From the NCBI RefSeq assembly GCF_000239815.1, contig NZ_CAFK01000045.1, positions 1-64,000 on the forward strand: a stretch of DNA of 64,000 nucleotides. Reading direction: 5' to 3'. The position numbers and the translations under genes were made by a program. A model generated the notes under the pieces. The model saw only the letters and a list, made by a program, of their open reading frames with translations, was not told where the DNA came from and did not search any database. Source of the DNA: Bradyrhizobium sp. STM 3843. GTDB taxonomy: Bacteria > Pseudomonadota > Alphaproteobacteria > Rhizobiales > Xanthobacteraceae. Position 1 is the stretch's first letter. Each line of letters begins with the position of its first letter. This document shows, piece after piece, positions 1 to 64,000 of the stretch.

Positions 1-12
1 AAAATAAGTCCT

Positions 13-52
13 CGTCCTGAGGAGCCCGCCGCAGCGGGCGTCTCGAAGGACG
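13..52. repeat. Dispersed palindromic intergenic repeat
   Basis: Nested inverted repeat. Outer arms cgtcct (13-18) and aggacg (47-52) enclose inner arms gcccgc (24-29) and gcgggc (34-39), with a four-base loop. It lies just downstream of pyruvate kinase, which is read on the minus strand, and could fold as a cruciform or at transcript ends. Elements of this form recur between genes in Bradyrhizobium and Rhodopseudomonas; that is from memory, not from a search. Confidence 0.6.
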
Positions 53-90
53 GCGGCGGGAGATGAACACCGGGGTAACGACCGACGCCT

Positions 91-1509
91 TTATCGCGGC
101 ACGGCGACGACACGCAGATTGTTGGTGGTGCCGGCCTGCGCGAACGGGATGCCGGCGACCACAACCAGGAGGTCGCCGCCTTGCGCGAACTCCTGGTCCA
201 GGGCGAAATGAGTCGCGCGTTCGACCATCTCCTCGTAGTTCTTGATGTCCTCAGAGAGCACGCTGTGCGCGCCCCACAGCAGGCACATGCGGCGGGACAC
301 GTCCTCGTTCGGCGTGATCGCCAGGATCGGCAGGCTCGGCCGCTTGCGCGCGACGCGCGAGGCCGAGGTGCCGCTCGAGGTGTAGGCCACGATGGTCTTG
401 GCATGGATCGCGGAGGCCAGATCGGCGGCGGCGGTCGCCACCGCGTGCGGCGGGGTCTGCTCCTCGCCGGGCTGCGTCGCCTCGATGATCGAGCGGTACA
501 TCTTGTGGCCTTCGGTGGCCTTGATGATGCTGTCCATCATCGCGACCGCCTCGCGCGGATATTGCCCCGAGGCCGATTCCGCCGACAGCATCACCGCGTC
601 GGCACCGTCATAGATCGCGGTGGCGACGTCGGACACCTCGGCACGGGTCGGCGTCGGCGCCGCCACCATCGAATCCAGCATCTGCGTCGCCACGATCACC
701 GGCTTCACCGCGAGGCGGCAGGCGCGCACCAGCTCCTTCTGCTTGCCCGGCACGTCCTCGTGCGGGATCTCGACACCGAGATCGCCGCGCGCCACCATGA
801 TCGCATCGCAGAGCTGGATGATGTCGTCGATCCGCTCCAGCGCTGCCGGCTTCTCGATCTTGGCCATCACGCCCGCACGGTTGCCGATCAGGCTGCGCGC
901 CTCGATCACGTCGGACGGCTTCTGCACGAAGGACAGCGCCACCCAGTCGACGCCGAGCTTGAGGCCAAAATCGAGATCGGAGCGGTCCTTCTCCGTCAGC
1001 GGCGACAGGTCGAGGACGGTCCCCGGCAGATTGACGCCCTTGTTGTTGGAGATCGCGCCACCGACCACCACCTTGGCGTCGATGAAATCGTCGCCCAGCC
1101 CGGTCACGCGCACGCGGACCCGGCCGTCGTCGATCAGCAGATCGTGACCAGGCGCGACCGCGGCGAAGATCTCCGGGTGGTGCAGCGGGATCGACATCTT
1201 GTCGCCCTCGCTCCCCTTGAGCACGAAGCGGATGGCCTCACCCGCTTCCACCGTGATCTTCTTGTCGCGCAAGGTGCCGACGCGGATCTTCGGCCCCTGC
1301 AGGTCCATCAGGATGCCGATCGGACGCTTGACCTCCTGCTCCAGCGCGCGGATCGCGGCGTGGACCTTGGCGTGATCGGCCTGCGTACCATGGCTGAAAT
1401 TGAGGCGGAACGTATCCACGCCGGCCATAAAGAGTGCCTTCAGCATCTCCGGCGAATTGCTGGCGGGGCCGACGGTGGCAACGATCTTGGCTCGACGATG
1501 ACGACGCAT
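91..1509 (-). CDS. pyk: Pyruvate kinase
   Basis: Catalyses the last step of glycolysis, moving phosphate from phosphoenolpyruvate to ADP in the cytoplasm. The 472-residue product has the full family layout. The N-terminal part of the TIM barrel carries KIVATVGPAS and the NFSHG motif, the active-site stretch VMAKIEKP lies near residue 217, and the metal-binding MVARGDLGVE follows. A B domain is inserted in the barrel and a C-terminal domain contains the SSGTSAS stretch. The start is supported by AAAGGA about 10 bases upstream. The length is normal for bacterial enzymes. It stands alone, with a dispersed repeat immediately downstream. Function is certain at family level. Confidence 0.97.
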   Translation of the reverse strand: MRRHRRAKIVATVGPASNSPEMLKALFMAGVDTFRLNFSHGTQADHAKVHAAIRALEQEVKRPIGILMDLQGPKIRVGTLRDKKITVEAGEAIRFVLKGSEGDKMSIPLHHPEIFAAVAPGHDLLIDDGRVRVRVTGLGDDFIDAKVVVGGAISNNKGVNLPGTVLDLSPLTEKDRSDLDFGLKLGVDWVALSFVQKPSDVIEARSLIGNRAGVMAKIEKPAALERIDDIIQLCDAIMVARGDLGVEIPHEDVPGKQKELVRACRLAVKPVIVATQMLDSMVAAPTPTRAEVSDVATAIYDGADAVMLSAESASGQYPREAVAMMDSIIKATEGHKMYRSIIEATQPGEEQTPPHAVATAAADLASAIHAKTIVAYTSSGTSASRVARKRPSLPILAITPNEDVSRRMCLLWGAHSVLSEDIKNYEEMVERATHFALDQEFAQGGDLLVVVAGIPFAQAGTTNNLRVVAVPR

Positions 1510-1877
1510 GGTGATGTGTCCTTTCTATCCGGAGCCGAGCGAGATGGCCCTGATATCGTTGACATTGGTCAGCGTTGTGACAGCGCCGACTCGCGCACAC
1601 CACGAATAGCCGCCCGACGCGGCAAGGCAAGCCCGGCCGCTCAAGCCAATTCTCATGACGCTGCGTGGACCGATACGGACGCGCCCGCGGCTGCCTCGGT
1701 TCCGTGACGCCATCGCTCGGCGCCCGCCCCATATAGCCGGATCACCCGAGAGTGCAACTGCCAGCCACGGCGGAACATTGACGTAGACTGGAGCACGCCT
1801 CCGTCCTGGCGCGAGGAGGCTCACCTCTCCCATTCCGCGATTCTTACAACCTATAATTGCCCCTCGCAGAAGAAGAC
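1510..1877. other. Intergenic region between pyk and tartrate dehydrogenase
   Basis: About 370 bases between two minus-strand genes. It should hold the pyk promoter on the minus strand. Open frames on both strands here have no ribosome binding site or recognisable protein pattern. No clear terminator or repeat was seen. Confidence 0.5.
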
Positions 1878-2951
1878 TCAGACGTTGGAGCCGTGGATCG
1901 CGTCGATCACGGCGTCGGTGACCTCTTTTGTGGTGGCCTTGCCGCCGACGTCGGGCGTGAGGATGCCGGCCGCGCAGACCTTCTCGACGGCCGACATCAG
2001 CCGCGCGGCGGTGTCCTTCTCGCCGAGATGCTCCAGCATCTGCGCGCCGGTCCAGAACGTCGCCACCGGATTGGCGATACCCCTGCCGGTGATGTCGAAG
2101 GCCGAGCCATGGATCGGCTCGAACATCGAGGGAAAGCGACGCTGCGGATCGATGTTGCCGGTCGGCGCCACGCCGAGGCTGCCGGCCAGCGCGCCGGCGA
2201 GATCGGACAGGATATCAGCGTGGAGGTTGGTGGCGACGATGGTGTCGAGGCTCTTCGGGTTCAGGGTCATGCGCACGGTCATGGCGTCGACCAGCATCTT
2301 GTCCCAGGCGACATCGGGGAATTCGGCCGCCACCTCGGCCGCGATCTCGTCCCACATCACCATGCCGTGTCGCTGCGCGTTGGACTTGGTGACGACGGTG
2401 AGGAATTTCCGCGGCCGCGACTGCGCGAGCTGGAAGGCGTAACGCATGATCCTGGCGACGCCGACCCGGGTGAACACCGCGACCTCGGTGCCGACCTCCT
2501 CCGGCAGGCCCTTGTGGGCGCGCCCACCCATGCCGGCATATTCGCCCTCCGAATTCTCGCGCACGATCACCCAGTCGAGATCGCCGACGCCGACATTGCG
2601 CAACGGCGAGGCGACGCCGGGCAGGATCTTGGTCGGCCGCACATTGGCGTATTGGTCAAAACCCTGGCAGATCGGCAGCCGCAGGCCCCACAGCGTGATA
2701 TGGTCGGGCACGTCGGGCGCGCCGACCGCGCCGAAATAGATCGCGTCGAACTTTTTCAGCTCAGTGAGGCCGTCGGCCGGCATCATCACGCCGTGCTTCT
2801 TGTAGTAGTCCGATCCCCAATCGAAGGTCTTGACGGTGAAGCCGATATCGCCGGCTCGCTTGGCGAGCGCCTCGAGCACGCGGACGCCGGCCGAAATCAC
2901 TTCCGGCCCGATGCCGTCGGCGGGAATGGCTGCGATGTTATAGTTGCGCAT
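1878..2951 (-). CDS. ttuC: Tartrate dehydrogenase (isocitrate/isopropylmalate dehydrogenase family)
   Basis: NAD-dependent beta-decarboxylating dehydrogenase, most like tartrate dehydrogenase/decarboxylase, which acts on tartrate and D-malate. The 357-residue product starts MRNYNIAAIPADGIGPEV. It has the substrate loop VIVRENSEGEYAG and the metal and NAD-binding parts NLHADILSDL and EPIHGSAFDI, all typical of this subgroup. The frame stays open well upstream, but that extension lies inside the transporter gene; the start at 2951 is chosen because it gives the normal family length and N-terminus. It lies 23 bases after the MFS gene and is almost certainly in one operon with it. D-malate dehydrogenase (DmlA) is the main alternative. 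Confidence 0.88.
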   Translation of the reverse strand: MRNYNIAAIPADGIGPEVISAGVRVLEALAKRAGDIGFTVKTFDWGSDYYKKHGVMMPADGLTELKKFDAIYFGAVGAPDVPDHITLWGLRLPICQGFDQYANVRPTKILPGVASPLRNVGVGDLDWVIVRENSEGEYAGMGGRAHKGLPEEVGTEVAVFTRVGVARIMRYAFQLAQSRPRKFLTVVTKSNAQRHGMVMWDEIAAEVAAEFPDVAWDKMLVDAMTVRMTLNPKSLDTIVATNLHADILSDLAGALAGSLGVAPTGNIDPQRRFPSMFEPIHGSAFDITGRGIANPVATFWTGAQMLEHLGEKDTAARLMSAVEKVCAAGILTPDVGGKATTKEVTDAVIDAIHGSNV

Positions 2952-2974
2952 GGAAGATCTCCGTTGACGAAAGA

Positions 2975-4273
2975 TCAGTGGATCTGCGTGGCCGGCTCGG
3001 CCTTCGCATGGTGTGAGCGGGACAGCAACAGGGTCAGGACCGCGGAGAGCAGCAGCAGGCCGGCAACGAAATAGAGCCCGCCGTTGAAGCTGCCGGTCCG
3101 GTCCTTGATCCAGCCGATCATGGCCGGCCCCGCGAACCCGCCGAGATTGCCGATCGAGTTGATGGTGGCGATGCCGGCCGCCGCGGCAGGCCCCGACAGG
3201 AACATCGTCGGCATGCTCCACAGCGGCGGCTTCGACGAGGAGATCCCGATGTTCACCAGCGTGAGCGCGGCGAGCACGGCCGTCACGCTGGCGGCAAGGC
3301 CGGCAAGCCACAGCCCCAGCGCCGCCAGCAGGCAGGCCAGCACGACGTGCCAGGTGCGCTCCCCGGTGCGATCGGAATGCCGCGCCCACAGGATCATGAC
3401 CACGACAGCGACGCTCGGCGGCACCGCGTTGAGGAAGCCGACCTCGAGCGAGGACAGGCCGAACTGCTTGATGATCTGCGGCGCCCAGACGCCGAGCGTA
3501 TAGAGCCCGGCGGAGGTGCCGAAATAGACCAGCGACAACGCCAGCACGCGGATGTCGGCAAGGCCGCGCCACACCGAGTGGCTCGCGATCCCCGCCCTGC
3601 TTGTCACCTCCGCATTCATCGTCCGCACCAGCCAGCTCCGCTCCTCGTCAGTGAGCCATCGCGCCTGCTCCGGCCGGTCCGTCATGTAGCCGAGCACGAT
3701 GAAGCCGAGTAGCACGGCGGGCAAGGCCTCGATCAGGAACAACCACTGCCAGCCGGCAAGACCAAGCAGCCCGTGCATCTCCAGCAATGCGCCCGAGATC
3801 GGCGATCCCAGCACGGTCGACAGTGGCGCAGCCGCCATGAACAGCGCCGTGACCGCGGCGCGCTGCCGTGCCGGAAACCAGTGGGACAGATAGAGGATGA
3901 TACCGGGAAAGAAGCCGGCCTCCGCAACGCCGAGCAGGAAACGCAGCGCATAGAAGCTCGCCGGCCCCTGCACGAAGGCCATGGCGCCCGACACGATGCC
4001 CCAGGAGATCATGACGCGCGCGATCCAGAGCCGCGCCCCGAACCGGTCGAGCGCCAGGTTGGACGGCACCTCGAACAGGAAATAGCCCCAGAAGAAGATG
4101 CCGGCGCCGAAGCCGAACACCGTCGGCGAGAGGCCGATATCCTTGTTCATGGTCAGCGCCGCAAAGCCGATATTGACGCGGTCGATGAAAGCCACGAAGT
4201 ACAGGAGCATGATGAAAGGAATGATGCGCCAGGTGATCTTGCGCAGCACACGGGTCTCGAGCTCGCTTCCCAT
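2975..4273 (-). CDS. MFS transporter, tartrate/organic-anion type
   Basis: Twelve-helix major facilitator of the anion:cation symporter (TtuB-like) group, expected to import tartrate or a related dicarboxylate across the inner membrane. The N-terminus has the family pattern ITWRIIPFIMLLYFVAFIDR followed by NIGFAALTMN, and the cytoplasmic loop carries DRFGARLW. Two adjacent ATG codons lie after GGGAGGAG; the second (4273) has the better spacing and gives MGSELETRV. It is the first gene of a two-gene operon with tartrate dehydrogenase and divergent from a LysR gene. The substrate is inferred from the neighbour enzyme and the subfamily. Confidence 0.88.
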   Translation of the reverse strand: MGSELETRVLRKITWRIIPFIMLLYFVAFIDRVNIGFAALTMNKDIGLSPTVFGFGAGIFFWGYFLFEVPSNLALDRFGARLWIARVMISWGIVSGAMAFVQGPASFYALRFLLGVAEAGFFPGIILYLSHWFPARQRAAVTALFMAAAPLSTVLGSPISGALLEMHGLLGLAGWQWLFLIEALPAVLLGFIVLGYMTDRPEQARWLTDEERSWLVRTMNAEVTSRAGIASHSVWRGLADIRVLALSLVYFGTSAGLYTLGVWAPQIIKQFGLSSLEVGFLNAVPPSVAVVVMILWARHSDRTGERTWHVVLACLLAALGLWLAGLAASVTAVLAALTLVNIGISSSKPPLWSMPTMFLSGPAAAAGIATINSIGNLGGFAGPAMIGWIKDRTGSFNGGLYFVAGLLLLSAVLTLLLSRSHHAKAEPATQIH

Positions 4274-4353
4274 CATCTCCTCCCGACGCGATCTTCTTTT
4301 TGTCAGAGCGGAAACTAAGCGGCGGCGCAGGCATGGTTCAATCGCCGCTTGTT

Positions 4354-4372
4354 TATACAAAAAATTGATATA
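4354..4372. promoter_or_regulatory. AT-rich imperfect palindrome in the divergent LysR/transporter promoter
   Basis: The sequence tatacaaaaaattgatata has inverted ends (tata...tata) and sits between the LysR gene and the divergent tartrate transporter, where a LysR-type regulator usually binds. It is one of few AT-rich stretches nearby, so it may also supply promoter elements. Role inferred from position only. Confidence 0.4.
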
Positions 4373-4402
4373 ATCCGGAGATCATCTCGCCGGATTTCGC
4401 CC

Positions 4403-5320
4403 ATGGACCTGCACCAGCTTCGCTGCTTCATCGCCGCTGCCGAGGAGCTGCATTTCGGCAAGGCGGCGCAACGCCTGCAGATGCTGCCGTCCGCCCTCGG
4501 CCGCCACATCAAGCTGCTGGAGGAGGATCTGGCGACCCAGCTGTTCGCCCGGACGACCCGTGCGGTGTCGCTGACGGAGCAAGGCACGGCGCTGCTGCGG
4601 GACGCCCGCGCGATCCTGTCCCGGGTCGAAACGGTCGAGCAGAGCTTCCGCCGCCGCGCCCGGGCCGGCACGGTTCGCCGCCTGCGGGTCGGCGCGATCG
4701 ACAGCGCCGCGGCCGGCCTGCTGCCGCCCCTCCTGCACGACTTCCGCGCCCGACATCCCGAGATCGCGGTGCAGCTTTCCGAAGAGAAGACGATCCGGCT
4801 GCTGCCCAAGATCCTCTCCGGCGCGCTCGATCTCGCCTTCGTGCGGCCGCCGGAGCGGACCGACAAGCGGCTCGAATTTCGCCCCCTGGTGGACGAGACC
4901 GCTGTCGTCGCGCTGCCGCAGCGGCACGCGCTGGCCGCACGCAAGTTCATTTCGTTGGGCGAGATCGCCGACCAGCCGTTGATCGTGCCGGACCGCCGTT
5001 CGCGGCCGCACAGCCACGACCTGACCATGAAGCTGTTCGAGCAGGCCGGGCTGACGCCTGAGGTGGCCCAGCTCGCCGACGAGAAGCAGACCATCGTCCA
5101 CCTGGTCGCGGCCCGGCTCGGAGTTGCGATCGTACCGCGCTGGACCTCACGGCTGGCGATATCGGGCGTGCGCTTCGTACCGCTCAGGCTGAAGCGCGGC
5201 AGCAGCGTCGGACGGCTGCCGCTGGCCGCCGCCTGGCTGCGCGGCTCGCGCGATCCCGCGCGCGACGCCATGCTTTCCATTCTCGAGGCCAGGCTCCCCA
5301 ATTACGCGCGCGGCGCGTGA
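4403..5320 (+). CDS. LysR-family transcriptional regulator
   Basis: DNA-binding regulator of 305 residues. The N-terminal winged helix-turn-helix begins MDLHQLRCFIAAAEELHFGK and continues AAQRLQMLPSALGRHIKLLE. The effector-binding domain follows from about residue 90, with RLRVGAIDSAAAGLLPPLL. An in-frame ATG 54 bases upstream would add residues outside the family pattern, so 4403 was chosen. It is divergent from the tartrate transporter/dehydrogenase operon. By the usual LysR arrangement it probably controls that operon in response to tartrate or a related acid. The target is inferred. Confidence 0.92.
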   Translation: MDLHQLRCFIAAAEELHFGKAAQRLQMLPSALGRHIKLLEEDLATQLFARTTRAVSLTEQGTALLRDARAILSRVETVEQSFRRRARAGTVRRLRVGAIDSAAAGLLPPLLHDFRARHPEIAVQLSEEKTIRLLPKILSGALDLAFVRPPERTDKRLEFRPLVDETAVVALPQRHALAARKFISLGEIADQPLIVPDRRSRPHSHDLTMKLFEQAGLTPEVAQLADEKQTIVHLVAARLGVAIVPRWTSRLAISGVRFVPLRLKRGSSVGRLPLAAAWLRGSRDPARDAMLSILEARLPNYARGA

Positions 5321-5945
5321 ACGTGAGGACCCCTCCGATTACGGCAACATCGTAGGCGGCACCACGCTGGTGGCGCTGCTGAACCACAGCCAGGTCGCCG
5401 CCGAGCTTGAGGGCGGCGGTGCGTCATGACGTCACATTTGGCGGCGCGCGGCAGAGCGCATGCCGGCATCTGCCCTACCCTGCCCCGATTGTTACAATTG
5501 CTACTATTACAGCCGTAGCGGATTGTATTGCAGATGTAGCGCCACGTTCCTTCCGGGCGGCGAGGAAGCGACCTAGGATGGACCGATCCTCCGGCAGGAC
5601 GAGCTTAGCTCGGACGGCCGACACGAAATGCATGCTTCAACAGCAGGTGATGTCCCACTTGTGAAGTGAGGGGCTTGACGCGAGCCACCTAGCTCGTTCC
5701 ACTGGTTCCAGCTACCGGTGCGGAGCCCGGCTTCGCCGACCCTTTTGTGAACTAATTATTATGAACTATGTCGACGTCGCTCAATACTCACCTAGCAGAT
5801 GTCGACGGGATGCCGGGCCGGTCAAGCAACTCCTGCCCCCTCTTGCGATATGCCAAGAGGCGGACACATGCGAGGTCATGGTAAAGCGTAACATGTTACC
5901 CGGCTGGATGAAGACTGTCACTCGGCAAGCTGTCGGTATGCTCGA
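5321..5945. other. Intergenic region, no supported gene
   Basis: About 620 bases without a convincing gene. Near its start (about 5326-5429) one frame reads a peptide containing GGTTLVALLNHSQVAAEL before a stop, which looks protein-like but has no start or flanking match and may be a gene remnant. The rest has short open frames without ribosome binding sites. Its last part should contain the promoter of the cyclase gene. Confidence 0.45.
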
Positions 5946-7793
5946 ATGACCGGGGCAACGATGCCGCTTCTCGGGTCAGCACAACACGAGGCAAGTGCGC
6001 CCTCTGAAGTTCTGTTTCGGGCGCGCGGTGACGCCGCTCGAACCGGTCGGCGGCTTGCGGCCGTCGCGTTTCTCGACATCGTGGGCTACACGCTGCTGAT
6101 GGCGCGCGATGAAAGTCGCACACACGATCGCTGGATGAAGATCCTGAATGAGATCGTTCGGCCGCGCACCACGGATTACCGTGGCCGGATCGTCAAGTTC
6201 ACCGGTGACGGCCTGCTTGCCGAGTTTTCCAGCGTCCTCGACGCGGTCGAATGGGCGCAGGATGTTCAACGCACGGTGCCGTCGGCTCAGGTCGACGAGG
6301 GCGAGCAGACCCCGACCATCGCACTGCGGATTGCCATCAATCTCGGCGACATTATCGCAACCGAGTTCGACATCTTCGGGCACGGCGTCAATGTCGCAGC
6401 GCGCCTCCAGGAGCACGCCGAGCCAGGCGGCGTCCTGCTCTCCGAATCGGTCTACGAGGTCGTGCGCGGCACGGTGGGGAAGCTCGCACGCGACATCGGC
6501 TATCTTCAGCTCAAGAATGTCGAAAAGCCGGTGCGGGCCTATGCCCTGACGACCGGTGTTCCGGTCGCAGTGGCACCCACCGCGGCTCACCGCGAGCGCC
6601 TGCCCTCGATCGCCGTGCTCCCGCTCCAGAATCTGGGTGCCGATCCGGCCGACGACTATTTTGCCGACGGGATCGTCGAAGACATCATTGTGTCTCTCGC
6701 CGGACTGCGCGAACTCTTCGTCATCTCGCGCGCCTCGACAATCAAATATCGCGATCATCCGCCCGATCCGGCCGAGGTCGGGCGCGCGCTCGGCGCACGC
6801 TACGTCGTGTTTGGCACCGTTCGCAGGTCCCTCCGACTGGTGCGCGTGTCAACGCAGGCGTGCGATTCCCAAAGCGGAGAAATCCTTTGGGCCGACGCGG
6901 TCGAAGTCGCTCCCGGCGAACTATTTGATCTCCAGGACGAGATCGTTCGGAAGATCGTCGTCGGCATTGCTCCCAATGTCCGCAAGACGGAGCTGCGCGA
7001 GGCGCTCCGGAAGCGCCCCGACAGTTTCACGGCCTATGACTACACGCTGCGGGCGATTCAGCTCATCAACAGCCTCGACAAGCATATCTTTCTGCAGGCC
7101 CGCGACTTTCTGAACCGGGCGATGGCGGAAGATCCGAACTTCGCCATGCCTGTCGCCTGGGCGGCACGCTGGCATAGTCTCTATGTCGGTCAGGGCTGGT
7201 CCACCAACCCGAGCGAGGATGCGATCCGTGCCATCGAGTTCGCCTCGAGGGCAATCGAGCTCGATGGTCAGAACGCGCTGGCACTGGCGACCTTCGGTCA
7301 CCTGAAGTCGTTTCTGTTGCACGAATATGACGGCGCGTTGATCTATTTCGACCGTGCGCTTTCGGCATGTCCCAACCACTCGCTGGCGTGGCTGCTCTCC
7401 AGCGCCACGTTGAGTTACATCGGGGATGGCGAGCAGGCCGTCAGCAGAGCCGAGCATGCCTTGCGGCTGTCGCCTTTCGATCAGAGCCTATTCAACTACT
7501 ACATGTTTCTCAATCTCGCCTACTACGCCAAAGGTGATTATGAGAGCGCGGTGAAGTGGGGCCGGATGTCGGCCAGCGAGAACGCTCTCTACACGGCAAA
7601 CCACAGGATATTGATCGCAGGCCTGGCGGCTCTGGGACGTCTCGATGAAGCTCACGAAGTCGCCGACAGGATGATGAAGCTCGAGCCCGATTTCCGGTTG
7701 GAATTTTACGAGCGAACTCGGCAGCCGTTCCGGCACCCGGAGCTTCGCGCGCATTACATGACCCATTTGAGGTTGGCCGGCCTTCCGGAATGA
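5946..7793 (+). CDS. Class III adenylate/guanylate cyclase with TolB-like region and TPR repeats
   Basis: Soluble signalling protein of 615 residues. A class III nucleotide cyclase domain occupies about residues 36-190. Both metal-binding aspartates are present, in FLDIVGYTLL (Asp44) and FTGDGLLAEF (Asp88), so it could make cAMP from ATP. A TolB-N-like segment follows (about 220-350, with IAVLPLQNLG and DYFADGIVEDI), then TPR-like helices to the C-terminus. This architecture is common in rhizobia. There is no transmembrane segment, so it is expected to act in the cytoplasm. A second ATG 15 bases downstream is an alternative start. It is the first of three same-strand genes, with a PAP2-type protein and an S8 peptidase behind it; no link between them is proven. 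Confidence 0.9.
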   Translation: MTGATMPLLGSAQHEASAPSEVLFRARGDAARTGRRLAAVAFLDIVGYTLLMARDESRTHDRWMKILNEIVRPRTTDYRGRIVKFTGDGLLAEFSSVLDAVEWAQDVQRTVPSAQVDEGEQTPTIALRIAINLGDIIATEFDIFGHGVNVAARLQEHAEPGGVLLSESVYEVVRGTVGKLARDIGYLQLKNVEKPVRAYALTTGVPVAVAPTAAHRERLPSIAVLPLQNLGADPADDYFADGIVEDIIVSLAGLRELFVISRASTIKYRDHPPDPAEVGRALGARYVVFGTVRRSLRLVRVSTQACDSQSGEILWADAVEVAPGELFDLQDEIVRKIVVGIAPNVRKTELREALRKRPDSFTAYDYTLRAIQLINSLDKHIFLQARDFLNRAMAEDPNFAMPVAWAARWHSLYVGQGWSTNPSEDAIRAIEFASRAIELDGQNALALATFGHLKSFLLHEYDGALIYFDRALSACPNHSLAWLLSSATLSYIGDGEQAVSRAEHALRLSPFDQSLFNYYMFLNLAYYAKGDYESAVKWGRMSASENALYTANHRILIAGLAALGRLDEAHEVADRMMKLEPDFRLEFYERTRQPFRHPELRAHYMTHLRLAGLPE

Positions 7794-7849
7794 CCCCCGG
7801 AAGCATGCCGGCCGGGGGACGCAGGACATTAGTCAAGAGGAGGATTGCC

Positions 7850-8785
7850 ATGAGTGGTTTCGGTCTCGCCGACGGAGCAGATGGTGCAGACGGAGCAGAT
7901 GGGGCCGATGGCGCGGCACCGTCCGGAACGTTCACGGCCAGCACTTCACCATTGATCCGGCCCATCGGCATCTCGCCTGCCCTCGAGAAGCGCCCCGAGG
8001 AGGACTGGTTCAGGGGCACGCGATGGCCGCCCTTCGATGTGTCGGCCGGCTTCCCTTTCACAACGAGCAAGAGCTTCCCCGACAGCGCTTGGGACTCGTA
8101 TCATTTCTCGATCGTCGTGCTCGGCGAGTTTGTCAAACAGCCGGGCTGGGACGCGATCGACCTGCAGGCCGTCGCGCCCATTCCGACGGGCGCTGGACTG
8201 AAGGCCGAACTTGATGAGCTGCAGGAGCTCATCGACTACCGGCCTGGCGTCATGGCTGAGGCGCTCGCTCAGGTCAGCAAGATCGACGCTTACTTCAGCG
8301 GCATGCTGATGTTCAACAAATCATCGCGTCCTGCCACCTACCGCCTGATCCAATGTGCGCTGCACGTCGCGCAGTTCTTGGCCATGCACTACAAGTTCAA
8401 TCCCGGCCTGCAAGCCGGCTCAGGAACGGCCATTCCTCCGCGGCCACGGCCGTCTCAACTCTCGCTGGCATTGATGCCGCCGATCGCGGTCCCGGGGCAC
8501 GCTTCATACCCGAGCGGACACGCCACCGAGGCGTATATGCTGGCAACCGTGCTTACCCCGATAATGCCGCAGCCGGCATCCACGCCGATCGATCCCGCGG
8601 ATCCCGAGAGCACACCGCTGCGGCGTCTTGCACAGAGGATCGCACGCAACCGCGAAGTGCTCGGGCTCCACTATCCGTCGGACAGCAAGGCCGGCAAGCA
8701 TCTCGGGGAGACTGCAGCACCCCTTCTGGCTGGATGCCCAAGTGCGGCCAAGCTCATTGCAGCCGCGGAGCTGGAATGGAGCTGA
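7850..8785 (+). CDS. PAP2/vanadium-dependent haloperoxidase superfamily protein with DGA repeat
   Basis: Product of 311 residues. The C-terminal half has the hallmarks of the PAP2/haloperoxidase fold: SYPSGHATEAY, with Ser222-Gly223-His224, and RNREVLGLHYPSD, with Arg268 and His274 at the Arg-x5-His spacing of the vanadate/phosphate pocket. The first motif (Lys-x6-Arg-Pro) is not clear: a Lys near 182 and Arg-Pro pairs near 198-201 are present with different spacing. Residues 8-22 are five DGA triplets. No signal peptide or obvious membrane helix is seen, unlike most PAP2 phosphatases, which favours a soluble haloperoxidase-like enzyme. The start at 7850 follows AAGAGGAGG. It lies 56 bases after the cyclase gene. 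Phosphatase versus peroxidase activity cannot be told. Confidence 0.75.
   Translation: MSGFGLADGADGADGADGADGAAPSGTFTASTSPLIRPIGISPALEKRPEEDWFRGTRWPPFDVSAGFPFTTSKSFPDSAWDSYHFSIVVLGEFVKQPGWDAIDLQAVAPIPTGAGLKAELDELQELIDYRPGVMAEALAQVSKIDAYFSGMLMFNKSSRPATYRLIQCALHVAQFLAMHYKFNPGLQAGSGTAIPPRPRPSQLSLALMPPIAVPGHASYPSGHATEAYMLATVLTPIMPQPASTPIDPADPESTPLRRLAQRIARNREVLGLHYPSDSKAGKHLGETAAPLLAGCPSAAKLIAAAELEWS
7871..7915 (+). repeat. Five tandem 9-bp units encoding Asp-Gly-Ala
   Basis: Units begin at 7871, 7880, 7889, 7898 and 7907. Units 1 and 3 are identical (gacggagca) and the rest vary mostly at third positions. The array lies inside the PAP2-type gene and keeps the reading frame, so changes in copy number would lengthen or shorten the N-terminal DGA tract without a frameshift. 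Confidence 0.85.
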
Positions 8786-8866
8786 GACGTCCTGCGCCGG
8801 GCTTGCTCGGATGGCAAGGCAAGCTCGGCGCAACCGAGGTGGATTATTTTTTCAGGAGCCCATCCA

Positions 8867-10276
8867 ATGATCCGGCAATTGATCGTCGTGCAAGGCGACG
8901 AGTCCGTCGTCGCGGACAGAGATGCGTCCAACCCCAAGTCCCCGCGGCGCATCACAATCGAGACGCAGCTGCGCGAACTGCTGGGCGGCGACAGCGGACA
9001 ATGGCAGGTGCTGAACCTCCCGTCTGACGACTGGCAGATCCGCCTCGCCGAACGAATTCCGGAGCCCTTCCGCCCTCCGGGCGAAGAGATCGTCGCCATG
9101 GGGCTGGCCGACCGCACAGACGTCGAGCAGTTCCGGCGCTCCGTCGAGAACGCGAACAAGCTTGCGGCGGAGCGAGGCAAGCTCCAGCCGTTCAAGGCTG
9201 TCGGCGCCGATATCGCACTGTCCCACTCCGAGTATTTCTGTCCCGTCAATGCCGATCAGCTTTTGTTCGGCAACCGGGATCATGCCAGACGAATGACGGG
9301 CGCCGACGTGCTCAGAGCGCAAGGTTTGACCGGACAAGGCGTCAACGTGGTCCTCATCGACCAGGGGTTCGACGCGGCGAACGTCAAGAACTTCGGCGGC
9401 GGCCTTGCCAATGGCGATATCGAACCCGGCACGACCAAGCGTGGTCATGGACCGATGATGGTTCGCAACATTGCCGACGCTGCGCCAGATGCCACGTTCT
9501 ACGACGTTCCACTGCTTCCGGCGCGCATTCGCGACATCACGGGATTCATCAGCACCGCGCTTCACGTGTTCCAGCGCCTCGATGCGCTCATCCGGCACCT
9601 GCGCCAGCTTCCCGCTCCGCAATGGAAGGGGCCCTGGGTGCTCGTGAACGGATGGTCGATTTTCGATCGTTCCAGCGAGCATCCGCTCGGTGACTACACC
9701 GAGCGGCCCGATCATCCGCTCAACACGATGATAGGAACGATCGCAGCAACCGCCGACACCGTATTCGCTGCCGGCAATTGCGGCCAGTTCTGCCCCGATC
9801 GCCGCTGCGGGAAGTCGGATGTGGGACCGGGCACAAGCATCTTCGGCGCCAATTCGCATCCGGACGTTCTGACGGTCGGAGCCGTCAGAACCGACGCACG
9901 GTGGATAGGCAGTTCATCGCAGGGGCCGGGCCAACGTCTGCTCTCAATTCAGAAGCCCGACCTGTGCGCGCCCAGCTATTTCGACGAGGTCGGCGCTGAT
10001 GCCTTCGCCGGCAACGTCGACGGCGCGTTCGTGAGCAACGAGGGCTCACCTTACATTGCGAACACGGGAACGTCGGCCGCATGCGGAATGACCGCAGGCA
10101 TTATCGCCGCCATCCGCAGCGGATACGATCAAACCGCGGCCTCACCCGCCCAATTGCGCCAATTCATGATCGACCGCGCTCGCAAGGTGGAGGGCCCAGC
10201 CTGGAATGGCCAGCTCGGTCATGGCATCATCGATGCCGCCGGCGTATTGACTGCCCTGAAAGAGGCGAACGCATAA
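8867..10276 (+). CDS. S8 (subtilisin-like) serine peptidase, apparently cytoplasmic
   Basis: Peptidase of 469 residues with a complete S8 triad: Asp165 in VVLIDQGFD, His194 in KRGHGPMM and Ser403 in NTGTSAACGMTAG. The oxyanion Asn is probably Asn304 in AAGNCG. About 150 residues precede the catalytic domain and match neither a secretion signal nor a recognised inhibitor pro-domain; the N-terminus MIRQLIVVQGDE is not a signal peptide. Secreted subtilases normally carry one, so this enzyme probably stays in the cell or is delivered in another way. The start follows CAGGAG. It is 81 bases after the PAP2-type gene and convergent with the AraC gene. The substrate is unknown; the neighbour with the repetitive N-terminus is a candidate only by position. 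Confidence 0.88.
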   Translation: MIRQLIVVQGDESVVADRDASNPKSPRRITIETQLRELLGGDSGQWQVLNLPSDDWQIRLAERIPEPFRPPGEEIVAMGLADRTDVEQFRRSVENANKLAAERGKLQPFKAVGADIALSHSEYFCPVNADQLLFGNRDHARRMTGADVLRAQGLTGQGVNVVLIDQGFDAANVKNFGGGLANGDIEPGTTKRGHGPMMVRNIADAAPDATFYDVPLLPARIRDITGFISTALHVFQRLDALIRHLRQLPAPQWKGPWVLVNGWSIFDRSSEHPLGDYTERPDHPLNTMIGTIAATADTVFAAGNCGQFCPDRRCGKSDVGPGTSIFGANSHPDVLTVGAVRTDARWIGSSSQGPGQRLLSIQKPDLCAPSYFDEVGADAFAGNVDGAFVSNEGSPYIANTGTSAACGMTAGIIAAIRSGYDQTAASPAQLRQFMIDRARKVEGPAWNGQLGHGIIDAAGVLTALKEANA

Positions 10277-10309
10277 AAGCGGAGCGCGGAGCCCGCACGC
10301 GATGAGACC

Positions 10310-11287
10310 TCACGGCCAGTCGGCGAAATCGAGCGACGGCCGCAGCCGTCCGCTGCGCGCCCGCGCCGCCATGTTGCGGCGCCACGCGCCCGGCGCCTCG
10401 CCGGTGTGCTTGGTGAAGAAGCGGCTGAAATAGGCGGTGTCCTTGAAGCCGAGCGCAAAGGCGATCTGCTTGACGGTCGCACTGCTGCTCTCGAGCCGTC
10501 GCGCCGCCTCCTGCAGGATGCGCTGCTGGATCAGCGCGCTCGGCGAGCGCTGCAAGGCGCGGCTGCACAGCGAATGCAGCCGGTCCGAGGTGACGCCGAG
10601 CAGCTGCGCATAATCGGCGACACGCAATTGCTGTTGGTAACGCTCCTCCACCAGCCTGCGAAAGCGGCCGAGGATGTCGGCGCTGTTGCCCGGTGCGGCG
10701 CCATCGGCCGTCTCGGCAAACAGCCGCCAGAAGCGCAGCACGCAAAGCGAGAGCTCCGCTGACAGGATCGAGGCGCTGGCGCCGCGCGCCGGCGCAGCCA
10801 GCTCGGCCGCGATCGACGCGATCGAGCGCGCAAGTGCCGCGGCCAGATCCGCTTCGACCGGAAAGGCGAGCATGCCGGTCACGCCGGCGAGGTCCAGATA
10901 GGCTGCTTCCGCCGAAGGCGGCAAATAGCGGTGCCAACTATCCGCGCGCAGCCGCAACAGATGCGCGCGCGCGCCGGCCGCGATTTCGAGCTGGTCGGCG
11001 CTTCCAGCCGGCAACCAGACCAGCGACGGCCCGGACCATGCGGTGACCTCGCCGTCCCCATGTGCCGCCGCCGCGCCGGAGGTCAGCGATATCAGGTGGA
11101 TGCAGGGTCGTACCGCCAGCGAATTCAGGGCCCATTGCCGCGCGACGAAATGCGAGCCGACCACCTCGGCACCGACGGGATGAGCTGCATCGGGTGCAGG
11201 CACGGGCCCGGCGCTCCGGCTCCCCGCCAGCGCGGGACGCCGGGACCGGGCGCCAGATGAGTGCATCTTTTCGCCGGATCCGTCCAT
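10310..11287 (-). CDS. AraC-family transcriptional regulator
   Basis: Regulator of about 325 residues. The C-terminal 100 residues form the double helix-turn-helix, with VKQIAFALGFKDTAYFSRFF as the second recognition unit and KHTGEAPGAWRR after it. The N-terminal part is a cupin-like ligand domain (SGPSLVWLPAGSADQLEI). The frame is open further upstream, but that part lacks family features and overlaps the promoter of the divergent ABC operon. ATG at 11287 or at 11266 is more likely. Divergent placement suggests control of the ABC transporter/aldehyde dehydrogenase operon. The inducer may be an aromatic aldehyde or acid; this is inference. Confidence 0.88.
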   Translation of the reverse strand: MDGSGEKMHSSGARSRRPALAGSRSAGPVPAPDAAHPVGAEVVGSHFVARQWALNSLAVRPCIHLISLTSGAAAAHGDGEVTAWSGPSLVWLPAGSADQLEIAAGARAHLLRLRADSWHRYLPPSAEAAYLDLAGVTGMLAFPVEADLAAALARSIASIAAELAAPARGASASILSAELSLCVLRFWRLFAETADGAAPGNSADILGRFRRLVEERYQQQLRVADYAQLLGVTSDRLHSLCSRALQRSPSALIQQRILQEAARRLESSSATVKQIAFALGFKDTAYFSRFFTKHTGEAPGAWRRNMAARARSGRLRPSLDFADWP

Positions 11288-11291
11288 TGCG

Positions 11292-11318
11292 CCAAGGAAC
11301 CCGACAGTGCTTCCTTGG
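11292..11318. promoter_or_regulatory. Perfect inverted repeat in the AraC/ABC divergent promoter
   Basis: Arms ccaaggaa (11292-11299) and ttccttgg (11311-11318) are separated by 11 bases. The site lies a few bases upstream of the AraC start and about 115 bases upstream of the binding-protein start, a good position for an operator serving one or both. Its regulator is not known. Confidence 0.5.
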
Positions 11319-11431
11319 TCAAGCCCGGACAGCCGCAAACAACAATCGCGGACAAAAAGCCCGGGCCAAGAGGAAACGTCACATCGGCACGCCGCCGAAC
11401 AATCCGGCGCGCCCCAGGGAGGAGGCTCGAC

Positions 11432-12654
11432 ATGGTTTCGACACAGCGTCGGACATGGCTGCGCATCGCCAGCCTGACAGTATTGGCCGCGGCACTGGGG
11501 GCCTTTGCGTCCCCTGCCGCCGCGCAGGACAAGATCCGCATCGGCTATGCGATCTCGAAAACCGGACCGTATGCCGGCGGCGCGGGGATCACGACCTTGC
11601 CCAACTATCAGCTCTGGGTGAAGGACGTGAACGCGGCGGGCGGAATCAAGCTCGGCGACAAGCGGCTGCCGATCGAGGTCGTCGAGTATGACGACCGCAG
11701 CTCGTCGGAAGAGGCGGTGAAGGCGATTGAACGCCTCGCCAATCAGGACAAGGTCGATTTCATTCTGCCGCCGTGGGGCACCGGCCTCAATCTCGCGGTC
11801 GGCCCGACCTTGAACCGGCTCGGCTACCCGCATCTCGCGGTCACCTCGGTGACCGACAAGGCGCCTGAGCTCGCCAAGCGCTGGGCCAATGCCAGCTTCT
11901 GGCTCGGCACCTCGGCGCAGATCTCGCAAGGGCTGGCCGATCTGCTCGGCAAACTGAAAAGCGAGGGCAAGATCGGCGGCACCGTCGCCATGGTCAGCGT
12001 GGCCGACCAGTTCGGCATCGAGCTCGCCGCCGCCGGCCGCGAGGCTTTCAAGAAGGCCGGTCTGACCGTCGCCTATGACAAGACCTACCCGCTCGGCTCG
12101 CAGGACATCCAGCCGCTGCTCAAGGATGCGATCGCCTCCAATGCCGACACCTTCATCGCCTTCAGCTATCCGCCGGATACGCTGGCGCTGACCGAGCAGG
12201 CGCAGTCTTTTAGAAATTCAATCCGAAGGTGTTCTATGTCGGCGTCGGCACCGCGTTTCCGCTGTTCAAGGCCAAGTTCGGCGGCAACGCCGACGGCGTG
12301 CTCGGGATCGGCGGCTGGAATGCGGAGTCGCCGCCGCTGAAGGACTATCTCGCCCGCCACAAGGCCGCGACCGGCCAGGAGCCGGATCGCTGGGCCAGCC
12401 CGATCACCTATGCGAGCCTCGAGGTGCTGCAGCAGGCGATCGAGAAGGTCGGCAAGGTCGACCGCACCGCGATTGCCAAGGAAATCCGCGACGGCACGTT
12501 CGAGACGATCATCGGCAAGGTGAAGCTGAAGGACGGGCTGTTGCAGGAGGTCTGGGCGGTCGGCCAATGGCAGAACGGCGAGTTCTATGGGCTCGCGCCG
12601 GCGACGCTGGCGGGCGCACGCCCGGCCGTCGTGCCGAAGCCCGAGTGGAAGTAG
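11432..12654 (+). pseudogene. ABC transporter substrate-binding protein, broken by a frameshift
   Basis: Periplasmic binding protein of the branched-chain amino acid (LivJ/HAAT) family. The start follows GGGAGGAGG and encodes a clear signal peptide (RIASLTVLAAALGAF, cleavage near SPAAAQD). The mature part begins DKIRIGYAISKTGPYAGGAG. The frame is coherent to about 12208, then runs out of register: the expected continuation KFNPKVFYVGVGTAF through VVPKPEWK is read in another frame from 12214 to 12654, with TAG at 12211 in that frame. A two-base insertion (tcttttagaaa against an expected tctttgaaa) would explain it. Either the gene is disrupted or the sequence has an error. Without the shift the protein would be about 407 residues, normal for the family. 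It is first in the ABC operon. Confidence 0.85.
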
Positions 12655-12667
12655 CGAGGTGAGCCCG

Positions 12668-12692
12668 GCAGGCGGCCGCATCGGCCGCCTGC
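12668..12692 (+). terminator. Strong hairpin between binding-protein and permease genes
   Basis: Arms gcaggcggcc (12668-12677) and ggccgcctgc (12683-12692) form a 10-bp stem with a five-base loop, followed by ctttgtc. There is no long T-run, so it is more likely an RNA-stabilising or partial-termination hairpin. Such hairpins often keep binding-protein messages more abundant than permease messages. Confidence 0.6.
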
Positions 12693-12716
12693 TTTGTCGG
12701 GCCATAAGGCGCCGCC

Positions 12717-13592
12717 ATGTTGCTGTTCGACATTCTCCTGCCTGGCCTCGTGCTTGGCGGCATGTATGTGCTCATCGCGCTCGGGCTGACGCTGCAATAT
12801 GGCGTCGCGCGCATCATGAACCTCTCCTATGGCGAGGCGCTGGTGGCGGCGAGCTTTGCGGCGTTGTCGCTCTACACCGGGCTGTCGCTGAGCCCGCTGC
12901 TCGCCCTGCTGCTCGCCGTGCCGATTGCAGCGGTGCTGAACTGGCTGCTCTACCGGCTGCTGCTGGTCCGGCTGGTCCGCCGCAACAAGGATGCGGGCGC
13001 CCAGGAGGTCGACAGCATCCTCGTCACCTTCGGCGTGCTGTTCGTGATCCAGGGACTGATGCTGGTCGCGTTCGGCGGGCAGTATTACAGCTACAGCTAT
13101 CTCTCGATCCCGGTCGTCATTCTCGGCTCGACCCTGGCGGTGAACCGGCTGGTCGCGCTGGCCTTCGCGGCGGTGATCGGCACCGCCGTCTATCTCGCGC
13201 TGACGCGCACGCGGCTCGGCACGGCGGTGCGCGCGGTCGCGGTCGATGCCAGAGCCGCGAGCCTGGTCGGCATCGATGTCGCCGCGCTGGCAGGGTTCGC
13301 CTTCGCCTTTGGCGGCGGACTCGTCGCCGCTGGCGGCGTGCTGGTCAGCATGTTCCTGACCTTCAACGCCGCGATGGGCGTCGTCTTCACCATGAAGGCG
13401 CTGGTGGTGGTGATCATGGGCGGCGTCGGCAATGTCATGGGCGCGCTGATCGCAGGCCTGCTGCTCGGCATCGTCGAGACCGCGGTGGCGCGGCTGGTCG
13501 ATCCCGGCCTAACCCTGGCTGCGACCTATACGCTGTTTCTCGCGGTGCTGCTGGTGCGGCCGACCGGCCTGTTCGGAAAGGCCACGTCGTGA
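12717..13592 (+). CDS. Branched-chain amino acid-type ABC permease, LivH family
   Basis: Inner-membrane permease of 291 residues, mostly hydrophobic with about eight helices. The N-terminus LFDILLPGLVLGGMYVLIAL and the patterns YGVARIMNLSYGEALV and GGVGNVMGALIAGLLLGIVE are typical of LivH. It would pair with the LivM-type permease encoded next, whose GTG start overlaps this gene's TGA (GTGA). The transported compound is not stated by sequence, but the operon ends in an aromatic-aldehyde dehydrogenase, so an aromatic acid or similar solute is more likely than leucine. Confidence 0.92.
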   Translation: MLLFDILLPGLVLGGMYVLIALGLTLQYGVARIMNLSYGEALVAASFAALSLYTGLSLSPLLALLLAVPIAAVLNWLLYRLLLVRLVRRNKDAGAQEVDSILVTFGVLFVIQGLMLVAFGGQYYSYSYLSIPVVILGSTLAVNRLVALAFAAVIGTAVYLALTRTRLGTAVRAVAVDARAASLVGIDVAALAGFAFAFGGGLVAAGGVLVSMFLTFNAAMGVVFTMKALVVVIMGGVGNVMGALIAGLLLGIVETAVARLVDPGLTLAATYTLFLAVLLVRPTGLFGKATS

Positions 13593-15256
13593 CCGTCCGC
13601 AACGCCATCCTCATGATCATCGCCCTGCTCCTCGGCGCCGCGATCGTTGCCGTCCCGCTCTACGCCAACGGCTATTATCTCGCGCTCGGAATCAGCATTC
13701 TCTATTTCACGGTGCTGGCCACCGCCTGGGCGATGTTCTCCGGCCCCACCCGCTACATTTCGCTCGCCACCGCCGCATTCTTCGGCATCGGCGCCTACAG
13801 CGCCGCGATCACGGCGGAGACCCTGTCCTGGCCGCTGCAGCTCTTGGTCGCGGCCGGCGCGGGCGGCGTGGTCGCCGCGATCACGGGGTTGTCGACCTTG
13901 CGGCTCTCCGGCATCTATTTCGTGATCTTTTCCTTCGGCCTCGCCGAGCTGATCCGGCAGCTCGTGATCTGGTACGAGGTCAACGTCCATAAGTCGGTCG
14001 GCCGCTATCTGTTCAGCGACATCACCCAGGAGGTACTGTATTGGCAGCTCCTCGGGCTCGCCGTGGTCGTGCTGCTCGCGGGTTATGCGCTGAACCGCTC
14101 GCGCTACGGATTGGCGCTGCGCGCGATCGGCGCCGACGAGACCGCGGCGCGCCATGCCGGCATCAACGCGACGCTGGTGAAGCTCGGCGTGTTCGTGGCG
14201 AGCGCAGTATTCATGTCGGTCGCCGGCGCGATGATGGCGCCGCGCTGGACCTATATCGATCCGGCGATCGCCTTCAACCCGATGATCTCGTTCCAGGTCG
14301 TCATCATGGCGCTGCTCGGCGGCGCCACTCATCTGCTCGGCCCGCTGCTCGGTGTCGTGCCGCTGGTGCTGCTGTTCGAGGTGCTGACGGCGGCGCTGCC
14401 GAACCATTTCAGCATCGTGCTCGGCCTGGTCTTCGTCGCCATCGTGATGGCGCTGCCGCAAGGCGTGATCGGACTGATCGCACCACTGTTGGCGCGCCCG
14501 CATGCCAAGCCCGTGGCGATGCCCGCCATCGCCGAAAGCCCGCTGCTTTCGGTCGAACGCGTGAGCAAATCCTTCGGCGGCTTGCGTGCGGTCGAGGGCG
14601 TCAGCCTCACCGTTGCACAGGGCGAGATCCTCGGCATCATCGGTCCGAACGGATCGGGCAAGACCACCCTGCTCAACATGCTCTCGGGCGCGCTCATTCC
14701 CACCACCGGCACGATCCGGCTTGGCGACGCCGTTATCAGCGGCCTTCCGGCGCATAAAATCGCGCGGCTCGGCCTCGCCCGCACCTTTCAGCTCGTGCGC
14801 GTGATGCCGGAACTGTCGATCGCCGAAAACGTCGCCGCGGCGGCGCTGTTCCGTGCCGGCGCAAGCGCAGGCAGCGAGACGGAGATCCACGACCTGCTGG
14901 AGCTGGTCGGGCTTGGCCGGCGGTCGGATACGCCCGCAGGCGAGCTGACCTATATCGATCAGAAGCGGCTGGAGCTTGCGCGGGCGCTGGCGCTCGAGCC
15001 CCGCATCCTCCTGCTCGACGAATGGCTGGCCGGGCTCAATCCGAGCGAGCTCGAGACCGGCATCGCGCTGATCGCGCGCTTGCGCGATCGCGGACTGACC
15101 ATCGTCATGGTGGAGCATGTGATGGATGCGATCCGCGCGCTCTGCAATCGCTGCCTGGTGATGAGCGCGGGAAAGGTGATCGCCAGCGGCACGCCCGAGG
15201 TGGTGCTCGCCGATCGCACTGTCATCACGGCCTATCTCGGAGAGGCCGATGCTTGA
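13589..15256 (+). CDS. Fused ABC permease-ATPase (LivM-LivG)
   Basis: Protein of 555 residues joining a LivM-type permease (about 1-310) to a LivG-type ATPase (about 320-555). The ATPase has Walker A GPNGSGKTT (352-360) and Walker B ILLLDEW (Asp477, Glu478). The signature is LTYIDQKR at 453-460: the glycine normally found in the LivG form (LSYGxQ) is replaced by Ile456. LivM-LivG fusions occur in rhizobia. GTG at 13589 overlaps the LivH stop and was chosen for translational coupling; ATG at 13613 is an alternative that would shorten the first membrane segment. Its 3' end overlaps the next gene by 8 bases. Confidence 0.9.
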   Translation: MTVRNAILMIIALLLGAAIVAVPLYANGYYLALGISILYFTVLATAWAMFSGPTRYISLATAAFFGIGAYSAAITAETLSWPLQLLVAAGAGGVVAAITGLSTLRLSGIYFVIFSFGLAELIRQLVIWYEVNVHKSVGRYLFSDITQEVLYWQLLGLAVVVLLAGYALNRSRYGLALRAIGADETAARHAGINATLVKLGVFVASAVFMSVAGAMMAPRWTYIDPAIAFNPMISFQVVIMALLGGATHLLGPLLGVVPLVLLFEVLTAALPNHFSIVLGLVFVAIVMALPQGVIGLIAPLLARPHAKPVAMPAIAESPLLSVERVSKSFGGLRAVEGVSLTVAQGEILGIIGPNGSGKTTLLNMLSGALIPTTGTIRLGDAVISGLPAHKIARLGLARTFQLVRVMPELSIAENVAAAALFRAGASAGSETEIHDLLELVGLGRRSDTPAGELTYIDQKRLELARALALEPRILLLDEWLAGLNPSELETGIALIARLRDRGLTIVMVEHVMDAIRALCNRCLVMSAGKVIASGTPEVVLADRTVITAYLGEADA

Positions 15257-17456
15257 GGTCTCGCGTCTGTCGCATTCCTACGGCAAGCATCGGGCGCTCG
15301 CCGATATCGCGCTTCAGGTCGGGCGCGGCGAGATCATCGCTATTCTCGGCGCCAACGGCGCCGGCAAGTCGACCTTGCTGCAGGCCATCACCGGACTGAT
15401 CAGGCCGGCGACAGGGTCGATCATCCGGTTCGAAGGCAAAGATATTGCCGGCCTCCTGCCGCACCTGATCGTCGAGCGCGGCATAGCACTGGTGCCGGAA
15501 GGGCGTGGCGTGTTCGGCGAGCTGACGGTCGCCGAGAACCTGCAGCTCGGTGCCTATCCTCCGCGTGCCCGCGAACGCGAAGCCGAGCAGCTCGCCCATG
15601 TGCTGCAACTGTTTCCGCGGCTCGCCGAGCGCCTGGGCCAGGCGGTGCGGACAATGAGCGGCGGCGAGCAGCAGATGGTGGCGATCGGCCGGGCGCTGAT
15701 GTCCAATCCGGCGCTGCTGCTGCTCGACGAGCCGTCGCTGGGGCTGTCGCCGCTGCTGAGCCGCGAGGTGTTTCGCGCGCTGCAACGCATCCGTGCCGAT
15801 GGTGTCGCCATTCTCCTGGTCGAGCAGAATGCCCGCGCGAGCCTCGACATCGCCGACCGGGTCTATCTGATCGAATCCGGGCGCAACGCCGGGCACGGCG
15901 ATGCGGCCGACATGAAGAACAATCCCGATATCCAGCGCGCCTATCTCGGCAAGGCGCGCGCGCCGTCCCCGATATCCAAATCCTCTGAGACGATGGAGCG
16001 ACCTATGAATGCGATCAACCTTTTGATCGGCGGCAAGGACCAGGCGGCAGCCAACCAGCGCACCTATCAGCGTCTCAATCCGATCAGCGGCGAGACCGCG
16101 AGCATCGTTGCGGCGGCCTCGGTCGAGGACGCGTTGCGCGCGGCCGACGCGGCCGCCGCCGCCTTCCCGGCCTGGTCTCAGCTTGCGCCCGGCGAGCGCC
16201 GGAGGCGGCTCAGCGCCGCAGCCGATGCGCTGGCGCGCAATGCCGCCGAATTCACCGCACTCATGGTGGCCGAGACCGGGGCGACCGCCGGCTGGGCCGG
16301 CTTCAACGTGCATCTCGCCGAGGCCATGCTGCGCGAAGCGGCTGCGATGACGACGCAGATCGCGGGTGAGGTGATCCCGACCGATGTGCCCGACAATCTC
16401 GCGCTTGCCTTCCGGCAGCCGGTCGGCGTGGTGCTCGGCATCGCGCCCTGGAACGCGCCGGTCATTCTCGGTGTCCGCGCAGTGGCGATGCCGCTCGCCT
16501 GCGGCAACACCGTCGTGCTCAAGGCGTCCGAGATGAGCCCTGGCGTGCACCGCCTGATCGGCAGCTGCCTGGCGGAAGCCGGCCTTGGCGACGGGGTGGT
16601 CAATGTCGTCACCAATGCCCCGGAGGATGCGCAAGCCGTGGTCGAGGCGCTGATCGCGCACCCCGCGGTGCGCCGGGTCAACTTCACCGGCTCGACCCGC
16701 GTCGGCCGGCTGATTGCGCTCGCCTGCGCCAAGCATCTGAAGCGCTGTTTGCTCGAGCTCGGGGGCAAGGCCCCGCTCGTCATTCTCGACGACGCCGATC
16801 TCGATGCGGCGGTCGATGCGGCGGCCTTCGGCGCCTTCATGAACCAGGGCCAGATCTGCATGTCGACCGAGCGCATCGTGGTCGACGACAAGGTGGCGGA
16901 TGCGTTCGTCGCGAAGTTCGCGGCCAAGGCCAACAGCCTGCCCTACGGCGATCCCCGCCAGGGCAACGTCGTGCTGGGCTCGCTGGTGTCGGGCGCGGCC
17001 TGCGACCGGGTCGGCGCGCTGATCGAAGACGCGCTTGCCAAGGGCGCGGTGCTCGCCGCCGGCGGTCGCGGCAGCGGCACGATCATGCCGGCAACAATCG
17101 TCGATCGCGTCACGCCGGCGATGCGTATCTATGGTGAGGAGAGCTTTGGCCCCGTGGTCACGGTGGTACGCGTCAGCGGCGTCGAGGAGGCCGTGCGCGT
17201 CGCCAACGACACCGAATATGGCCTCTCCTCCGCCGTGTTCGGCCGCGATATCGCGCGCGCGCTCGGCGTCGCCAAGCGGATCGAGGCCGGCATCTGCCAT
17301 ATCAATGCGCCGACCGTGCATGACGAGCCGCAGGTGCCGTTCGGCGGCGTCAAGGCCTCGGGCTATGGCCGCTTCGGCGGCAAGGCGGCCATCGACGAAT
17401 TCACCGAACTGCGCTGGATCACGGTGCAGACCGGCCCGCGCCATTATCCGTTCTGA
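15249..17456 (+). CDS. In-frame fusion: LivF-type ABC ATPase and aromatic-aldehyde dehydrogenase
   Basis: One open frame of 735 codons covers two unrelated enzymes. Residues 1 to about 237 are a LivF ATPase, with Walker A GANGAGKST (34-42), signature MSGGEQQM, Walker B LLLLDEPSLGL and switch LLVEQN. From about residue 250 to the end is a complete NAD(P)-dependent aldehyde dehydrogenase of the vanillin/salicylaldehyde group, with Glu503 in LELGGK, the nucleophile Cys537 in NQGQICMS and the subgroup motif GICHINAPTVHDEPQ. No stop separates them. An internal ATG at 16005, preceded by GGAGCG, could start a free 483-residue dehydrogenase, so separate translation is possible. The fusion would tie uptake to aldehyde oxidation. 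A recent loss of a stop codon between two genes is the simplest origin. Confidence 0.88.
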   Translation: MLEVSRLSHSYGKHRALADIALQVGRGEIIAILGANGAGKSTLLQAITGLIRPATGSIIRFEGKDIAGLLPHLIVERGIALVPEGRGVFGELTVAENLQLGAYPPRAREREAEQLAHVLQLFPRLAERLGQAVRTMSGGEQQMVAIGRALMSNPALLLLDEPSLGLSPLLSREVFRALQRIRADGVAILLVEQNARASLDIADRVYLIESGRNAGHGDAADMKNNPDIQRAYLGKARAPSPISKSSETMERPMNAINLLIGGKDQAAANQRTYQRLNPISGETASIVAAASVEDALRAADAAAAAFPAWSQLAPGERRRRLSAAADALARNAAEFTALMVAETGATAGWAGFNVHLAEAMLREAAAMTTQIAGEVIPTDVPDNLALAFRQPVGVVLGIAPWNAPVILGVRAVAMPLACGNTVVLKASEMSPGVHRLIGSCLAEAGLGDGVVNVVTNAPEDAQAVVEALIAHPAVRRVNFTGSTRVGRLIALACAKHLKRCLLELGGKAPLVILDDADLDAAVDAAAFGAFMNQGQICMSTERIVVDDKVADAFVAKFAAKANSLPYGDPRQGNVVLGSLVSGAACDRVGALIEDALAKGAVLAAGGRGSGTIMPATIVDRVTPAMRIYGEESFGPVVTVVRVSGVEEAVRVANDTEYGLSSAVFGRDIARALGVAKRIEAGICHINAPTVHDEPQVPFGGVKASGYGRFGGKAAIDEFTELRWITVQTGPRHYPF

Positions 17457-17468
17457 GAAGCGCTGCAT

Positions 17469-19706
17469 TCAGCCCGGCAGCGGCGCCTCGGCAATATCGA
17501 GCAGCGCGCCGAGGCCGTGGCGCAGGCTGCGCATCGGCACCTGTTCGGACGACAGGCCAAGCGCCAGCAGCGAGCGGCCTGTCACCTCGTAGACATGCCC
17601 GAACGGGAATGACGGCAGCGTCGCCTCGGGCTGGTTGGTGTCGATCAGGCCGAGCCAGTTGCGCCCCTCCGGCACCTCCGGCAAGGTGAAGTTCACCACG
17701 TCATAATGGGCGTTGTAGATCAGCAGGAGCGTAGCATCGGAGCCGCGGCGCTTGACGCCGGTCTCCTGCGCGCGGCCATCGAGCAGCATGCCGAAGCAGC
17801 GCGCATTGCCGTCGGTCCACTGCTCGACCGCCATCTCCTCGCCCGCAGGCGACAGCCAGGTGACGTCCTTCACGCCCAGCTCCTCGTTGAGCGAGCCGAC
17901 CAGGAAGCGGCTGCGATAGAGGATCGGAAACGCCTTGCGCATCGCGATCAGCTTGCGGGTGAACTCGCGCAAGCTCCTTCCCTGCGGCGTGATCGCCATC
18001 CAGTCGAGCCAGGTGGTCTCGTTGTCCTGGGCATAGGCATTGTTGTTGCCGTGCTGGGTGTGGCCGAACTCGTCGCCGGCGAGCAGCATCGGCGTGCCGT
18101 GAGACAAGAGCAGCGTCGCGAGCAGGTTGCGCTTCTGCCGTTCGCGCAATTCGATGATCTCGGGATCGTCGGTCGGACCCTCGGCGCCGCAATTCCAGGA
18201 GTGGTTGTTGTCGTGGCCGTCGCGATTGTCCTCGCCGTTGGCCTCATTGTGCTTGTCGTTATAGGAGACGAGATCGTTGAGGTTGAAGCCGTCATGGGCG
18301 GTGATGAAGTTGACGCTCGCCCACGGCCGGCGGCCGCGCTTGTTGAAGAGATCGCCTGAACCGGAGATGCGCTTGGCGAAGTCGGCCAGGGCGCCGGGAT
18401 CGCCTTTCCAGAAGGCGCGCGCAGTGTCGCGGAACTTGTCGTTCCACTCCGCCCAGCCGGGCGGAAACTGACCGACCTGATAGCCGCCGGGACCGATGTC
18501 CCAGGGCTCGGCAATCAGCTTGACGCTGGAGAGCACCGGATCCTGCCGGCAGGCATCGAGGAAGCTGCCGCCCTCGTCGAAACCATAGGGCTCGCGCGCC
18601 AGGATGGTGGCGAGGTCGAAGCGGAAGCCGTCGACCCGCATCTCGGTGGCCCAATAGCGTAAGGAATCCGCGACCAGCTGCAGCACGCGCTGATGCGACA
18701 GGTTCACCGTGTTGCCGGTACCGGTGTCGTTGATGTAGTAGCGCATGTTGTCGGGCAGGAGCCGATAGTAGCTCGCGTTGTCGATGCCCTTGAACGACAG
18801 CGTCGGCCCGAGCTCGTTGCCTTCGGCGGTGTGGTTGTAGACCACGTCGAGGATCACCTCGATGCCATTGGCATGGAACTGGTTGACGAGCGTCTTGAAT
18901 TCGGTGGCGAAGAGCGTCTTGAGGTAGCGCGGCTCCGGCGCGAAAAAGCCGATCGTGTTGTAGCCCCAGTAGTTGCGCCGGCCCTTCTCCACCAGGTAGC
19001 TGTCATCGATAAAGGCATGGATCGGCAACAGCTCGGCCGACGTGATGCCGAGCGAGCGCAAATAGGCCGGGACGTCGTGATGGGCGAGGCCTGCGAAGGT
19101 GCCGCGATCGGCGTCCGGCACCATCGGATGCAGCCGGGTGAAGCCCTTCACATGCATCTCGTAGGTGATGGTGCGTTCCCAGGGAATCTCGGGCTTCCGC
19201 GACGCTCCCCAGGTGAAGGCGGGATCGATCACGCGGCATTTCAGCATCAGCGCCGCGCTGTCGCGCTCGTCAAAGGACAGATCCTTGTCGGGATGATCGA
19301 GCTGGTAGCCGAACAGCTCGGGCCCCCAGCGCAAGGACCCGACCAGCTGCTTGGCATAGGGATCGATGACGAGCTTGTTCGGATTGAACCGGTGGCCTGC
19401 GTCAGGCTCATAGGGACCGTGAACGCGATAGGCATAGACCGTGCCGGGACGCGCGGTCGGCAAATAGCCGTGCCAGACCTCGTCGGTATATTCCGGCAGC
19501 TCGATCCGCTCGAGCTCGGTCTCGCCGTTGTCATCGAACAGGCAGAGCTCGACCTTGGTGGCATGCGCGGAGAACAGCGCGAAGTTGACGCCGAGTCCGT
19601 CCCAGGTTGCGCCGAGCGGAAACGGCCTGCCTTCGCTGATCGGGGATTTGCGCAAATTGAATGCAGCCTGCGTCAGAGCGTCGCCCTGCCTGGTGAGTTG
19701 ATCCAT
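17469..19706 (-). CDS. glgX: Glycogen debranching enzyme
   Basis: Cytoplasmic alpha-1,6-glucosidase that trims limit dextrin during glycogen breakdown. The 745-residue product has an N-terminal CBM48 domain (FPLGATWDGLGVNFALFSAH), the GH13 barrel with ILDVVYNHTAEG, the catalytic region DGFRFDLAT and the acid residue in LIAEPWDIG, then NFITAHDGF. The C-terminal all-beta domain ends the protein. ATG at 19706, behind GGGGG, gives the family N-terminus; an in-frame extension to 19766 adds an unlikely basic stretch. It is convergent with the fused dehydrogenase gene 12 bases away and just downstream of a small DUF3606 gene. No other glycogen genes are in the window. Confidence 0.95.
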   Translation of the reverse strand: MDQLTRQGDALTQAAFNLRKSPISEGRPFPLGATWDGLGVNFALFSAHATKVELCLFDDNGETELERIELPEYTDEVWHGYLPTARPGTVYAYRVHGPYEPDAGHRFNPNKLVIDPYAKQLVGSLRWGPELFGYQLDHPDKDLSFDERDSAALMLKCRVIDPAFTWGASRKPEIPWERTITYEMHVKGFTRLHPMVPDADRGTFAGLAHHDVPAYLRSLGITSAELLPIHAFIDDSYLVEKGRRNYWGYNTIGFFAPEPRYLKTLFATEFKTLVNQFHANGIEVILDVVYNHTAEGNELGPTLSFKGIDNASYYRLLPDNMRYYINDTGTGNTVNLSHQRVLQLVADSLRYWATEMRVDGFRFDLATILAREPYGFDEGGSFLDACRQDPVLSSVKLIAEPWDIGPGGYQVGQFPPGWAEWNDKFRDTARAFWKGDPGALADFAKRISGSGDLFNKRGRRPWASVNFITAHDGFNLNDLVSYNDKHNEANGEDNRDGHDNNHSWNCGAEGPTDDPEIIELRERQKRNLLATLLLSHGTPMLLAGDEFGHTQHGNNNAYAQDNETTWLDWMAITPQGRSLREFTRKLIAMRKAFPILYRSRFLVGSLNEELGVKDVTWLSPAGEEMAVEQWTDGNARCFGMLLDGRAQETGVKRRGSDATLLLIYNAHYDVVNFTLPEVPEGRNWLGLIDTNQPEATLPSFPFGHVYEVTGRSLLALGLSSEQVPMRSLRHGLGALLDIAEAPLPG

Positions 19707-19734
19707 GTTGCCCCCTGCCCAATCCGGATCGCCG

Positions 19735-20010
19735 TTAGGGTAACGTCTCCGGCATCGCGCCGACATCGGCGCTGGTCTCGGTGACCGAGGCGATGACCGC
19801 CGCTGGCGGCACCTCCGCAGCCGCGGCCAGCCTGCAGGCGCGCTGCGAATGCACTTCCTTGGAAATGGCTGCGATCGAATTGCCGATCCGGCCGACGATC
19901 TCGGTCAATTCCGCCTGCGACAGCCCGAGCCGCCGTGTGACAATGCGGACCTGGACGCGGTCGGTGAGATCGAGCTTGTTGCGGATCGGCTGGATTTTGG
20001 GACGGCGCAT
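19735..20010 (-). CDS. DUF3606 family protein
   Basis: Small protein of 91 residues. The middle matches DUF3606: DLTDRVQVRIVTRRLGLSQA followed by ELTEIVGRIGNSIAAI. This family is frequent and functionally uncharacterised in rhizobia; the helical motif may bind nucleic acid but this is not shown. ATG at 20010 follows AGGAGGAA. Frame continuation upstream to 20229 is over the repeat-rich intergenic region and was not used. It precedes glgX on the same strand with a 28-base gap, so the two may be co-transcribed. Confidence 0.8.
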   Translation of the reverse strand: MRRPKIQPIRNKLDLTDRVQVRIVTRRLGLSQAELTEIVGRIGNSIAAISKEVHSQRACRLAAAAEVPPAAVIASVTETSADVGAMPETLP

Positions 20011-20159
20011 AGGGGTTCCTCCTGCTATGTACCTAACCGCCGCTCCGACCATTGGTTCCCGCCGCGGGCAAAAGCACCATAAAGACGTGCGTGATCGCTC
20101 TCGCGGCGCCGTGGGCCCGAGGCCTTTCGTCGAATTTGCCCTCTCGACAGGCAGAGGGC

Positions 20160-20261
20160 GCAGGGAATGCCGGACGCTGGCCGCGCCCATGGCCCGCCTG
20201 CAGAAGAAAAAGCAGGCGGCAGTCACCACAGGTACAGCCGAGACAGCCCGGCATTCCCTGC
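20160..20261. repeat. 102-bp inverted-repeat element with internal hairpin
   Basis: Perfect 14-bp terminal arms gcagggaatgccgg (20160-20173) and ccggcattccctgc (20248-20261). Inside, ccgcctgc (20194-20201) and gcaggcgg (20212-20219) form an 8-bp hairpin around an A-rich loop. The size and terminal repeats suit a small non-coding repeat or MITE-like unit. No target-site duplication was recognised. Copy number elsewhere is unknown here. Confidence 0.6.
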
Positions 20262-20468
20262 GCGACGGCTTTACGGCTTATACGTGATCTCCCCGGGGAC
20301 CGGCTTTCTTGCCCCCGTCCGCGTGATGCGAAGCATCATCGCGTCGCGACAACGCTGACGCGCTGCGCAGGCCTCAGCACCGGGAGGCCAGGACCACACG
20401 ATTTCACCGTGCACACCGGATCGTTCGTCCGCATGATCAGATCATGCTGCAACCCGATGAGCCCATCG

Positions 20469-20526
20469 CATCCCGCTTCAACGTTCGTGACGATCGCGAT
20501 ACGCCCCTCCTGAGAGAAGCGGGATG
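20469..20526. repeat. 11-bp inverted repeat
   Basis: Arms catcccgcttc (20469-20479) and gaagcgggatg (20516-20526) are perfect and 36 bases apart. It is in the same gene-poor stretch as the 102-bp element and may be part of the same decayed repeat. Confidence 0.5.
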
Positions 20527-20750
20527 AATGGAGTATGCACGATTTCCGAAAATACGAAACAGGAATATTTTTCGCGAGAGGGCTGGACAGGTTTTTGCGC
20601 AAAGTGCCCGGCGGGCAAATCACGGAGCGGCGGGGATATCGAAATGACGCCAATGACGACATCTTGGGGACGAGCAGATCCTGCTGCGCCAAATCTGAGG
20701 ACATCTTATCCTCAGTCGAGCCCCGAACTCCTCCCGCCTATTCGCGTCAA

Positions 20751-20981
20751 TTATGCGGCGCGTTCCTTGTCTGACCGTTGCTCGACAGTTGTCGCAGTTT
20801 CTTCCACTCCCTTTTCATAGTTGCCCGCGAACCTCTCGATACCATCGGCCCACATCCTCAGCATGGAGACCTGAACGCGCATAATTGGCTTCAGGGCATG
20901 CATGCCGATTGCTATCGCCGGGATTACGCGCCCTTGTTGGTCGCGCGCGAAGAGGTTAGCGCTGGAGGTCTTGTCTGCCAT
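20751..20981 (-). CDS. Small hypothetical protein, phasin-like helix
   Basis: Product of 76 residues. ATG at 20981 follows GAAGGAG at good spacing. The C-terminal half is a long amphipathic helix (MLRMWADGIERFAGNYEKGV) somewhat like a short phasin, but no family can be assigned. No signal peptide or membrane helix. It lies just downstream of another small hypothetical gene on the same strand. Confidence 0.65.
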   Translation of the reverse strand: MADKTSSANLFARDQQGRVIPAIAIGMHALKPIMRVQVSMLRMWADGIERFAGNYEKGVEETATTVEQRSDKERAA

Positions 20982-21015
20982 GCTGTTCACTCCTTCTGTG
21001 GTGTCCTGGGCAAAG

Positions 21016-21297
21016 CTAAGCGTCGCGCGATGCACCGCGCGTTTCTAAGTGCTCGGCCAAAGCGCGATCCGCCGCGAGCCTCGCAGCTCGGTCGTCATGC
21101 AATTCGTCCAGGCTTTTCAGGTAAGCGACTGCCGCTATTTGCAAGAGATCGAAGTCGTATTCGCCGGCATCACAAAGATTGGTGATGTATCGGTAGATGG
21201 CGGAACGCCGGCTATCGTTCTCGCTGATACCGCTGTGGAGCAGCAAGTAGTTGCGCCAAGCGAACGCACATGCGCCTTCTATGGCCTGAGAAGTCAT
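21016..21297 (-). CDS. Small hypothetical protein
   Basis: Product of 93 residues starting MTSQAIEGACAFAWRNYLLL. The ATG at 21297 has GGGGAG six bases upstream, better than the ATG two codons earlier (21303). The sequence is helical, with many Ala, Asp and Arg residues in the second half (DDRAARLAADRALAEHLE). No known domain was recognised. It is 34 bases before the next minus-strand gene, so they may form an operon. Confidence 0.6.
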   Translation of the reverse strand: MTSQAIEGACAFAWRNYLLLHSGISENDSRRSAIYRYITNLCDAGEYDFDLLQIAAVAYLKSLDELHDDRAARLAADRALAEHLETRGASRDA

Positions 21298-21592
21298 GGG
21301 CATCTCCCCGACATCGTAGGGTTCTCCCCTGTAGGCTCTCCCCAAAGGCAGAGAAAGACTGATGAGCCGTTTCGTTCCGCCAATTGCTCAGGCGCAATGC
21401 TGTTCCGTCGCTGCGCCGCAAGCTGTTTGCGGATGAACGATATCGGCGCTGCAATAAGCGACGTGATGAGGGTAACGGGTCTCGCGGTGGATGTTTCACG
21501 TTGGGCCAAGAACTGCCTCGAGAGGCGCACTTATGAAGGTGCGTGTGTTCCCCGGAACAAGAGATTGCAGAACGTGCACGACTTCCGGTTTC

Positions 21593-21621
21593 GGCCGATT
21601 CCGTTTTCAACGGAATCGGCC
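21593..21621. terminator. Perfect 13-bp hairpin
   Basis: Arms ggccgattccgtt (21593-21605) and aacggaatcggcc (21609-21621) have a three-base loop. No T-run follows on either strand, so termination would not be classical. It may be a repeat end or RNA-structure element near the dispersed repeat beginning at 21651. Confidence 0.5.
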
Positions 21622-21650
21622 CATTATAGACCTCCTGGTCCGTGTAGCGG

Positions 21651-21724
21651 ATGTCCGCGCTCGGGGATGACTGGAGGTGAGCGGCCGGAGGACTAAGCGA
21701 TCGCTTGTGACCCGAGGCGGTCAT
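21651..21724 (+). repeat. Dispersed repeat, copy A
   Basis: Begins atgtccgcgctcgggg and ends gacccgaggcggtcat. It aligns along its length with 22637-22712. The shared parts include ccggaggactaa and cgcttgtgacccga. The start reads as a short peptide MSAL in frame. Similar mini-frames are recalled from Bradyrhizobium intergenic DNA. Confidence 0.7.
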
Positions 21725-21847
21725 CAAGGACGGGCGAATGACCCGCTAGTTCGCAAGGTGAGAGAAAAAAGCCTCAAATGAGCCTGTGTGCGTCGGGTCA
21801 GAGACGCTACCGAAAGCCAAGAGCTCAAATTCGGAAAGGGTACAGAC

Positions 21848-22285
21848 ATGAAGTCATCATCTCTGCCAATTGCAGCTTTTGCCATAGCTGCCATCACCCC
21901 AGCCAACGCGGCCAAGCAGCCCCAAGTTGGCGACATCATCGGGTTGCCGGTCCAAACGCTCGCCTGCTTCGATCTGGAGAACACCAAGGAGCTAGAACGT
22001 ACGCGCGCCATGGACGGCCTCTCGGCAGCGCTACGCTTTGTCGACCACCATCCCCTTCCGGACAATTCCGCGACTGGGACCGTCAAGTTCAACAATGCCT
22101 GTAGCCGCTTGGGACCAAGCGGCACGCTGTATCGAATCAAAACGGTTTACGAGTGGACGAGTGGCGGACTTACCCTGTTTTGTATTGATCTGGTGTCAAA
22201 ATGGAATCTTAGCCCGCCAGGCGAGAAGAAAGAACCGTCGGCAGGGTCGACCGATAATTGCTGGTGGGTGCGGCTCGATTATTAG
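21848..22285 (+). CDS. Secreted hypothetical protein
   Basis: Product of 145 residues with an N-terminal signal peptide (KSSSLPIAAFAIAAITPANA, likely cleaved after NAA). The mature part has three or more cysteines (LACFDLEN, NNACSRLG, LFCIDLV, DNCWWVRLDY) that could form disulfides in the periplasm. The start follows GGAAAGG at somewhat long spacing. No family is recognised. It stands alone between repeat-bearing gaps. Confidence 0.65.
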   Translation: MKSSSLPIAAFAIAAITPANAAKQPQVGDIIGLPVQTLACFDLENTKELERTRAMDGLSAALRFVDHHPLPDNSATGTVKFNNACSRLGPSGTLYRIKTVYEWTSGGLTLFCIDLVSKWNLSPPGEKKEPSAGSTDNCWWVRLDY

Positions 22286-22794
22286 CAAATTGGGCGCCAT
22301 CCGTCCCGGCAAGGGTGCGAGCCGTCGAGCCTCCCGACTAGAGCAATTCAGCCGCCGATCTAAGGCAGCCGGCGCCAACAGTTGGCGCTTTATGCCATCC
22401 AGATCGGGATGATCTTTATAGATATTGTCCTGAAGCAGGGTGTCCACCCGAGCTATGAGATCGCTTTCAATCTCAGAAACTCCTCTGTTGAAGAGGCCTC
22501 TTTGGCGAGCATGAGCACTAAGGACAACTCCTCAATGACCTGCTCAGGGTGCTGCTTAAATCTTGAGGCTGATTTCGCGTCCTTATTCGGCATGTTTCCA
22601 TTTGGCCCATTCCGGCCCATCCGCACGGCGCCGAGGATGTCCGCTCTCGGGGGACGACCGGAAGTGAGCTGCCGGAGGACTAAAAGACCGCTTGTGACCC
22701 GAAGCGGTCATTCCGAAGCCACTTGGGCGAGATAGTAGCGGAAGCCACGTCGCCCGTGCTGCTTTTCACGTTGGCACCTCCCTGAGGATGCGCC
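22286..22794. other. Intergenic region containing dispersed repeat copy B
   Basis: About 510 bases with no supported gene. Open frames on both strands overlap the repeat and lack binding sites. The last 190 bases carry repeat copy B (22602-22712). Confidence 0.45.
22602..22712 (+). repeat. Dispersed repeat, copy B (long form)
   Basis: Its first half (ttggcccattccggccc, then cggcg and gaggatgtccgctctcgg) matches 26282-26346. Its second half (from 22637) matches 21651-21724 including gacccgaagcggtcat. It therefore links the two shorter copies as parts of one longer unit. Confidence 0.7.
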
Positions 22795-23355
22795 TTACCC
22801 GCGTGCATTGCCAATGATCTGCGGCAGCTTGCTGCGAAACTTCTGCTCCGCATCCCTCATCACTTCGGGGTAGATAGTGTCATCGTGTTTGTGAACTAAA
22901 TCGAGAAGTTCCTTTCGCCAGCGCTCGCATCTGGCGAACGAGGTTTGCGCGATGGCTTCCGGCGGGTCGTTAGATTTCTGCGACACAGTGCGTGCGGCGC
23001 CCTCAAGACAATACGTATAACGGAAAGCGGCATAGCGATCTTCGGCCTCAGGATCATTGGCACGAGGCTTGCTCATTACGATGAGCCCAGCCAAGGCCAA
23101 TATCCCAACGGCCACTACGGCCAAGGTTGCAAGCAGGTCTTTCCATCTGGATGGGAAGAAGAATAGTGCGACCAAAATCAGTATTATTGGTGACGCTACC
23201 ACTGTGTTCGGAACGGCGTCTAGAACCCTTTCGCTGCAATGTTGTCTCCCTCCATCGCAGGAAATCAGCGGGCTCAGGATAAAGAATGCACAAATGAGCG
23301 CGGCTGCGAGAACGGCCAGTACGCTTTTCCCTAGGGACCTCAGCACGCTTTCCAT
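22795..23355 (-). CDS. Hypothetical inner-membrane protein
   Basis: Product of 186 residues with about three membrane helices in the first 105 residues: VLAVLAAALICAFFILSPLI, then PNTVVASPIILILVALFF and a third (LATLAVVAVGILALAGLIV). A soluble tail of about 75 residues with four charged helices follows. Two cysteines flank a short loop, SCDGGRQHC, after the first helix. The same helix-loop pattern occurs near the C-terminus of the next gene's product, suggesting shared ancestry. Function unknown. The local base composition is clearly more AT-rich than in the flanking metabolic genes. Confidence 0.65.
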   Translation of the reverse strand: MESVLRSLGKSVLAVLAAALICAFFILSPLISCDGGRQHCSERVLDAVPNTVVASPIILILVALFFFPSRWKDLLATLAVVAVGILALAGLIVMSKPRANDPEAEDRYAAFRYTYCLEGAARTVSQKSNDPPEAIAQTSFARCERWRKELLDLVHKHDDTIYPEVMRDAEQKFRSKLPQIIGNARG

Positions 23356-23679
23356 ATCGTTTTAGTTCCTGACTTACGATCAACGTTTTTGAGATTTGTT
23401 GATCGAGACAGTTCATGTAACCGACCCGCGCAATTTTTCCGAGGGACTGCAATCGATTTGCTTGCTTCAAACACCAGAGTGTCAATCGCGCGTCACACCA
23501 AAAATAGAACAAAGCTAGTTGACAGCTCCTTACAAAAGTTGGTTTGCATCTTCTGAACGTCGGCTTCCGGCCCTTGCTGCCGATCCCGACGCCCGGCTTG
23601 ACGTCGGCTGTCAGCGTAGTTGCCGCCATGTCTAGTGGGGGCCGGAAATGGCGCTGATGACCCGGAGCGAGGAGGCGGC
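23356..23679. other. Intergenic region, AT-richer, no supported gene
   Basis: About 320 bases between two minus-strand membrane-protein genes. A weak copy of the dispersed-repeat sequence may lie near 23610-23680. No promoter or terminator can be named. Confidence 0.4.
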
Positions 23680-24351
23680 TTAAGCTAGGAACAGCGTACC
23701 CGCAAATACGATTGGCAACGCCAGCATAGCGGCGGGTATGGATAGCATGTAAGCCTCGCCGCAATTTCCGCCCGCTCCCTGTCCGTGACAGAATATTGTC
23801 GGGGAGAAGAGGATGAATGCGCACACACAAGCAGTCACGGCCAGAGACAGCAAGAGTTTCGGTAAGAGGCCGCGTTCCACGAAGCGATTTCGCGAGACGG
23901 GAGCGACATTGTACCGGTTTGCCTCACTGCTCAATTGAGCCGCGCCATGACCGCCGAGTGCGCCAAGAAGCAGAGCCGCGAAAATCGACATGACGCTGAC
24001 CAAGGTCCAGCCGACTGTGCGTGGCGGCCAACCGGCCAAGGCGGAATGAAGCAGCCCATACGCTTCTCGAATGACAAAGATACAGGATGAAAGCGCGCCA
24101 TGAAGGACAGGTTTGTATTCAGCGATGCGACCTGCAACAAAGCCCGCAATCAGCGAAGACGGAATAACCAACAGGCAAGCCATCAGGATCGCGGTGCTAC
24201 CGAACGGCATCACACCTTTTGCGGTCGGAAGAAGAACGGGCATTCGAAGCGCAAGGAGCAAGAATGCCGCTCCGGCGCCAATCACCATAGACAAGACCAA
24301 GTGGATTATGTTCGAGATAATAAACGCTTTAACTGAACTGATGCGCAACAT
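23680..24351 (-). CDS. Hypothetical inner-membrane protein
   Basis: Product of 223 residues with about six hydrophobic helices, for example LVLSMVIGAGAAFLLLALRM, ILMACLLVIPSSLIAGFVAG and WTLVSVMSIFAALLLGALGG. The C-terminal part has VCAFILFSPTIFCHGQGAGG then NCGE, matching the first helix and Cys loop of the neighbouring 186-residue protein. No transporter family or enzyme motif is recognised. The start at 24351 follows GAGGCGACT, a weak binding site. Confidence 0.6.
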   Translation of the reverse strand: MLRISSVKAFIISNIIHLVLSMVIGAGAAFLLLALRMPVLLPTAKGVMPFGSTAILMACLLVIPSSLIAGFVAGRIAEYKPVLHGALSSCIFVIREAYGLLHSALAGWPPRTVGWTLVSVMSIFAALLLGALGGHGAAQLSSEANRYNVAPVSRNRFVERGLLPKLLLSLAVTACVCAFILFSPTIFCHGQGAGGNCGEAYMLSIPAAMLALPIVFAGTLFLA

Positions 24352-24764
24352 AGTCGCCTCATCATCGAGCTCGCTTAAAGGATTGATCTCGTGAATGCTG
24401 TTCTGGGTTTCCGCGATCTATTCGCCTGCTGAAATGCTTACCCACCTTAGATTGATAATATGTAACAATTCGCCTAGAAATGCGAGCTATTGGGATGTCC
24501 GGAAGTGGCCCGTGGCTGACCTCAGCTCGGAGCGGCGTGATGTCCGCTTCCGAGAGATGACCCGACCAAGGCATGTTGCCTGCTGAGGGCAGCCTTTGAC
24601 CCGAAGCCGACCTGGCGCCGATGCTGCCGGAGGCGCGGTGCGGGCTCGAAAATAAATTCTTAGAGCACGTCGTTTTGGCGGTCCGCCGTTCGACTGGGTG
24701 TCGGCGAAGCCACCTCGGGCGTGGCTGGAGCTCACAATGTGGCCGGATCTTACGGAGGTTGGCA
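24352..24764. other. Intergenic region with degenerate repeat sequence
   Basis: About 410 bases. Near 24535-24560 it has gatgtccgcttccgagagatgacccg, a partial copy of the dispersed repeat. The last part should contain the hydrolase promoter; gcaatggcg is preceded by acggagg as ribosome binding site. Confidence 0.45.
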
Positions 24765-25727
24765 ATGGCGATATCGTTTCGATTTATCGAGACAAATGGC
24801 ATTCGAATGCACCTGGCCGAAGCAGGGAGCGGCCCCACCGTGCTTCTTTGCCATGGCTTTCCGGAGTGCTGGTATTCGTGGCGGCACCAATTGGAAGCGC
24901 TCGCTGCAGCCGGATATCGCGCCATCGCGCCCGACATGCGTGGTTACGGGCAGACGGACAAACCTGATGCGATCGATCAATACACTCTATTGCATTTGAC
25001 CGGAGACATGGTCGGATTGCTCGACGCGATCGGCACGGATCAAGCAGTCGTTGTCGGACATGATTGGGGAGCGCCGGTCGCCTGGCGCTGCGCTCTGTTC
25101 AGACCGGATCGATTTAGGGCCGTCGTTGGCTTGAGCGTGCCGTATCAGGTGCGTGGTCCCGACCGACCAAGCACCGTCATGCCGAGGACCGAAAAGCAGC
25201 GCTTCTATCAACTGTATTTCCAGACGCCGGGCGTTGCCGAGGCAGAACTCGAAAAAGACGTCCACAACGCAATCAAGACGACATTGTTCGCCCTATCTGG
25301 CGATGCGCCGGTTGAAGATCCTGCGTCGCTCACGATGCTTCCTAGTGAGGGCGGATGGCTTGATGGGAAGCCTACAACCCAATCATTGCCGACGTGGCTC
25401 ACGGACAGTGACATCGAATTTTTCGTTGAAGAGTACAAGCGCACCGGCTTTGGAGGAGGTTTGAATTGGTATCGCAACATTGATCGCAATTGGGAGTTGC
25501 TCGCACCATGGTCTGGCGCAAAGGTTCCGGTCCCGGCACTCTATGTCGTTGGCGATCGAGACGGCGTTTACAGATCGCCGAGTTGGAGCCATCTCGTCCC
25601 TAGCCTGAAACAATTCGTGCCCTTGCTTCGCGAGACAATAGTCTTGAAAGGTTGCGGTCACTGGACTCAGCAAGAGCGCGCCAAAGATGTAAGCAATGCG
25701 CTGCTGGAATTCCTGAAACAGCTATAG
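24765..25727 (+). CDS. Alpha/beta hydrolase, epoxide-hydrolase type
   Basis: Soluble enzyme of 320 residues. It has the epoxide hydrolase pattern HGFPECWYSWR (30-40, oxyanion motif HGFPE), the nucleophile Asp100 in VVGHDWGAPVAW, the acid in VVGDRDGVY (about 265-273) and the catalytic His near 299 in GCGHWTQQE. The cap domain contains tyrosines such as NWYRNIDR that may activate the epoxide. The start at 24765 follows ACGGAGG; upstream frame extension is over repeat DNA and was rejected. Haloalkane dehalogenases and haloacetate dehalogenases share this fold, but the motif set favours an epoxide hydrolase. It is isolated in the accessory stretch. Confidence 0.88.
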   Translation: MAISFRFIETNGIRMHLAEAGSGPTVLLCHGFPECWYSWRHQLEALAAAGYRAIAPDMRGYGQTDKPDAIDQYTLLHLTGDMVGLLDAIGTDQAVVVGHDWGAPVAWRCALFRPDRFRAVVGLSVPYQVRGPDRPSTVMPRTEKQRFYQLYFQTPGVAEAELEKDVHNAIKTTLFALSGDAPVEDPASLTMLPSEGGWLDGKPTTQSLPTWLTDSDIEFFVEEYKRTGFGGGLNWYRNIDRNWELLAPWSGAKVPVPALYVVGDRDGVYRSPSWSHLVPSLKQFVPLLRETIVLKGCGHWTQQERAKDVSNALLEFLKQL

Positions 25728-25909
25728 ATCGCGAACGGGGATTTGCGGCTCCGCTGGTATCACGCCGTCGCGATCCCTTGGTCGTTGTTGGACTGGTGCT
25801 GATTAGCCGCGGCCAGCGAGCCCGGTGATCAGTCGAAACGTGTAATGTCGGCTTATAGACCCGTAGCGGGCTTTCTAACCTCAATGTTCATACCCTAGAG
25901 GCGTGCGGC

Positions 25910-26209
25910 TCAATTCACGGTGTTCGGGTTCAAGTCCTGTTGCCGTCGGTAAAAGCTAATGCCGACCATCGTTCCCACGGTAGTCCCTATGAACAATCCG
26001 ACAAGAGCACACCCTGCAAGAACCGTGATTGCATACCCCAATGCGGTCCATCCGCCACAATCGTTCGGGCTAATCGGCATATGAGCACAGGCATGCGCAA
26101 CATATCGAGAAGTGGTAAGCCACACGATCAAAAAGGCGGTCGAGACGGTGAATATTGTCATCGCCGCGAAGCCAACAAGTGCAGCCCACACATATTTGAG
26201 CCAACTCAT
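25910..26209 (-). CDS. Small hypothetical membrane protein
   Basis: Product of 99 residues with two membrane helices (LVGFAAMTIFTVSTAFLIVW and ALGYAITVLAGCALVGLFIG) around a loop with CAHMPISPNDCGG. The two cysteines may face the periplasm. The start at 26209 follows AAGGGAAGGAAG. No family is recognised. The gene is AT-richer than the window average. Confidence 0.65.
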   Translation of the reverse strand: MSWLKYVWAALVGFAAMTIFTVSTAFLIVWLTTSRYVAHACAHMPISPNDCGGWTALGYAITVLAGCALVGLFIGTTVGTMVGISFYRRQQDLNPNTVN

Positions 26210-26281
26210 AACTTCCTTCCCTTACCTGTCGCCGTGGCTGGTGACCCATTTCATTATCACACCGAGCATGCAATGTCGCCA

Positions 26282-26346
26282 TTGGCCCATTCCGGCCCTT
26301 ACGGACGGCGCTGAGGATGTCCGCTCTCGGAGCATGACCGGAGGTC
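26282..26346 (+). repeat. Dispersed repeat, copy E (5' half)
   Basis: Matches the first 70 bases of 22602-22712: ttggcccattccggccc, then ggcgctgaggatgtccgctctcgg. The match ends near gaccggaggtct. It lies between two minus-strand genes. Confidence 0.7.
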
Positions 26347-26445
26347 TGCAAATCCGGGACCATTAGCCGCTTTCGACGCGATGCAGCCGATCGGCGTGTT
26401 CGGACCGAGCGTCGGCTTCTGAAGGAAGGCCGGCCTTCACGACGC

Positions 26446-26859
26446 TTAGGCACCTTTTTGCAGCCCGCTTTTCTGGAAATGCTCGACTGCCTCATCAACA
26501 TGGACCCAATGATGCTTCGACCGCTCGAATACCGAAAAGGCGGGAGCCGGAAAGCTGGGGTCGCCGAGCGCGTCAACCGCGACGCCGATGAGAGACGGCG
26601 AGACGTCGGGCTTCCAATAGACCGTCGAGCCGCATGTTGGACAAAAATAGCATCGTACCTTACGGCCGCTATCGCCGACGTGAATGAACTCCGTAGCCGT
26701 CCCCGAGATCTCGACGGTGTCAATCGCATGGAAGACGCCGAGGCCGAATGGCGAACCGGTTCGTCGCTGGCAGGCGAGACAGTGACACGCGACAATCAGC
26801 TTTGACGTTTCTCGCAACTTCAGTGAAAGAGCGCCGCAAAGGCATTGGGCAATAGCCAT
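26446..26859 (-). CDS. GFA family (CENP-V/GFA domain) protein
   Basis: Zinc-binding protein of 137 residues related to glutathione-dependent formaldehyde-activating enzyme. Zinc ligands are in CLCGAL near the start, CHCLACQR and CPTCGSTVYW, which is the full Cys set of the family. ATG at 26859 follows GGGAG; a longer frame upstream adds an unrelated sequence. Most GFA-domain proteins have no proven substrate. It is not next to formaldehyde or glutathione genes, so a role in formaldehyde use is not supported by context. Confidence 0.88.
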   Translation of the reverse strand: MAIAQCLCGALSLKLRETSKLIVACHCLACQRRTGSPFGLGVFHAIDTVEISGTATEFIHVGDSGRKVRCYFCPTCGSTVYWKPDVSPSLIGVAVDALGDPSFPAPAFSVFERSKHHWVHVDEAVEHFQKSGLQKGA

Positions 26860-27300
26860 GTGATCGTCTCCCGTCTTTCTCGGTGAGGTTACATCGGAAT
26901 GTGGGGGATGAGACGCAGGCTGGGCCGGAAGAGCAAGGGCCGCGCGACCGAAGCAAGGGTCGCATGCGTCACGTAACAAGATATCCTCTTTCGGAAGACT
27001 GCGGCAAGACAACAATCTGAATGGTCGTCTGTCACCTTTTGGTCTTGGCCGTGGATCCCGAGTGAGGCGTCGCCGTTACTTCTGCTCTGTGAGGAAAAGC
27101 GGATCGATTTGCTCGATGGGAGCCTTTCCGCTAATTTCCGATCGCGACGGATTGCGCTGCCGTACGAACTTGGTCGCTAAAGGCAAAGCGGACGCCGTTT
27201 TCGCCGCATCACGCTGCCAGATCTATGAGCATACCGACTACCAGACCGGCAACTGGATGAGCCCTGGCCGGGTTCTACTGAGCCACCGTGCCGAGGCACT
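26860..27300. other. Intergenic region, no supported gene
   Basis: About 440 bases. A plus-strand open frame starting at 27062 crosses into the cNMP-binding gene on the other strand and has no family match. No clear regulatory site. Confidence 0.4.
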
Positions 27301-27771
27301 TCAGCTCGCACGCAGCAGCTCGGCAATCCGATCGTTGGCGCGGCGAAGTCGCCGGCAAAGCTCGCGGTTGATGTTCTGCATGATGATCACATAGGCGTGG
27401 ATGTCGGCCTTGTAGTACGCATACAGACATCGGGCCGTGAGCTCGTACAGCACGGTCGGACTCTCGGCGATGACGGTGGCCGATCGGTTCTGCATTTCGA
27501 TCAGCGTCATCTCGCCAAAGAAATCGCCCGGCTCAAGCTTCGCCATATGAATGAAGGCGCCGGAATCCCTGCGTTTGTCGACCACGAGCGTGCCAGTGTG
27601 AACGACGAACATCGAACGGCCCGGCTCGCCTTCTGCCACGACCGTGCTGCCAGCGTCGAACCGGCGCTCGACCAGCATCGAGGCCAGGAGATCGAGGCTC
27701 GCATCGGAAAGGCCGCCGAAAAAAGGTGTGGCGAGCAGGAATGCTTTCAGATCGGGCGAGCTGACAGCCAT
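27301..27771 (-). CDS. Stand-alone cyclic-nucleotide-binding domain protein
   Basis: Product of 156 residues that is almost entirely one cNMP-binding domain. It has FDAGSTVVAEGEPGRSMFVV and the phosphate-cassette-like FGEMTLIEMQNRSATVIAES; the Arg that contacts the cyclic phosphate is probably that in NRSATV. There is no helix-turn-helix, so it is not a CRP-type DNA-binding factor on its own. The C-terminal 40 residues are helical and may bind a partner. A class III cyclase is encoded 20 kb away. The gene stands alone. Confidence 0.85.
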   Translation of the reverse strand: MAVSSPDLKAFLLATPFFGGLSDASLDLLASMLVERRFDAGSTVVAEGEPGRSMFVVHTGTLVVDKRRDSGAFIHMAKLEPGDFFGEMTLIEMQNRSATVIAESPTVLYELTARCLYAYYKADIHAYVIIMQNINRELCRRLRRANDRIAELLRAS

Positions 27772-27844
27772 GGCCCGAGTATACCGCCACGCTCATCGGC
27801 GGCAAGCGAGTGACTCGCCGGGACGACCTGCCGCGCGTGTCCTC

Positions 27845-27880
27845 GATCATGATCCGACGAGAGGGAATCGGATCATGATC
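27845..27880. terminator. Perfect 13-bp inverted repeat
   Basis: Arms gatcatgatccga (27845-27857) and tcggatcatgatc (27868-27880) surround ten bases. It is downstream of the efflux operon on the minus strand and upstream of the cNMP-binding gene. Without a T-run it may be a palindromic repeat rather than a terminator. Confidence 0.55.
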
Positions 27881-27893
27881 TCATCTCTCGTTT

Positions 27894-27942
27894 GAGCATG
27901 ATGATTTCGGAAAACGGTTTCCACTTCTCCGCATCACGCTCT
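27894..27942. repeat. Dispersed palindromic repeat abutting the efflux gene stop
   Basis: Arms gagcatgatg (27894-27903) and catcacgctc (27932-27941) enclose ttcggaaaacggtttccac. This matches a common rhizobial intergenic repeat of the GAGCATGAT...GGAAAACCGGTTTCC type, recalled not searched. Its end overlaps the stop codon of the emrB-like gene. Confidence 0.65.
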
Positions 27943-29539
27943 AATGCCCTGCCGCCATCGCGGCGCCCGGCTTCGGCGATCGCAGCAGCAGCACGATCGG
28001 GATGATCGCGAGCAGAAGAATGCCCAGCAGCCAGAAGCAGTCGCTGTAGGTCATCACCAGCGCCTGCTTCTCGATCAGGCTGGAGAGCTGCGCGATCGCC
28101 CGCAGCCGCGCCGTCGCCTGATCGATGCCCTGGCTCAGCCCATCGGCGGCGAGCCGGGCCTGCCCCATCAGTGAGTTCGCCGTCACCGCCTCGCGGATCG
28201 TATCGGAATGCACCGCGCTCCGGTGATCGATGAAAACACCGCACAGAGCCAGACCGATCGAGCCACCGAGATTGCGGGCCATGCTGTAGATGCCGGCGCC
28301 GTCTGCGGCATTCTCCCGGCCGATCGCCGCCATCGAGGCCTGATTGAGCGGCATCGCGGCCAGGATCTGGCCGACCCCGCGCATCAGCTGCGACAGCGTA
28401 AAATCGCCGCCAGCGCTGTCGGGACTGAGATGGATGTCGACAAAGCAGCTTGCAGCGAAGCACAGCAGGCCCAGCGCCACCATCAGGCGGGTATCGAAAC
28501 GGCCGATGATGCGTGGCAGCACGGGAATGAGGACAAAGACGGGGATCGCCGCGAGCGCCATGATGCCGCCCGCCTGTCGCGGATTGTAGCCGGCGATGCT
28601 GCTGAGAAACTGCGGCACCACGAATGTCGTGCCGTAGACGGCGGCGCCGACCACGAGGGTGATGAAGGTGGCGCTGGCGAATGCGCCGTTGCGCAACAGC
28701 GCAAGCTTGATGACCGGGTCCGGACTCGTTGTCTGCGCGACGGCCATCGCGACGAAGCCGAGCAGCGACACCAGGCAGAGATCGACGATCACGGAGGACT
28801 CGAACCAGCGCTCCCGCTGCCCTTCCTCGAGCACGACCGTGAGGCAAGCGAAAGCGACCGCCATGCCGGCGATCCCGAGCCAATCCGCCTTGGCCAGAAG
28901 ATCGAGCTCGGCCTTCTCCTCCGGAAGTCCAAGAACCAGAAGCGTCACCAGCGCGATGCCGACCGGCAGATTGAGGAAGAAGCACCAGCGCCAGCTCGCC
29001 TCCTCGGCGAGATAGCCGCCGATCACAGGTCCGATCACGGGGCCGAGCAGCACGATCACACCGAAGATGCTCATGCCAACGGCCATCTGGCGCGGCGGCA
29101 GCCGGGTGCGGATGATGACCTGCGCCGTCGGGATGAGAGCGCCGCCGAAAAAGCCCTGGCCGGCGCGGCCGATGATCATCTGCAGCAGTCCGTCGGACAC
29201 CCCGCAAAGCATCGAGAACAGCACGAACGCGATCGTCGTGATCAACAGCAGCCGGCGCAAGCCCAATAGCCGCGTGAGCCAGGCCGTCAGCGGGATCATG
29301 ACGACCTCGGCGACCAGATAGCCGGTGCCGATCCAGGTGCCCTCGGTGCCGCTGGCGCCGACCTCGCCCTGGATTTGCGGGAGCGCCGTGTTGGTGATGG
29401 AGGTGTCGAGGGTCGCCATCAGGGCGCCCAGCGCGCCGGCCACCACCGCGATCCAGTCGACGGCGCTTGCGGTGTCGCCTGCCGGTGTCGATCCCGCCGC
29501 GCCGGTTCGGAGCGGCACGGTGTCGCTCGCGGCGCTCAT
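27941..29539 (-). CDS. emrB: MFS efflux pump, DHA2 family (EmrB-like)
   Basis: Fourteen-helix drug:H+ antiporter of 532 residues. It begins its membrane part at IAVVAGALGALMATLDTSIT, followed by NTALPQI, the hallmark of EmrB/QacA proteins. Motif A-like GRAGQGFFGG and motif C-like GPVIGPVIGG are present. Start ATG overlaps the stop of the HlyD-type gene by four bases (ATGA), so the two are translationally coupled. Expected to export hydrophobic toxic compounds together with the HlyD adaptor and an outer-membrane channel encoded elsewhere. Confidence 0.93.
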   Translation of the reverse strand: MSAASDTVPLRTGAAGSTPAGDTASAVDWIAVVAGALGALMATLDTSITNTALPQIQGEVGASGTEGTWIGTGYLVAEVVMIPLTAWLTRLLGLRRLLLITTIAFVLFSMLCGVSDGLLQMIIGRAGQGFFGGALIPTAQVIIRTRLPPRQMAVGMSIFGVIVLLGPVIGPVIGGYLAEEASWRWCFFLNLPVGIALVTLLVLGLPEEKAELDLLAKADWLGIAGMAVAFACLTVVLEEGQRERWFESSVIVDLCLVSLLGFVAMAVAQTTSPDPVIKLALLRNGAFASATFITLVVGAAVYGTTFVVPQFLSSIAGYNPRQAGGIMALAAIPVFVLIPVLPRIIGRFDTRLMVALGLLCFAASCFVDIHLSPDSAGGDFTLSQLMRGVGQILAAMPLNQASMAAIGRENAADGAGIYSMARNLGGSIGLALCGVFIDHRSAVHSDTIREAVTANSLMGQARLAADGLSQGIDQATARLRAIAQLSSLIEKQALVMTYSDCFWLLGILLLAIIPIVLLLRSPKPGAAMAAGH

Positions 29540-30678
29540 GTTCCGGCTCGCGCAGTATGGACGGCGTCCCCCGGCCTGGTGTTGACGGAGACCTCGACCG
29601 ACAGGCCGGGGACGAAGGCCGGCGCGGCCTTCTCAGGCGCATTGACGCGAATGCGGACCGGCACGCGCTGGACGATCTTGGTGAAGTTGCCGGTGGCATT
29701 CTCGGGCGGCAGCAGCGCGAACTGCGCGCCGGTGCCGGGCGAGAAACTGTCGACCGTTCCGGTCAAGGCCAGATCGGGATAGGCGTCGACGCGGATCTCG
29801 GCCGGCTGGCCGGGCCGCATATGCGCGAGCTGCGTCTCCTTGAAATTGGCCACCAGATACATCCGGTCCGTCGGTACGATCGTCAGCAGCCGCGTGCCCG
29901 GCTGCGCAAACTGGCCGAGTTGCACGGTGCGATCACCGACCCGGCCGGCGATCGGGCTGCGCAGCACGGTGTCGTTCAGGTCGATCTCGGCCTGGCTGAG
30001 ATTTTCCTTTGCCGCGGCCAGCTGCGCCCTGGCCTGCGCCAGCTGCGCCTTCAATGTCGCGATCTGCTGGCGCGCCGCGTCGAGCACAGCCTGCTTCAGG
30101 TTGACGGTGGAGCGCGCCTGGGCGAGCGCGCTCTCGGTCTGCTCGTTCTTCTGCTGCGTCGCGAATCCGCGGGTGGCCAGCACCGCCGCGCGTTCGAACT
30201 CCTTTTCCGCCAGGTCGGAATTGGCCTCGGCGGTTTTCACATCCGCCTCGCCTTGCGCGATCACGGCGTCCTGCTGCCGCAGGTCGGCTTCGGCCTTGGC
30301 CACGTCAGCCTCGCGCGCCTCGACGGTCGCTTTGGCCTGCCGCTCGGTCATCTCGTAACGTCGCGGATCGATCTTCAGCAGCGCCTGCCCTGCCGCGACC
30401 TCCTCATTGTCACTCACATAGATCTCGGAGACCTGTCCGGAGACGCGTGGCGCCATCGCGACCTGGTCGGCCCGCAGATAGGCGTTGTTGGTGCTCTCGA
30501 TGAAGCGCCCGACCAGATACCAATAGCGGCCGTAGACGCCGCCGCATGCCACGGCCAGGAAAGCAATCGCCCCCAGCAGGACACGCGTCCGGCTGCGCTT
30601 GCGCGAAACCGCCGCCGCGCCGGTCTCGGCACCGCCGACGGTGTCGCCACTGACTTTGTTCACGACCGCGACGCTCAT
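29536..30678 (-). CDS. emrA: HlyD-family membrane fusion protein (EmrA-like)
   Basis: Periplasmic adaptor of 380 residues. One N-terminal membrane helix (VLLGAIAFLAVACGGVYGRY) is followed by NNAYLRADQVAMAPRVSGQV, the biotinyl-lipoyl half-motif, then a long coiled coil rich in Ala, Gln and Glu (about 105-220), a second lipoyl half (LRSPIAGRVGDR) and a beta-barrel (YLVANFKETQLAHMRPGQ). It is the first gene of the pump operon, 120 bases from the divergent TetR gene and next to three operator-like repeats. Confidence 0.93.
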   Translation of the reverse strand: MSVAVVNKVSGDTVGGAETGAAAVSRKRSRTRVLLGAIAFLAVACGGVYGRYWYLVGRFIESTNNAYLRADQVAMAPRVSGQVSEIYVSDNEEVAAGQALLKIDPRRYEMTERQAKATVEAREADVAKAEADLRQQDAVIAQGEADVKTAEANSDLAEKEFERAAVLATRGFATQQKNEQTESALAQARSTVNLKQAVLDAARQQIATLKAQLAQARAQLAAAKENLSQAEIDLNDTVLRSPIAGRVGDRTVQLGQFAQPGTRLLTIVPTDRMYLVANFKETQLAHMRPGQPAEIRVDAYPDLALTGTVDSFSPGTGAQFALLPPENATGNFTKIVQRVPVRIRVNAPEKAAPAFVPGLSVEVSVNTRPGDAVHTARAGT

Positions 30679-30706
30679 GACCAGGCCTTTCCGGAGAAAA
30701 TTTATT

Positions 30707-30760
30707 CCAGTTGGAATATTTATGCCAATTGGAATATTTATGTCAACTGGAATAAATTTA
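30707..30760. promoter_or_regulatory. Three contiguous 18-bp operator-like repeats
   Basis: ccagttggaatatttatg (30707-30724), ccaattggaatatttatg (30725-30742) and tcaactggaataaattta (30743-30760) follow each other without a gap. Each has a core related to the palindrome TTCCAnTTGGAA. They lie in the divergent promoter between the EmrAB operon and its TetR gene. Repression of both transcripts by the TetR product is inferred. Confidence 0.85.
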
Positions 30761-30797
30761 CGGCCGTGCTATGACGGAGGCCAAGGAGACATTGGCA

Positions 30798-31496
30798 ATG
30801 ACGGGCTTGAGACGGCGCAAGACGGACAGCGGTTACGCGCGGGGCGAGGAGACGCGGGCGCGGATCATCCGGACCGCGCTGGCGCTGTTCGGCGAACGCG
30901 GCTTCGACGGCGTCTCGACGCGGGACATCGCGGCGCAGGCCGGCGTGCCGGCGCCCTCCCTGCAATATTACTTCGAGAGCAAGGAAGGCCTCTATGCCGC
31001 CTGCATCGAGGACATCCAGATCGCTGCAATGAAGGCCGTCGGCCCCGCGCTGGAGATCCTGGACGGGCTGCTGGAAGCCGATGCAAGCGATGACAAGATC
31101 ATCGATGCCTATTGCTCGGCCCTCGACGGTCTCACGGATTTTCTGTTCGGATCTGCTGACGCATCGAGCCGCGCGCTGTTCATCACGCGCCGGATCATGC
31201 CGACCAAATCCACCCTCACCAAGAAAGACCTCTCGAAGGCAACGGGACCCCGACTGCAGGAGCGCTGCGGCAAGATCATCGCGCGCCTGTCGAACGGCGC
31301 CATGTCGGAAAACGAAATCCGAATGACGTCAATGACCATCACCGGCCAGCTGTTCGCGTTCCATTTCGCCCGGGAGCATTTCAAGGCTCTGCTCGGCTAT
31401 GACGAGATCACGGGCGATCGGCTGACGACGCTCAAGCAGATCATACGCAGGCAGACGACCTTGCTCTTGAAGGCCTGCAAGTCCAAGCGAGCTTGA
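30798..31496 (+). CDS. TetR-family transcriptional regulator
   Basis: Repressor of about 232 residues. The N-terminal helix-turn-helix reads RIIRTALALFGERGFDGVST, then RDIAAQAGVPAPSLQYYFES and KEGLY. The C-terminal ligand domain resembles the CerR group. ATG at 30798 follows AAGGAG and is preferred to the ATG at 30771. It is divergent from the EmrAB pump. A role in sensing a pump substrate is the usual arrangement and is supported by the 18-bp repeats in the shared promoter. Confidence 0.92.
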   Translation: MTGLRRRKTDSGYARGEETRARIIRTALALFGERGFDGVSTRDIAAQAGVPAPSLQYYFESKEGLYAACIEDIQIAAMKAVGPALEILDGLLEADASDDKIIDAYCSALDGLTDFLFGSADASSRALFITRRIMPTKSTLTKKDLSKATGPRLQERCGKIIARLSNGAMSENEIRMTSMTITGQLFAFHFAREHFKALLGYDEITGDRLTTLKQIIRRQTTLLLKACKSKRA

Positions 31497-31703
31497 TCCC
31501 GGGCACGGCAAGCTCGTCCATCCGCTCCGGACAGACCATCGGGGATCCGCATATGCGCGGCCGCGCTCAGAGCATCAATCCCAAACCACGGACTCTTGCG
31601 ATCGAGAATGGCGGGTTTTTACCAATGGGAGGCCCGCAGCGAACGCCGGATACGAGATCATGGCCTACAGGCTTGCTGCCGAAAGCTCACAGGGAGGATT
31701 GAC

Positions 31704-31922
31704 ATGACGCGTTCAACAATCGCGCTCGGCGCCATGATGCTTCTGACGATGAGCTTCGTTCTCTATCCTCGGGACTCGGCCGATGCTGCAACAGTGTTCT
31801 GCGCCCAGCTCCGGGGAGCGAAAGCCGCGGGGCAACCTGACTGCTCATTTTCGACGCTGGATGCATGTCGCGAGCGCGTCAAACATAGAGGCGGCGGCCA
31901 CTGCTATAAACTAAACCGATAG
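31704..31922 (+). CDS. Secreted DUF3551-type small protein
   Basis: Product of 72 residues. A signal peptide (STIALGAMMLLTMSFVLYP, cut near SADAA) is followed by a short mature part with CAQLRG, DCSFSTLDACRE and GGGHCYKLNR. The four-Cys pattern is that of DUF3551, small secreted proteins abundant in Bradyrhizobium and without known function. The start follows GGGAGG. It is convergent with the ars operon. Confidence 0.8.
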   Translation: MTRSTIALGAMMLLTMSFVLYPRDSADAATVFCAQLRGAKAAGQPDCSFSTLDACRERVKHRGGGHCYKLNR

Positions 31923-31936
31923 CCCGATCGGCCGCC

Positions 31937-32338
31937 TCAGCGCGCGTCGACGACCTCGCCGTCCTCTTTCACGAATCTGCCGACCGGATGGTCCAGGAGA
32001 TCGATCACCTGCTCCGACGGCCGGCAGAGCCGCACGCCTTTCGGCGTCACCACGATCGGACGGTTGATCAGGATCGGGTGCTGCATCATGAACGCGATCA
32101 GTTCGTCGTCGGTCCATTTGGGATCGTCGAGGCCGAGTTCCTTGAACGGCGTGCCCTTCTCGCGCAGCAGCGCGCGGACCGGAATGCCCATCGCCGCGAT
32201 CAGTTCGCGCAGCCGCTCCGCCGTCGGCGGCGTCTTCAGATATTCGATGATGAGCGGCTCGACCCCGCTCTGCCTTATCATCGCCAGCGTGTTGCGGGAG
32301 GTGCCGCAATCGGGGTTGTGGTAGATGGTCACGTTCAT
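31937..32338 (-). CDS. arsC: Arsenate reductase, glutaredoxin-dependent type
   Basis: Cytoplasmic enzyme of 133 residues of the ArsC/Spx-like thioredoxin-fold family. The catalytic Cys11 is in YHNPDCGTSRNTL. The basic pocket includes the region NRPIVVTPKGVRLCRPSE, with Arg residues matching those that bind arsenate. It reduces arsenate to arsenite for export. Its start overlaps the end of acr3 by four bases, making it the last gene of the ars operon. Confidence 0.95.
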   Translation of the reverse strand: MNVTIYHNPDCGTSRNTLAMIRQSGVEPLIIEYLKTPPTAERLRELIAAMGIPVRALLREKGTPFKELGLDDPKWTDDELIAFMMQHPILINRPIVVTPKGVRLCRPSEQVIDLLDHPVGRFVKEDGEVVDAR

Positions 32339-33390
32339 TGCCGTGCCTCCATTGCCGGTCTCGTCTCAGCCGCTCCGGCTTCGTACCAACCCCTGGTCGC
32401 CTTGACGATGCGAACGACCGAAAGCATCACCGGCACCTCGACCAGAACGCCGACGACGGTTGCAAGCGCCGCGCCGGAGTCGAGACCGAACAGGCTGATC
32501 GCAGCGGCAACCGCGAGCTCGAAGAAATTGCTCGCACCGATCAGCGCGGCCGGCGCCGCGACGCACCACGCGACACCAAAGCGACGGCTCAGCCAATATG
32601 CGAGGCCTGCGTTGAGGTAAACCTGAATGAGGATCGGCACGGCGAGGATCGCGATGACGGCCGGCTGCCTGACGATCTGCTCACCTTGGAACCCAAACAG
32701 GAGCACCAACGTCGCCAGCAAGGCAACAAGCGACAGCGGTTGCAGCATCCGCATGACGCCATCGAAGGCGCCGCGGCCCCTACGTAGCAGCGCGCCCCGC
32801 CAGACCTGCGCCACCGCGACGGGCACCACAATGTACAGAACCACCGAGAGCAGCAGCGTGTCCCAAGGAACGGTGATCGACGCAACGCCGAGCAGAAGGC
32901 CCACCAGCGGTGCGAACAGAAACACCATGATGACGTCATTCAGCGCAACCTGGCTCAGCGTATAATGAGGCTCGCCCTCGCACAGATTGGACCACACGAA
33001 CACCATCGCGGTGCAGGGCGCTGCCGCAAGCAGGATCAGGCCGGCGATGTAGGAGGAGATCTGCCCGGACGGGAGCAATGGCGCGAAGACGTGGCCAATG
33101 AAGAAGGAACCGAGCAGCGCCATCGAGAATGGCTTGACCGCCCAGTTGATAAACAGCGTAACACCGACGCCCCGCCAATGTTCGCGCACCTGGCCCAGCG
33201 CCCCGAAATCGATCTTGAGCAGCATCGGCACGATCATGAGCCAGATCAACACCGCAACCGGCAGATTGACCTTGGCAATCTCGGCAGCTGCAACAGCCCC
33301 AAAAAAGCCGGGCATGACGTGTCCCAGCGCGACACCTGCCACGATGCAGAGTGCGACCCAAAGTGTGAGGTAGCGTTCGAAGATGCTCAT
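32335..33390 (-). CDS. acr3: Arsenite efflux transporter, ACR3 family
   Basis: Inner-membrane exporter of 351 residues with ten hydrophobic helices. The start SIFERYLTLWVALCIVAGVA and the segment APCTAMVFVWSNLCEGEPHY, with the essential Cys of ACR3, are typical. It exports arsenite and possibly antimonite. It lies between two different arsenate reductase genes, 3 bases from the phosphatase-type arsC. Confidence 0.95.
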   Translation of the reverse strand: MSIFERYLTLWVALCIVAGVALGHVMPGFFGAVAAAEIAKVNLPVAVLIWLMIVPMLLKIDFGALGQVREHWRGVGVTLFINWAVKPFSMALLGSFFIGHVFAPLLPSGQISSYIAGLILLAAAPCTAMVFVWSNLCEGEPHYTLSQVALNDVIMVFLFAPLVGLLLGVASITVPWDTLLLSVVLYIVVPVAVAQVWRGALLRRGRGAFDGVMRMLQPLSLVALLATLVLLFGFQGEQIVRQPAVIAILAVPILIQVYLNAGLAYWLSRRFGVAWCVAAPAALIGASNFFELAVAAAISLFGLDSGAALATVVGVLVEVPVMLSVVRIVKATRGWYEAGAAETRPAMEARQ

Positions 33391-33393
33391 GCT

Positions 33394-33921
33394 TCAGGCC
33401 ACGTCGTTTCGGGCAGAAGTCGCGCGTTCAGAACGTCCGATCTCGCGCAGCTTGGTTCCGAGCGCGAGCCTGTCGATGCTCCTCAGCGGTAGACTCACGA
33501 AAGTCCCGATCCGGTTCTTGAGATAGCGAAACGCGGTCACAAAGGCCGCCTGCTTTTCCAATTCGGTACCGCGGGTCTCGGCGGGATCCTCAATTCCCCA
33601 ATGTGCCGTCATCGGTTGACCGGGCCAGACGGGACAGTCCTCGCCCGCTGCATTGTCACAGACGGTAAAGACGAAATCCATCACCGGCGCATCAGGAGCG
33701 GCGAACTCCAGCCAGCTCTTCGAGCGCAAGCCATCGGTCGGGTAATCCAGACTCTTGAGAGTGTGCAGTGCTAAGGGGTGCACCGCCCCTTTCGGCGCAC
33801 TCCCCGCAGAAAACGCTCGGAAGCGGTCGGCCCCATCCTTCATCAGGATCGATTCCGCAAGGATCGAGCGGGCCGAGTTGCCGGTGCAGAGAAACAGGAC
33901 ATTGTAGACATGCTCAGGCAC
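33394..33921 (-). CDS. arsC: Arsenate reductase, low-molecular-weight phosphatase type
   Basis: Protein of 175 residues of the LMW tyrosine phosphatase fold. The P-loop is LFLCTGNSARSILAES with catalytic Cys and Arg, and the acid loop is near VCDNAAGEDCPVWPG, whose cysteines take part in thiol relay in thioredoxin-type enzymes. The C-terminal extension after about residue 140 (RNRIGTFVSLPLRSID) is common in rhizobial homologues. Its start overlaps the end of arsR by eight bases. Confidence 0.93.
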   Translation of the reverse strand: MPEHVYNVLFLCTGNSARSILAESILMKDGADRFRAFSAGSAPKGAVHPLALHTLKSLDYPTDGLRSKSWLEFAAPDAPVMDFVFTVCDNAAGEDCPVWPGQPMTAHWGIEDPAETRGTELEKQAAFVTAFRYLKNRIGTFVSLPLRSIDRLALGTKLREIGRSERATSARNDVA

Positions 33922-34276
33922 GGCTTCTCTCCTTTCGCTTCGGCGGGCAGCAAGGCTGCAGGCTCTCGATCACGGGCGCGCAGATCTCCGGCCGCCCGCC
34001 GCAGCAGTCCTGCAGCAGGAACAGCGCGACCTTCTGGAATTCTGCGAGATTGGCGCGATAGACGATCGAGCGGCTGCGTCGCTCCGAGGTGACGAGATCG
34101 GCGCGTGCAAGCACCGAAAGATGCGCCGACAACGTGTTCTGCGGCACCTCGAGCAGGCGTGCCAGCTCGCCCGCCGGCAGCCCGTCGGGTTCATGCTGCA
34201 CCAGGGTGCGAAAGGCCTGCAGGCGCGTGGGCTGCGCCAGCGCGGCCAATGCCAGGACGGCTTCCTCGTTTTCCAT
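33914..34276 (-). CDS. arsR: ArsR-family arsenic-responsive repressor
   Basis: Winged-helix repressor of 120 residues. DNA-recognition segment: VPQNTLSAHLSVLARADLVT. The likely metalloid site is the C-terminal run of cysteines in QDCCGGRPEIC and QPCC, typical of the plant-associated ArsR2 type. It is first in the operon arsR-arsC-acr3-arsC. An inverted repeat at its start (34275-34298) is a candidate operator, so it should repress its own operon until arsenite or antimonite binds. Confidence 0.94.
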   Translation of the reverse strand: MENEEAVLALAALAQPTRLQAFRTLVQHEPDGLPAGELARLLEVPQNTLSAHLSVLARADLVTSERRSRSIVYRANLAEFQKVALFLLQDCCGGRPEICAPVIESLQPCCPPKRKERSRA

Positions 34277-34298
34277 ATATCCAGAATTATAGATATAT
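34275..34298. promoter_or_regulatory. Candidate ArsR operator
   Basis: Inverted repeat atatatc (34275-34281) and gatatat (34292-34298) with ten bases between. It touches the arsR start codon and covers an AT-rich promoter region, where ArsR repressors commonly bind. Confidence 0.6.
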
Positions 34299-34311
34299 TA
34301 TTCGATGTCAA

Positions 34312-34656
34312 CTAGTCGTGCCCGGTCCCTTTCGTGTGCACGAGATAGTCGACGATCGACGCGACATCGGCGCCCGCCACCGGGGCCTTGTAGGCGCTCC
34401 GCATCTTGTCGACCACGGCAGCCCAGGCGGTGCGCGACATCGGCGGCTGTCGCAGCACCATGTCGGCCGAATGGCAGGCCAGGCAGTTGTTGTTGATAGC
34501 ATCTGCGCTCGCGCCGCCCGGGAATGTGGCGTCTCCGAACGGCAGGTCGACCGTCACCGACTTGAATGCGATCCCCGGCGCGGCCGCATCGGTTGACGAC
34601 ACCATACCCAGGATTGCGGCGGGCACGGCCATGGTGATGATGAAAGACTTCGACAT
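34312..34656 (-). CDS. sorB: Cytochrome c subunit of sulfite dehydrogenase
   Basis: Periplasmic monoheme cytochrome of 114 residues. A signal peptide (SFIITMAVPAAILGMVSS) leads to a mature part with heme motif CLACH (Cys58, Cys61, His62) and a distal Met, probably in VDKMRSAYKAP. It follows the molybdoenzyme gene by 10 bases and should take its electrons, as SorB does for SorA. Confidence 0.88.
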   Translation of the reverse strand: MSKSFIITMAVPAAILGMVSSTDAAAPGIAFKSVTVDLPFGDATFPGGASADAINNNCLACHSADMVLRQPPMSRTAWAAVVDKMRSAYKAPVAGADVASIVDYLVHTKGTGHD

Positions 34657-34666
34657 GGTTTGCTCC

Positions 34667-35899
34667 TCAGACGGCGTCGATGCGGATGGTTTCGATCACG
34701 TTGCGCATGAAGCCCGAGCCGTTCCAGTAGGTCTCCGTGGGCTGCACGTCGCCCTTCTCGCTGGTGCAGCGGGCCATGATCCGATGCGGCCCCCTCCCCG
34801 GGGTGAGTGATGCCGTCCAGCGGCGAAAACTGTATTTGCCTTCGTCCTTGCCGAGCGTTGCGGACTGCCATGATGCGCCATCGTCCGCCGAGATCTCGAC
34901 GCTGCGCACGCCGGCGTCGCCGCCGAACGCGATCCCTCGCAATTCGAGCGGTGCACCCGCTGTCACCTGATCACCGTCGCGGCGGTTGGTGACGAACGAG
35001 CGCGGCAGCATGCGATTGATCGGAACGGACTTGTAGCCGCTCTCACCGGGCTTCACGGCCGCGAATGGCGTGTCCGGAATCAGATAGGCCTTGGTCATCC
35101 AAAAGCCGTCGTCCGGCTGGGCCAGCACCTCGATATCGTTCAGCATCTTGACCCAATAGGTCGAGTACCAGCCGGGCACGATGAGCCGCAGCGGAAAGCC
35201 GTTGAGCAGCGGCAGCTGCTCGCCATTCATCGCATAGGCGATCATCACGTCCCCGTCCCGGGCGTGATCGACGCCGAGCGACTTCATGAAATCGGGCGCC
35301 TCGGGGACGACCTGCTCATCGAGCCCGTTGAAGCGGACCGCCACCGCGCCTGCCTTGACGCCGGCACGGTCGAGCACGTCCTTCAGCCGGACCCCGGTCC
35401 ATCGGGCATTGCCCATCGCGCCGTGCGCCCACTGTGCACCGGCGACACGCGGCTGGAACAGACCGCGCGAATTGCCGGAGCACTGGTTCACCGCCACGAT
35501 CTCATGGGATGGCATCGCCAGCAGGTCATCCAGTGACAGGCTCAGGATGGTGTTGACCTCGCCGCGAACCTCGAGACGAAACGCCGCCGCGTCGATCGCG
35601 GTGGGAATGTTGGCCCAGTGCCAGCGGACGAAGAAGCTGTCGTTCGGCGTCAGCACGCCCTGATCGAACACCTCGAATGGAGTTTCGAGCAGCGGCGGCC
35701 GCGTACGCTGCAGGATCATCCTGCCTTTTTGCGGAAAGGCGGTGGTCAGGCTGCGCTCGCCCTCGCCGCCAGGCAGGTCGAGGTCGACGATCTCGTCGGC
35801 CAGGGCCGGCGCCGCAACCAGGGCGAGCCCGATCGCGCCGACGCCGCTCATGAACTGGCGGCGAGTCTTGAGCATCGGTGGGCGATATTGAACGGACAT
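34667..35899 (-). CDS. sorA: Molybdopterin sulfite dehydrogenase catalytic subunit
   Basis: Periplasmic sulfite-oxidising enzyme of 410 residues. The N-terminus carries a Tat-type signal (KTRRQFMSGVGAIGLALVAA). The Mo-binding domain has the ligand Cys140 in AVNQCSGNSRGLFQPRV, and a C-terminal dimerisation domain of sulfite oxidase type follows (about 290-410). ATG at 35899 is preceded by AGGAGTG; the frame extending to 35953 was rejected. It pairs with the cytochrome c encoded directly behind it. It oxidises sulfite to sulfate, either from organosulfonates or as detoxification. Confidence 0.92.
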   Translation of the reverse strand: MSVQYRPPMLKTRRQFMSGVGAIGLALVAAPALADEIVDLDLPGGEGERSLTTAFPQKGRMILQRTRPPLLETPFEVFDQGVLTPNDSFFVRWHWANIPTAIDAAAFRLEVRGEVNTILSLSLDDLLAMPSHEIVAVNQCSGNSRGLFQPRVAGAQWAHGAMGNARWTGVRLKDVLDRAGVKAGAVAVRFNGLDEQVVPEAPDFMKSLGVDHARDGDVMIAYAMNGEQLPLLNGFPLRLIVPGWYSTYWVKMLNDIEVLAQPDDGFWMTKAYLIPDTPFAAVKPGESGYKSVPINRMLPRSFVTNRRDGDQVTAGAPLELRGIAFGGDAGVRSVEISADDGASWQSATLGKDEGKYSFRRWTASLTPGRGPHRIMARCTSEKGDVQPTETYWNGSGFMRNVIETIRIDAV

Positions 35900-36090
35900 G
35901 GTCACTCCTCCTGAATGTTCGCTTCGTGCCTCAAGGGACAAAACGCCCGGCATCCGAAACTATTCCATCGCCGAGACTGATCGATCCGATCGCCCACTCC
36001 GAACGGGATCAGCACGGCCGGTCTAGAACGCGCGCAAAATCTCCAAAGCTGATCGGTCCGCATGAACGTGCAGGCGCAACGAGGCGTTAT

Positions 36091-36110
36091 TTCGATCTTT
36101 TTAGAAATAC
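36091..36110. promoter_or_regulatory. Shared motif before second arsR-type gene
   Basis: ttcgatctttttagaaatac lies about 40 bases upstream of the ArsR gene. It shares 13 of its first 16 bases with 36483-36498 (ttcgatcatcctagaa), upstream of the flavoprotein gene. Likely binding sites of the same ArsR protein. Confidence 0.6.
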
Positions 36111-36148
36111 CGTTTGACAGCGGCGGTTTGCGAGCCCATCATCCAACC

Positions 36149-36466
36149 ATGAAGCTCGACGACGTCGCCGCCCGCCTGGAAGCCCTTGGCAACACCACCC
36201 GGCTGAAGATCTACCGGGCGCTGGTGCGCGCCGGTCATGCCGGCATGCCGGTCGGGCGGCTGCAGGAGCGGCTCAAGATCCCCGCCTCGACCCTGTCGCA
36301 TCACATTAAGACCCTGGTCTCCGTCGGGCTGATCTCGCAGCAGCGCGAGGGCACCACGCTGGTGTGCCATGCCGAGTACGGGACGATGCAGGGCCTTGTG
36401 GACTTCCTGGTGGCCGAATGCTGCGCGGACGAAGCCGGATGTGGAAACGCCAAGAGCGCAGCATGA
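36149..36466 (+). CDS. ArsR-family regulator (second copy)
   Basis: Repressor of 105 residues: MKLDDVAARLEALGNTTRLK then helix-turn-helix IPASTLSHHIKTLVSVGLIS. The C-terminus has ECCADEAGCGN, a Cys cluster that could bind arsenite or another thiophilic metalloid. It is not close in sequence to the ars operon repressor upstream. It is 44 bases before the flavoprotein gene and transcribed with it or regulating it. The motif shared by the two upstream regions supports self-regulation of a three-gene unit. Confidence 0.9.
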   Translation: MKLDDVAARLEALGNTTRLKIYRALVRAGHAGMPVGRLQERLKIPASTLSHHIKTLVSVGLISQQREGTTLVCHAEYGTMQGLVDFLVAECCADEAGCGNAKSAA

Positions 36467-36482
36467 CCTTTTCGCTCTTTAA

Positions 36483-36502
36483 TTCGATCATCCTAGAAGG
36501 AT
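36483..36502. promoter_or_regulatory. Shared motif before flavoprotein gene
   Basis: ttcgatcatcctagaaggat, containing the palindrome atcctagaaggat, lies 8 bases before the flavoprotein start. See 36091-36110 for the partner copy. A position this near the start could repress translation or transcription of the downstream pair. Confidence 0.6.
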
Positions 36503-36510
36503 AGTATAAT

Positions 36511-37887
36511 ATGATGCCGGCAGATAAGACGGTCGCGATCATCGGCGCGGGGCCTGTCGGGCTTGCGGCGGCGGCGCATGTGCTCGCGCGCGGCATGACG
36601 CCGATCGTGCTGGAAGCCGGACCGGCGGCAGCGCACGCAGTGCGCCAATGGCAGCATGTGCAGCTGTTCTCGCCATGGCAATTTAACGTCGACAAGGCGG
36701 CGGGGCGGCTGCTCGCCGCCGCCGGCTGGAATTCACCCGATCCGGACGTGTATCCGACCGGGCGCGAACTGATCGAAGACTATCTCCAGCCGCTTGCGAC
36801 CAAGACCGAGCTGTCCGGCGTCATCCGCACCGACAGCCGCGTCACCGCGATCAGCCGGGTCGGGTTCGACAAGGTAAAATCCAGAGGTCGCGCGCAGGCC
36901 CCGTTCGAGGTCAGATATCGCAACGGCAAGGGCGAGGAGACGCTGCAGGCCGATGCCGTGATCGACGTCTCCGGCACCTGGTTCACTCCCAACCCTGCCG
37001 GCGGCAATGGTCTGCCCGCGCTCAGCGAACAGGCCCACGCCGACCGCATCGCCTATGCGATGCCGGACGTACGCGGCAGTCAGCGCAGCCGCTATGCCGG
37101 CAAGACGATCGCGGTGCTCGGCGCCGGTCACTCCGCAATCGGCACCTTGGTCGATCTGGTCGAACTGGCAAAGGACGCGCCGGGCACGCAGCCGATCTGG
37201 CTGTTGCGCGGCCATGATCCAGCAAAGGCCTTCGGCGGCGGCAGCAACGACGAGCTCGCCGCACGCGGCGAGCTCGGCATGGCATTTGCCGCACTGGTCC
37301 GGTCCGGACAAATCCAGGTGGAGACCGATTTCGGCGTGACGCAGATCGCCGATGCAAGCGGTCGCCTGCATATCAGCGCCGGCGCCGCTTCGGCGCGTCG
37401 CCACGTGATCGCCGATGAGCTGATCGTCGCGACCGGCTTCCGGCCGGATCTGTCCGCCCTCCGCGAGCTGCGGCTGCGGCTCGATCCGGCGATCGAAGCG
37501 CCCGTCATGCTGGCGCCGCTGATCGATCCCAACGAGCATTCCTGCGGCACGGTACGCCCGCATGGTGCCCGCGAACTCGCGCAAGTCGACGAGCCCGGCT
37601 TCTATCTCGCGGGCATGAAAAGCTACGGCCGCGCGCCGACCTTCCTGATGACGACGGGCTATGAGCAGGTGCGCTCGATCGCGGCCGACATCGCCGGCGA
37701 CAAGGACGCCGCTGCCAGGGTCGAACTCGTGCTGCCGGAGACCGGCGTCTGCACGCGCGGGGGTGTGGAGAGCATTGCTGCCCTGCCCGGCTGCTGTGGC
37801 GGCCCGGTGCCTGCGCGCGTAGACAGCTGCTGTGCTGACGACGCGACGGCGAAGGCGGCCGGTAAATCCGGCTGCGGATGTTCATGA
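36511..37887 (+). CDS. FAD/NAD(P)-binding flavoprotein with Cys-rich tail (ArsO-like)
   Basis: Oxidoreductase of 458 residues, similar to flavin monooxygenase and thioredoxin-reductase-like proteins. The FAD-binding GxGxxG is in VAIIGAGPVGLAAAA and an NAD(P)-binding one in IAVLGAGHSAIGTLV. The last 45 residues are unusual: GCCGGPVPARVDSCC and SGCGCS, seven cysteines in all, which could bind arsenite or another soft metal. It is flanked by an ArsR-type regulator and an MFS transporter, a context known for arsenic-related flavoproteins such as ArsO. Substrate and reaction are unknown. The second codon is also ATG. Confidence 0.82.
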   Translation: MMPADKTVAIIGAGPVGLAAAAHVLARGMTPIVLEAGPAAAHAVRQWQHVQLFSPWQFNVDKAAGRLLAAAGWNSPDPDVYPTGRELIEDYLQPLATKTELSGVIRTDSRVTAISRVGFDKVKSRGRAQAPFEVRYRNGKGEETLQADAVIDVSGTWFTPNPAGGNGLPALSEQAHADRIAYAMPDVRGSQRSRYAGKTIAVLGAGHSAIGTLVDLVELAKDAPGTQPIWLLRGHDPAKAFGGGSNDELAARGELGMAFAALVRSGQIQVETDFGVTQIADASGRLHISAGAASARRHVIADELIVATGFRPDLSALRELRLRLDPAIEAPVMLAPLIDPNEHSCGTVRPHGARELAQVDEPGFYLAGMKSYGRAPTFLMTTGYEQVRSIAADIAGDKDAAARVELVLPETGVCTRGGVESIAALPGCCGGPVPARVDSCCADDATAKAAGKSGCGCS

Positions 37888-37902
37888 CGGAGATCTCGAC
37901 GA

Positions 37903-39090
37903 ATGCAGGCCAGACGACTGGGCGTGGTGATCGCGCTGGGAACAGCCCAGACGCTGGCCTGGGCCTCGAGCTACTACCTGCCCGCCATCCTCGCCGATCC
38001 GATCGCGCATGATCTCGGCCTGTCCCGCAACTGGTTCTTCGCGGCCTTCTCCGCATCGCTGGTGATCTCCGGCCTGCTCGGCCCACGGATCGGCCGGCAG
38101 ATCGACCGCGTCGGCGGGCGGCAGGTACTCTGCGCCTCCAATCTCGTGCTCGCCGCCGGCCTCGCTTTGCTCGGCGCGTCGCATTCGCTGTGGACGATGG
38201 CGCTCGCCTGGCTCCTGCTCGGGATCGGCATGGGGCTCGGGCTGTACGATGCAGCGTTCGGCGCGCTCGGGCGCATCTATGGCCGCGACGCGCGCGGCGC
38301 GATCACCGGCATCACGCTGTTCGCGGGCTTCGCCAGCACGATCGGCTGGCCGCTGAGCTCGTTAGGGCTGGAGACGATCGGCTGGCGCGACACCTGCTAT
38401 GCCTGGGCGCTGGCACAGCTCGTGATCGGCCTGCCGCTGGACCTGTCGCTGCCGCGCGCGACGCAGCCGGTTGCGGCGGACCAGCTCGCGATCAAGCCGC
38501 ATATTCCATTCGACCGCCCGATGCTGCTGCTGTCGTTTGCGGTAGCCGCCGCCTGGACGGTGACCGCGGCGATGGCGGCGCACCTGCCCCGGATCGTCGA
38601 GGCGTTCGGAGCAACACCGTCGCAGGCGATTGTCGCGGGCATGATGATCGGCCCGGCCCAAGTGGCCGCGCGCGTGCTCGAAGCCGGCTTCCTCGCCCGC
38701 TTTCATCCACTGGCCTCGGCGCGGCTCGCCTGTATCACCCATCCGATCGGCGCCTGCGCCATTGGCCTGTTCGGCGGCGGCGCGGCCGCAGCCTTTGCGC
38801 TGCTGCACGGCGCCGGCAACGGCATCCTGACGATCGCGCGCGGCACCCTGCCGCTCGCGATTTTCGGTCCTGACAACTACGCCTATCGACTCGGGCTGCT
38901 CGGCGCACCATCGCGCATCAGTCAGGCGCTGGCGCCGCTCGCCTTCGGGCTGTTGATCGACGTGCTCGGCCCCTGGGTCCTGATCATCACCGCTGGCCTC
39001 AGCCTGTCGGCGCTGGCCGCGCTGCTGCTGCTTCCAGCCTCGCGTGCAGCAGAGAATGCCAGCAAGGCGCGGGCCAACGAGGCTGCTTGA
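37903..39090 (+). CDS. MFS transporter, probably metalloid/organoarsenical efflux
   Basis: Twelve-helix permease of 395 residues. It starts MQARRLGVVIALGTAQTLAW and has motif A-like GRQIDRVGGRQVL. It is 15 bases after the flavoprotein gene and belongs to the same ArsR-controlled unit. MFS exporters of trivalent arsenicals (ArsK and others) occur in such neighbourhoods in rhizobia, but the substrate cannot be read from the sequence. Confidence 0.85.
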   Translation: MQARRLGVVIALGTAQTLAWASSYYLPAILADPIAHDLGLSRNWFFAAFSASLVISGLLGPRIGRQIDRVGGRQVLCASNLVLAAGLALLGASHSLWTMALAWLLLGIGMGLGLYDAAFGALGRIYGRDARGAITGITLFAGFASTIGWPLSSLGLETIGWRDTCYAWALAQLVIGLPLDLSLPRATQPVAADQLAIKPHIPFDRPMLLLSFAVAAAWTVTAAMAAHLPRIVEAFGATPSQAIVAGMMIGPAQVAARVLEAGFLARFHPLASARLACITHPIGACAIGLFGGGAAAAFALLHGAGNGILTIARGTLPLAIFGPDNYAYRLGLLGAPSRISQALAPLAFGLLIDVLGPWVLIITAGLSLSALAALLLLPASRAAENASKARANEAA

Positions 39091-39130
39091 ACCCGCTGCG
39101 CCGTCTGCATCAAATCGCCTCAGCGGCCGC

Positions 39131-39826
39131 TCACCCGAACAGATGTGCGAGCCAGAAAGCCGCGCCCGCGGCGAGGCCGCCGACCAGCAGCGTCTGCAGC
39201 GAGGACTTGATCTTGCTGACCCCGGTGAAGTGGCCCTTGATCGCGCCGAACACCAGCAAGGCAAAGCCGGTCGAGACCACTGAAATCGGCAGCGCGGTGG
39301 CGATGTCGTGGACCAGCATATAAGGGATCAACGGTATCAATCCGCCGACGACATAGGAACCGCCGATGGTCACGGCGCTGATCGGCGCGCGCTTCGGATC
39401 CGGACGTTCGAGACCCAGCTCGAAGCGCATCATGAAATCGACCCAGCGCCTGCGGTCGGCGGCGATGGCGTTGACCACTGACGTCAAGGTCTCGCCCTCC
39501 AGGCCATAGTCCCGGAAGATCGTCGCGACCTCCGCAATCTCTCGGCTGCGGAGCTGATCGACCTCGTCATACTCACGCTGCTCTTCCGCAGCGTAATGTT
39601 CAGCATCGGTGCGAGCCGCAAGATAGCCGCCGAGCCCCATCGCGATCGCGCCGGCGACGACCTCGGCGAGGCCGGCGGTCACGATCACGTCGGTGCTGGC
39701 CACCGCGGCCGAGAGGCCGGCCGCGAGCGCAAACGGGACCGTCAATCCGTCGGCCATGCCGATCACGACATCGCGCACGGTCTCGGAGGCGGTGAAGTGC
39801 TTTTCGATATGCGGCGTCGCAGGCAT
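39131..39826 (-). CDS. VIT1/CCC1 family membrane transporter
   Basis: Membrane protein of 231 residues with about five helices. The N-terminal DVVIGMADGLTVPFALAAGL and AIAMGLGGYLAARTD carry the conserved acidic and methionine-glycine pattern of the family, which moves iron or manganese. The cytoplasmic segment (about 60-140) is rich in Glu and Asp and could bind metal. The start follows GGAGG. It is convergent with the MFS gene. Ion specificity is not determined. Confidence 0.9.
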   Translation of the reverse strand: MPATPHIEKHFTASETVRDVVIGMADGLTVPFALAAGLSAAVASTDVIVTAGLAEVVAGAIAMGLGGYLAARTDAEHYAAEEQREYDEVDQLRSREIAEVATIFRDYGLEGETLTSVVNAIAADRRRWVDFMMRFELGLERPDPKRAPISAVTIGGSYVVGGLIPLIPYMLVHDIATALPISVVSTGFALLVFGAIKGHFTGVSKIKSSLQTLLVGGLAAGAAFWLAHLFG

Positions 39827-39880
39827 GCGAACCTCCAACTCACAATTGGCCGACGAGGTCACCTGCCTGAGGAACGCAGA

Positions 39881-40456
39881 TCAGGACTGCGCCCCCGGCA
39901 CCATCCGAAGCAAGGTACGATCGTGCAGCACGTAATGATGCACCAGCGCCGCGCCCGCGTGCAATCCGATCAGGACCATCAGGAGGTTGGCGAGCAGCTC
40001 ATGCAGTTCCTTCATGTCATGCGTGAAGGCGCGATCGCCGGTCCAGGGCGATGGAATGTCCAACACGCCGAACACCGGCAGCGGATAGCCCCGCGCCAAT
40101 TGCGTCATGATGCCGAACACGGGAATCGCGAACATCAGCGCATAGATGGCGAGGTGAACGAGCTCGCTGGCGCGACCGGCCCAAGTTCCCAGTTTGGAGC
40201 CCACTTTGCCGCCGAATTTGCTCGGCTCGGGCGCCGGCGGCGGATCGGCAATGCGCCAGCCAAAACGCGCCAGCGCGATGCTGAAGAGCGCGAGGCCCAA
40301 GGAAATGTGAAAGAACAGGCCGAGCTCGTGCGAGTCGCGCGGCAATGCATCACCGAGCCGGCCGGTGAACCAAGCCCCCAGCACCACCAGGACGACGATC
40401 CAATGCAACGCAATCGCGACTGCGCCATAGCTCTTGGAGGAGTTTCGCATGCGCAT
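39881..40456 (-). CDS. Cytochrome b561
   Basis: Inner-membrane di-heme electron carrier of 191 residues with four helices. Candidate heme histidines occur in ALHWIVVL, FFHISLGLAL, LVHLAIYALM and LIGLHAGAALVHHY. This type oxidises quinol or passes electrons to superoxide or periplasmic partners. The ATG at 40456 is preceded by AAGGAGG at seven bases. It lies 153 bases after the histidine kinase gene, with repeat boxes in between, so it may have its own promoter under the same response regulator. Confidence 0.9.
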   Translation of the reverse strand: MRMRNSSKSYGAVAIALHWIVVLVVLGAWFTGRLGDALPRDSHELGLFFHISLGLALFSIALARFGWRIADPPPAPEPSKFGGKVGSKLGTWAGRASELVHLAIYALMFAIPVFGIMTQLARGYPLPVFGVLDIPSPWTGDRAFTHDMKELHELLANLLMVLIGLHAGAALVHHYVLHDRTLLRMVPGAQS

Positions 40457-40581
40457 GGCCAAGCCTCCTTGCGACCGATCATGATGCATCAGCCCGTGCC
40501 CATCATGACGTAGCTCAAGAGTGCACGACTCGATGCATTTGCGTGATAGCCCGCGCCCTGCGCCGCCCGGCTGACGGGCGA

Positions 40582-40617
40582 TGTCAGCGAATTGTCAGGA
40601 TGAGGATTGTCAGGATG
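40582..40617. promoter_or_regulatory. Direct-repeat regulator box upstream of cytochrome b561
   Basis: tgtcagcgaattgtcag (40582-40598) is a direct repeat of TGTCAG with an 11-bp period. A third tgtcag lies at 40608-40613, and attgtcaggatg occurs twice (40591-40602, 40606-40617). The first 17 bases match, on the opposite strand, the box at 43043-43060 at 15 of 17 positions. Confidence 0.7.
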
Positions 40618-42013
40618 ACGGGGGTTGCTGGGCTGCCTTGGCTTGCCCGGCGGGACGCGAGCTGCGCATGGCGGCAGGCGCGATCTGCACGCGGGCGCCG
40701 CCGAGTTCGGAGCGGCCGATCCGAAGCTGCCATCCATAGGCTTCGAGCACGTCCTGCACGATCGCGAGCCCGAGTCCGCTTCCCGGCGCCTGCTGATCGA
40801 GCCGGCCACCGCGCTCCAGCACCCCGGCGATCTGCTGCTCCGGGATTCCCCTCCCGTCATCCTCGACGATGACGGCCAATGGGTTCGCCGCCGCCGTGAT
40901 CCGCACCGTGCTCTCGGCATGACGCGCGGCATTCTCGAGCAGGTTGCCGAGCACCTCGGCGAGATCGGTGCGGTCGATCGCAATCATCACGTCGTCATGC
41001 ACACGATTATCAAAGGCGATACGTGCGCCGGCCGGCGTCCGCGCCAGTGTCGTGACCAGCGAGGCGAGCAGCGGCTTCAACTGGGTCGTGGAACTGCCGC
41101 CCGTCCGCGCCGTCCCACGCAGGCGGGCCAGCGCGAGCTCACGATCGACCTGGCGGCTCATCGCGTCGGCCACCGCTTCGACATTCTCCGCGAGCTTCAT
41201 CTCGCCGAGCTCTTTCAGGCGCGCGGCATCGGCAGCCAGCGCCGCGAGTGGCGTCTTGAAGCCATGGGCGAGATCGGCGGCGCGGCTGCGCGAGCGCACG
41301 ATTTCCCGCTCCTGCGCATCGAGCAGCGCGTTGACTTCCTCGACCAGCGGCGCGACCTCCGTCGGCACCGCGACCGGAAGATGCCGCCGTTTCCCGGCGC
41401 GGATCTCGGCAATGCCGCGTTGGAGCGAGGCCAAGGGACGAAGGCCGAGGCCCACCTGAACGGAGGTCGCCAGCGCCAGCACCAGCGCGAGCACGGCAAG
41501 CGCGATCGACAGGTCCTTGGCGAAGGCACGGACCGCGTCGGTCGCGCGCGCCAGATCCGAGGCGATCGCGGCACGAACCCGGATGCGGCTGTCGGGATTC
41601 ATCACGACGCTGCGCTCGGCCACCAGCACACGGGCCTCGCCGGGCCCGGCGATCTCATGCTGGTGCACCTCGCTCGGCCCGGGCTCATCCAGCGGCAGAT
41701 CCAGGGTGGTGTCCCAGAGCGACCGCGAGCGCAACAGCTGGCCGCGATCATCGCTCACCTGCCAATAGAGGCCGGACAGCGGCTCGCTAAAGCGGGGATC
41801 CGCCGGCGGCCGGGCGACGATGATCTGGCCATCACGCGACACCTCGAGACCACTCAGCAATTGCCGCAGATGAACGTCGAGATCGGCGGCCAGCGTGCGC
41901 GCGACATGGCGCTGGAACAGCACGACCAGGCCGGCGCCGGCGACGCCAAGCGCCAGCAGAATGGCCACGGTGCCCGCCGCCACCAGCCGCAGCCGCAGCG
42001 AGCCCCATCTCAT
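40610..42013 (-). CDS. Sensor histidine kinase
   Basis: Two-component sensor of 467 residues. One N-terminal helix (LVAAGTVAILLALGVAGAGL), a periplasmic region to about residue 165, a second helix and HAMP-like segment, then the dimerisation H-box AADLAHGFKTPLAAL. The ATPase part has EVLGNLLENAARHA, EDDGRGI and GSGLGLAIV. The organisation is PhoQ/QseC-like. It overlaps the response regulator end by four bases, so both are translated together. Confidence 0.95.
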   Translation of the reverse strand: MRWGSLRLRLVAAGTVAILLALGVAGAGLVVLFQRHVARTLAADLDVHLRQLLSGLEVSRDGQIIVARPPADPRFSEPLSGLYWQVSDDRGQLLRSRSLWDTTLDLPLDEPGPSEVHQHEIAGPGEARVLVAERSVVMNPDSRIRVRAAIASDLARATDAVRAFAKDLSIALAVLALVLALATSVQVGLGLRPLASLQRGIAEIRAGKRRHLPVAVPTEVAPLVEEVNALLDAQEREIVRSRSRAADLAHGFKTPLAALAADAARLKELGEMKLAENVEAVADAMSRQVDRELALARLRGTARTGGSSTTQLKPLLASLVTTLARTPAGARIAFDNRVHDDVMIAIDRTDLAEVLGNLLENAARHAESTVRITAAANPLAVIVEDDGRGIPEQQIAGVLERGGRLDQQAPGSGLGLAIVQDVLEAYGWQLRIGRSELGGARVQIAPAAMRSSRPAGQAKAAQQPPSS

Positions 42014-42675
42014 TCCGATGACCCCTGGATCATGTAGCCGAAGCCACGCCGGGTCTCGATGATGTCGGTGCCGAGCTTCTTGCGGACCCGGCGGACCAAC
42101 ACTTCCAACGCGTTGGAGTCGTGCTCATGCCCGAGCCCATAGACATTCTCCTCGAGTTCATGCTGGGGCACGACGCGGCCATTATGCCGCAGCAGATAAG
42201 CGACCAAGCGGTATTCGAGCTGCGACAGCGCCACCGGAACACCGCGCAGAGTGACCCTCATCTGGCGCTCGTCCAGCTCCAGATCGCCCGAGGTCAGCAC
42301 GGACGAGGCGTGACCGGAGGAGCGGCGCACGATCGCGCGCAGTCGCGCGAGCAGCTCTTCGTTGCGGAACGGTTTTGGCAGATAATCGTCGGCGCCGGCA
42401 TCGATGCCGTCGACGCGCTCGGCCCAGCTCGCCCGCGCGGTCAGGATCAGCACCGGCATCTGCCGGCCGACGCTGCGCCAGCGCTTGAGCACCGCAAGCC
42501 CATCCATTCCGGGCAGGCCGAGATCAAGGATGACCGCGCCATAATCTTCGGTATCGCCGCGGAACCAGGCCTCCTCGCCGTCAGCGACGGTTTCGACCAG
42601 GTAGCCGGCAGCCTGCAGCGTCCGCGCCACATCCGACGCCAGCCGCGGATCGTCCTCGACCAGCAGCACGCGCAT
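42010..42675 (-). CDS. OmpR-family response regulator
   Basis: Regulator of 221 residues. The receiver domain has acidic pocket VEDDPR, phospho-acceptor Asp in ILDLGLPGMDG and the Lys in LPKPFRNEE. The C-terminal winged helix ends YGLGHEHDSNALEVLVRRVR and KKLGTD. Its start overlaps the PepSY stop (TAATG). PhoP/QseB-type proteins bind two direct repeats with an 11-bp period, which is what is seen at 43043-43060 and at 40582-40598. Confidence 0.95.
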   Translation of the reverse strand: MRVLLVEDDPRLASDVARTLQAAGYLVETVADGEEAWFRGDTEDYGAVILDLGLPGMDGLAVLKRWRSVGRQMPVLILTARASWAERVDGIDAGADDYLPKPFRNEELLARLRAIVRRSSGHASSVLTSGDLELDERQMRVTLRGVPVALSQLEYRLVAYLLRHNGRVVPQHELEENVYGLGHEHDSNALEVLVRRVRKKLGTDIIETRRGFGYMIQGSSE

Positions 42676-43004
42676 TACTTTTCCTCGATCCGCTCGATCT
42701 CGCCGCTGTGCGCATCGACATGCACGTCGAGCACGCGACCGTCGCGGGCGATCACCCGGAATTCATAGTGCCATCGACCGTGCTCGCGCTCGACATCGAC
42801 GCCGGTGATGTCGCCGGCCACCCGGCCGCGCAGCTTCGGCAGGATTTGCGACAACGGCAAGGCATCGCCGGACTCGACGGCTCGGCGCACTGCGTCGCGG
42901 CGCTCCCGATCATCCTCGCGCGCCGCCGTGGCCGCTAAGCTCGCAAGCACGAGCAGCGCAGCTAGCGTGACGCGCACGAGGAATGAGAAACAATAACGGC
43001 GCAT
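42675..43004 (-). CDS. PepSY-domain periplasmic protein
   Basis: Product of 109 residues with a signal peptide (CFSFLVRVTLAALLVLASLA, cut near ATAAR). The PepSY domain spans about residues 45-107 (PLSQILPKLRGRVAGDITGV then EREHGRWHYEFRVIARDG). Such proteins often modulate a sensor kinase or inhibit a protease. It is the first gene of the operon PepSY-response regulator-kinase. An ATG two codons upstream (43010) is an alternative. Confidence 0.9.
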   Translation of the reverse strand: MRRYCFSFLVRVTLAALLVLASLAATAAREDDRERRDAVRRAVESGDALPLSQILPKLRGRVAGDITGVDVEREHGRWHYEFRVIARDGRVLDVHVDAHSGEIERIEEK

Positions 43005-43370
43005 GGTCATCCCAGCCAACATCGCATAATGCCAAATACCACCTGACAGGTCGCTGACAGAGATCAATCGGTTTGGCGTTCCCTTCGCCAACATTTGCTC
43101 CCCCTTTGGCAGCCATCTCGGCGAATGCGCGTCCTCGTCGCGCACCGGCGGAATTGCGACGCAAACGCAGCCCCGAGATCGAGCATGAGATCGCTGCGTG
43201 AGAGGTGACGGTGCCGGCGAACAAGGCCGTGGTGTCCATGCCGCACAGCTTGTGACTTCGTTAACCGTCCGGGAGACCGAGCCGTTCCGATTGTGCAGAA
43301 CAGATATACGGAATCTTGAAAGATTGCACCGCACGATGCCCGCAATTTTGCGGGGAGGACTGCCGGGTTC
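43005..43370. other. Intergenic region between PepSY operon and EAL gene
   Basis: About 370 bases shared by divergent promoters. It contains the direct repeat box at 43043-43060. Short open frames here on the minus strand continue into the PepSY gene and have no support. Confidence 0.5.
43043..43060. promoter_or_regulatory. Direct-repeat regulator box upstream of the PepSY operon
   Basis: ctgacaggtcgctgacag: two ctgacag units (43043-43049, 43054-43060), 11-bp period. It lies about 35 bases upstream of the PepSY start. On the minus strand it reads CTGTCAGCGACCTGTCAG, matching the box before cytochrome b561. Likely bound by the OmpR-type regulator encoded in the operon. Confidence 0.75.
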
Positions 43371-44966
43371 ATGAGCTCGCAGCGAAAATACGTGATCCGT
43401 ATCGCGGCGGTGGCGACTTCGCTCGCCGCCTTTCTGATCTGTACAGATCTGGCGCTGACCGCCCTGACCCGCGACCAGATCTCACGGCAACTGAGCGATC
43501 TCAGCAAGGTGGCGCTCCGCCGCAGCGAAGCCGCCATCGACTATGCGGGGGCGATGCTGACCCAGATGGCCGAGAGAGGCGTGATGGATTGCAGCGCCGG
43601 CGCGCTGCAGAAACTGCGTTTGCAGGTGTATCAAGGCAGCGCCGTAAAGGACATCCGTGCGGTTGACCGCGACGGTTCGGTGATCTGCTCGGCCTATTCC
43701 GAAACGCTCGAGTTCGACAATGGCTGGGCCAAGCGCGATGATATGCTCGAGTCCGCCGACCGCGTGCTGCGACTGTTTCGGGTCGAACAATTCACCGGCG
43801 CGGCGCTCGGCGTGCTGCGCGACGTCAACGCGCAACAGTCGCTCGCGGGCATCCTCCGGATCGACGCCAATCAGCTCGACATCATGCCGATCCGGCTGCG
43901 CGCACAGAGCGACGTGACGCTCGCTTTGCTCGACGGGCAGCCCATCGCGGGCTACCGGCCGAACGGCGGGCAGAGCGAACTGTCCGACGCCATCTCATTC
44001 ACCAGCGTCTCCGACCGTTACCCGCTGCGCGCCATCATCCACGTGAACCCTTCAGCCTTGAGCACCCGGCAGGGCGGCGCCTATCTGCCGACCATGGTTG
44101 CGGCCGGCGTGCTCGGCATCCTGTTCGGCCTTCTGCTCGCGAGCTATCTCAGCCGGCCGCTCGACCCGGTCACCGAGCTCGATCGCGGGCTTTCAGCGCA
44201 CGAGTTCAAGCCGTATCTACAACCGACTTTCAACTTGAAGACCGGAGACATCGTCGGCAGCGAGATTCTCGCGCGATGGGAAAAAGCGGATGGCAGGACC
44301 GTGCCGCCGATGAGCTTCATTCCGCTGGCCGAAAGCAGCGGGCGAATCGAGAAGCTCACCTGGCAGATTCTCGCTTTGGCGTTGCGCGAGCTCCAGCCGG
44401 AGTTGAAGCGGGACAAACGGTTCAAGCTGTCGGTCAACATCACGCCGCGCCAGTTGCTGAGTGACGGCTTCGTCGACCGGCTGCGCCAAGTCGTCGCGGC
44501 CGCCGCGGTTTCGACGCGGCAGGTGGTGCTCGAGGTCACCGAACGTGAAGAGCTCGCAGACCTGAACAAGGCGACGGCGGTCGTCAAGGAACTCAGCGAG
44601 TTCGGCTTCCGCGTCGCGCTGGACGACGTTGGGATCGGCCACAGCGGCCTCTCAGCGATCCAGCGGCTCGGCGCCCGCATCATCAAGATCGACAAATTTT
44701 TCGTCGACGCGATCACGCGCGACCAATCAGCTGTCGTGGTGGTCCAGATGCTGGTGGCACTGGCCGGCGAGCTCGACATGGGCGTCGTCGCCGAAGGCAT
44801 CGAGCACCAGGAGCAGGTCGATGCACTGATCGCTTGCGGCGTCGAAGAGGGCCAGGGCTACCTGGTCTCGCCGCCGCTGCCGATGGGGCGCTTCAAGGAC
44901 TTCCTGGAACTGCGCCGCGCATGCTCCGGCGAGGCCCCGAAGGCATCGCCGGAACTGGCCGCCTAA
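43371..44966 (+). CDS. Membrane c-di-GMP phosphodiesterase, CSS-motif and EAL domain
   Basis: Protein of 531 residues. An N-terminal helix (IRIAAVATSLAAFLICTDLA), then a periplasmic CSS-motif redox-sensing region with MDCSAGALQ and VICSAY, a second helix (AAGVLGILFGLLLASYL), then an EAL domain (about 275-520). The EAL signature reads EIL (Glu298). The metal-binding LDDVGIG (Asp418, Asp419), KIDKFF and EGIEHQEQ are near the consensus, so activity is probable. Likely role: lowering c-di-GMP in response to periplasmic thiol state. Disulfide control is known for CSS-EAL enzymes. Confidence 0.9.
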   Translation: MSSQRKYVIRIAAVATSLAAFLICTDLALTALTRDQISRQLSDLSKVALRRSEAAIDYAGAMLTQMAERGVMDCSAGALQKLRLQVYQGSAVKDIRAVDRDGSVICSAYSETLEFDNGWAKRDDMLESADRVLRLFRVEQFTGAALGVLRDVNAQQSLAGILRIDANQLDIMPIRLRAQSDVTLALLDGQPIAGYRPNGGQSELSDAISFTSVSDRYPLRAIIHVNPSALSTRQGGAYLPTMVAAGVLGILFGLLLASYLSRPLDPVTELDRGLSAHEFKPYLQPTFNLKTGDIVGSEILARWEKADGRTVPPMSFIPLAESSGRIEKLTWQILALALRELQPELKRDKRFKLSVNITPRQLLSDGFVDRLRQVVAAAAVSTRQVVLEVTEREELADLNKATAVVKELSEFGFRVALDDVGIGHSGLSAIQRLGARIIKIDKFFVDAITRDQSAVVVVQMLVALAGELDMGVVAEGIEHQEQVDALIACGVEEGQGYLVSPPLPMGRFKDFLELRRACSGEAPKASPELAA

Positions 44967-44987
44967 GACGTGCAGCCGCGAGCGCGA

Positions 44988-45416
44988 TCATTCCTTGATC
45001 ATTTGACCGCGGATCTCACCGCCGGGATTGGCCGCGGTGTGAATGTTGGCGTACCATTTGCCAGCGAGCAGATCGGCAGCCTGCCCATCGGTGAGAACGG
45101 CCGATCCGGTGATCGGACTCGTGACGGATTTGAACGGCAGGGCGATACCGGCATTCTTGCCGGCCTCGCTCGGTCCGTGGAAATGCGCCCCGAGCGCCGG
45201 GCCGCTCAGGCCGGAATAGTTGACCTCCCAGGTGAGGGTCTTGCTCACCGTGTCGAACTTCGCCTCGGCCGTTCCGGTCGCCGTGCTGGCGTTCGGAGGA
45301 ACTTCGTTCGAGGCCTTGAGCTCAGATCGCAGCACGATCGTTTCGGCGTGCGCTTGCTGCGACAGCATCACAGCGACAAGACCGACCAAGGCCAGATATT
45401 CGAGCGTCCGACGCAT
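44988..45416 (-). CDS. Secreted CHRD-domain protein
   Basis: Product of 142 residues with a signal peptide (YLALVGLVAVMLSQQAHA). The mature part is one CHRD domain: ELKASNEVPPNASTATGTAE, WEVNYSGLSGPALGAHFHGP and GKWYANIHTAANPGGEIRGQ. The domain is found in chordin and many bacterial secreted proteins, function unknown in bacteria. It is convergent with the EAL gene 22 bases away. Confidence 0.9.
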   Translation of the reverse strand: MRRTLEYLALVGLVAVMLSQQAHAETIVLRSELKASNEVPPNASTATGTAEAKFDTVSKTLTWEVNYSGLSGPALGAHFHGPSEAGKNAGIALPFKSVTSPITGSAVLTDGQAADLLAGKWYANIHTAANPGGEIRGQMIKE

Positions 45417-45590
45417 GTTTCCCCCTTATCGTTCGCCGCAGTCTGGAATCGGTGAACACCGGATGCAAGCTGATATTCCGGGGAATAAGCAACGACCAAC
45501 AAACACTTCTACCGGTTGTACTGATTGAAGACTCGCGGCCCCTGTGCCAAACAGAGGCAAGTGCAGACTTCGCGTTCTCGTTGACAAGAC

Positions 45591-46259
45591 ATGGTAGTTC
45601 GAATGGTTGCTTCCAAGATCGCGCGCGGCAAGGTCGGCAGGCCTCCCCTGGAGCGGGCCGGCGAAGTCGAAGAGCGCATCCTGGACGCGGCGAAGAAAAT
45701 CTTTCTCGCGGAAGGCTTCGAAGGCGCCAGCGTCGACGAGATCGCCCAGCAGGCGCGGGCTGGCAAGCCGACGATCTACGCGCGGTTTCCCAACAAGGCG
45801 GCGTTGTTTGCGGCTGTGATCGGCCGGCAGGCGGCGCGGAATACGCAGTACGACAACCTCGTCCCCGAGGGCCGCAGCTTCCGCGCCAAGCTGATCAGCG
45901 TCGGAATTGCCCTGATCGAACGCGCCTTCGCCGAGGAGACAGTCGGCCTGATGCGCACTGCGATCGCCGAAAGCCCGCGTTTTCCGGAGCTGACGCGCGA
46001 GATCAGCGACAAGGCGCGCAAGCGGGCGACGTGCAACCTGACCAAGATCATAGGCGAGCTCGCGCAGGCCGAGGACCTCGCCGGTGAGGGCCGGTTCAGC
46101 CCCGACCGGATCGAGGATACCGCGCGGATATTCATCGATATGATCCTGTTCCCGATGTTCATCCGCTGTCTGCTCGGCGAGGAACTTCGCGCGTTGAAGA
46201 AGGAAGTGCCCGATCACGTCGAGAAGCGAGTGGATTTCTTCCTGGACGCGACGACCTGA
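45591..46259 (+). CDS. TetR-family transcriptional regulator
   Basis: Regulator of 222 residues (or 218 from ATG at 45603). N-terminal recognition region: AAKKIFLAEGFEGASVDEIA then QQARAGKPTIYARFPNKAAL. The C-terminal domain is of the AefR/PsrA-like group. It has no divergent efflux gene next to it; the gene on its left encodes a CHRD protein. Target unknown. Confidence 0.9.
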   Translation: MVVRMVASKIARGKVGRPPLERAGEVEERILDAAKKIFLAEGFEGASVDEIAQQARAGKPTIYARFPNKAALFAAVIGRQAARNTQYDNLVPEGRSFRAKLISVGIALIERAFAEETVGLMRTAIAESPRFPELTREISDKARKRATCNLTKIIGELAQAEDLAGEGRFSPDRIEDTARIFIDMILFPMFIRCLLGEELRALKKEVPDHVEKRVDFFLDATT

Positions 46260-46270
46260 GCCGACAGGCG

Positions 46271-46999
46271 CTACTCCTGCACGGCGGGCGGGCGCCGCAA
46301 CTCGGGAAAGATCGTCTCATCCTGCAGGATCACGTCGGCGGTCCGCTGATAGTGCGCGGTCAACAGCTTCACCGCGAGCTCGACATCGGCGTTCAGCACA
46401 GCAGCGACGATCGTCGCGTGCTCGTCACCCACCGCCCGCGACGGAAATGCCTTGCGGATCGAGAGCCGGCGGTAGCGATAGAGCTGGTCGGCAAGCTGTC
46501 CGCAGAACCCGATCAACGATTGCGAGCCGCAGTTTGCAATCAGGACCCGATGATAGATCCGGTGGAGCCGCTCCCACTCCGGATTGTCTTCGAAGGTGGT
46601 GGCGTTCAGTGAACGCGGCGCGCGGCTCAGCCGATGCTGCGCCAGCACCAGCTGCTCCTCCCATTGTGGCGTCGCTGCCGCCATCGACTCGCGCAACGCC
46701 AGCGCCTCGACCCAGCACCGCGTCTTGGTCAGCTCGGCGAGTTCGGCGCGACTGATATCCTTGACATAGAAGCCGCGCTGCTCGCGCACCTCGACGAGCC
46801 CGTCGGCCGTCAGGCGGTTGAGCGCCTCGCGCAGCGGCGTCTGTCCGGTCTGATAGGTCTCCGTCAGGAAGCGCATCTGCAGCTTGCGCGACGGCGCAAG
46901 CCGGCCCGACAGCAGGTCCTCGCGGAGCCGATCATAGACATGGCTGGCTTGGGTCGATGGGCCCTGCCCCTCGAGCTCCGTGAGTGCGTCCACGTTCAA
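46271..46999 (-). CDS. GntR-family regulator, FCD subgroup
   Basis: Regulator of 242 residues. The N-terminal winged helix has LQMRFLTETYQTGQTPLREA and LNRLTADGLVEVREQRGFYV. The C-terminal FCD domain (about 95-225) has the His and Asp residues used for metal and ligand (ERLHRIYHRVLIANCGSQSL). It is divergent from an aromatic-ring catabolic operon and is its probable regulator; a perfect palindrome sits between them at 47050-47063. Confidence 0.92.
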   Translation of the reverse strand: MNVDALTELEGQGPSTQASHVYDRLREDLLSGRLAPSRKLQMRFLTETYQTGQTPLREALNRLTADGLVEVREQRGFYVKDISRAELAELTKTRCWVEALALRESMAAATPQWEEQLVLAQHRLSRAPRSLNATTFEDNPEWERLHRIYHRVLIANCGSQSLIGFCGQLADQLYRYRRLSIRKAFPSRAVGDEHATIVAAVLNADVELAVKLLTAHYQRTADVILQDETIFPELRRPPAVQE

Positions 47000-47049
47000 T
47001 TCCCCTGTGAATCTCTGAGACTAAATATAGACCACCTGCCAAATTCCAT

Positions 47050-47063
47050 AAATTTATAAATTT
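47050..47063. promoter_or_regulatory. Perfect 14-bp palindrome in the GntR/catabolic divergent promoter
   Basis: aaatttataaattt lies about 50 bases from the GntR start and 120 bases from the dioxygenase start. FCD-type GntR proteins usually bind short palindromes with an AT-rich centre. It could also be an AT-rich promoter element. Confidence 0.5.
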
Positions 47064-47181
47064 TGTTTGATTGCGATCTTTTTTGTAATAAAGAGGAGCT
47101 TATCGGGCGGTCTGAACCGCCTCAAAACGATGTGCTGTCTCGTCCCGTCCGCGGGACCGCGAGCGGCTGGAGGATGCGTTC

Positions 47182-48072
47182 ATGCCCCGGTTTCCGGTCA
47201 CGGCCCTGCGCAGTGTCGACCTCGGCACACCCGATCTCGCCCGTTCGGAAGCGTTCTATTGCAGCACCTGGGGACTGGAGCGCGTCGATGACGCCGAGGG
47301 CGTAGTCTATCTGCGCGCGACCGGCAGCGATCATCACGTGGTGGCGCTGCACCGAAGCGAGCGCACCGAATTGAAGGCGGTGACCTTCCGCCTGACCGAC
47401 GACGACGATTTCGACACTATTTCACGCGATGCCATCCGAGAGGGTGCCACGCCGCTCTCCGCGCCCACACCGAACGCCGCGCCCGACGGCGGCGTGATCA
47501 TGAGCCTCCGCGGCCCCGAAGGCGGCGTGCTGCGTTTCGTTCATGGCGATGTCCGTCATGCGCCGAAACCGCCGCGGCCGGAGCTCCCCGAGCGCCTCGC
47601 CCACGTCAACCTCAACAGCACGGATGTCGACCGTTCCGCGGCATTCTACGAGAAGGCGCTCGGCTTCCGGCTGACGGACCGCTCCGCAGCGATGGCCTTC
47701 GTCCGCTGCAACAGCGACCACCATGCCGTCGTGATCGCCAGCGCCAAGGTCAACGGCCTGAACCACGTCGCCTTCCTGATGCCGACCTGGGAAGGGGTGA
47801 TGCGCGGCGCCGGGCGGATGATCGATGCCGGCTACCCGATCGCCTGGGGTGTCGGACGCCACGGCCCCGGCGACAACGTGTTCGCCTACTTCATCGATCC
47901 CGTGGGCACCGTCATCGAATACACCGCCGAGGTGCTGCAGGTCGACGACAGCTATATCGTGCGCGGTCCCGATCACTGGGTCTGGCCGCCCGGACGCACC
48001 GACCAATGGGGTATCGCGCCGCCCAAGGCCGATCACGTGAAAGCCGCGCAGCTCGCGGTCCGTTACGCCTGA
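47182..48072 (+). CDS. VOC-family extradiol ring-cleavage dioxygenase
   Basis: Enzyme of 296 residues with two vicinal-oxygen-chelate modules. The first begins LRSVDLGTPDLARSEAFYCS; the second LAHVNLNSTDVDRSAAFYEK. Candidate iron ligands are in the second module: His in RLAHVNLNS, His in GLNHVAFLMP and Glu in GTVIEYTAEV, the type I extradiol set. Such enzymes cleave catechol-like rings. The start is preceded by GGAGG. It is first of four genes that look like an aromatic pathway. Confidence 0.88.
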   Translation: MPRFPVTALRSVDLGTPDLARSEAFYCSTWGLERVDDAEGVVYLRATGSDHHVVALHRSERTELKAVTFRLTDDDDFDTISRDAIREGATPLSAPTPNAAPDGGVIMSLRGPEGGVLRFVHGDVRHAPKPPRPELPERLAHVNLNSTDVDRSAAFYEKALGFRLTDRSAAMAFVRCNSDHHAVVIASAKVNGLNHVAFLMPTWEGVMRGAGRMIDAGYPIAWGVGRHGPGDNVFAYFIDPVGTVIEYTAEVLQVDDSYIVRGPDHWVWPPGRTDQWGIAPPKADHVKAAQLAVRYA

Positions 48073-48112
48073 CCGATCACAGGGCATCTTTCAGAAGCAG
48101 GTCACGAGATCC

Positions 48113-49648
48113 ATGTCCGGTACATCCGACACAAATCATTTCGAGGTCGTGGTCATCGGCTTCGGTCCGACCGGCGCGGTCGCGGCCGGCCTGCTCGGGG
48201 CGCATGGCATCGCGACGCTGGCCATCGACCGTGCGCGCGAGATCTACGACAAGCCGCGCGCGATCGCGCTCGACCACGAGATCATGCGGCTGTTCGACAA
48301 TCTCGGGATCGCAGACCAGGTCAGCCGCTACGTCGCCCCATTTCCCGCCTCCGAGCATTTCGGTGCCAAAGGACAGCTGATCCGCCGGATCGACATGGTG
48401 AGCGAGCCCTACCCGCTCGGCTACACGCCGAGCATGGTGTTCACGCAGCCGCCGGTGGAACAGGTGCTGCGCGACCATGTCCGCACCTATCCGTCCGTCA
48501 CGGTCGAGCTCGGCACGACGCTGCTCGACCTCCGGCAGGATGCCATGACGGTGACCCTCGTCGTCGCGGGCGAGGACGGCAGCACGCGGGAAGTCAGCGC
48601 CGACTATGTCATCGCCTGCGACGGCGCTTCGAGCACCGTCCGTCAACGGCTCGGCATCGCCTTCGACGATCTCGACTTCGACGAGCCCTGGCTCGTAGTC
48701 GACCTCCTCGTCAATGAGACCAGCGCGACCGAACTGCCCGCCACCGCAGCGCAGTTCTGCAGTCCCGCGCGTCCGACCACCTACATCATCGGCCCGGGCA
48801 ACCATCGCCGCTTCGAGATCATGCTGCGGCCGTCGGAAGATCCGCGCGCGATGGAAGAGCCGCAGCAGGTGTGGCGGCTGCTTGCCCCCTGGCTCACGCC
48901 GGACGATGGCAGGCTGTGGCGCGCGGCGAGCTACCGCTTCCACGCGCTCGTGGCGAGCCGCTGGCGGTGCGGGCGCGTTTTCCTCGCCGGTGACGCCGCC
49001 CATCAGCAGCCGCCTTTCATCGGCCAGGGCATGTGCCAGGGGCTGCGCGATGCCGGCAATCTCACCTGGAAACTCGCGCGGGTGTTGCGGGGGCAATCCA
49101 GCGCGCCACTGCTCGATAGCTATGAAGTCGAGCGCAGCACACACGTCCGGGAGCTCACCACCCGCATCAAGGCGATCGGCCGCGTGATCTGCGAGCAGGA
49201 CCCGGAAGCGGCCGCAGCCCGCGATGCGCGCATCCTCGCTGAAGGCGGCGGCGCACCGCGGACCATCACCCGCCAGGAGATCGTGCCGCCGCTCACACAG
49301 GGCCTGCTCACCACCAGGCCGAGCGACGCCAACGGCACGCTGTTTCCGCAGCCGTGGATTCTGCGCGGCGGCGAACGCGTGCTGCTCGACACAATCGCCG
49401 GCACGGGATGGCGGCTCATCCTCGACGGAAATAGCCCGCGCACGTCGGGCGTGATCGGCGCCGGACTCAGCGTGATCCGTATCGGCGGCGACGGCTGGCA
49501 CGAGGAAAGCGGGGTGGTCGCGGCTTGGTTCGCACGGCACGGCTGCCGCGCCGCGCTGGTGCGGCCCGACCACTACGTCTACGGCGTCGCCCGCGACGAG
49601 ACAGAGCTCGCGGCGCTGCTGTCGGAACTGAATGAACGACTGCAATAA
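48113..49648 (+). CDS. FAD-dependent aromatic hydroxylase (MhpA-like)
   Basis: Flavoprotein monooxygenase of 511 residues in the class A group that hydroxylates phenolic acids such as 3-(3-hydroxyphenyl)propionate. FAD motifs: VVVIGFGPTGAVAAGLLG, the DG-type VIACDGASSTVR and GD motif FLAGDAAHQQPPFIGQGM. The C-terminal domain from about 390 resembles thioredoxin-fold parts of these enzymes. It follows the dioxygenase by 40 bases. The substrate may be a hydroxyphenyl acid or resorcinol-like compound; not determined. Confidence 0.9.
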   Translation: MSGTSDTNHFEVVVIGFGPTGAVAAGLLGAHGIATLAIDRAREIYDKPRAIALDHEIMRLFDNLGIADQVSRYVAPFPASEHFGAKGQLIRRIDMVSEPYPLGYTPSMVFTQPPVEQVLRDHVRTYPSVTVELGTTLLDLRQDAMTVTLVVAGEDGSTREVSADYVIACDGASSTVRQRLGIAFDDLDFDEPWLVVDLLVNETSATELPATAAQFCSPARPTTYIIGPGNHRRFEIMLRPSEDPRAMEEPQQVWRLLAPWLTPDDGRLWRAASYRFHALVASRWRCGRVFLAGDAAHQQPPFIGQGMCQGLRDAGNLTWKLARVLRGQSSAPLLDSYEVERSTHVRELTTRIKAIGRVICEQDPEAAAARDARILAEGGGAPRTITRQEIVPPLTQGLLTTRPSDANGTLFPQPWILRGGERVLLDTIAGTGWRLILDGNSPRTSGVIGAGLSVIRIGGDGWHEESGVVAAWFARHGCRAALVRPDHYVYGVARDETELAALLSELNERLQ

Positions 49649-49679
49649 CGACAACAACAACATTCACGGGGAAAACGCC

Positions 49680-51017
49680 ATGCCAACTTCATCGGCAACT
49701 TCATCGGCCGAGACGAGCAGGACGATCGGAGCCCGCGCCATCGCGGTCCTGATCATGCTGTTCCTGTTCCAGACGCTCAACTTCTTCGACAAGCTGGTGT
49801 TCGGCCTGTCGGCCGTGCCGATGATGAAGGAGCTGGCGCTCAGCCCGAAGGATTTCGGACTGATCGGCAGCAGCTTCTTCCTGTTGTTCTCGCTGTCAGG
49901 CATGGCGGTCGGCATGTTCGTGGTCGGCCGCTTTCCGGTGAAATGGCTGCTGCTCATCATGGCGGGCATCTGGTCGGCGACGCAGATCCCGATCTTCTTC
50001 TCCAGCTCGGTCGCGGTGCTCGTCATCTGTCGCATCATCCTTGGCGCCGGCGAAGGACCCGGCCTGCCGACCGCGCTTCACGCCTGCTACAACTGGTTTC
50101 CGGCCGACAAGCGCAGCGTGCCGAGCGCAGTCGTGCTGCAGGGCATCAGTGTCGGACTTCTCGCCGGCGGCCCGATCCTGACTTACATCATCCTCAACTA
50201 TGGCTGGCGCAGCGGCTTTCTGTTCTGCGGTCTACTCGGCATCGCCTGGATGTTCGGCTGGTTCATGATCGGCGGCGAAGGCCCCTATTCTGCGGCGCAT
50301 GCGTCCGACGGCGCGGCAGCGAAGGAGAACACGCTTCCGGCGCGGGTGCTGTGGGGCGATCCCACTGTGATCGGCGTCATCATCATGTCGACCGCATCCT
50401 ATTGGATCGTCGGCATGTCCGCGACCTGGCTGCCGCCCTATCTTCAGCTCGGGCTCGGCTACAAGCAGGTCGATGTCGGTTGGATCATCTCCGGCATCTA
50501 CCTGTTCCAGTCGCCACTGCTGCTCGGCGGCTCCTGGCTGACGCAATTTCTGCAGCGCCGAGGTTTCAGCCTGCGCGCCTGCCTCGGCCACGCCTCGGGT
50601 CTTGCTCTGCTCGCCGCCGGCGGCGCGCTGCTGCTCAGCATCGTGACCTCAGGCCCGCTGCAGCTCGCCTGCGTTGCAATCGCCTTCGCGGCACCGAGCC
50701 TCACCACGATCTTCGGGCCTGTCGCGCTCGGAGCCGTCGCTCCAGCGGCCCAGCGCGGCCGTCTGATCGTCGTGATCTATTCCGGTAACGCAGCGTCCGC
50801 GCTGATCTCCAACGCACTGACCGGATGGATCGTCGGAGAAGCCGGCGCCAATGCCCCGCTGGGCTATGCCCACGCGATGACGTTTACGGCCGGCGTGCTG
50901 ATCGCCGGCGCCATCGCAGCCTTCGCCATGATCTTCCCGGAGCGCACTATCGCGCGCTTCGCGAAGTCCGCGCAAGAACCGGCCTCCGCCTCCGCGGTGC
51001 CGGCGATATCGACCTGA
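49680..51017 (+). CDS. MFS transporter, aromatic-acid/anion symporter type
   Basis: Permease of 445 residues with twelve helices. Early pattern IAVLIMLFLFQTLNFFDKLV is like anion:cation symporters that take up aromatic acids; the motif LGAGEGPGLPTALHACYNWF is characteristic. ATG at 49680 follows GGGGAA; an upstream ATG at 49632 overlaps the previous gene and encodes an Asn-rich stretch. Probably imports the substrate of the adjacent hydroxylase. Confidence 0.88.
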   Translation: MPTSSATSSAETSRTIGARAIAVLIMLFLFQTLNFFDKLVFGLSAVPMMKELALSPKDFGLIGSSFFLLFSLSGMAVGMFVVGRFPVKWLLLIMAGIWSATQIPIFFSSSVAVLVICRIILGAGEGPGLPTALHACYNWFPADKRSVPSAVVLQGISVGLLAGGPILTYIILNYGWRSGFLFCGLLGIAWMFGWFMIGGEGPYSAAHASDGAAAKENTLPARVLWGDPTVIGVIIMSTASYWIVGMSATWLPPYLQLGLGYKQVDVGWIISGIYLFQSPLLLGGSWLTQFLQRRGFSLRACLGHASGLALLAAGGALLLSIVTSGPLQLACVAIAFAAPSLTTIFGPVALGAVAPAAQRGRLIVVIYSGNAASALISNALTGWIVGEAGANAPLGYAHAMTFTAGVLIAGAIAAFAMIFPERTIARFAKSAQEPASASAVPAIST

Positions 51018-51044
51018 CCAGCGCTTCCCGCTCGAGGACATCAG

Positions 51045-51896
51045 ATGAAATTTGCAAGCTTCACGATCGACAACACCGCGTCCTGGGGACTGGTCGACGG
51101 CAACGATATCGCCGATCTCGGCGCCGTCCTGCGCGACCGCTTCCCCGACCTCAAATCGGCGATCGCGGCCGATGCACTGACCGAGGCGGCCGCTGCCGCG
51201 ACCGGAGCGCCGCGGCATCCGCTCGCCAAGATCAGCTTTCTGCCCGTCATTCCCAATCCCGACAAGATCCTCTGCATCGGGCTCAACTACGAGACGCACC
51301 GCAAGGAGACAGGCCGCTCCGAGGTCGAGAACCCGACGGTGTTCGGGCGGTTTGCCAACAGCCAGACCGGACACCTCACGAACATCATCCGTCCGCGCGT
51401 CTCCACGGACCTCGACTTCGAGGGCGAGCTCGCGATCGTGATCGGCAAGCCCGGCCGCTACATTCCGCGCAGCGAGGCCTGGCAGCACATCGCGGGCTAT
51501 GCCTGTTACAATGAAGGCAGCGTGCGCGACTTCCAGCGCCACACCCATCAATTCACGCCGGGCAAGAATTTTCCAGCGACCGGAGCTTTCGGTCCGTGGC
51601 TCGTGACATCAGACGAAATCGATGATCTCGGTCCACTCAGGCTGCAGACGCGGCTCAACGGCGAGATCGTGCAGGAAGCGACGATCAGCCAGATGATCTT
51701 CGATATCCCGCGCCAGATCGAATACTGCTCATCCTTCACACGGCTCGAACCCGGCGACGTGATCGCGACCGGCACGCCGGGCGGCGTGGGTTCGCGCCGC
51801 ACGCCACCGCTCTGGATGAAGCCCGGCGACGTCGTCGAGGTCGACATCGACCGGATCGGGCTATTGTGCAACGGCATCGCGGACGAGCAGGTCTAA
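51045..51896 (+). CDS. Fumarylacetoacetate hydrolase family protein
   Basis: Enzyme of 283 residues. The FAH fold is from about residue 75: ILCIGLNYETHRKETGRSEV, with acidic metal ligands in DLDFEGELAIVIG and the conserved ATGTPGGVG. The N-terminal 70 residues form the usual cap. Likely acts on the ring-cleavage product (hydrolysis or decarboxylation of a keto acid). It is last in the operon, with GAGG before the start. Confidence 0.9.
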   Translation: MKFASFTIDNTASWGLVDGNDIADLGAVLRDRFPDLKSAIAADALTEAAAAATGAPRHPLAKISFLPVIPNPDKILCIGLNYETHRKETGRSEVENPTVFGRFANSQTGHLTNIIRPRVSTDLDFEGELAIVIGKPGRYIPRSEAWQHIAGYACYNEGSVRDFQRHTHQFTPGKNFPATGAFGPWLVTSDEIDDLGPLRLQTRLNGEIVQEATISQMIFDIPRQIEYCSSFTRLEPGDVIATGTPGGVGSRRTPPLWMKPGDVVEVDIDRIGLLCNGIADEQV

Positions 51897-51957
51897 CGGC
51901 TGCCTTCAACGAGACCTCAGCGGCGCAAGCAACCGCTCGCGCCGCTTAAGGCCTGCC

Positions 51958-53553
51958 TCAATGCGCCATCGCCGGTCCGCCGCCGAGCTTGACCTTGCGC
52001 AAGGCGAGCGCCAGCGGGATCGCCGCAAGCGAGATCAGCATCAGCGTCCAGTAGACATCGATATAGGCAAGCAGCGAGGCCTGTGCCTGCACCGTCTGCC
52101 CGATCCAGGCGATCGCCTGCTGTTGCGCCTGCAACAGCGAGCTGCCATGGGCGCTGAAATAATTGGTCACCTGATGCAGCGTGTCCTGATAGGCGGGGTT
52201 CGAGGGAATGGCCGTCTCGACCAGCCGGCTCTGGTGGAACTGCTCGCGATGGGCAAGCACATTGGCGGCAAGCGAGACGCCGATCGAGCCGCCGGTGTTG
52301 CGGGCCGCGTTGATCAAGGCGGAGGCCTGGTCGGTCTTGTCGGGTGGAATGCCGTTGTAGGAGGCGGCGGTGATCGAGAGGAAGATCAGCGGCAGGCCGA
52401 CGCCGAGCAGCATGCGTGACTCCGCGAAGAACCAGAAGCCGACATTGGCGTAGAGCCGCGTCAGATCGAACATCGCGAGCGCCACCACCGTCGCCCCCGC
52501 CATGATCATGTATTTCGGCTGCACGCGTCCAGACAGCCGGCCGACCACGAACATCATCAGCATGGTGACGAGGCCGCCGGGCGACAGCACGAGGCCAGCC
52601 CAGGTCGCGGTGTAACCGAAATCCTGCTGCACCATCTGCGGCAGCATCTGCGTGGTTCCGAGCAGGATCGCGCCGGTCGCCAGCATCACCAGGAAGCTCG
52701 CACCGAACTGGCGCGTGCCCACCATCCGCACGTAGATCATCGGGTTCTTGCGGCTCATTTCCCATGGGATCATCAGCACGAAGGCTACAGTGCAGATCGC
52801 GGCCGTGATCACGATGAAGCGGGAGTCGAACCAGTCGTCCTCCAGGCCGCGGTCCAGCATCAGCTCGAGCGAGCCCAGGAACGTGGCCACCAGAATGAAG
52901 CCTATCAGGTCGAAGCGGTGTCCCTGCGCGAGCAGCTTCTGCCGCTCCGCCACGGTGGAGGCCGGCTCGTGCAGAATCAGCCCGATCAGGAGCATCGCCA
53001 TCAGGCCGACCGGACCATTGATCAGGAAGCACCAGTGCCAGGAGAAGTTGTCGGAGAGATAGCCGCCCAGCGTCGGCCCGACCACCGGGGCGACCACGAC
53101 GGCGACGCCGAACAGTGCAAAGGCCTGGCCGCGCTTGGCCGGTGGAAAGGAGTCGGCCAGGATCGATTGCGAGACCGGCACCATGCCGCCGCCGCCGAGC
53201 CCCTGCAGGATGCGGAAGAACAGCAGCGACTCCAGATTCCAGGCAAAGCCGCACAGCACCGAGCTCAAGGTGAACAGGCCGAGGCACATCAGGAAGAAGG
53301 TCTTGCGGCCGAACCGCCTGGCCAGGAAGCTGGAGGCGGTGAGGATGATCGCGTTGGAGACCAGATAGGTCGTCACCACCCAGGAGGATTCATCCTGGCT
53401 CACGCCCATGCCGCCGGCGATATAGGGCAGCGCGACATTGGCGATGGTGGTGTCGAGCACCTCCATGAAGGTCGCAAGCGCGACCAGCACCGCAATCAGC
53501 CACGGATTCGTGGCTGGCTGCGGTGCGGCTGTGATGGCGGGTGCGTTGCTCAT
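51958..53553 (-). CDS. emrB: MFS efflux pump, DHA2 family (second EmrB-like)
   Basis: Fourteen-helix pump of 531 residues. Early signature LVALATFMEVLDTTIANVAL then PYIAGGM, and motif C-like VVGPTLGGYLSD. Distinct from the pump at 27941-29539 though of the same family. Its start overlaps the HlyD-type gene by four bases. Substrate unknown. Confidence 0.93.
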   Translation of the reverse strand: MSNAPAITAAPQPATNPWLIAVLVALATFMEVLDTTIANVALPYIAGGMGVSQDESSWVVTTYLVSNAIILTASSFLARRFGRKTFFLMCLGLFTLSSVLCGFAWNLESLLFFRILQGLGGGGMVPVSQSILADSFPPAKRGQAFALFGVAVVVAPVVGPTLGGYLSDNFSWHWCFLINGPVGLMAMLLIGLILHEPASTVAERQKLLAQGHRFDLIGFILVATFLGSLELMLDRGLEDDWFDSRFIVITAAICTVAFVLMIPWEMSRKNPMIYVRMVGTRQFGASFLVMLATGAILLGTTQMLPQMVQQDFGYTATWAGLVLSPGGLVTMLMMFVVGRLSGRVQPKYMIMAGATVVALAMFDLTRLYANVGFWFFAESRMLLGVGLPLIFLSITAASYNGIPPDKTDQASALINAARNTGGSIGVSLAANVLAHREQFHQSRLVETAIPSNPAYQDTLHQVTNYFSAHGSSLLQAQQQAIAWIGQTVQAQASLLAYIDVYWTLMLISLAAIPLALALRKVKLGGGPAMAH

Positions 53554-54836
53554 AGCGCAGCCCTCAGGCGCTCATAGAGGGAAGGGTTCGGATCGATCCG
53601 CACCGTCGGCACCACCGACATGCCCGGGCCGAGCGCGACATCCGCAGGCGGATCGTCCATCACGATCTTGACCGGCACACGCTGCACGATCTTCACGTAG
53701 TTGCCGGTGGCATTCTGCGCCGGCAGCAGCGAGAAGGCGGTGCCCGAGCCGGGCTGGACGCTGGCGACATGGCCGCGGATCTCGCGCTCAGGATAGGCGT
53801 CGATCTGCAGGGTCACGGGCCGCCCGGGCCGCATGTGATCGAGCTGGGTTTCCTTGAAGTTCGCGGCGACCCAGACCTCGTCAGGGACGAACATGGTCAG
53901 CGCGGTGCCTTGGGCTGCGAACTGGCCCTCCGCTCCGCTCAGGTTGACGATGCGGCCGGGCTGCGCCGCGGTCACCGTCGTGTAGGACAGATTGAGCTTG
54001 GCCTGGTCGCGCTGCGCCTCGGCTTGCGCGAGATTGGCATCGGCGCTTTCGCGCTGGGCCTTGAGCGATTCGAGCTGGCGCTGCGCGACCTGGAGATTGG
54101 CCTGGGCGCTGGCCAGCGCCGCGCGCTGCTGGCGCAGCTGCGAATTATACTGCTGCTCGCTCTGGACGGTGCCCGAGCCGGTGCGCGCCAGGTCCTGGTA
54201 GCGCTGCGCCTGCTGCTCGGCGAAAGTGAGACCGGCCTGCGCCTGCTCGACCTGCGCCTGTCCGGCCGTGATCTGCGCCTGCTGCACGTCGATCTGGGCG
54301 TCGATGTTGCGGATCGCTGCCTGCCCTGCCTTCACCTGGGCCTCGGCCTGCGCCAGCGCGATTTTGTAGTCGCGATCATCGATCCGCGCGATCACGTCGC
54401 CGGCGTTGACATGCTGGTTGTCAGTGACGGGAACCGCGGTGATGTAGCCGGAGACTTTCGGCGCGATCGAGAATTGCCGGGCCGCAATGAAGGCGTCGTC
54501 GGTGGTCTCGAAATGCCCCGCCGCGTCATAATAGAGGTAACCTGCCGTGCTGGCCGCCAGCAGCAGGACGAGGCCGAGCGCGGAGCCGAGCGGATGCCGC
54601 CGGAACAGGCCGCGGCGCGGCTTCTCCGTCCCGGCGTTTTGCTGATCGGCGGACGGAGCTTCAGGCTGTTCCGGATGCGGTGCGCGCGCCTGCTCCGCCG
54701 TCGCCTCGTCGGCGGTGCGATCGCCGCGCCATTGGTGCAGCGCCCGCTCGCGTGCCGAGACGTTTTGATCCGCCCCGCCCCGGAACGACGGGTCGCCGTC
54801 CGACACCTTTGTAGTCGTGGATGCTTGATTGGCCAT
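53550..54836 (-). CDS. emrA: HlyD-family membrane fusion protein (second EmrA-like)
   Basis: Adaptor of 428 residues. An unusually long hydrophilic N-terminus of about 80 residues comes before the membrane helix (LGSALGLVLLLAASTAGYLY). Then TTDDAFIAARQFSIAPKVSG, a very long Gln/Ala coiled coil (about 160-290) and a beta-barrel WVAANFKETQLDHMRPGR. ATG at 54836 follows GAAGAGG; the open frame continues to 55028 but that part is over the promoter. First gene of the pump operon. Confidence 0.92.
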   Translation of the reverse strand: MANQASTTTKVSDGDPSFRGGADQNVSARERALHQWRGDRTADEATAEQARAPHPEQPEAPSADQQNAGTEKPRRGLFRRHPLGSALGLVLLLAASTAGYLYYDAAGHFETTDDAFIAARQFSIAPKVSGYITAVPVTDNQHVNAGDVIARIDDRDYKIALAQAEAQVKAGQAAIRNIDAQIDVQQAQITAGQAQVEQAQAGLTFAEQQAQRYQDLARTGSGTVQSEQQYNSQLRQQRAALASAQANLQVAQRQLESLKAQRESADANLAQAEAQRDQAKLNLSYTTVTAAQPGRIVNLSGAEGQFAAQGTALTMFVPDEVWVAANFKETQLDHMRPGRPVTLQIDAYPEREIRGHVASVQPGSGTAFSLLPAQNATGNYVKIVQRVPVKIVMDDPPADVALGPGMSVVPTVRIDPNPSLYERLRAAL

Positions 54837-54858
54837 GGCCTGCACCTCTTCAAAAATA

Positions 54859-54877
54859 GAACGATACTGTTTCGTTC
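54859..54877. promoter_or_regulatory. Candidate operator upstream of second emrAB pair
   Basis: Inverted repeat gaacga (54859-54864) and tcgttc (54872-54877), seven-base spacer, about 25 bases before the HlyD start. TetR-type repressors of such pumps often bind this kind of site. No TetR gene lies adjacent; the nearest in the window is at 45591. Confidence 0.5.
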
Positions 54878-55130
54878 CAAACATAGGAAGGCGCCGTTTG
54901 CGACGCAATGGCATCTGGGAGAGGCAGGGCCTAAACTTTTTGTCATCAAGCGGGAGGCAATGAAGACAGGCCGCGAGCGAGCGAATACGCGCCGAGCGAC
55001 GCGCCTCTCCACGGCGGCTGGCACCCAAACAATGGTCGGCGGTTTACGTTCAGGACCGGCTGCTTCGGTGCCTTCCCGACCAGGTCGTCTAAGCCTTGCG
55101 CGCCAGCCGGCCTCGCGCCGGCCGGTTGCA

Positions 55131-55146
55131 TTCCCCTTGCGGGGAA
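55131..55146 (-). terminator. Short hairpin after NTF2-like gene
   Basis: Arms ttcccc (55131-55136) and ggggaa (55141-55146), four-base loop, 10 bases past the stop of the minus-strand NTF2-like gene. A second GC-rich hairpin (gccggc arms, 55106-55122) lies next to it. No long T-run. Confidence 0.4.
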
Positions 55147-55155
55147 CGCGCCGCG

Positions 55156-55611
55156 TCAGAACATGCCGTTCTGATTGGCCGACTGCTCCGGAATCGGCTG
55201 CACCGAATCCCAGTGCTCTTCGATCTTACCGTCCTTCAAACGGAAGATGTCGACGATCGCATTGCCGCGGGTCCCGGGCTCGCGAATGGCGTGAACACGC
55301 AGGATGACGAAATCGCCGTCGACCAGCACCTTGGTGATCTCGCTGTGGGATTGCGGATACTTCGCCTTCAGGAACTCGATGAATTTGCAGAATCCCTCCG
55401 GGCCGTCCTCGGCGTTCGGATTGTGCTGAATGTAGGTGCCGAGATATTTCGAGGCCGCGGCAAAATCCTTGCGGTTGAGGCCCTGCTCGTAGAAGTCGAG
55501 CACAACAGCCTTGTTGCGCTCCTCCTCCGGGGAGTAGGCGCGCTGGGCCATCGCCGGGGCAGACAACGCCGCGACGATCGCGCCTGCCATCGGGATCAGG
55601 GAGCACCGCAT
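55156..55611 (-). CDS. Secreted SnoaL/NTF2-like protein
   Basis: Product of 151 residues. Signal peptide with core LIPMAGAIVAALSAPAMA, then a SnoaL-like domain: NKAVVLDFYEQGLNRKDFAA, YIQHNPNAEDGPEGF and FRLKDGKIEEHWDSVQPIPE. This family includes polyketide cyclase-like proteins often annotated as predicted SnoaL-like aldol condensation-catalysing enzymes. The start at 55611 has a weak binding site; an in-frame ATG inside the signal is possible. Function unknown. Confidence 0.85.
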   Translation of the reverse strand: MRCSLIPMAGAIVAALSAPAMAQRAYSPEEERNKAVVLDFYEQGLNRKDFAAASKYLGTYIQHNPNAEDGPEGFCKFIEFLKAKYPQSHSEITKVLVDGDFVILRVHAIREPGTRGNAIVDIFRLKDGKIEEHWDSVQPIPEQSANQNGMF

Positions 55612-55702
55612 CGCGTGACGTCTTTCTCTGCTGGAGGGAGATGGCCGATTGGTCTGGGTGGGCGACATGCCATGGATCTGTCCGCCTGTCACGAGCGGGA
55701 CA

Positions 55703-56503
55703 TCAATAGAACCGATGGAAATGGTGCACCGGTCCGTGCCCGTGCCCGACGGTAAAGCGATCCGCGGCGGCAATCGCGGCGTTGATGAAGGTCTTCGCGT
55801 TGCGCACGGCCGTGACGAGATCTTCGCCCTTCGCAAGCCCTGCTGCGATCGCCGAGGACAGCGAGCAGCCGGTGCCATGGGTGTTCCTGGTCGCCAGGCG
55901 CGGCGCCGTCAGCGCCACGCTCCCTTGCGCCGTGACGAGATGATCGGTGCTCTCAGGCCCCTGCCCGTGGCCACCCTTGATCAAGACGGCCGGGCAGCCG
56001 AGCGCAAGCAGGCGCCGGCCCTGGGCCTCGATCGCGGCGGCGTCGGCGGCGACGGCCTCGTCCAGCAGCGCGGCCGCTTCAGGCAGGTTCGGCGTGATCA
56101 ACGTGGCTTGCGGGATCAGTAGCCCGCGCAGCGCGGCGATGGCGTCCTCGGGAAGCAGCCGGTCGCCCGAGGTCGCAACCATGACCGGATCGAGCACGAC
56201 ATGGGCCGGCCGCCAGCGCGTGAGGCTGGCGGCGATGGCCTCGACGATGCCCGCCTGGGCCACCATCCCGATCTTGACCGCCTTGACGGCGAGGTCCTCG
56301 AATACGGCATCGATCTGCGCCGTGACGAATTCCGGCGGCACCGGATGGACACCGCTCACGCCGCGCGTGTTCTGGGCGGTCAGCGCCGTCAGCGCCGACG
56401 CGCCGTAGACGCCAAGCGCGGCAAAGGTCTTCAGGTCGGCCTGGATGCCGGCGCCGCCTGAGGAATCCGAGCCGGCGATGGTGAGCGCAACGGGCGTGGT
56501 CAT
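55703..56503 (-). CDS. thiD: Hydroxymethylpyrimidine/phosphomethylpyrimidine kinase
   Basis: Thiamine-pathway kinase of 266 residues in the ribokinase-like fold. It has [20 protein letters not shown] at the N-terminus, [15 protein letters not shown] in the middle and [20 protein letters not shown] with the catalytic region. It phosphorylates HMP and HMP-P. ATG at 56503 follows TAGGA. It is divergent from the AsnC-domain gene. No TPP riboswitch was seen upstream and no other thi gene is near. Confidence 0.94.
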
Positions 56504-56621
56504 GGCCCGTCCTAGCCGCGCCGCCAAGCCGCGGCAAGCACCGACATGGCAGGAAATGCGCCTCGACTCCCCCGGAAAAGGCTATATTGAGGTCCGGAAA
56601 GCCCTTCGGAGACAGCCCGCG

Positions 56622-56867
56622 ATGGTTCCCTTCTTCGTCCAGATCAAGTGCAAGCTCGGCCAGTCCTACACGGTTGCCAACGCGCTAGCCGAAGCCGAGA
56701 TCGCCTCCGAGATCTATTCGACGGCTGGTGACTACGACCTGCTGGTGAAGTTCTATGTCGATAAGGACACCGACATCGGCCACTTCATCAACGAGAAGGT
56801 TCAGGTGCTGCCGGGTATCCAGGACACCCACACGATCATCACCTTCAAGGCGTTCGGCGCCAGCTAG
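56622..56867 (+). CDS. Stand-alone Lrp/AsnC ligand-binding domain protein
   Basis: Product of 81 residues corresponding only to the RAM (AsnC C-terminal) domain: [20 protein letters not shown] then [11 protein letters not shown] and [17 protein letters not shown]. There is no DNA-binding domain. Stand-alone RAM proteins form dimers or decamers that may bind amino acids and modulate full-length partners. Present widely in alphaproteobacteria. It is divergent from thiD. Confidence 0.9.
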
Positions 56868-56928
56868 TGGCTGTGAATTTAAGGTCCCGATCAGTCTGTC
56901 CGCGCCCTATTCATCGAATCCAGAAAAA

Positions 56929-56952
56929 AGCGCCCGCCGTTTCCGGCGGGCG
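56929..56952 (-). terminator. Intrinsic terminator, minus-strand orientation
   Basis: Arms gcgcccgccg (56929-56938) and cggcgggcgc (56943-56952), four-base loop, with six A (56923-56928) on the left that read as a T-run on the minus strand. No gene with known function ends here on that strand. Confidence 0.7.
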
Positions 56953-57025
56953 CGTCGTCATGAAAAGGCGTTGACTGGGACTTGGTGCTAAAAAAACCGA
57001 ACCGACACTCCCTCGTGCCCCCGGC

Positions 57026-57073
57026 CGGGTCGCTTCACGCTGAGCCTGACGGCCGCCGAAGGACCCGACCTTT
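57026..57073 (+). terminator. Hairpin followed by T-run, plus strand
   Basis: Stem cgggtc (57026-57031) with gacccg (57062-57067), extended by cttc/gaag around a long inner loop, followed by acctttttc. Could end plus-strand transcripts from the AsnC-domain gene or close a small RNA. Confidence 0.4.
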
Positions 57074-57343
57074 TTCTCGGCAACTTGGTATGGGGCCTTT
57101 AGGCGGCGATGAGCGTGGCAGCAAGCCGATTGCGGATGTCGGCACAGCCGATCAAGAGATTGAGACGAAAGCGCAAATGGGCTAGCGCTGCAAAGGCAGG
57201 ACACGCATCCCATCTGGGGAAAAAGTTGTCGGTCGTCGGCACCTCGTTGTTCGGTCTCTCGTGGGGTCCGGTCGGAAATCCGCGCGATAGACTGGGCCTG
57301 TGAAACGGAGCCGATGGCTGAACGAGTACAATAGCGGGGCGTT

Positions 57344-58408
57344 GTGGAGACTGAGATCAAGGCGGTGTCGTCCCTGGTGCCGAGCTTCGGCTTTTCAGCC
57401 GACCGGATGCGACCGGACGAGAACATCGCGGCCTGGCGCGCAGCCGTCTCGACCTTTTTCGATGTCGATGAACTGGCTGCAGGCGAGCCCGGCCCGTTTC
57501 AGGCCGAGGTCCGCTCTTACGCGATGGGCTCGGTTCTGTTCGGTCTGGCGCGGGCGAGCGGTCAGCATTTCCGTCGCGATACGCGTACCATCGCCCGCAG
57601 CGGCGTCGACCATGTCATCATCCAGAGCTATGTCAGCGGCGGTTATCATGGCACGGCCGGTGCCCGCCCGATCCGAGTTACGGCCGGCGACATCTGCGTG
57701 CTCGACCTGGCCCAGACGCTGGAGACGTGGGCGAGCCCGTTCGAAAACCTCACGCTGGTGGTGCCGCGCCCGATGCTTGATGCGCGCCTGCTCCAGACCC
57801 AGCACCTCCACGGCCTCGTGCTGGCCGGCGACAGCGCGCTGACGGCGCTGCTCGCAAGACATCTCAATGCCCTGCTCGACTACGCGCCGCAGATGAGCTT
57901 CGAGCAGTGTCAGGCCGTCGTCGAAGGCACCATTTCGCTGGTCTCGGCCTGCATCAGGGGTGAGATCGAGCGCCGGGACGCCGAGAGCATCACGCCTGCG
58001 GAATCGTCCTTGTTTCGCATCCGGCAGTATATCGAGGCACAGCTTTCGAGCGCCGATCTGACTGCCGACTCGGTCGCGACGCATTTTGGCCTGTCGCGCA
58101 CGTCGCTCTATCGCCTGTTCGCGCCGCTTGGCGGCGTCGCCGACTACATCCGCAGCCGCCGCCTGCATCACGCCTTCTTCGATCTGGCCGGATCGCGCAC
58201 CACCCGGATCAGCGAAGTGGCGCGGCGCTGGCAGCTTGGCACGGACGCGCATTTCGCACGCTCGTTCAAGGCCGCTTATGGGATCTCGCCGCGCGTTGCG
58301 CGCGAGGCTGCCGGGCTCGGCTCACAACAGCATGAATCCGACGCCGACGCAGGGCTGTCGACCCTCACGCGCTGGATGCGCGGGATAGCACCGCCGCGCG
58401 CGGAATGA
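57344..58408 (+). CDS. AraC-family regulator, AraC-binding-like domain
   Basis: Regulator of 354 residues. The first 200 residues form the ligand-binding half of the AraC-binding-like type (e.g. VITAGDICVLDLAQ-like VTAGDICVLDLAQTLETW). The C-terminal helix-turn-helix reads LTADSVATHFGLSRTSLYRL and ISEVARRWQLGTDAHFARSF. A GTG start at 57344 was chosen; binding site weak. Its 3' end overlaps the convergent GGDEF-EAL gene by 44 bases. Confidence 0.9.
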   Translation: METEIKAVSSLVPSFGFSADRMRPDENIAAWRAAVSTFFDVDELAAGEPGPFQAEVRSYAMGSVLFGLARASGQHFRRDTRTIARSGVDHVIIQSYVSGGYHGTAGARPIRVTAGDICVLDLAQTLETWASPFENLTLVVPRPMLDARLLQTQHLHGLVLAGDSALTALLARHLNALLDYAPQMSFEQCQAVVEGTISLVSACIRGEIERRDAESITPAESSLFRIRQYIEAQLSSADLTADSVATHFGLSRTSLYRLFAPLGGVADYIRSRRLHHAFFDLAGSRTTRISEVARRWQLGTDAHFARSFKAAYGISPRVAREAAGLGSQQHESDADAGLSTLTRWMRGIAPPRAE

Positions 58409-60890
58409 GCGTCACCACCGATCCGGCGCCGAACGCCTCGGCGGTCGCGTCCACATCCTGCTGCGGCTCCGTGGCCGAAAAATCGTCGGCCGACTGCACG
58501 AACTGCAGGTGATCCTCGAGCTGGCTGATCGGCATCGGACGTCCGAGCAGATAGCCTTGCGCGAAATTGACGCCGAGCGAGCGCAGATGGGCGAGTTGCT
58601 CCTCGGTTTCCACGCCTTCGGCGGTGATCTGCATGCCGAGCCCGCGTGCCAGGGTCACGACCGAGGAGATCACAGCGACGCTTTCGTCACGCTCGCTGAG
58701 CTTTGCGACGAAGGATTTGTCGATCTTGATCTTGTTGAACGGGAACGCCGTCAGAGAGCGTAGCGACGAATAGCCGGTGCCGAAATCGTCGAGCGCGAGC
58801 GAAATTCCGATGCCCTTGAGCTTGTCGATGAAGCTCTCGTTCTCGGCCGCGCGCTCCAGCAGCACCGATTCGGTGATCTCGATCTCGAGCCGCCCGGGCG
58901 CGAGCCCGGTGCGCGACAGCGCCGACTGGATCACGTCGAACAGCTCGGCCTGCTTGAACTGCACCGGCGAAAGATTGACCGCGACCTTGACGTCGTCGGG
59001 CCACGACGTCGCATCGTCACAGGCGCGGCCGATGATCCACTCGCCGAGCGGCACGATCAATCCGGTCGCTTCCGCGAGCGGGATGAACTGGTCGGGCGGC
59101 ACCAGCCCCTTGACCGGATGGCGCCAGCGAACCAGCGCCTCGACGCCGCACCGCTCGCGCGTCACGACATCATAGAACGGCTGATAGTGCACTTCGAACT
59201 GACACTGGGCGATGGCGTCGCGCAGGTCACCTTCGAGCGTATTGCGCGCTTCGAGCTCGGCGGACATCACGTCGTCATAGACGGTGTAACAGCTGCGGCC
59301 GGCCGACTTCGAGCGATAGAGCGCAAGGTCGGCTTTCCTGAGCAGATCTTCCTGGTCGCTGCCGTGCTCGGGCGCAAGCGCGATGCCGATGCTGGTGCCG
59401 ATCTCGACCCGCTGTCCGGCCAGCTGGAATGGCTTCGCGATCAGTTTGGTGATGCGTTGCGCAAGGTCGGCAGCAGCCTCGCGCTGGTCGGGACAGCCGG
59501 CCTGGATCAGCGCGAATTCGTCGCCGCCAAGCCGCGCCAGCACGTCCTCTGCGCGCAATTGAGATTTCAGCCGCTTGGCAACTTGCACGAGCAGCGCGTC
59601 TCCGGCGCCGTGCCCGAGCGAATCGTTGACGTTCTTGAATCGATCAAGGTCGCACAGGAACACCGTAAAGCGCCCGTCGCTCTCGCCGTTGAAGCGCTCC
59701 ACCTGCTCAAGGAAGAACGCGCGGTTGGCGAGGCCGGTCAACGCGTCCGTCTGCGCCAATTCCAGCACACGACGATTGGCAAGCGACAGCTGCAACGCAT
59801 TGCGGCTGGAAAGCGCGAGATAGACCGCAAGAAAGATCGTGGTGGCGATGCCGGCGGCATAAAGCGCAAGCGCGCGGTTATGCGTCGCGATCAACCCGCC
59901 ATTGCCCGCGGGTGCCGCCTGAAACACCCAATCGGAATCGCCGATGCGCAATGTGGTCGACCAGATATTGGTGTCATCCGGCCAGCGCAGCGGATCTACG
60001 CCCAGCGATTCCAGGCCCTTCTCGGGCGGAAGCAAGTTGATGGCCAGCGCCGGGCTGTTCGGATTGTTGGCACGGATCGACTGCAACAGGAGGGGCAGCT
60101 CAAACAGACCCACGATGAAGCCGGTCAGATTGCGCCTGCGGTCGGCGACGGTCGTGCGTGAGGTGCCCTTGACGTAGATCGGAACGGCAACCATGACCGC
60201 GTTGGACCGGACGAGCTGCTGCTCCTCGAACAGGCGCGTGCGCAGCGCCATGATCATGTCGTAGTCGCGCGACTGCTCCAGCACGGCACGACGGTCGGGA
60301 AAGCTCCAATAATCGAGTCCGTAGACGATCGACGTCTTCGGCTCGGTCGAAAAATACACCGGAAAGTATTCATCGCTCTCCGGCGCAACCGTGCCGTCAG
60401 GATAGGACTTGATGCGATAGGCGGGAACGCCGTCGGTAATGGCCGCGGCCTCGTATTCACCACGCTCCTTGCGATTGATCCGGGGCAGCCAGGCGATCCG
60501 CGTGACGCCCGGATGGGCTTCGAACAGCCGGGCGCTGAAGGTCTGGTACTCGCTGCGGGTGATGTCGTCGTTTGCGGTCTCGAAGCGGGTGCGCAGCGCC
60601 GTCAATCGGCTGACATATTCGTTGACGCCGTTTTGGATCAGGATCGCCTGCGCCTCTGCGACACCTTCGAACTCAGCACGCGCAAGCCGGTTTTCCCACC
60701 GGCCGACCGCGACGGTGCCCACCAGCGACAGCACTGTGCCGAGACAGGCGGCAATCAGGGCAGGACGATAGAGACGGTATTTAGATGAGGCGCGCAAGGG
60801 CTCACGCGCTCCGCCAGCACGCACATCGCCGGGCTCTTTCGGCGTCGCTCCGCTGCGCTCTTCCAACTGCAAATCCTGATCCCCGCCCAC
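58365..60890 (-). CDS. CHASE-GGDEF-EAL c-di-GMP enzyme
   Basis: Membrane protein of 841 residues. A helix at about 43-65 (ALIAACLGTVLSLVGTVAVG), a periplasmic CHASE domain to about 325 (TRIAWLPRINRKERGEYEAA), a second helix (ALYAAGIATTIFLAVYLALS), then GGDEF (motif at 455-459, intact) and EAL (EALVRW, motif at 584-586) domains. Conserved EAL residues DDFGTGYSS, KIDKSF and EGVETEEQ are present, so both synthesis and breakdown of c-di-GMP are possible. A ligand for CHASE is unknown. Divergent from the binding-protein gene. Confidence 0.95.
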   Translation of the reverse strand: MGGDQDLQLEERSGATPKEPGDVRAGGAREPLRASSKYRLYRPALIAACLGTVLSLVGTVAVGRWENRLARAEFEGVAEAQAILIQNGVNEYVSRLTALRTRFETANDDITRSEYQTFSARLFEAHPGVTRIAWLPRINRKERGEYEAAAITDGVPAYRIKSYPDGTVAPESDEYFPVYFSTEPKTSIVYGLDYWSFPDRRAVLEQSRDYDMIMALRTRLFEEQQLVRSNAVMVAVPIYVKGTSRTTVADRRRNLTGFIVGLFELPLLLQSIRANNPNSPALAINLLPPEKGLESLGVDPLRWPDDTNIWSTTLRIGDSDWVFQAAPAGNGGLIATHNRALALYAAGIATTIFLAVYLALSSRNALQLSLANRRVLELAQTDALTGLANRAFFLEQVERFNGESDGRFTVFLCDLDRFKNVNDSLGHGAGDALLVQVAKRLKSQLRAEDVLARLGGDEFALIQAGCPDQREAAADLAQRITKLIAKPFQLAGQRVEIGTSIGIALAPEHGSDQEDLLRKADLALYRSKSAGRSCYTVYDDVMSAELEARNTLEGDLRDAIAQCQFEVHYQPFYDVVTRERCGVEALVRWRHPVKGLVPPDQFIPLAEATGLIVPLGEWIIGRACDDATSWPDDVKVAVNLSPVQFKQAELFDVIQSALSRTGLAPGRLEIEITESVLLERAAENESFIDKLKGIGISLALDDFGTGYSSLRSLTAFPFNKIKIDKSFVAKLSERDESVAVISSVVTLARGLGMQITAEGVETEEQLAHLRSLGVNFAQGYLLGRPMPISQLEDHLQFVQSADDFSATEPQQDVDATAEAFGAGSVVTLIPRAAVLSRASSA

Positions 60891-61111
60891 GCACCGCTGT
60901 TACGGCTAACATGAGCCATGGGACACGCCACGAAGTTAAAGACGGTCAAAGAAAGTCCTCTAGTCCGCAGCGCAACAGAGGGCTTGGTTAACGAGCGACT
61001 TTCGGGCGCACAAAAAAACGTCCCCTTCCTGACCCTGCCGTCTTAGCGAGGTCTTCACTCCGCCGATCTATGGTCGATGAGGACCATGCTGCAACTGACA
61101 AGACGATCGCA

Positions 61112-62278
61112 ATGAGGCTCTCGAGGGTGCGAACTTTTCTGCGTCTTGCTTTCCTCGCCTGCGGACTGCTCGCTGGCGCGGCGGAAGCGGACGAACTTGG
61201 CGTGACCAATGACACGATCCTGTTCGGCCAGGTCGCGGCCCTCGAAGGTCCGTCCGCCGCGATCGGACAGGCGGAGCGGCTGGGCCTGCGGGCTGCCTTC
61301 ACCGAGATCAACTCCAAGGGCGGCGTGCACGGCCGCAAGCTGAGGCTGGTCAGCCGCAACGACGGCTATGATCCCGACCGCTCGGTGGTCGAAACCGTCA
61401 AGTTGATCTATGAGGACAAAGTGTTCGCATTGATCGGCGCGGTCGGCACGCCGACCGCGATCGCGACGGTGCCGATCGCTGCATCCAACGACGTGCCGTA
61501 CATCGGTCCGGTGTCCGGCGCCGACTTTCTGCGCGACCCGCAGTTTCAGAACGTCGTCAACATCCGGCCGAGTCACGGCGCGGAGGCCGAAGTCTGGATC
61601 AAGCACCTGACCGAGGAGCTGCATCTGACACGGATCGGCATCTTCTACGAGGACGACAATTTCGGCCGCGATCTGCTGACCGGTGTCAAGGCGTCGCTGG
61701 ACCGACGCGGGCTCGAGCTTGCTGCCGAAGGCACCTTCGAGCGCAACACCCGCGTCGTCAGCGCGGCATTCAAGGTCATCAGGCGCGCCGAACCGGAAGC
61801 GGTGATCCTGGTCGGCACCTACGGCCCATGCGCCGAGTTCATCAAGATGGCGCATCGCAGCGGGTTCACTCCGACCTTCGTTGCGGCCTCGTTCGCGGGT
61901 GCCAATGCACTTGCCAAAGAGCTCGGTCCCGAAGGCCGCGGCGTGATCGTATCTGACGTCGTGCCGTTCCCGTGGGACACGCAGCAGAAGCTGGTGGCGG
62001 ATTATCAAACCGCCCAGAAGGCGCTCGACCCGGGGCAGGCCCCCGATTTCATCGCGCTCGAAGGCTACCTGACCGGCCGACTGGTCGCACAGGCGCTGGA
62101 GATGGCCGGCCCAAATCCGACCCGAGCAGACTTGCTGCGGGTGATCAATGAAGCCGGCCAGTTCGACATCGGCGGCACCACCGTCGCGTTCGGCACGGCG
62201 CTTCGGTCCAATCCGCCCCACGTCTCGCTCGCCGTGATTCAGAGTGACGGCAGCTTCAAGCCACTCGACGGATTCTGA
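61112..62278 (+). CDS. ABC transporter substrate-binding protein, Leu/Ile/Val family
   Basis: Periplasmic binding protein of 388 residues. Signal peptide FLRLAFLACGLLAGAAEA, then ELGVTNDTILFGQVAALEGP and AEVWIKHLTEELHLTRIGIF typical of Peripla_BP_6. The start at 61112 lacks a strong binding site; upstream open frame is unsupported. There is no permease or ATPase gene beside it, so it is an orphan binding protein, which may serve a transporter elsewhere or a sensory role, for example with the CHASE-domain protein encoded divergently. Not proven. Confidence 0.9.
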   Translation: MRLSRVRTFLRLAFLACGLLAGAAEADELGVTNDTILFGQVAALEGPSAAIGQAERLGLRAAFTEINSKGGVHGRKLRLVSRNDGYDPDRSVVETVKLIYEDKVFALIGAVGTPTAIATVPIAASNDVPYIGPVSGADFLRDPQFQNVVNIRPSHGAEAEVWIKHLTEELHLTRIGIFYEDDNFGRDLLTGVKASLDRRGLELAAEGTFERNTRVVSAAFKVIRRAEPEAVILVGTYGPCAEFIKMAHRSGFTPTFVAASFAGANALAKELGPEGRGVIVSDVVPFPWDTQQKLVADYQTAQKALDPGQAPDFIALEGYLTGRLVAQALEMAGPNPTRADLLRVINEAGQFDIGGTTVAFGTALRSNPPHVSLAVIQSDGSFKPLDGF

Positions 62279-62344
62279 CATAGCCGTTTCTGGAATAGCC
62301 CTGGCGCTGGATGGTGCTCATCAACCAGCGCGGTTCGAAGGCGT

Positions 62345-63265
62345 TCAACCTGCCGGCTTCGGCGGCTTCGGTGGGCCCTCGACCGGAGCCAGTGATTTCA
62401 GATAGACCGCCATCGCCGTGCGATCGTCTGCGCTCAACTGCGAGGTGTTGCGGATCACGCGCGTCATCGCACCCCCGACGCTGTCGCCGTCCGGCAGCTG
62501 ACCGCTCTCGAGGAAATAGCCAAAATCGCTCTCGCTCCAATCAGCCAGACCCTTCTGGGTGATGTTCGGCACCCAGCCGTGTCCTTCCGGGTCCGGGCCG
62601 CCGGCAAAACGCTGCGCCTTGATGATGCCGCCCAGCAGATTGCGCGGGCTATGACATTCGGCGCAATGGCCGAGCGAATTCACGAGGTAAGCACCGCGAT
62701 TCCATTGCGCCGAGCGCTGTTGATCTGGCGTGAACGGCTTATCGTCGAAGAACAGCAGCTTCCAGATGCCGAGCGTCCGGCGGATGTTGAACGGGAACGG
62801 AAGATCGTGATCGCGCGATGCCCCGGAGACCGCGGGTAACGTCTTCATGTAGGCGAAGAGATCGCGGATGTCCTCCAGCCTGGCATGCGCGTAGGACGTG
62901 TAGGGAAATGCCGGATAATAGTGACTGCCGCCCGGCGAGGTGCCTCTGAGCACAGCATTGACGAAATCGCTCTCGCTCCAGCGTCCGATTCCGTCAGTTG
63001 GATCCTGCGAGATGTTGGGCGCATAGAAGGTGCCAAACGGTGATGCGAGCGGCAGGCCACCGCCCAGCTTCAACCGGTCCGGCTGGTTCGGCACTGCATG
63101 GCACGACGTGCAGCCGCCGGCGTTGAACACCTCCTCACCATTGGCGAGATCGGGCGTACGCGCAGCCAAGGCCAGCGAAATGGTGGACGGCATCGTCAGC
63201 CACCAGAAGATGGCAAGGCCGGCCATGCCGATCACAATGAGAGCAATGAGAAGACGTCTGAGCAT
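62345..63265 (-). CDS. Diheme cytochrome c
   Basis: Periplasmic or membrane-anchored electron carrier of 306 residues. N-terminal helix (LLIALIVIGMAGLAIFWWLT), then two heme-binding motifs, CTSCH (Cys52, Cys55, His56) and CAECH (Cys201, Cys204, His205), each in a c-type domain of about 120 residues. Similar proteins accept electrons from periplasmic dehydrogenases such as those for alcohol or gluconate. The dehydrogenase partner is not in the window. It ends 66 bases after the convergent binding-protein gene. The ATG at 63265 gives a clean membrane anchor, so upstream extension was rejected. Confidence 0.92.
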   Translation of the reverse strand: MLRRLLIALIVIGMAGLAIFWWLTMPSTISLALAARTPDLANGEEVFNAGGCTSCHAVPNQPDRLKLGGGLPLASPFGTFYAPNISQDPTDGIGRWSESDFVNAVLRGTSPGGSHYYPAFPYTSYAHARLEDIRDLFAYMKTLPAVSGASRDHDLPFPFNIRRTLGIWKLLFFDDKPFTPDQQRSAQWNRGAYLVNSLGHCAECHSPRNLLGGIIKAQRFAGGPDPEGHGWVPNITQKGLADWSESDFGYFLESGQLPDGDSVGGAMTRVIRNTSQLSADDRTAMAVYLKSLAPVEGPPKPPKPAG

Positions 63266-63391
63266 CGCTGGTCTGTTGTCACTTGGATCGGCAGCGTAGC
63301 CGCGAAATGATATCGGGGCGGCTCCATGCCGCCCCGATAAACATAGCTGACGGGCCAATGCAACGCGTTGGCCCGTCTTGGACGTTGTGGA

Positions 63392-63841
63392 TCAGCTGTT
63401 CTTGACGCGGAAGGTCTCGTGGCAGCCGCCGCATTCCTTGCCGATCGCGGGCGCGACGACCTTCAGGCTGTCGAGATCCTTGATCTTGGACTTGGCGTCG
63501 GCGACGATCTTGGCAAAGCTGTCGATCTTGGCCTTGAAGCCGGCCTTGTCTTCCCAGACCTTGGGCGAAGGGCCATAGTCGCCCTCGAACTTCGCGCTCT
63601 TCAGGCTGTCCGGAAACATGGTCGGCAGCTTCTTGGCGGTGTCATCGAGCTGCGCAAGAGCGGCGTTGACCGCGGTCTGGTCATACGGCTTCTCGCCCTT
63701 GACCATCGCGATCATAACGCCACCCAGATTCTTCGCGTTGGCCTTCATGGTGTCCTGGTCCTGCTTGACCAGATCATGCTGCGCCATCACCGCGCCGACC
63801 CCGAGCAACAACGCCCCGACGGCCACGACAGTCCGCTTCAT
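63392..63841 (-). CDS. cycP: Cytochrome c' (class II)
   Basis: Periplasmic four-helix-bundle cytochrome of 149 residues. Signal peptide VVAVGALLLGVGAVMA, mature part starts QHDLVKQDQD, and the C-terminal heme motif CGGCH (Cys137, Cys140, His141) is the mark of class II. These proteins bind nitric oxide and are linked to NO tolerance. ATG at 63841 was chosen over two ATG codons further upstream since it gives the signal peptide. It lies 126 bases upstream of the diheme cytochrome on the same strand. Confidence 0.93.
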   Translation of the reverse strand: MKRTVVAVGALLLGVGAVMAQHDLVKQDQDTMKANAKNLGGVMIAMVKGEKPYDQTAVNAALAQLDDTAKKLPTMFPDSLKSAKFEGDYGPSPKVWEDKAGFKAKIDSFAKIVADAKSKIKDLDSLKVVAPAIGKECGGCHETFRVKNS

Positions 63842-64000
63842 CAATTCGCTCCATTCTTGTCGCATTCTCGCCCAGCCCACCTGAGCGAGACAATCTTTCG
63901 TCGAACCCCAGCGCCGGCGGCTTATTCCGGAATTGAGGCGGATGTCGGGGGAGCTCTAACTACAGACTGTGACGCCGGTGTTGCTCGCGAATGGCGATCC

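Follow-up and report, generated by a model that had tools for sequence, protein, structure and literature searches.

Organization of the locus

Within the window, a stretch of 64,000 nucleotides from Bradyrhizobium sp. STM 3843, three adjacent open reading frames lie on the forward strand at positions 5946–7793, 7850–8785 and 8867–10276, which confirms the gene layout of the original prediction. They encode a regulator composed of a predicted class III nucleotidyl cyclase, a middle domain and a TPR part (gene 1, 615 amino acids), a leaderless PAP2 protein resembling class A acid phosphatases (gene 2, 311 amino acids) and an S8 family peptidase without evident signal peptide (gene 3, 469 amino acids). 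The in-frame reading frame of gene 2 extends back to position 7790, and the ATG at 7850 is preceded by AGGAGG (7838–7843), its likely ribosome-binding site. A similar element on the same strand, AGGAG at 8854–8858, is likely to serve the gene 3 start ATG at 8867. A simple scan detected no terminator-like site between the three genes, and a promoter scan yielded 2 candidates as against 1.0 (s.d. 1.1) expected.

The cyclase or output domain of gene 1 comprises residues ~34–201 (positions 6045–6548), as delimited by Pfam, structure match and the AF2 model. Gene 1 matches Guanylate_cyc (PF00211, 2.3e-10) as well as TPR families of Pfam, its nearest solved structure is 3mr7 (9.6e-30), and the AF2 model has a mean pLDDT of 83.5 and a pTM of 0.55. 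Six cyclase residues are present. These are D44 and D88, taken here to be the two metal-binding aspartates already noticed in the original prediction, K84 and D142, presumably adenine-recognizing, and N149 and R153, which we take to be the transition-state residues. With this residue set complete, gene 1 is a predicted class III adenylyl cyclase. The C-terminal TPR part spans residues 355–615 (positions 7008–7790), and in comparisons across loci the repeat unit of gene 2 varies together with the second half of this part.

The match of gene 2 to PAP2 (PF01569; 5e-5, 23.5 bits) lies below the Pfam cut-off of 27.2, which homologues of gene 2 approach or exceed (27.0 bits in L024, 33.3 bits in L023). 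A gene 2 profile matches the acid phosphatase 7f17 at 4e-22 and the bromoperoxidase 1qi9 at 4.8e-12. In a Foldseek search with the AF2 model (mean pLDDT 73.0), 7f17 was again the best match (TMt 0.71) and the first 29 matches were acid phosphatases, with the first haloperoxidase at an E-value of 0.16 and a TMq of 0.20. The signature of class A acid phosphatases is K...RP, PSGH and R-x5-H-x3-D. Its K, R, H, R, H and D are kept in 192 of 192 gene 2 homologues, its P in 185, S in 175 and G in 174. This catalytic signature is common to bromoperoxidases and acid phosphatases. By profile and modeled fold, gene 2 is closer to leaderless class A acid phosphatases than to haloperoxidases; assignment as a haloperoxidase is not favoured by the fold search, though the sequence profile also reaches bromoperoxidases. 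The most hydrophobic 19-residue segment has a hydropathy of 1.25, and the N-terminus is occupied by the repeat tail and not by a signal peptide. The earlier description as a soluble-looking PAP2/haloperoxidase protein is corrected by the fold search towards class A acid phosphatases.

Gene 3 matches Peptidase_S8 (PF00082) at 3e-14, with 53.5 bits against a cut-off of 21.8. As had been predicted, the triad is complete (D165, H194 and S403) and a signal peptide is not evident, the highest 19-residue hydropathy being 1.11. In the subfamily of gene 3, the triad is kept and a hydrophobic N-terminus is absent in 7 of 7 members.

Recurrence of the gene set

It is near certain from gene neighbourhoods that the three genes represent one copy of a gene set which recurs in many proteobacteria. 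A TPR regulator adjoins the gene 2 homologue in 184 of 192 distinct homologues, and a predicted peptidase does so in 178 of 192, so that the neighbourhood search proposed with the original prediction found all three families side by side in many genomes. The observation thereby extends from a single locus to a recurrent module. The loci were drawn from the strongest matches (75 stretches, 80 of 453 relatives, 13 plasmid regions from 35 plasmid records, and 40 stretches), and the 192 are what remains of 209 after removal of 12 duplicates and of 5 further loci whose PAP match was weak or absent; the set includes near relatives, among them several Phaeobacter, and one secreted PAP2 protein outside the module (L025). 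The PAP profiles included tail columns, and the protease and regulator profiles were made from the loci themselves.

About 70% of the regulators are cyclases. The complete D-K-D-N-R set is present in 107 of 164 same-strand regulators and incomplete in the other 57. Of 121 cyclase modules, 39 have a Crp-type gene nearby, compared with 3 of 53 modules whose regulator is no cyclase (Fisher p 8e-5; 41 of 123 against 1 of 51 when L128 and L159 were recounted as broken cyclases after the result was known). The predicted cAMP link is made more probable by cyclase residues and Crp-type neighbours, and we infer that cAMP is likelier to control expression than to act on the peptidase directly. Since other loci carry non-cyclase TPR regulators, cAMP would be only one of several outputs.

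The peptidases belong to three unrelated folds, namely S8, A4/G1 and papain-like C39/C70, and in example loci the Pfam matches to S8, A4 and C39_2/C70 occupy an equivalent position in the module. Their catalytic residues are largely kept: D in 135, H in 136 and S in 132 of 136 proteins of the large S8 type, Cys, His and Asp in 7 of 7 C39-type proteins, and Gln (26 of 26) and Glu (25 of 26), which we take to be catalytic, in the A4 type. The large S8 proteins of L027 and L053 have no Pfam match and were assigned by custom profile and triad. Hydrophobic N-termini are found in 2 of 178 module peptidases. Among five loci without a protease, L052 and L091 carry a small-type S8 peptidase beyond the regulator.

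The module is patchy in distribution, sometimes plasmid-borne, and composed of exchangeable parts. Among 146 tabulated Bradyrhizobium genomes, 55 contain a gene 2 homologue (E 1e-45 or better). The annotated plasmid records examined give its parts generic family names or 'hypothetical protein' only. The product names in 11 such plasmid neighbourhoods, 7 of them from Phaeobacter, mark none as a defence island, and phage records gave one weak match.

A periodic tail with scrambled codons

The predicted DGA repeat at the N-terminus of gene 2 occupies residues 7–22 (positions 7868–7915). Residues 7–66 have pLDDT values below 50 in the AF2 model, consistent with disorder. A degenerate (DGA)3 DNA pattern finds only three overlapping matches in the own genome, all inside this tract. 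An exact short tandem repeat is situated at the N-terminus of 185 of 192 homologues, and 70 different units with periods of 2, 3, 4, 5 and 6 were observed: DGA in the window and, in other loci, GGA, GNT, DF, NSF or GGNWF. Loci without a tract of nine residues are L092, L109 and L115 at contig ends, L093, which lacks the N-terminus, L084 and L180 with imperfect repeats, and L025. In L159 the tract sits in a gene split across two frames. An N-terminal repeat of at least 9 residues occurs in 133 of 141 gene 2 homologues but in only 15 of 1086 neighbouring open reading frames, which in combination with the recurring gene order indicates that the trio is more than a chance arrangement. Among the module partners, no such repeat was found (0 of 252).

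Adjacent units share the codon at 1332 of 4420 positions (30.1%), compared with 42.8% predicted from the gene's own codon usage. With one tract per unit, the values are 34.3% and 44.9%. None of 500 permutations gave a codon identity as low, in all tracts as well as in the one-per-unit set, and 148 of 185 tracts share fewer codons than the usage of their gene predicts. Judged from the codons, the peptide repeat of the tail is kept while a repeat in the DNA is avoided. Copy number differs among relatives, with 5, 6 or 7 NSF copies in three Phaeobacter species and GGA tracts of 28–34 residues in four close relatives of Tardiphaga. A few tracts consist of identical DNA units (L136, and nearly so L174).

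Tests for co-variation of the tail with its neighbours

Within the large S8 type (n = 87), the distance between PAP cores tracks that between proteases with r = 0.91 and that between regulators with 0.87. When PAP and regulator distances were accounted for, the repeat unit gave partial correlations of -0.155 and -0.233 with the protease; beta values ranged from -0.30 to -0.51, and a subset of 50 loci gave -0.15 to +0.11. The earlier proposal that the peptidase acts on the DGA tail is not borne out here, as the unit does not track the protease in these 87 loci, and the tail as specific substrate of the adjacent protease was rejected for the large S8 group. Cleavage by a protease of broad specificity may be compatible with this result.

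The unit appears to change with the C-terminal half of the TPR part, a tentative conclusion from sequence distances, which recombination blocks and a general clock effect confound. In about 61 independent pairs (200 random matchings), this half gave a partial r of 0.49 (5–95%: 0.39–0.57), the TPR part having been divided into halves only after the first result; the values were -0.02 for the PAP segment beside the tail, -0.12 for the output domain, -0.04 for the middle domain and 0.10 for the first TPR half. Among regulator segments, the TPR part best tracks the PAP core (r = 0.82, compared with 0.75 for the middle domain and 0.67 for the output domain). In all 14705 pairs, it is slightly ahead in its link to the unit (0.47, against 0.45 for the middle domain and 0.39 each for output domain and PAP). 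The association had been weaker in an initial test with 81 independent pairs (rho 0.26, p 0.019; p 0.063 for changed versus same unit). Ratio tests gave p values of 0.001–0.024, with the middle domain raised as well in one of four; in a further test the middle domain, first TPR half and PAP start were raised (p 0.001–0.01) together with the second TPR half (0.0002). Of three unit distances tried, the position-wise one favours the TPR part most; the cyclase domain leads with the composition distance and the PAP core with the same/different distance.

Unit-associated TPR columns, mapped by eye, were not enriched in groove helices, and no charge or aromatic matching was found between tail and TPR part or tail and protease. 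In contrast to its relation to TPR charge, the charge of the tail anticorrelates with that of the PAP core, one of seven segments tested (r -0.42, p 7e-4, 62 units).

Proposed mechanism and alternatives

Tentatively, the module may be built around a cytosolic phosphatase that is linked to a protease and switched at the level of transcription, with the adjacent TPR regulator reading the phosphatase tail; we assign this explanation roughly one chance in three. The three genes would travel as a portable unit. Gene 1 would act as a one-protein sensor-regulator, in which the C-terminal TPR part is coupled to an interchangeable output domain that would switch the operon, either by binding DNA or as an adenylyl cyclase working through a Crp-type factor. 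Gene 2 would provide a hydrolase resembling acid phosphatases, located in the cytosol and preceded by a disordered tail of strict periodicity, and gene 3, a protease of interchangeable fold, may gate its activity by processing or removing the gene 2 product. If the C-terminal TPR half reads the tail as a multivalent ligand, the regulator could sense how much of the tailed enzyme is present or whether it is intact. Tail and TPR part would change together in a lock-and-key fashion. For this last aspect one may consider, at a somewhat lower probability, a model in which selection maintains strict self-repetition and leaves the chemistry of the unit nearly free; each lineage would possess its own tail and matching TPR reader, recombination would replace both, and synonymous scrambling would freeze the array.

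It is a serious possibility that the tail–TPR association is mere hitch-hiking, with recombination swapping a DNA block in which gene 1 ends and gene 2 begins. Synonymous divergence is raised to either side of the tail in the changed-tail pairs L042/L160 and L129/L130 and likewise in the same-unit pair L144/L153, so that tail and TPR part may have changed together through recombination of neighbouring DNA. In the divergent loci (10 of 18 usable), the TPR part is not ahead of the PAP core, and these 10 do not discriminate between linkage and recognition. Against linkage, the PAP segment is equally near the tail, yet its association falls behind that of the TPR half in independent pairs (partial r of -0.02 versus 0.49) and over all close pairs (0.19 versus 0.56). 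The joint change with one TPR half, unless due to linkage, would also be left unexplained if the tail made gene 2 oligomerize, condense or fold back on its core without any specific reader. The tolerance of 70 chemically unlike units, the low model confidence of the tail and its charge relation to the PAP core (r -0.42) would suit such self-assembly. The periods of 2, 3, 4, 5 and 6 match no single structural repeat known to us, and on balance we consider this explanation improbable.

Doubtful, though close to the idea of the original prediction, is a pro-enzyme whose tail serves as propeptide or multi-copy cleavage site, with the peptidase trimming it to activate or destroy the phosphatase and the regulator setting expression only. 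The peptidase with its kept catalytic residues adjoins gene 2 in 178 of 192 loci, the PAP core tracks protease distance (r = 0.91), and the presence of three peptidase folds at one module position points to proteolysis as the conserved element. As a precedent, PMC12799240 reports that a trypsin-like protease activates the nuclease proenzyme with which it is paired. The negative partial correlations between unit and protease, confined to the large S8 type, speak against it. It appears very unlikely that the tail represents the core of a modified peptide of ribosomal origin, joined to the enzyme that processes it: gene 1 and its homologues show weak similarity to TIGR04510, 'putative peptide modification system cyclase', with 23.9 bits (33.0 in L028, 39.9 in L023), far under the cut-off of 400, and some units such as GGNWF and NK are peptide-like, but no modification enzyme was noticed in the neighbourhoods read, and most units, in our judgement, lack the residues usually modified. 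Almost no weight is left for a functionless microsatellite that arose by neutral slippage. Variable copy number in Phaeobacter (NSF) and relatives of Tardiphaga (GGA), together with the identical or nearly identical DNA units of L136 and L174, would fit slippage. The tract is, however, near universal in the family and absent from all 252 module partners, and the reduced codon sharing in 148 of 185 tracts, scrambled codons under an intact peptide repeat, already contradicts it.

Comparison with known systems

Gene 2 shares catalytic signature and fold with the class A non-specific acid phosphatases (7f17, PhoN, PhoC). Classical members carry a signal peptide and are secreted, whereas gene 2 is leaderless, repeat-tailed and located beside a regulator and a peptidase. 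Gene 1 has the catalytic residues and the 3mr7-like cyclase domain in common with class III adenylyl cyclases containing TPRs, but in its family the output domain is exchangeable and a TPR half co-varies with the neighbour's tail. The cyclase domain of the module shows weak profile similarity to PycC of Pycsar (3e-5). PADLOC gave no match for genes 2 and 3 of the window, and among six partner proteins five had no match and one a weak IetS match (0.0094). Membership in known defence families, for which these weak PycC matches and the one weak IetS match were obtained, was rejected.

The nuclease–protease pairs of bacterial antiviral immunity, as reported in PMC12799240, consist of an enzyme and a neighbouring protease that were repeatedly acquired as a pair. 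They are alike in that an enzyme gene adjoins a protease gene (178 of 192 loci here), but combine a nuclease with a trypsin-like protease, whereas the module comprises a phosphatase-like protein with periodic tail, three protease folds and a TPR regulator, and activation is only hypothesized. Exchangeable parts, peptidases and nucleotide cyclases are shared with the NTP-dependent conflict systems (PMC7159879). Those systems, in the passages considered, are centred on an ATPase or GTPase or are cascades of peptidases, whereas none of the three genes here encodes an ATPase or GTPase of this kind; a word search of the main text of PMC7159879 found no PAP2, haloperoxidase or acid phosphatase. Among the matches listed in literature searches, no description of a regulator–phosphatase–peptidase gene set was found.

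A family whose members nearly all open with an exact peptide repeat, yet with a lineage-specific unit and scrambled codons, would be an unusual example in nature of repetitiveness itself being under selection. Being recurrent, patchy, sometimes plasmid-borne and built from exchangeable parts, the arrangement may serve as a test bed for the reading of repeated ligands by TPR domains, for the swapping of regulator outputs and for the gating of enzymes by proteases.

Gene organization and conservation of the module

Three genes follow each other on the forward strand of the window, one contig of an 8.4 Mb genome. Gene 1 (5946–7793) encodes a class III cyclase with TPR repeats (PF00211, 2.3e-10; nearest structure 3mr7), gene 2 (7850–8785) a PAP2 protein with a match to PF01569 under the cut-off (5e-5), and gene 3 (8867–10276) an S8 peptidase (PF00082, 3e-14). 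Since the spacers measure 56 bases (genes 1 to 2) and 81 bases (genes 2 to 3), purine-rich sites precede the ATG of genes 2 and 3, and a simple scan found no terminator-like site between the three genes, they likely form an operon. Their G+C content is about 0.61–0.64, versus 0.70 (4501–5500) and 0.69 (10501–11500) outside.

Within the family, 198 genomes were searched first and 22 gave a match; of the 21 other loci, 10 have a regulator homologue (28–43% identity) adjoining the PAP gene. Sampling covered the phylum (398 genomes), the genus (146 genomes), the class (385 genomes, match at 1e-35 in 11), the order (397 genomes, match in 25), plasmids (13 regions out of 35 records) and a species genome collection, from which 80 named loci were kept among at least 453 relatives. 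Those listed include Bradyrhizobium, Microvirga, Methylobacterium, Tardiphaga, Polaromonas, Variovorax, Hydrogenophaga, Caballeronia and others, with one from Chromatiales. From 209 loci gathered, 192 distinct PAP proteins were retained.

The adjacency on which the original prediction was built recurs in these genomes. In 184 of 192 loci a TPR regulator is found no more than 900 bases from the PAP gene (166 same strand, 18 divergent), and in 178 a peptidase is near that gene; in the remainder none was found (5 loci) or the contig ends (9 loci). The observation was correct, and the module, judged from gene neighbourhoods, is real and widespread. The 178 peptidases comprise the large S8 type (131, plus 5 on the opposite strand), A4 (26), the small S8 type of the window (7), C39 (7) and a further S8 type (2). 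Pfam searches on examples confirmed Peptidase_A4 (3e-23), C39_2/C70 (2e-7 and 2e-8) and S8, with no match in two large S8 examples. The gene 3 position is thus occupied by predicted proteases of unrelated folds.

Individual loci depart from this arrangement. In L052 and L091 the window-type S8 gene does not follow the PAP gene but sits beyond the regulator. In L055 a convergent 983-residue protein lacking a Pfam match (5241–8192) takes the protease place, next to a PAP protein bearing an LGLGN-like repeat. The PAP protein of L233 starts with a 33-residue GM repeat, and no protease was detected by profile within 9 kb.

The phosphatase-like protein and its repeat tail

For a profile built from nine gene 2 members, the top match was the class A acid phosphatase 7f17 (4e-22); bromoperoxidases scored lower (1qi9, 4.8e-12). 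An AF2 model of the gene 2 protein from the window has a mean pLDDT of 73, with 90 or above reached by 129 of its 311 residues. The model superimposes on 7f17 with a TMt of 0.71, and the first 29 structure matches are all acid phosphatases. The signature residues K, R, H, R, H and D are conserved in 192/192 homologues, the S in 175. Residues 7–66 are modeled with pLDDT below 50, consistent with disorder.

Of the 192 PAP proteins, 185 carry an exact tandem repeat nine or more residues long in the N-terminal region, with 70 different units (among them GGA, GGV, GGY, GNT, GNA, DGA, SEG, DSG, DF, NK, NSF, TAM, DAR, RAQ, GGNWF and GM), periods of 2 to 6 (3 in 148/185) and tract lengths of 10–52. 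As a control, among the first 141 loci repeats occur in 133 PAP proteins versus 15 of 1086 neighbouring ORFs, including 0 of 252 module partners. GGA tracts of four close relatives measure 28, 28, 31 and 34 residues. NSF copy number in Phaeobacter is 5 in P. piscinae, 6 on five P. inhibens plasmids, among which there are synonymous differences, and 7 in P. gallaeciensis. In these species the module resides on rep_cluster_636 plasmids, most typed conjugative (L181, L182, L187–L191), which form a natural series for array length. In L054 and L056 an extra N-terminal stretch with NKS-like motifs runs into the NK repeat; the partner peptidase is a different S8 type.

Adjacent tail units share a codon in 1332 of 4420 cases (30.1%), versus 42.8% predicted from codon usage in the rest of the gene; codon shuffling within tracts gave 1603 (sd 26), and none of 500 runs was as low as observed. 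When each unit type is represented by a single tract, the values are 34.3% and 44.9%, with 47 of 70 tracts below expectation. Repeats in neighbouring proteins share a codon in 144/318. This coding pattern indicates that the peptide repeat is maintained and the DNA repeat avoided. Some arrays look young by eye: L174 has near-identical DNA units, and L144 and L160 carry DNA repeats of two units. Together with the scrambled codons, this suggests that arrays arise by expansion and are then scrambled synonymously, and it speaks against a microsatellite without function.

Association of the repeat unit with the regulator

Among 87 loci with a large S8 peptidase, PAP core distance tracks that of the protease (r 0.91) and that of the regulator (0.87). 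Position-wise unit distance correlates best with the TPR part (0.59), followed by the middle domain (0.44), cyclase (0.42), PAP core (0.40) and protease (0.28); the beta of the TPR part is 0.76, or 0.59 when no unit contributes more than three loci. When about 61 independent pairs were re-drawn 200 times, the C-terminal TPR half alone retained a partial association with the unit (0.49, 5–95% 0.39–0.57), compared with -0.02 for the PAP segment beside the tail. Recognition of the tail by this TPR half is the leading but unproven reading.

Several results speak against it. By composition distance the largest beta is that of the cyclase domain (0.28), and by a same/different unit measure the PAP core (0.64) is ahead of TPR (0.39). 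Of the regulator segments, the TPR part also tracks the PAP core best (0.82), and with all 14705 pairs included it follows the unit by a small margin over the middle domain (0.47 versus 0.45). An initial test, with 81 independent pairs, yielded rho 0.26 (p 0.019) and, for changed versus same unit, p 0.063. Ratio tests gave p 0.001–0.024, and in one of the four the middle domain rose too; another test showed increases for the middle domain, the first TPR half and the start of PAP as well. On visual inspection, unit-associated columns are not clustered in the groove helices of TPR. Pairwise DNA profiles reveal exchanged blocks covering the 3' end of gene 1 and the 5' end of gene 2, where synonymous divergence is raised in the locus pairs L042/L160, L129/L130 and L144/L153, as if the junction were a preferred exchange site. 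Divergently arranged loci do not discriminate between the readings. Tail charge is unrelated to TPR charge; with the charge of the PAP core it correlates negatively (r -0.42, p 7e-4, 62 units; one of seven segments tested), hinting at a tail–core contact.

Relation to known systems and regulation

The component families are known, while the gene set, the free-unit tail and the exchangeable protease are undescribed in the open-licence papers searched. A word search of the main text of two conflict-system papers (PMC7159879, PMC8195603) returned neither PAP2 nor acid phosphatase. Nearest in logic is the nuclease–protease pair reported in PMC12799240.

Among 174 aligned regulators (164 same strand, 10 divergent), the complete D-K-D-N-R set is present in 107 of the 164 same-strand proteins and each metal Asp in 122. 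Others are non-cyclases, the Phaeobacter regulator being annotated as winged helix-turn-helix; in our own reading some are SARP-like, with Pfam detecting just TPR. Crp-type genes lie within 4 kb of 39/121 cyclase modules versus 3/53 non-cyclase modules (Fisher p 8e-5), and on a Roseibium plasmid Crp, cyclase, PAP2 and S8 genes are consecutive; the same neighbourhood test found no Crp-type gene in the window. Of the proposed cAMP-linked control of a peptidase acting on the tailed protein, the cAMP link is thus plausible, but tail cleavage is unsupported, since the unit does not track the protease in the 87 large S8 loci. In the simplest reading, gene 1 would switch transcription either directly or via cAMP and Crp.

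Follow-up and report, generated by a model that had tools for sequence, protein, structure and literature searches.

A single reading frame joining the importer ATPase LivF to an aldehyde dehydrogenase in Bradyrhizobium sp. STM 3843 and its recurrence in other bacteria

The importer operon and its fused frame

The window examined here, meaning the whole stretch of 64,000 nucleotides analysed from Bradyrhizobium sp. STM 3843, comes from contig 305 of an 8.43 Mb draft genome of 349 contigs with an estimated completeness of 99.99%. Its forward strand carries a set of importer genes, beginning with a gene for a substrate-binding protein (11432-12654) whose two halves lie in different frames because of 2 extra nucleotides at about 12208-12214 relative to four aligned relatives; in the relatives checked the gene is a single frame. 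It is followed by a LivH permease (12717-13592, BPD_transp_2) and by a LivM permease and LivG ATPase encoded in one frame (13590-15256, start approximate; the 889-aa ORF matches BPD_transp_2, ABC_tran and BCA_ABC_TP_C), the stop codon of which overlaps the ATG of the LivF-type gene. On the opposite strand a divergent ORF (10310-11929) ends in an AraC-type regulator with a C-terminal HTH, detected by a match to HTH_18 and by one to NCBIfam HpaA that falls below the cut-off; the true start of this regulator is probably further downstream within the ORF. The next gene downstream of the operon is GlgX, also on the opposite strand. LivM and LivG share one frame in the window, but Hoeflea (L214) and Ensifer (L323) have a gene for each.

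The LivF-type gene opens a frame at 15249-17456 (+) that runs for 735 codons with no internal stop. Its first 235 residues (15249-15953) constitute a LivF-type ABC ATPase, in which PF00005 (ABC_tran) covers residues 18-163 and the Walker A, signature (MSGGE) and Walker B motifs stand at residues 34, 136 and 156, and which shows 79-82% identity to the LivF of its nearest relatives. The ATPase motifs and the position as the last ATPase behind LivH, LivM and LivG are those of LivF, the single departure being that the stop codon usually found soon after the conserved (A)YLG end is lacking: the LivF part terminates at YLGK (residue 235) and 500 more codons follow in frame, this being the fusion itself. 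A linker of 17 codons, ARAPSPISKSSETMERP (51 nt, 15954-16004), continues the frame shared by the two parts without a stop, a TGA at 15986-15988 being out of frame. Within this region a Shine-Dalgarno-like core, GGAG (15995-15998), precedes by 6 nt an internal ATG at 16005, which might serve as the own start of the aldehyde dehydrogenase (ALDH) domain (16005-17456). This domain is complete, PF00171 (Aldedh) spanning residues 268-724 with 495 bits over profile positions 4-461 of 461, and its catalytic Asn402, Glu503 and Cys537 are all in place and invariant. The initial claim of the sequence-only reading, that two complete enzymes share one 735-codon frame, is thus borne out, both domains being full and furnished with their catalytic residues.

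AlphaFold models of 27 fused sequences show two domains joined by a disordered linker (mean pLDDT 75, pTM 0.50, with low confidence at the ALDH end), and in the window the linker is predicted to be disordered, with pLDDT below 50 at residues 235-251. Decay of the fused copy was also considered and found unsupported, as its dN/dS values (about 0.22 for LivF and 0.08 for ALDH) are like those of separate relatives. An antisense open frame of 747 codons crosses the whole fusion (15225-17468, -), and is probably a by-product of high GC content and codon use.

Distribution and phylogeny of fused and separate loci

DNA and protein searches across approximately 900 different genomes, followed by extraction of the junctions, yielded 114 distinct loci in which LivF stands directly ahead of an ALDH of this type. 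The two genes form one open frame in 31 of these, including L151, which is truncated by a contig end, and are separate in the remaining 83, meaning that LivF either stops ahead of the ALDH start or lies in another phase (gap phases 35/25/23). A stop between the two parts in all relatives, which according to the sequence-only reading would point to a strain-specific loss or a sequencing error, is therefore not what the junctions show. All carriers found in three genera are fused (8/8 in g20, 4/4 in g78 and 3/3 in g50), and fused loci also occur in the single-contig genomes G078, G098, G136, G435, G633 and G002, the last of these belonging to the window's own genus and carrying the same fusion. 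Among named genomes the fusion is found in Hyphomicrobium sp. CS1BSMeth3, a Hyphomicrobiaceae MAG, a Phreatobacter sp., a Pseudorhodoplanes MAG, two Hoeflea genomes (including Hoeflea alexandrii) and a Rhodocyclales MAG, and the named Bradyrhizobium, Tardiphaga, Microvirga, Shinella and Thalassospira loci are all separate. The longest linker seen, with 198 residues, is that of the fused locus L131 (401-3145, -).

Unfused livF-ALDH operons, which occur in Bradyrhizobium, Tardiphaga, Microvirga, Shinella, Ensifer and others, resemble the fused ones in their gene order (binding protein, livH, livM, livG, livF, ALDH), in the families involved and in an ALDH ATG preceded by a Shine-Dalgarno site. 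In the unfused operons, however, livF stops approximately 0-25 residues past the conserved end of its product and no later than the ALDH start, and all three phases occur. We found no report of a LivF-ALDH fusion in the open-access literature searched, and the open-access literature on transporter-enzyme fusions, aromatic-aldehyde importers and UPF0261-ABC proteins offered nothing relevant. The nearest analogue is the LivF-UPF0261 protein of Bradyrhizobium (PF00005-PF06792), where a cytosolic domain is likewise attached to the C-terminus of LivF via a Pro/Ala-rich linker; there, however, the partner is not an ALDH, and the genus carries that fusion regularly, in contrast to the intermittent occurrence of LivF-ALDH. 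LivM-LivG fusions of importers of the branched-chain-amino-acid type, one of which lies beside LivF-ALDH in the window, similarly place two subunits in a single frame, but both of their partners are transporter parts, whereas the partner of LivF here is a catabolic enzyme.

In maximum-likelihood trees built from LivF and ALDH with the linker excluded (114 rows, then 138 rows), the fused label changes 9 and 11 times respectively, with at least 8 changes forced by well-supported branches, although these counts do not separate gain from loss. As at least 8-9 changes are needed on the gene tree, the fusion is recurrent. One clade of 16 loci, including those of Phreatobacter and Pseudorhodoplanes, is entirely fused (SH-aLRT 80, rising to 99 with named genomes added); it adjoins L224 of an Acetobacteraceae MAG, in which 849 nt lie between LivF and ALDH. 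The window itself groups with the separate loci L040 and L110 (support 92-93), so that the fused state is not common to it and its closest relatives, and is nested in a clade of 26 loci of which 24 are separate and to which a fused Hyphomicrobium pair is sister. Because it sits among separate relatives, the window's own fusion would be either young or an old state retained amid repeated splits. Four further fusions, at L012, L052, L055 and L151, are similarly isolated. The gene tree taken as a whole indicates a fusion that is long kept in some lineages and recent in the window's strain.

Chance read-through, linker constraint and the internal start

An explanation that requires no benefit from the join is neutral read-through: the livF stop, being little needed, drifts off, a short GC-rich spacer is in phase one time in three, and the functional ALDH is the free form initiated internally. 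Such an origin has some force, in that 22% of spacers from the separate loci come out open and in phase when shuffled; at this rate a single fusion is weak evidence, and young, lone fusions among separate relatives, such as those of the window, L012, L052, L055 and L151, need no selection. The constant retention of the internal ALDH start also fits it. Against it stands the behaviour of other LivF genes in the window's genome, which almost never run on: 28 of the 30 LivF-like loci reach a stop no more than 21 codons past the LivF end, the two exceptions being the LivF-ALDH gene and the LivF-UPF0261 fusion. The latter (L297:1471-3684; contig 60:10359-) is an open frame in almost every related genome carrying it, on which basis LivF evidently tolerates a large C-terminal domain, and the own-genome UPF0261 copy has its C-terminal half in a different frame from its N-terminal half. 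An 844-codon frame holding two Aldedh matches (contig 306:75403-77550, -) was also observed in this genome, and is possibly a tandem ALDH protein.

The old 16-locus clade also speaks against neutral read-through. Its linkers range from 63 to 594 nt (21-198 residues), and 11 length changes among them include 0 changes of phase, while in the separate loci 34 of 50 length changes alter the phase (Fisher p = 3e-5), a contrast that is weakened, though not removed, by the clade having been selected for being fused. Furthermore, four pairs of closely related fused loci show 25.5 synonymous linker substitutions in the LivF/ALDH frame where 12.9 would be expected (p = 4e-5; the pair L066/L067 was left out as too diverged). 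This excess is confined to the shared frame, the other two frames having none, and the differences per codon position are 11/8/25. Long linkers are rich in Pro, Ala, Ser and Thr, as interdomain linkers usually are. Both the phase and the synonymous tests draw on small numbers and on lineages other than the window's, and the patterns that they reveal indicate that in those other lineages the linker is translated in the shared frame and under constraint there, as in a true gene fusion. The pattern across genomes is not accounted for by chance, and we regard neutral read-through as an unlikely explanation of it, though one that merits serious consideration. For the window's own strain, a recent loss of the livF stop without any benefit may well account for the frame.

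The internal start is preserved throughout: every one of the 31 fused loci has an ATG where the ALDH begins, and in each of them this codon is preceded, at a fitting distance, by a Shine-Dalgarno match of 4 nt or more, which 16.5% of background windows contain. The earlier suggestion that the ATG at 16005, behind GGAGCG, permits separate production of the dehydrogenase agrees well with this retention. Since nothing else obvious would preserve an ATG and a Shine-Dalgarno site in old fusions, free ALDH is probably also made from the internal start. The same observation bears on the idea that the fusion serves mainly to fix dose, co-translation supplying one LivF per ALDH with no membrane placement or channelling. 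The single operon, the overlapping upstream starts and the LivM-LivG gene, likewise in a single frame, accord with such a role, but a retained internal start would undo the fixed ratio, and we consider it improbable. An error of sequencing or assembly could also have produced the window's fused frame, the real spacer then having a different base count and livF a stop nearby (e.g. the TGA at 15986-15988); this we consider the least likely of the alternatives. There are two more frame breaks in this draft, at about 12210 in the window and in the UPF0261 gene on contig 60, and in the close relative L110 the homologous LivF can be aligned up to about 15986 (the comparison used 14 stretches from three relatives and covered the operon), but the genome is nearly complete, its other LivF paralogues and most of its listed ALDH genes look intact, and the same fusion occurs in other genomes, including G002.

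Substrate class and a proposed role for the fusion

Among PDB entries the ALDH half is closest to salicylaldehyde dehydrogenase (6qhn), vanillin dehydrogenase (9ihb) and NahF (4jz6), far above all others; by nearest sequence it is of the salicylaldehyde/vanillin dehydrogenase type. NahF (4jz6, 6qhn) and vanillin dehydrogenase (9ihb) match it over the full enzyme with 555-623 bits and share its catalytic residues, differing in that they are stand-alone enzymes and that the substrate class of the window's ALDH is a prediction from sequence. No NCBIfam equivalog was found for this half, the best match, HpaE, reaching 362 bits where the cut-off is 638. A related ALDH in Rhizobium acidisoli adjoins a coniferyl-alcohol dehydrogenase and a similar importer. 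An operon on an Ensifer plasmid (L323:9358-13958) encodes, in addition to the importer and the ALDH, an SDR oxidoreductase, a TPP enzyme and a member of the 2,4'-dihydroxyacetophenone dioxygenase family, and is a candidate for an aromatic ketone/aldehyde pathway; a TPP enzyme gene is also close to the Phreatobacter locus. Given these additional Ensifer genes, the aldehyde may arise inside the cell from an imported precursor, and the pathway probably proceeds from uptake of an aromatic compound via generation of an aldehyde to its oxidation to the acid.

Based on these observations we favour, with reasonable confidence, a genuine in-frame fusion of livF, the gene for the last importer ATPase, with the following aromatic-aldehyde dehydrogenase gene, which would provide both tethered and free ALDH. 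Ribosomes finishing LivF would continue into a LivF-linker-ALDH protein, which would bring ALDH subunits to the cytoplasmic side of the LivH/LivM/LivG importer, and initiation at the internal ATG would supply free ALDH that completes the ALDH oligomer. An aromatic aldehyde, whether taken up as such or produced immediately from an imported precursor, would then be converted to the acid, trapping the substrate and removing a reactive compound. More tentatively, the locus may represent a repeatedly evolved two-product gene, which yields a permanently ALDH-bearing importer ATPase along with free ALDH, such that oligomers sit on the importer and aromatics are oxidised at the membrane. The repeated origin of the fusion and its apparent long retention in some bacteria suggest that a tie between enzyme and importer can be useful, although a benefit of the tethering itself is something that we infer. 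The use of the fusion in the window's strain is uncertain, given its recent formation and a binding protein that looks broken.

If the proposal is right, the motor of an importer is joined to the enzyme acting on its substrate, which would be a direct coupling of transport and metabolism. The retained internal start would furnish a natural case of one gene giving rise to tethered and free forms of an enzyme. Close relatives carry the operon in both states, fused and unfused, so that simple allele swaps could test whether the join brings a benefit.
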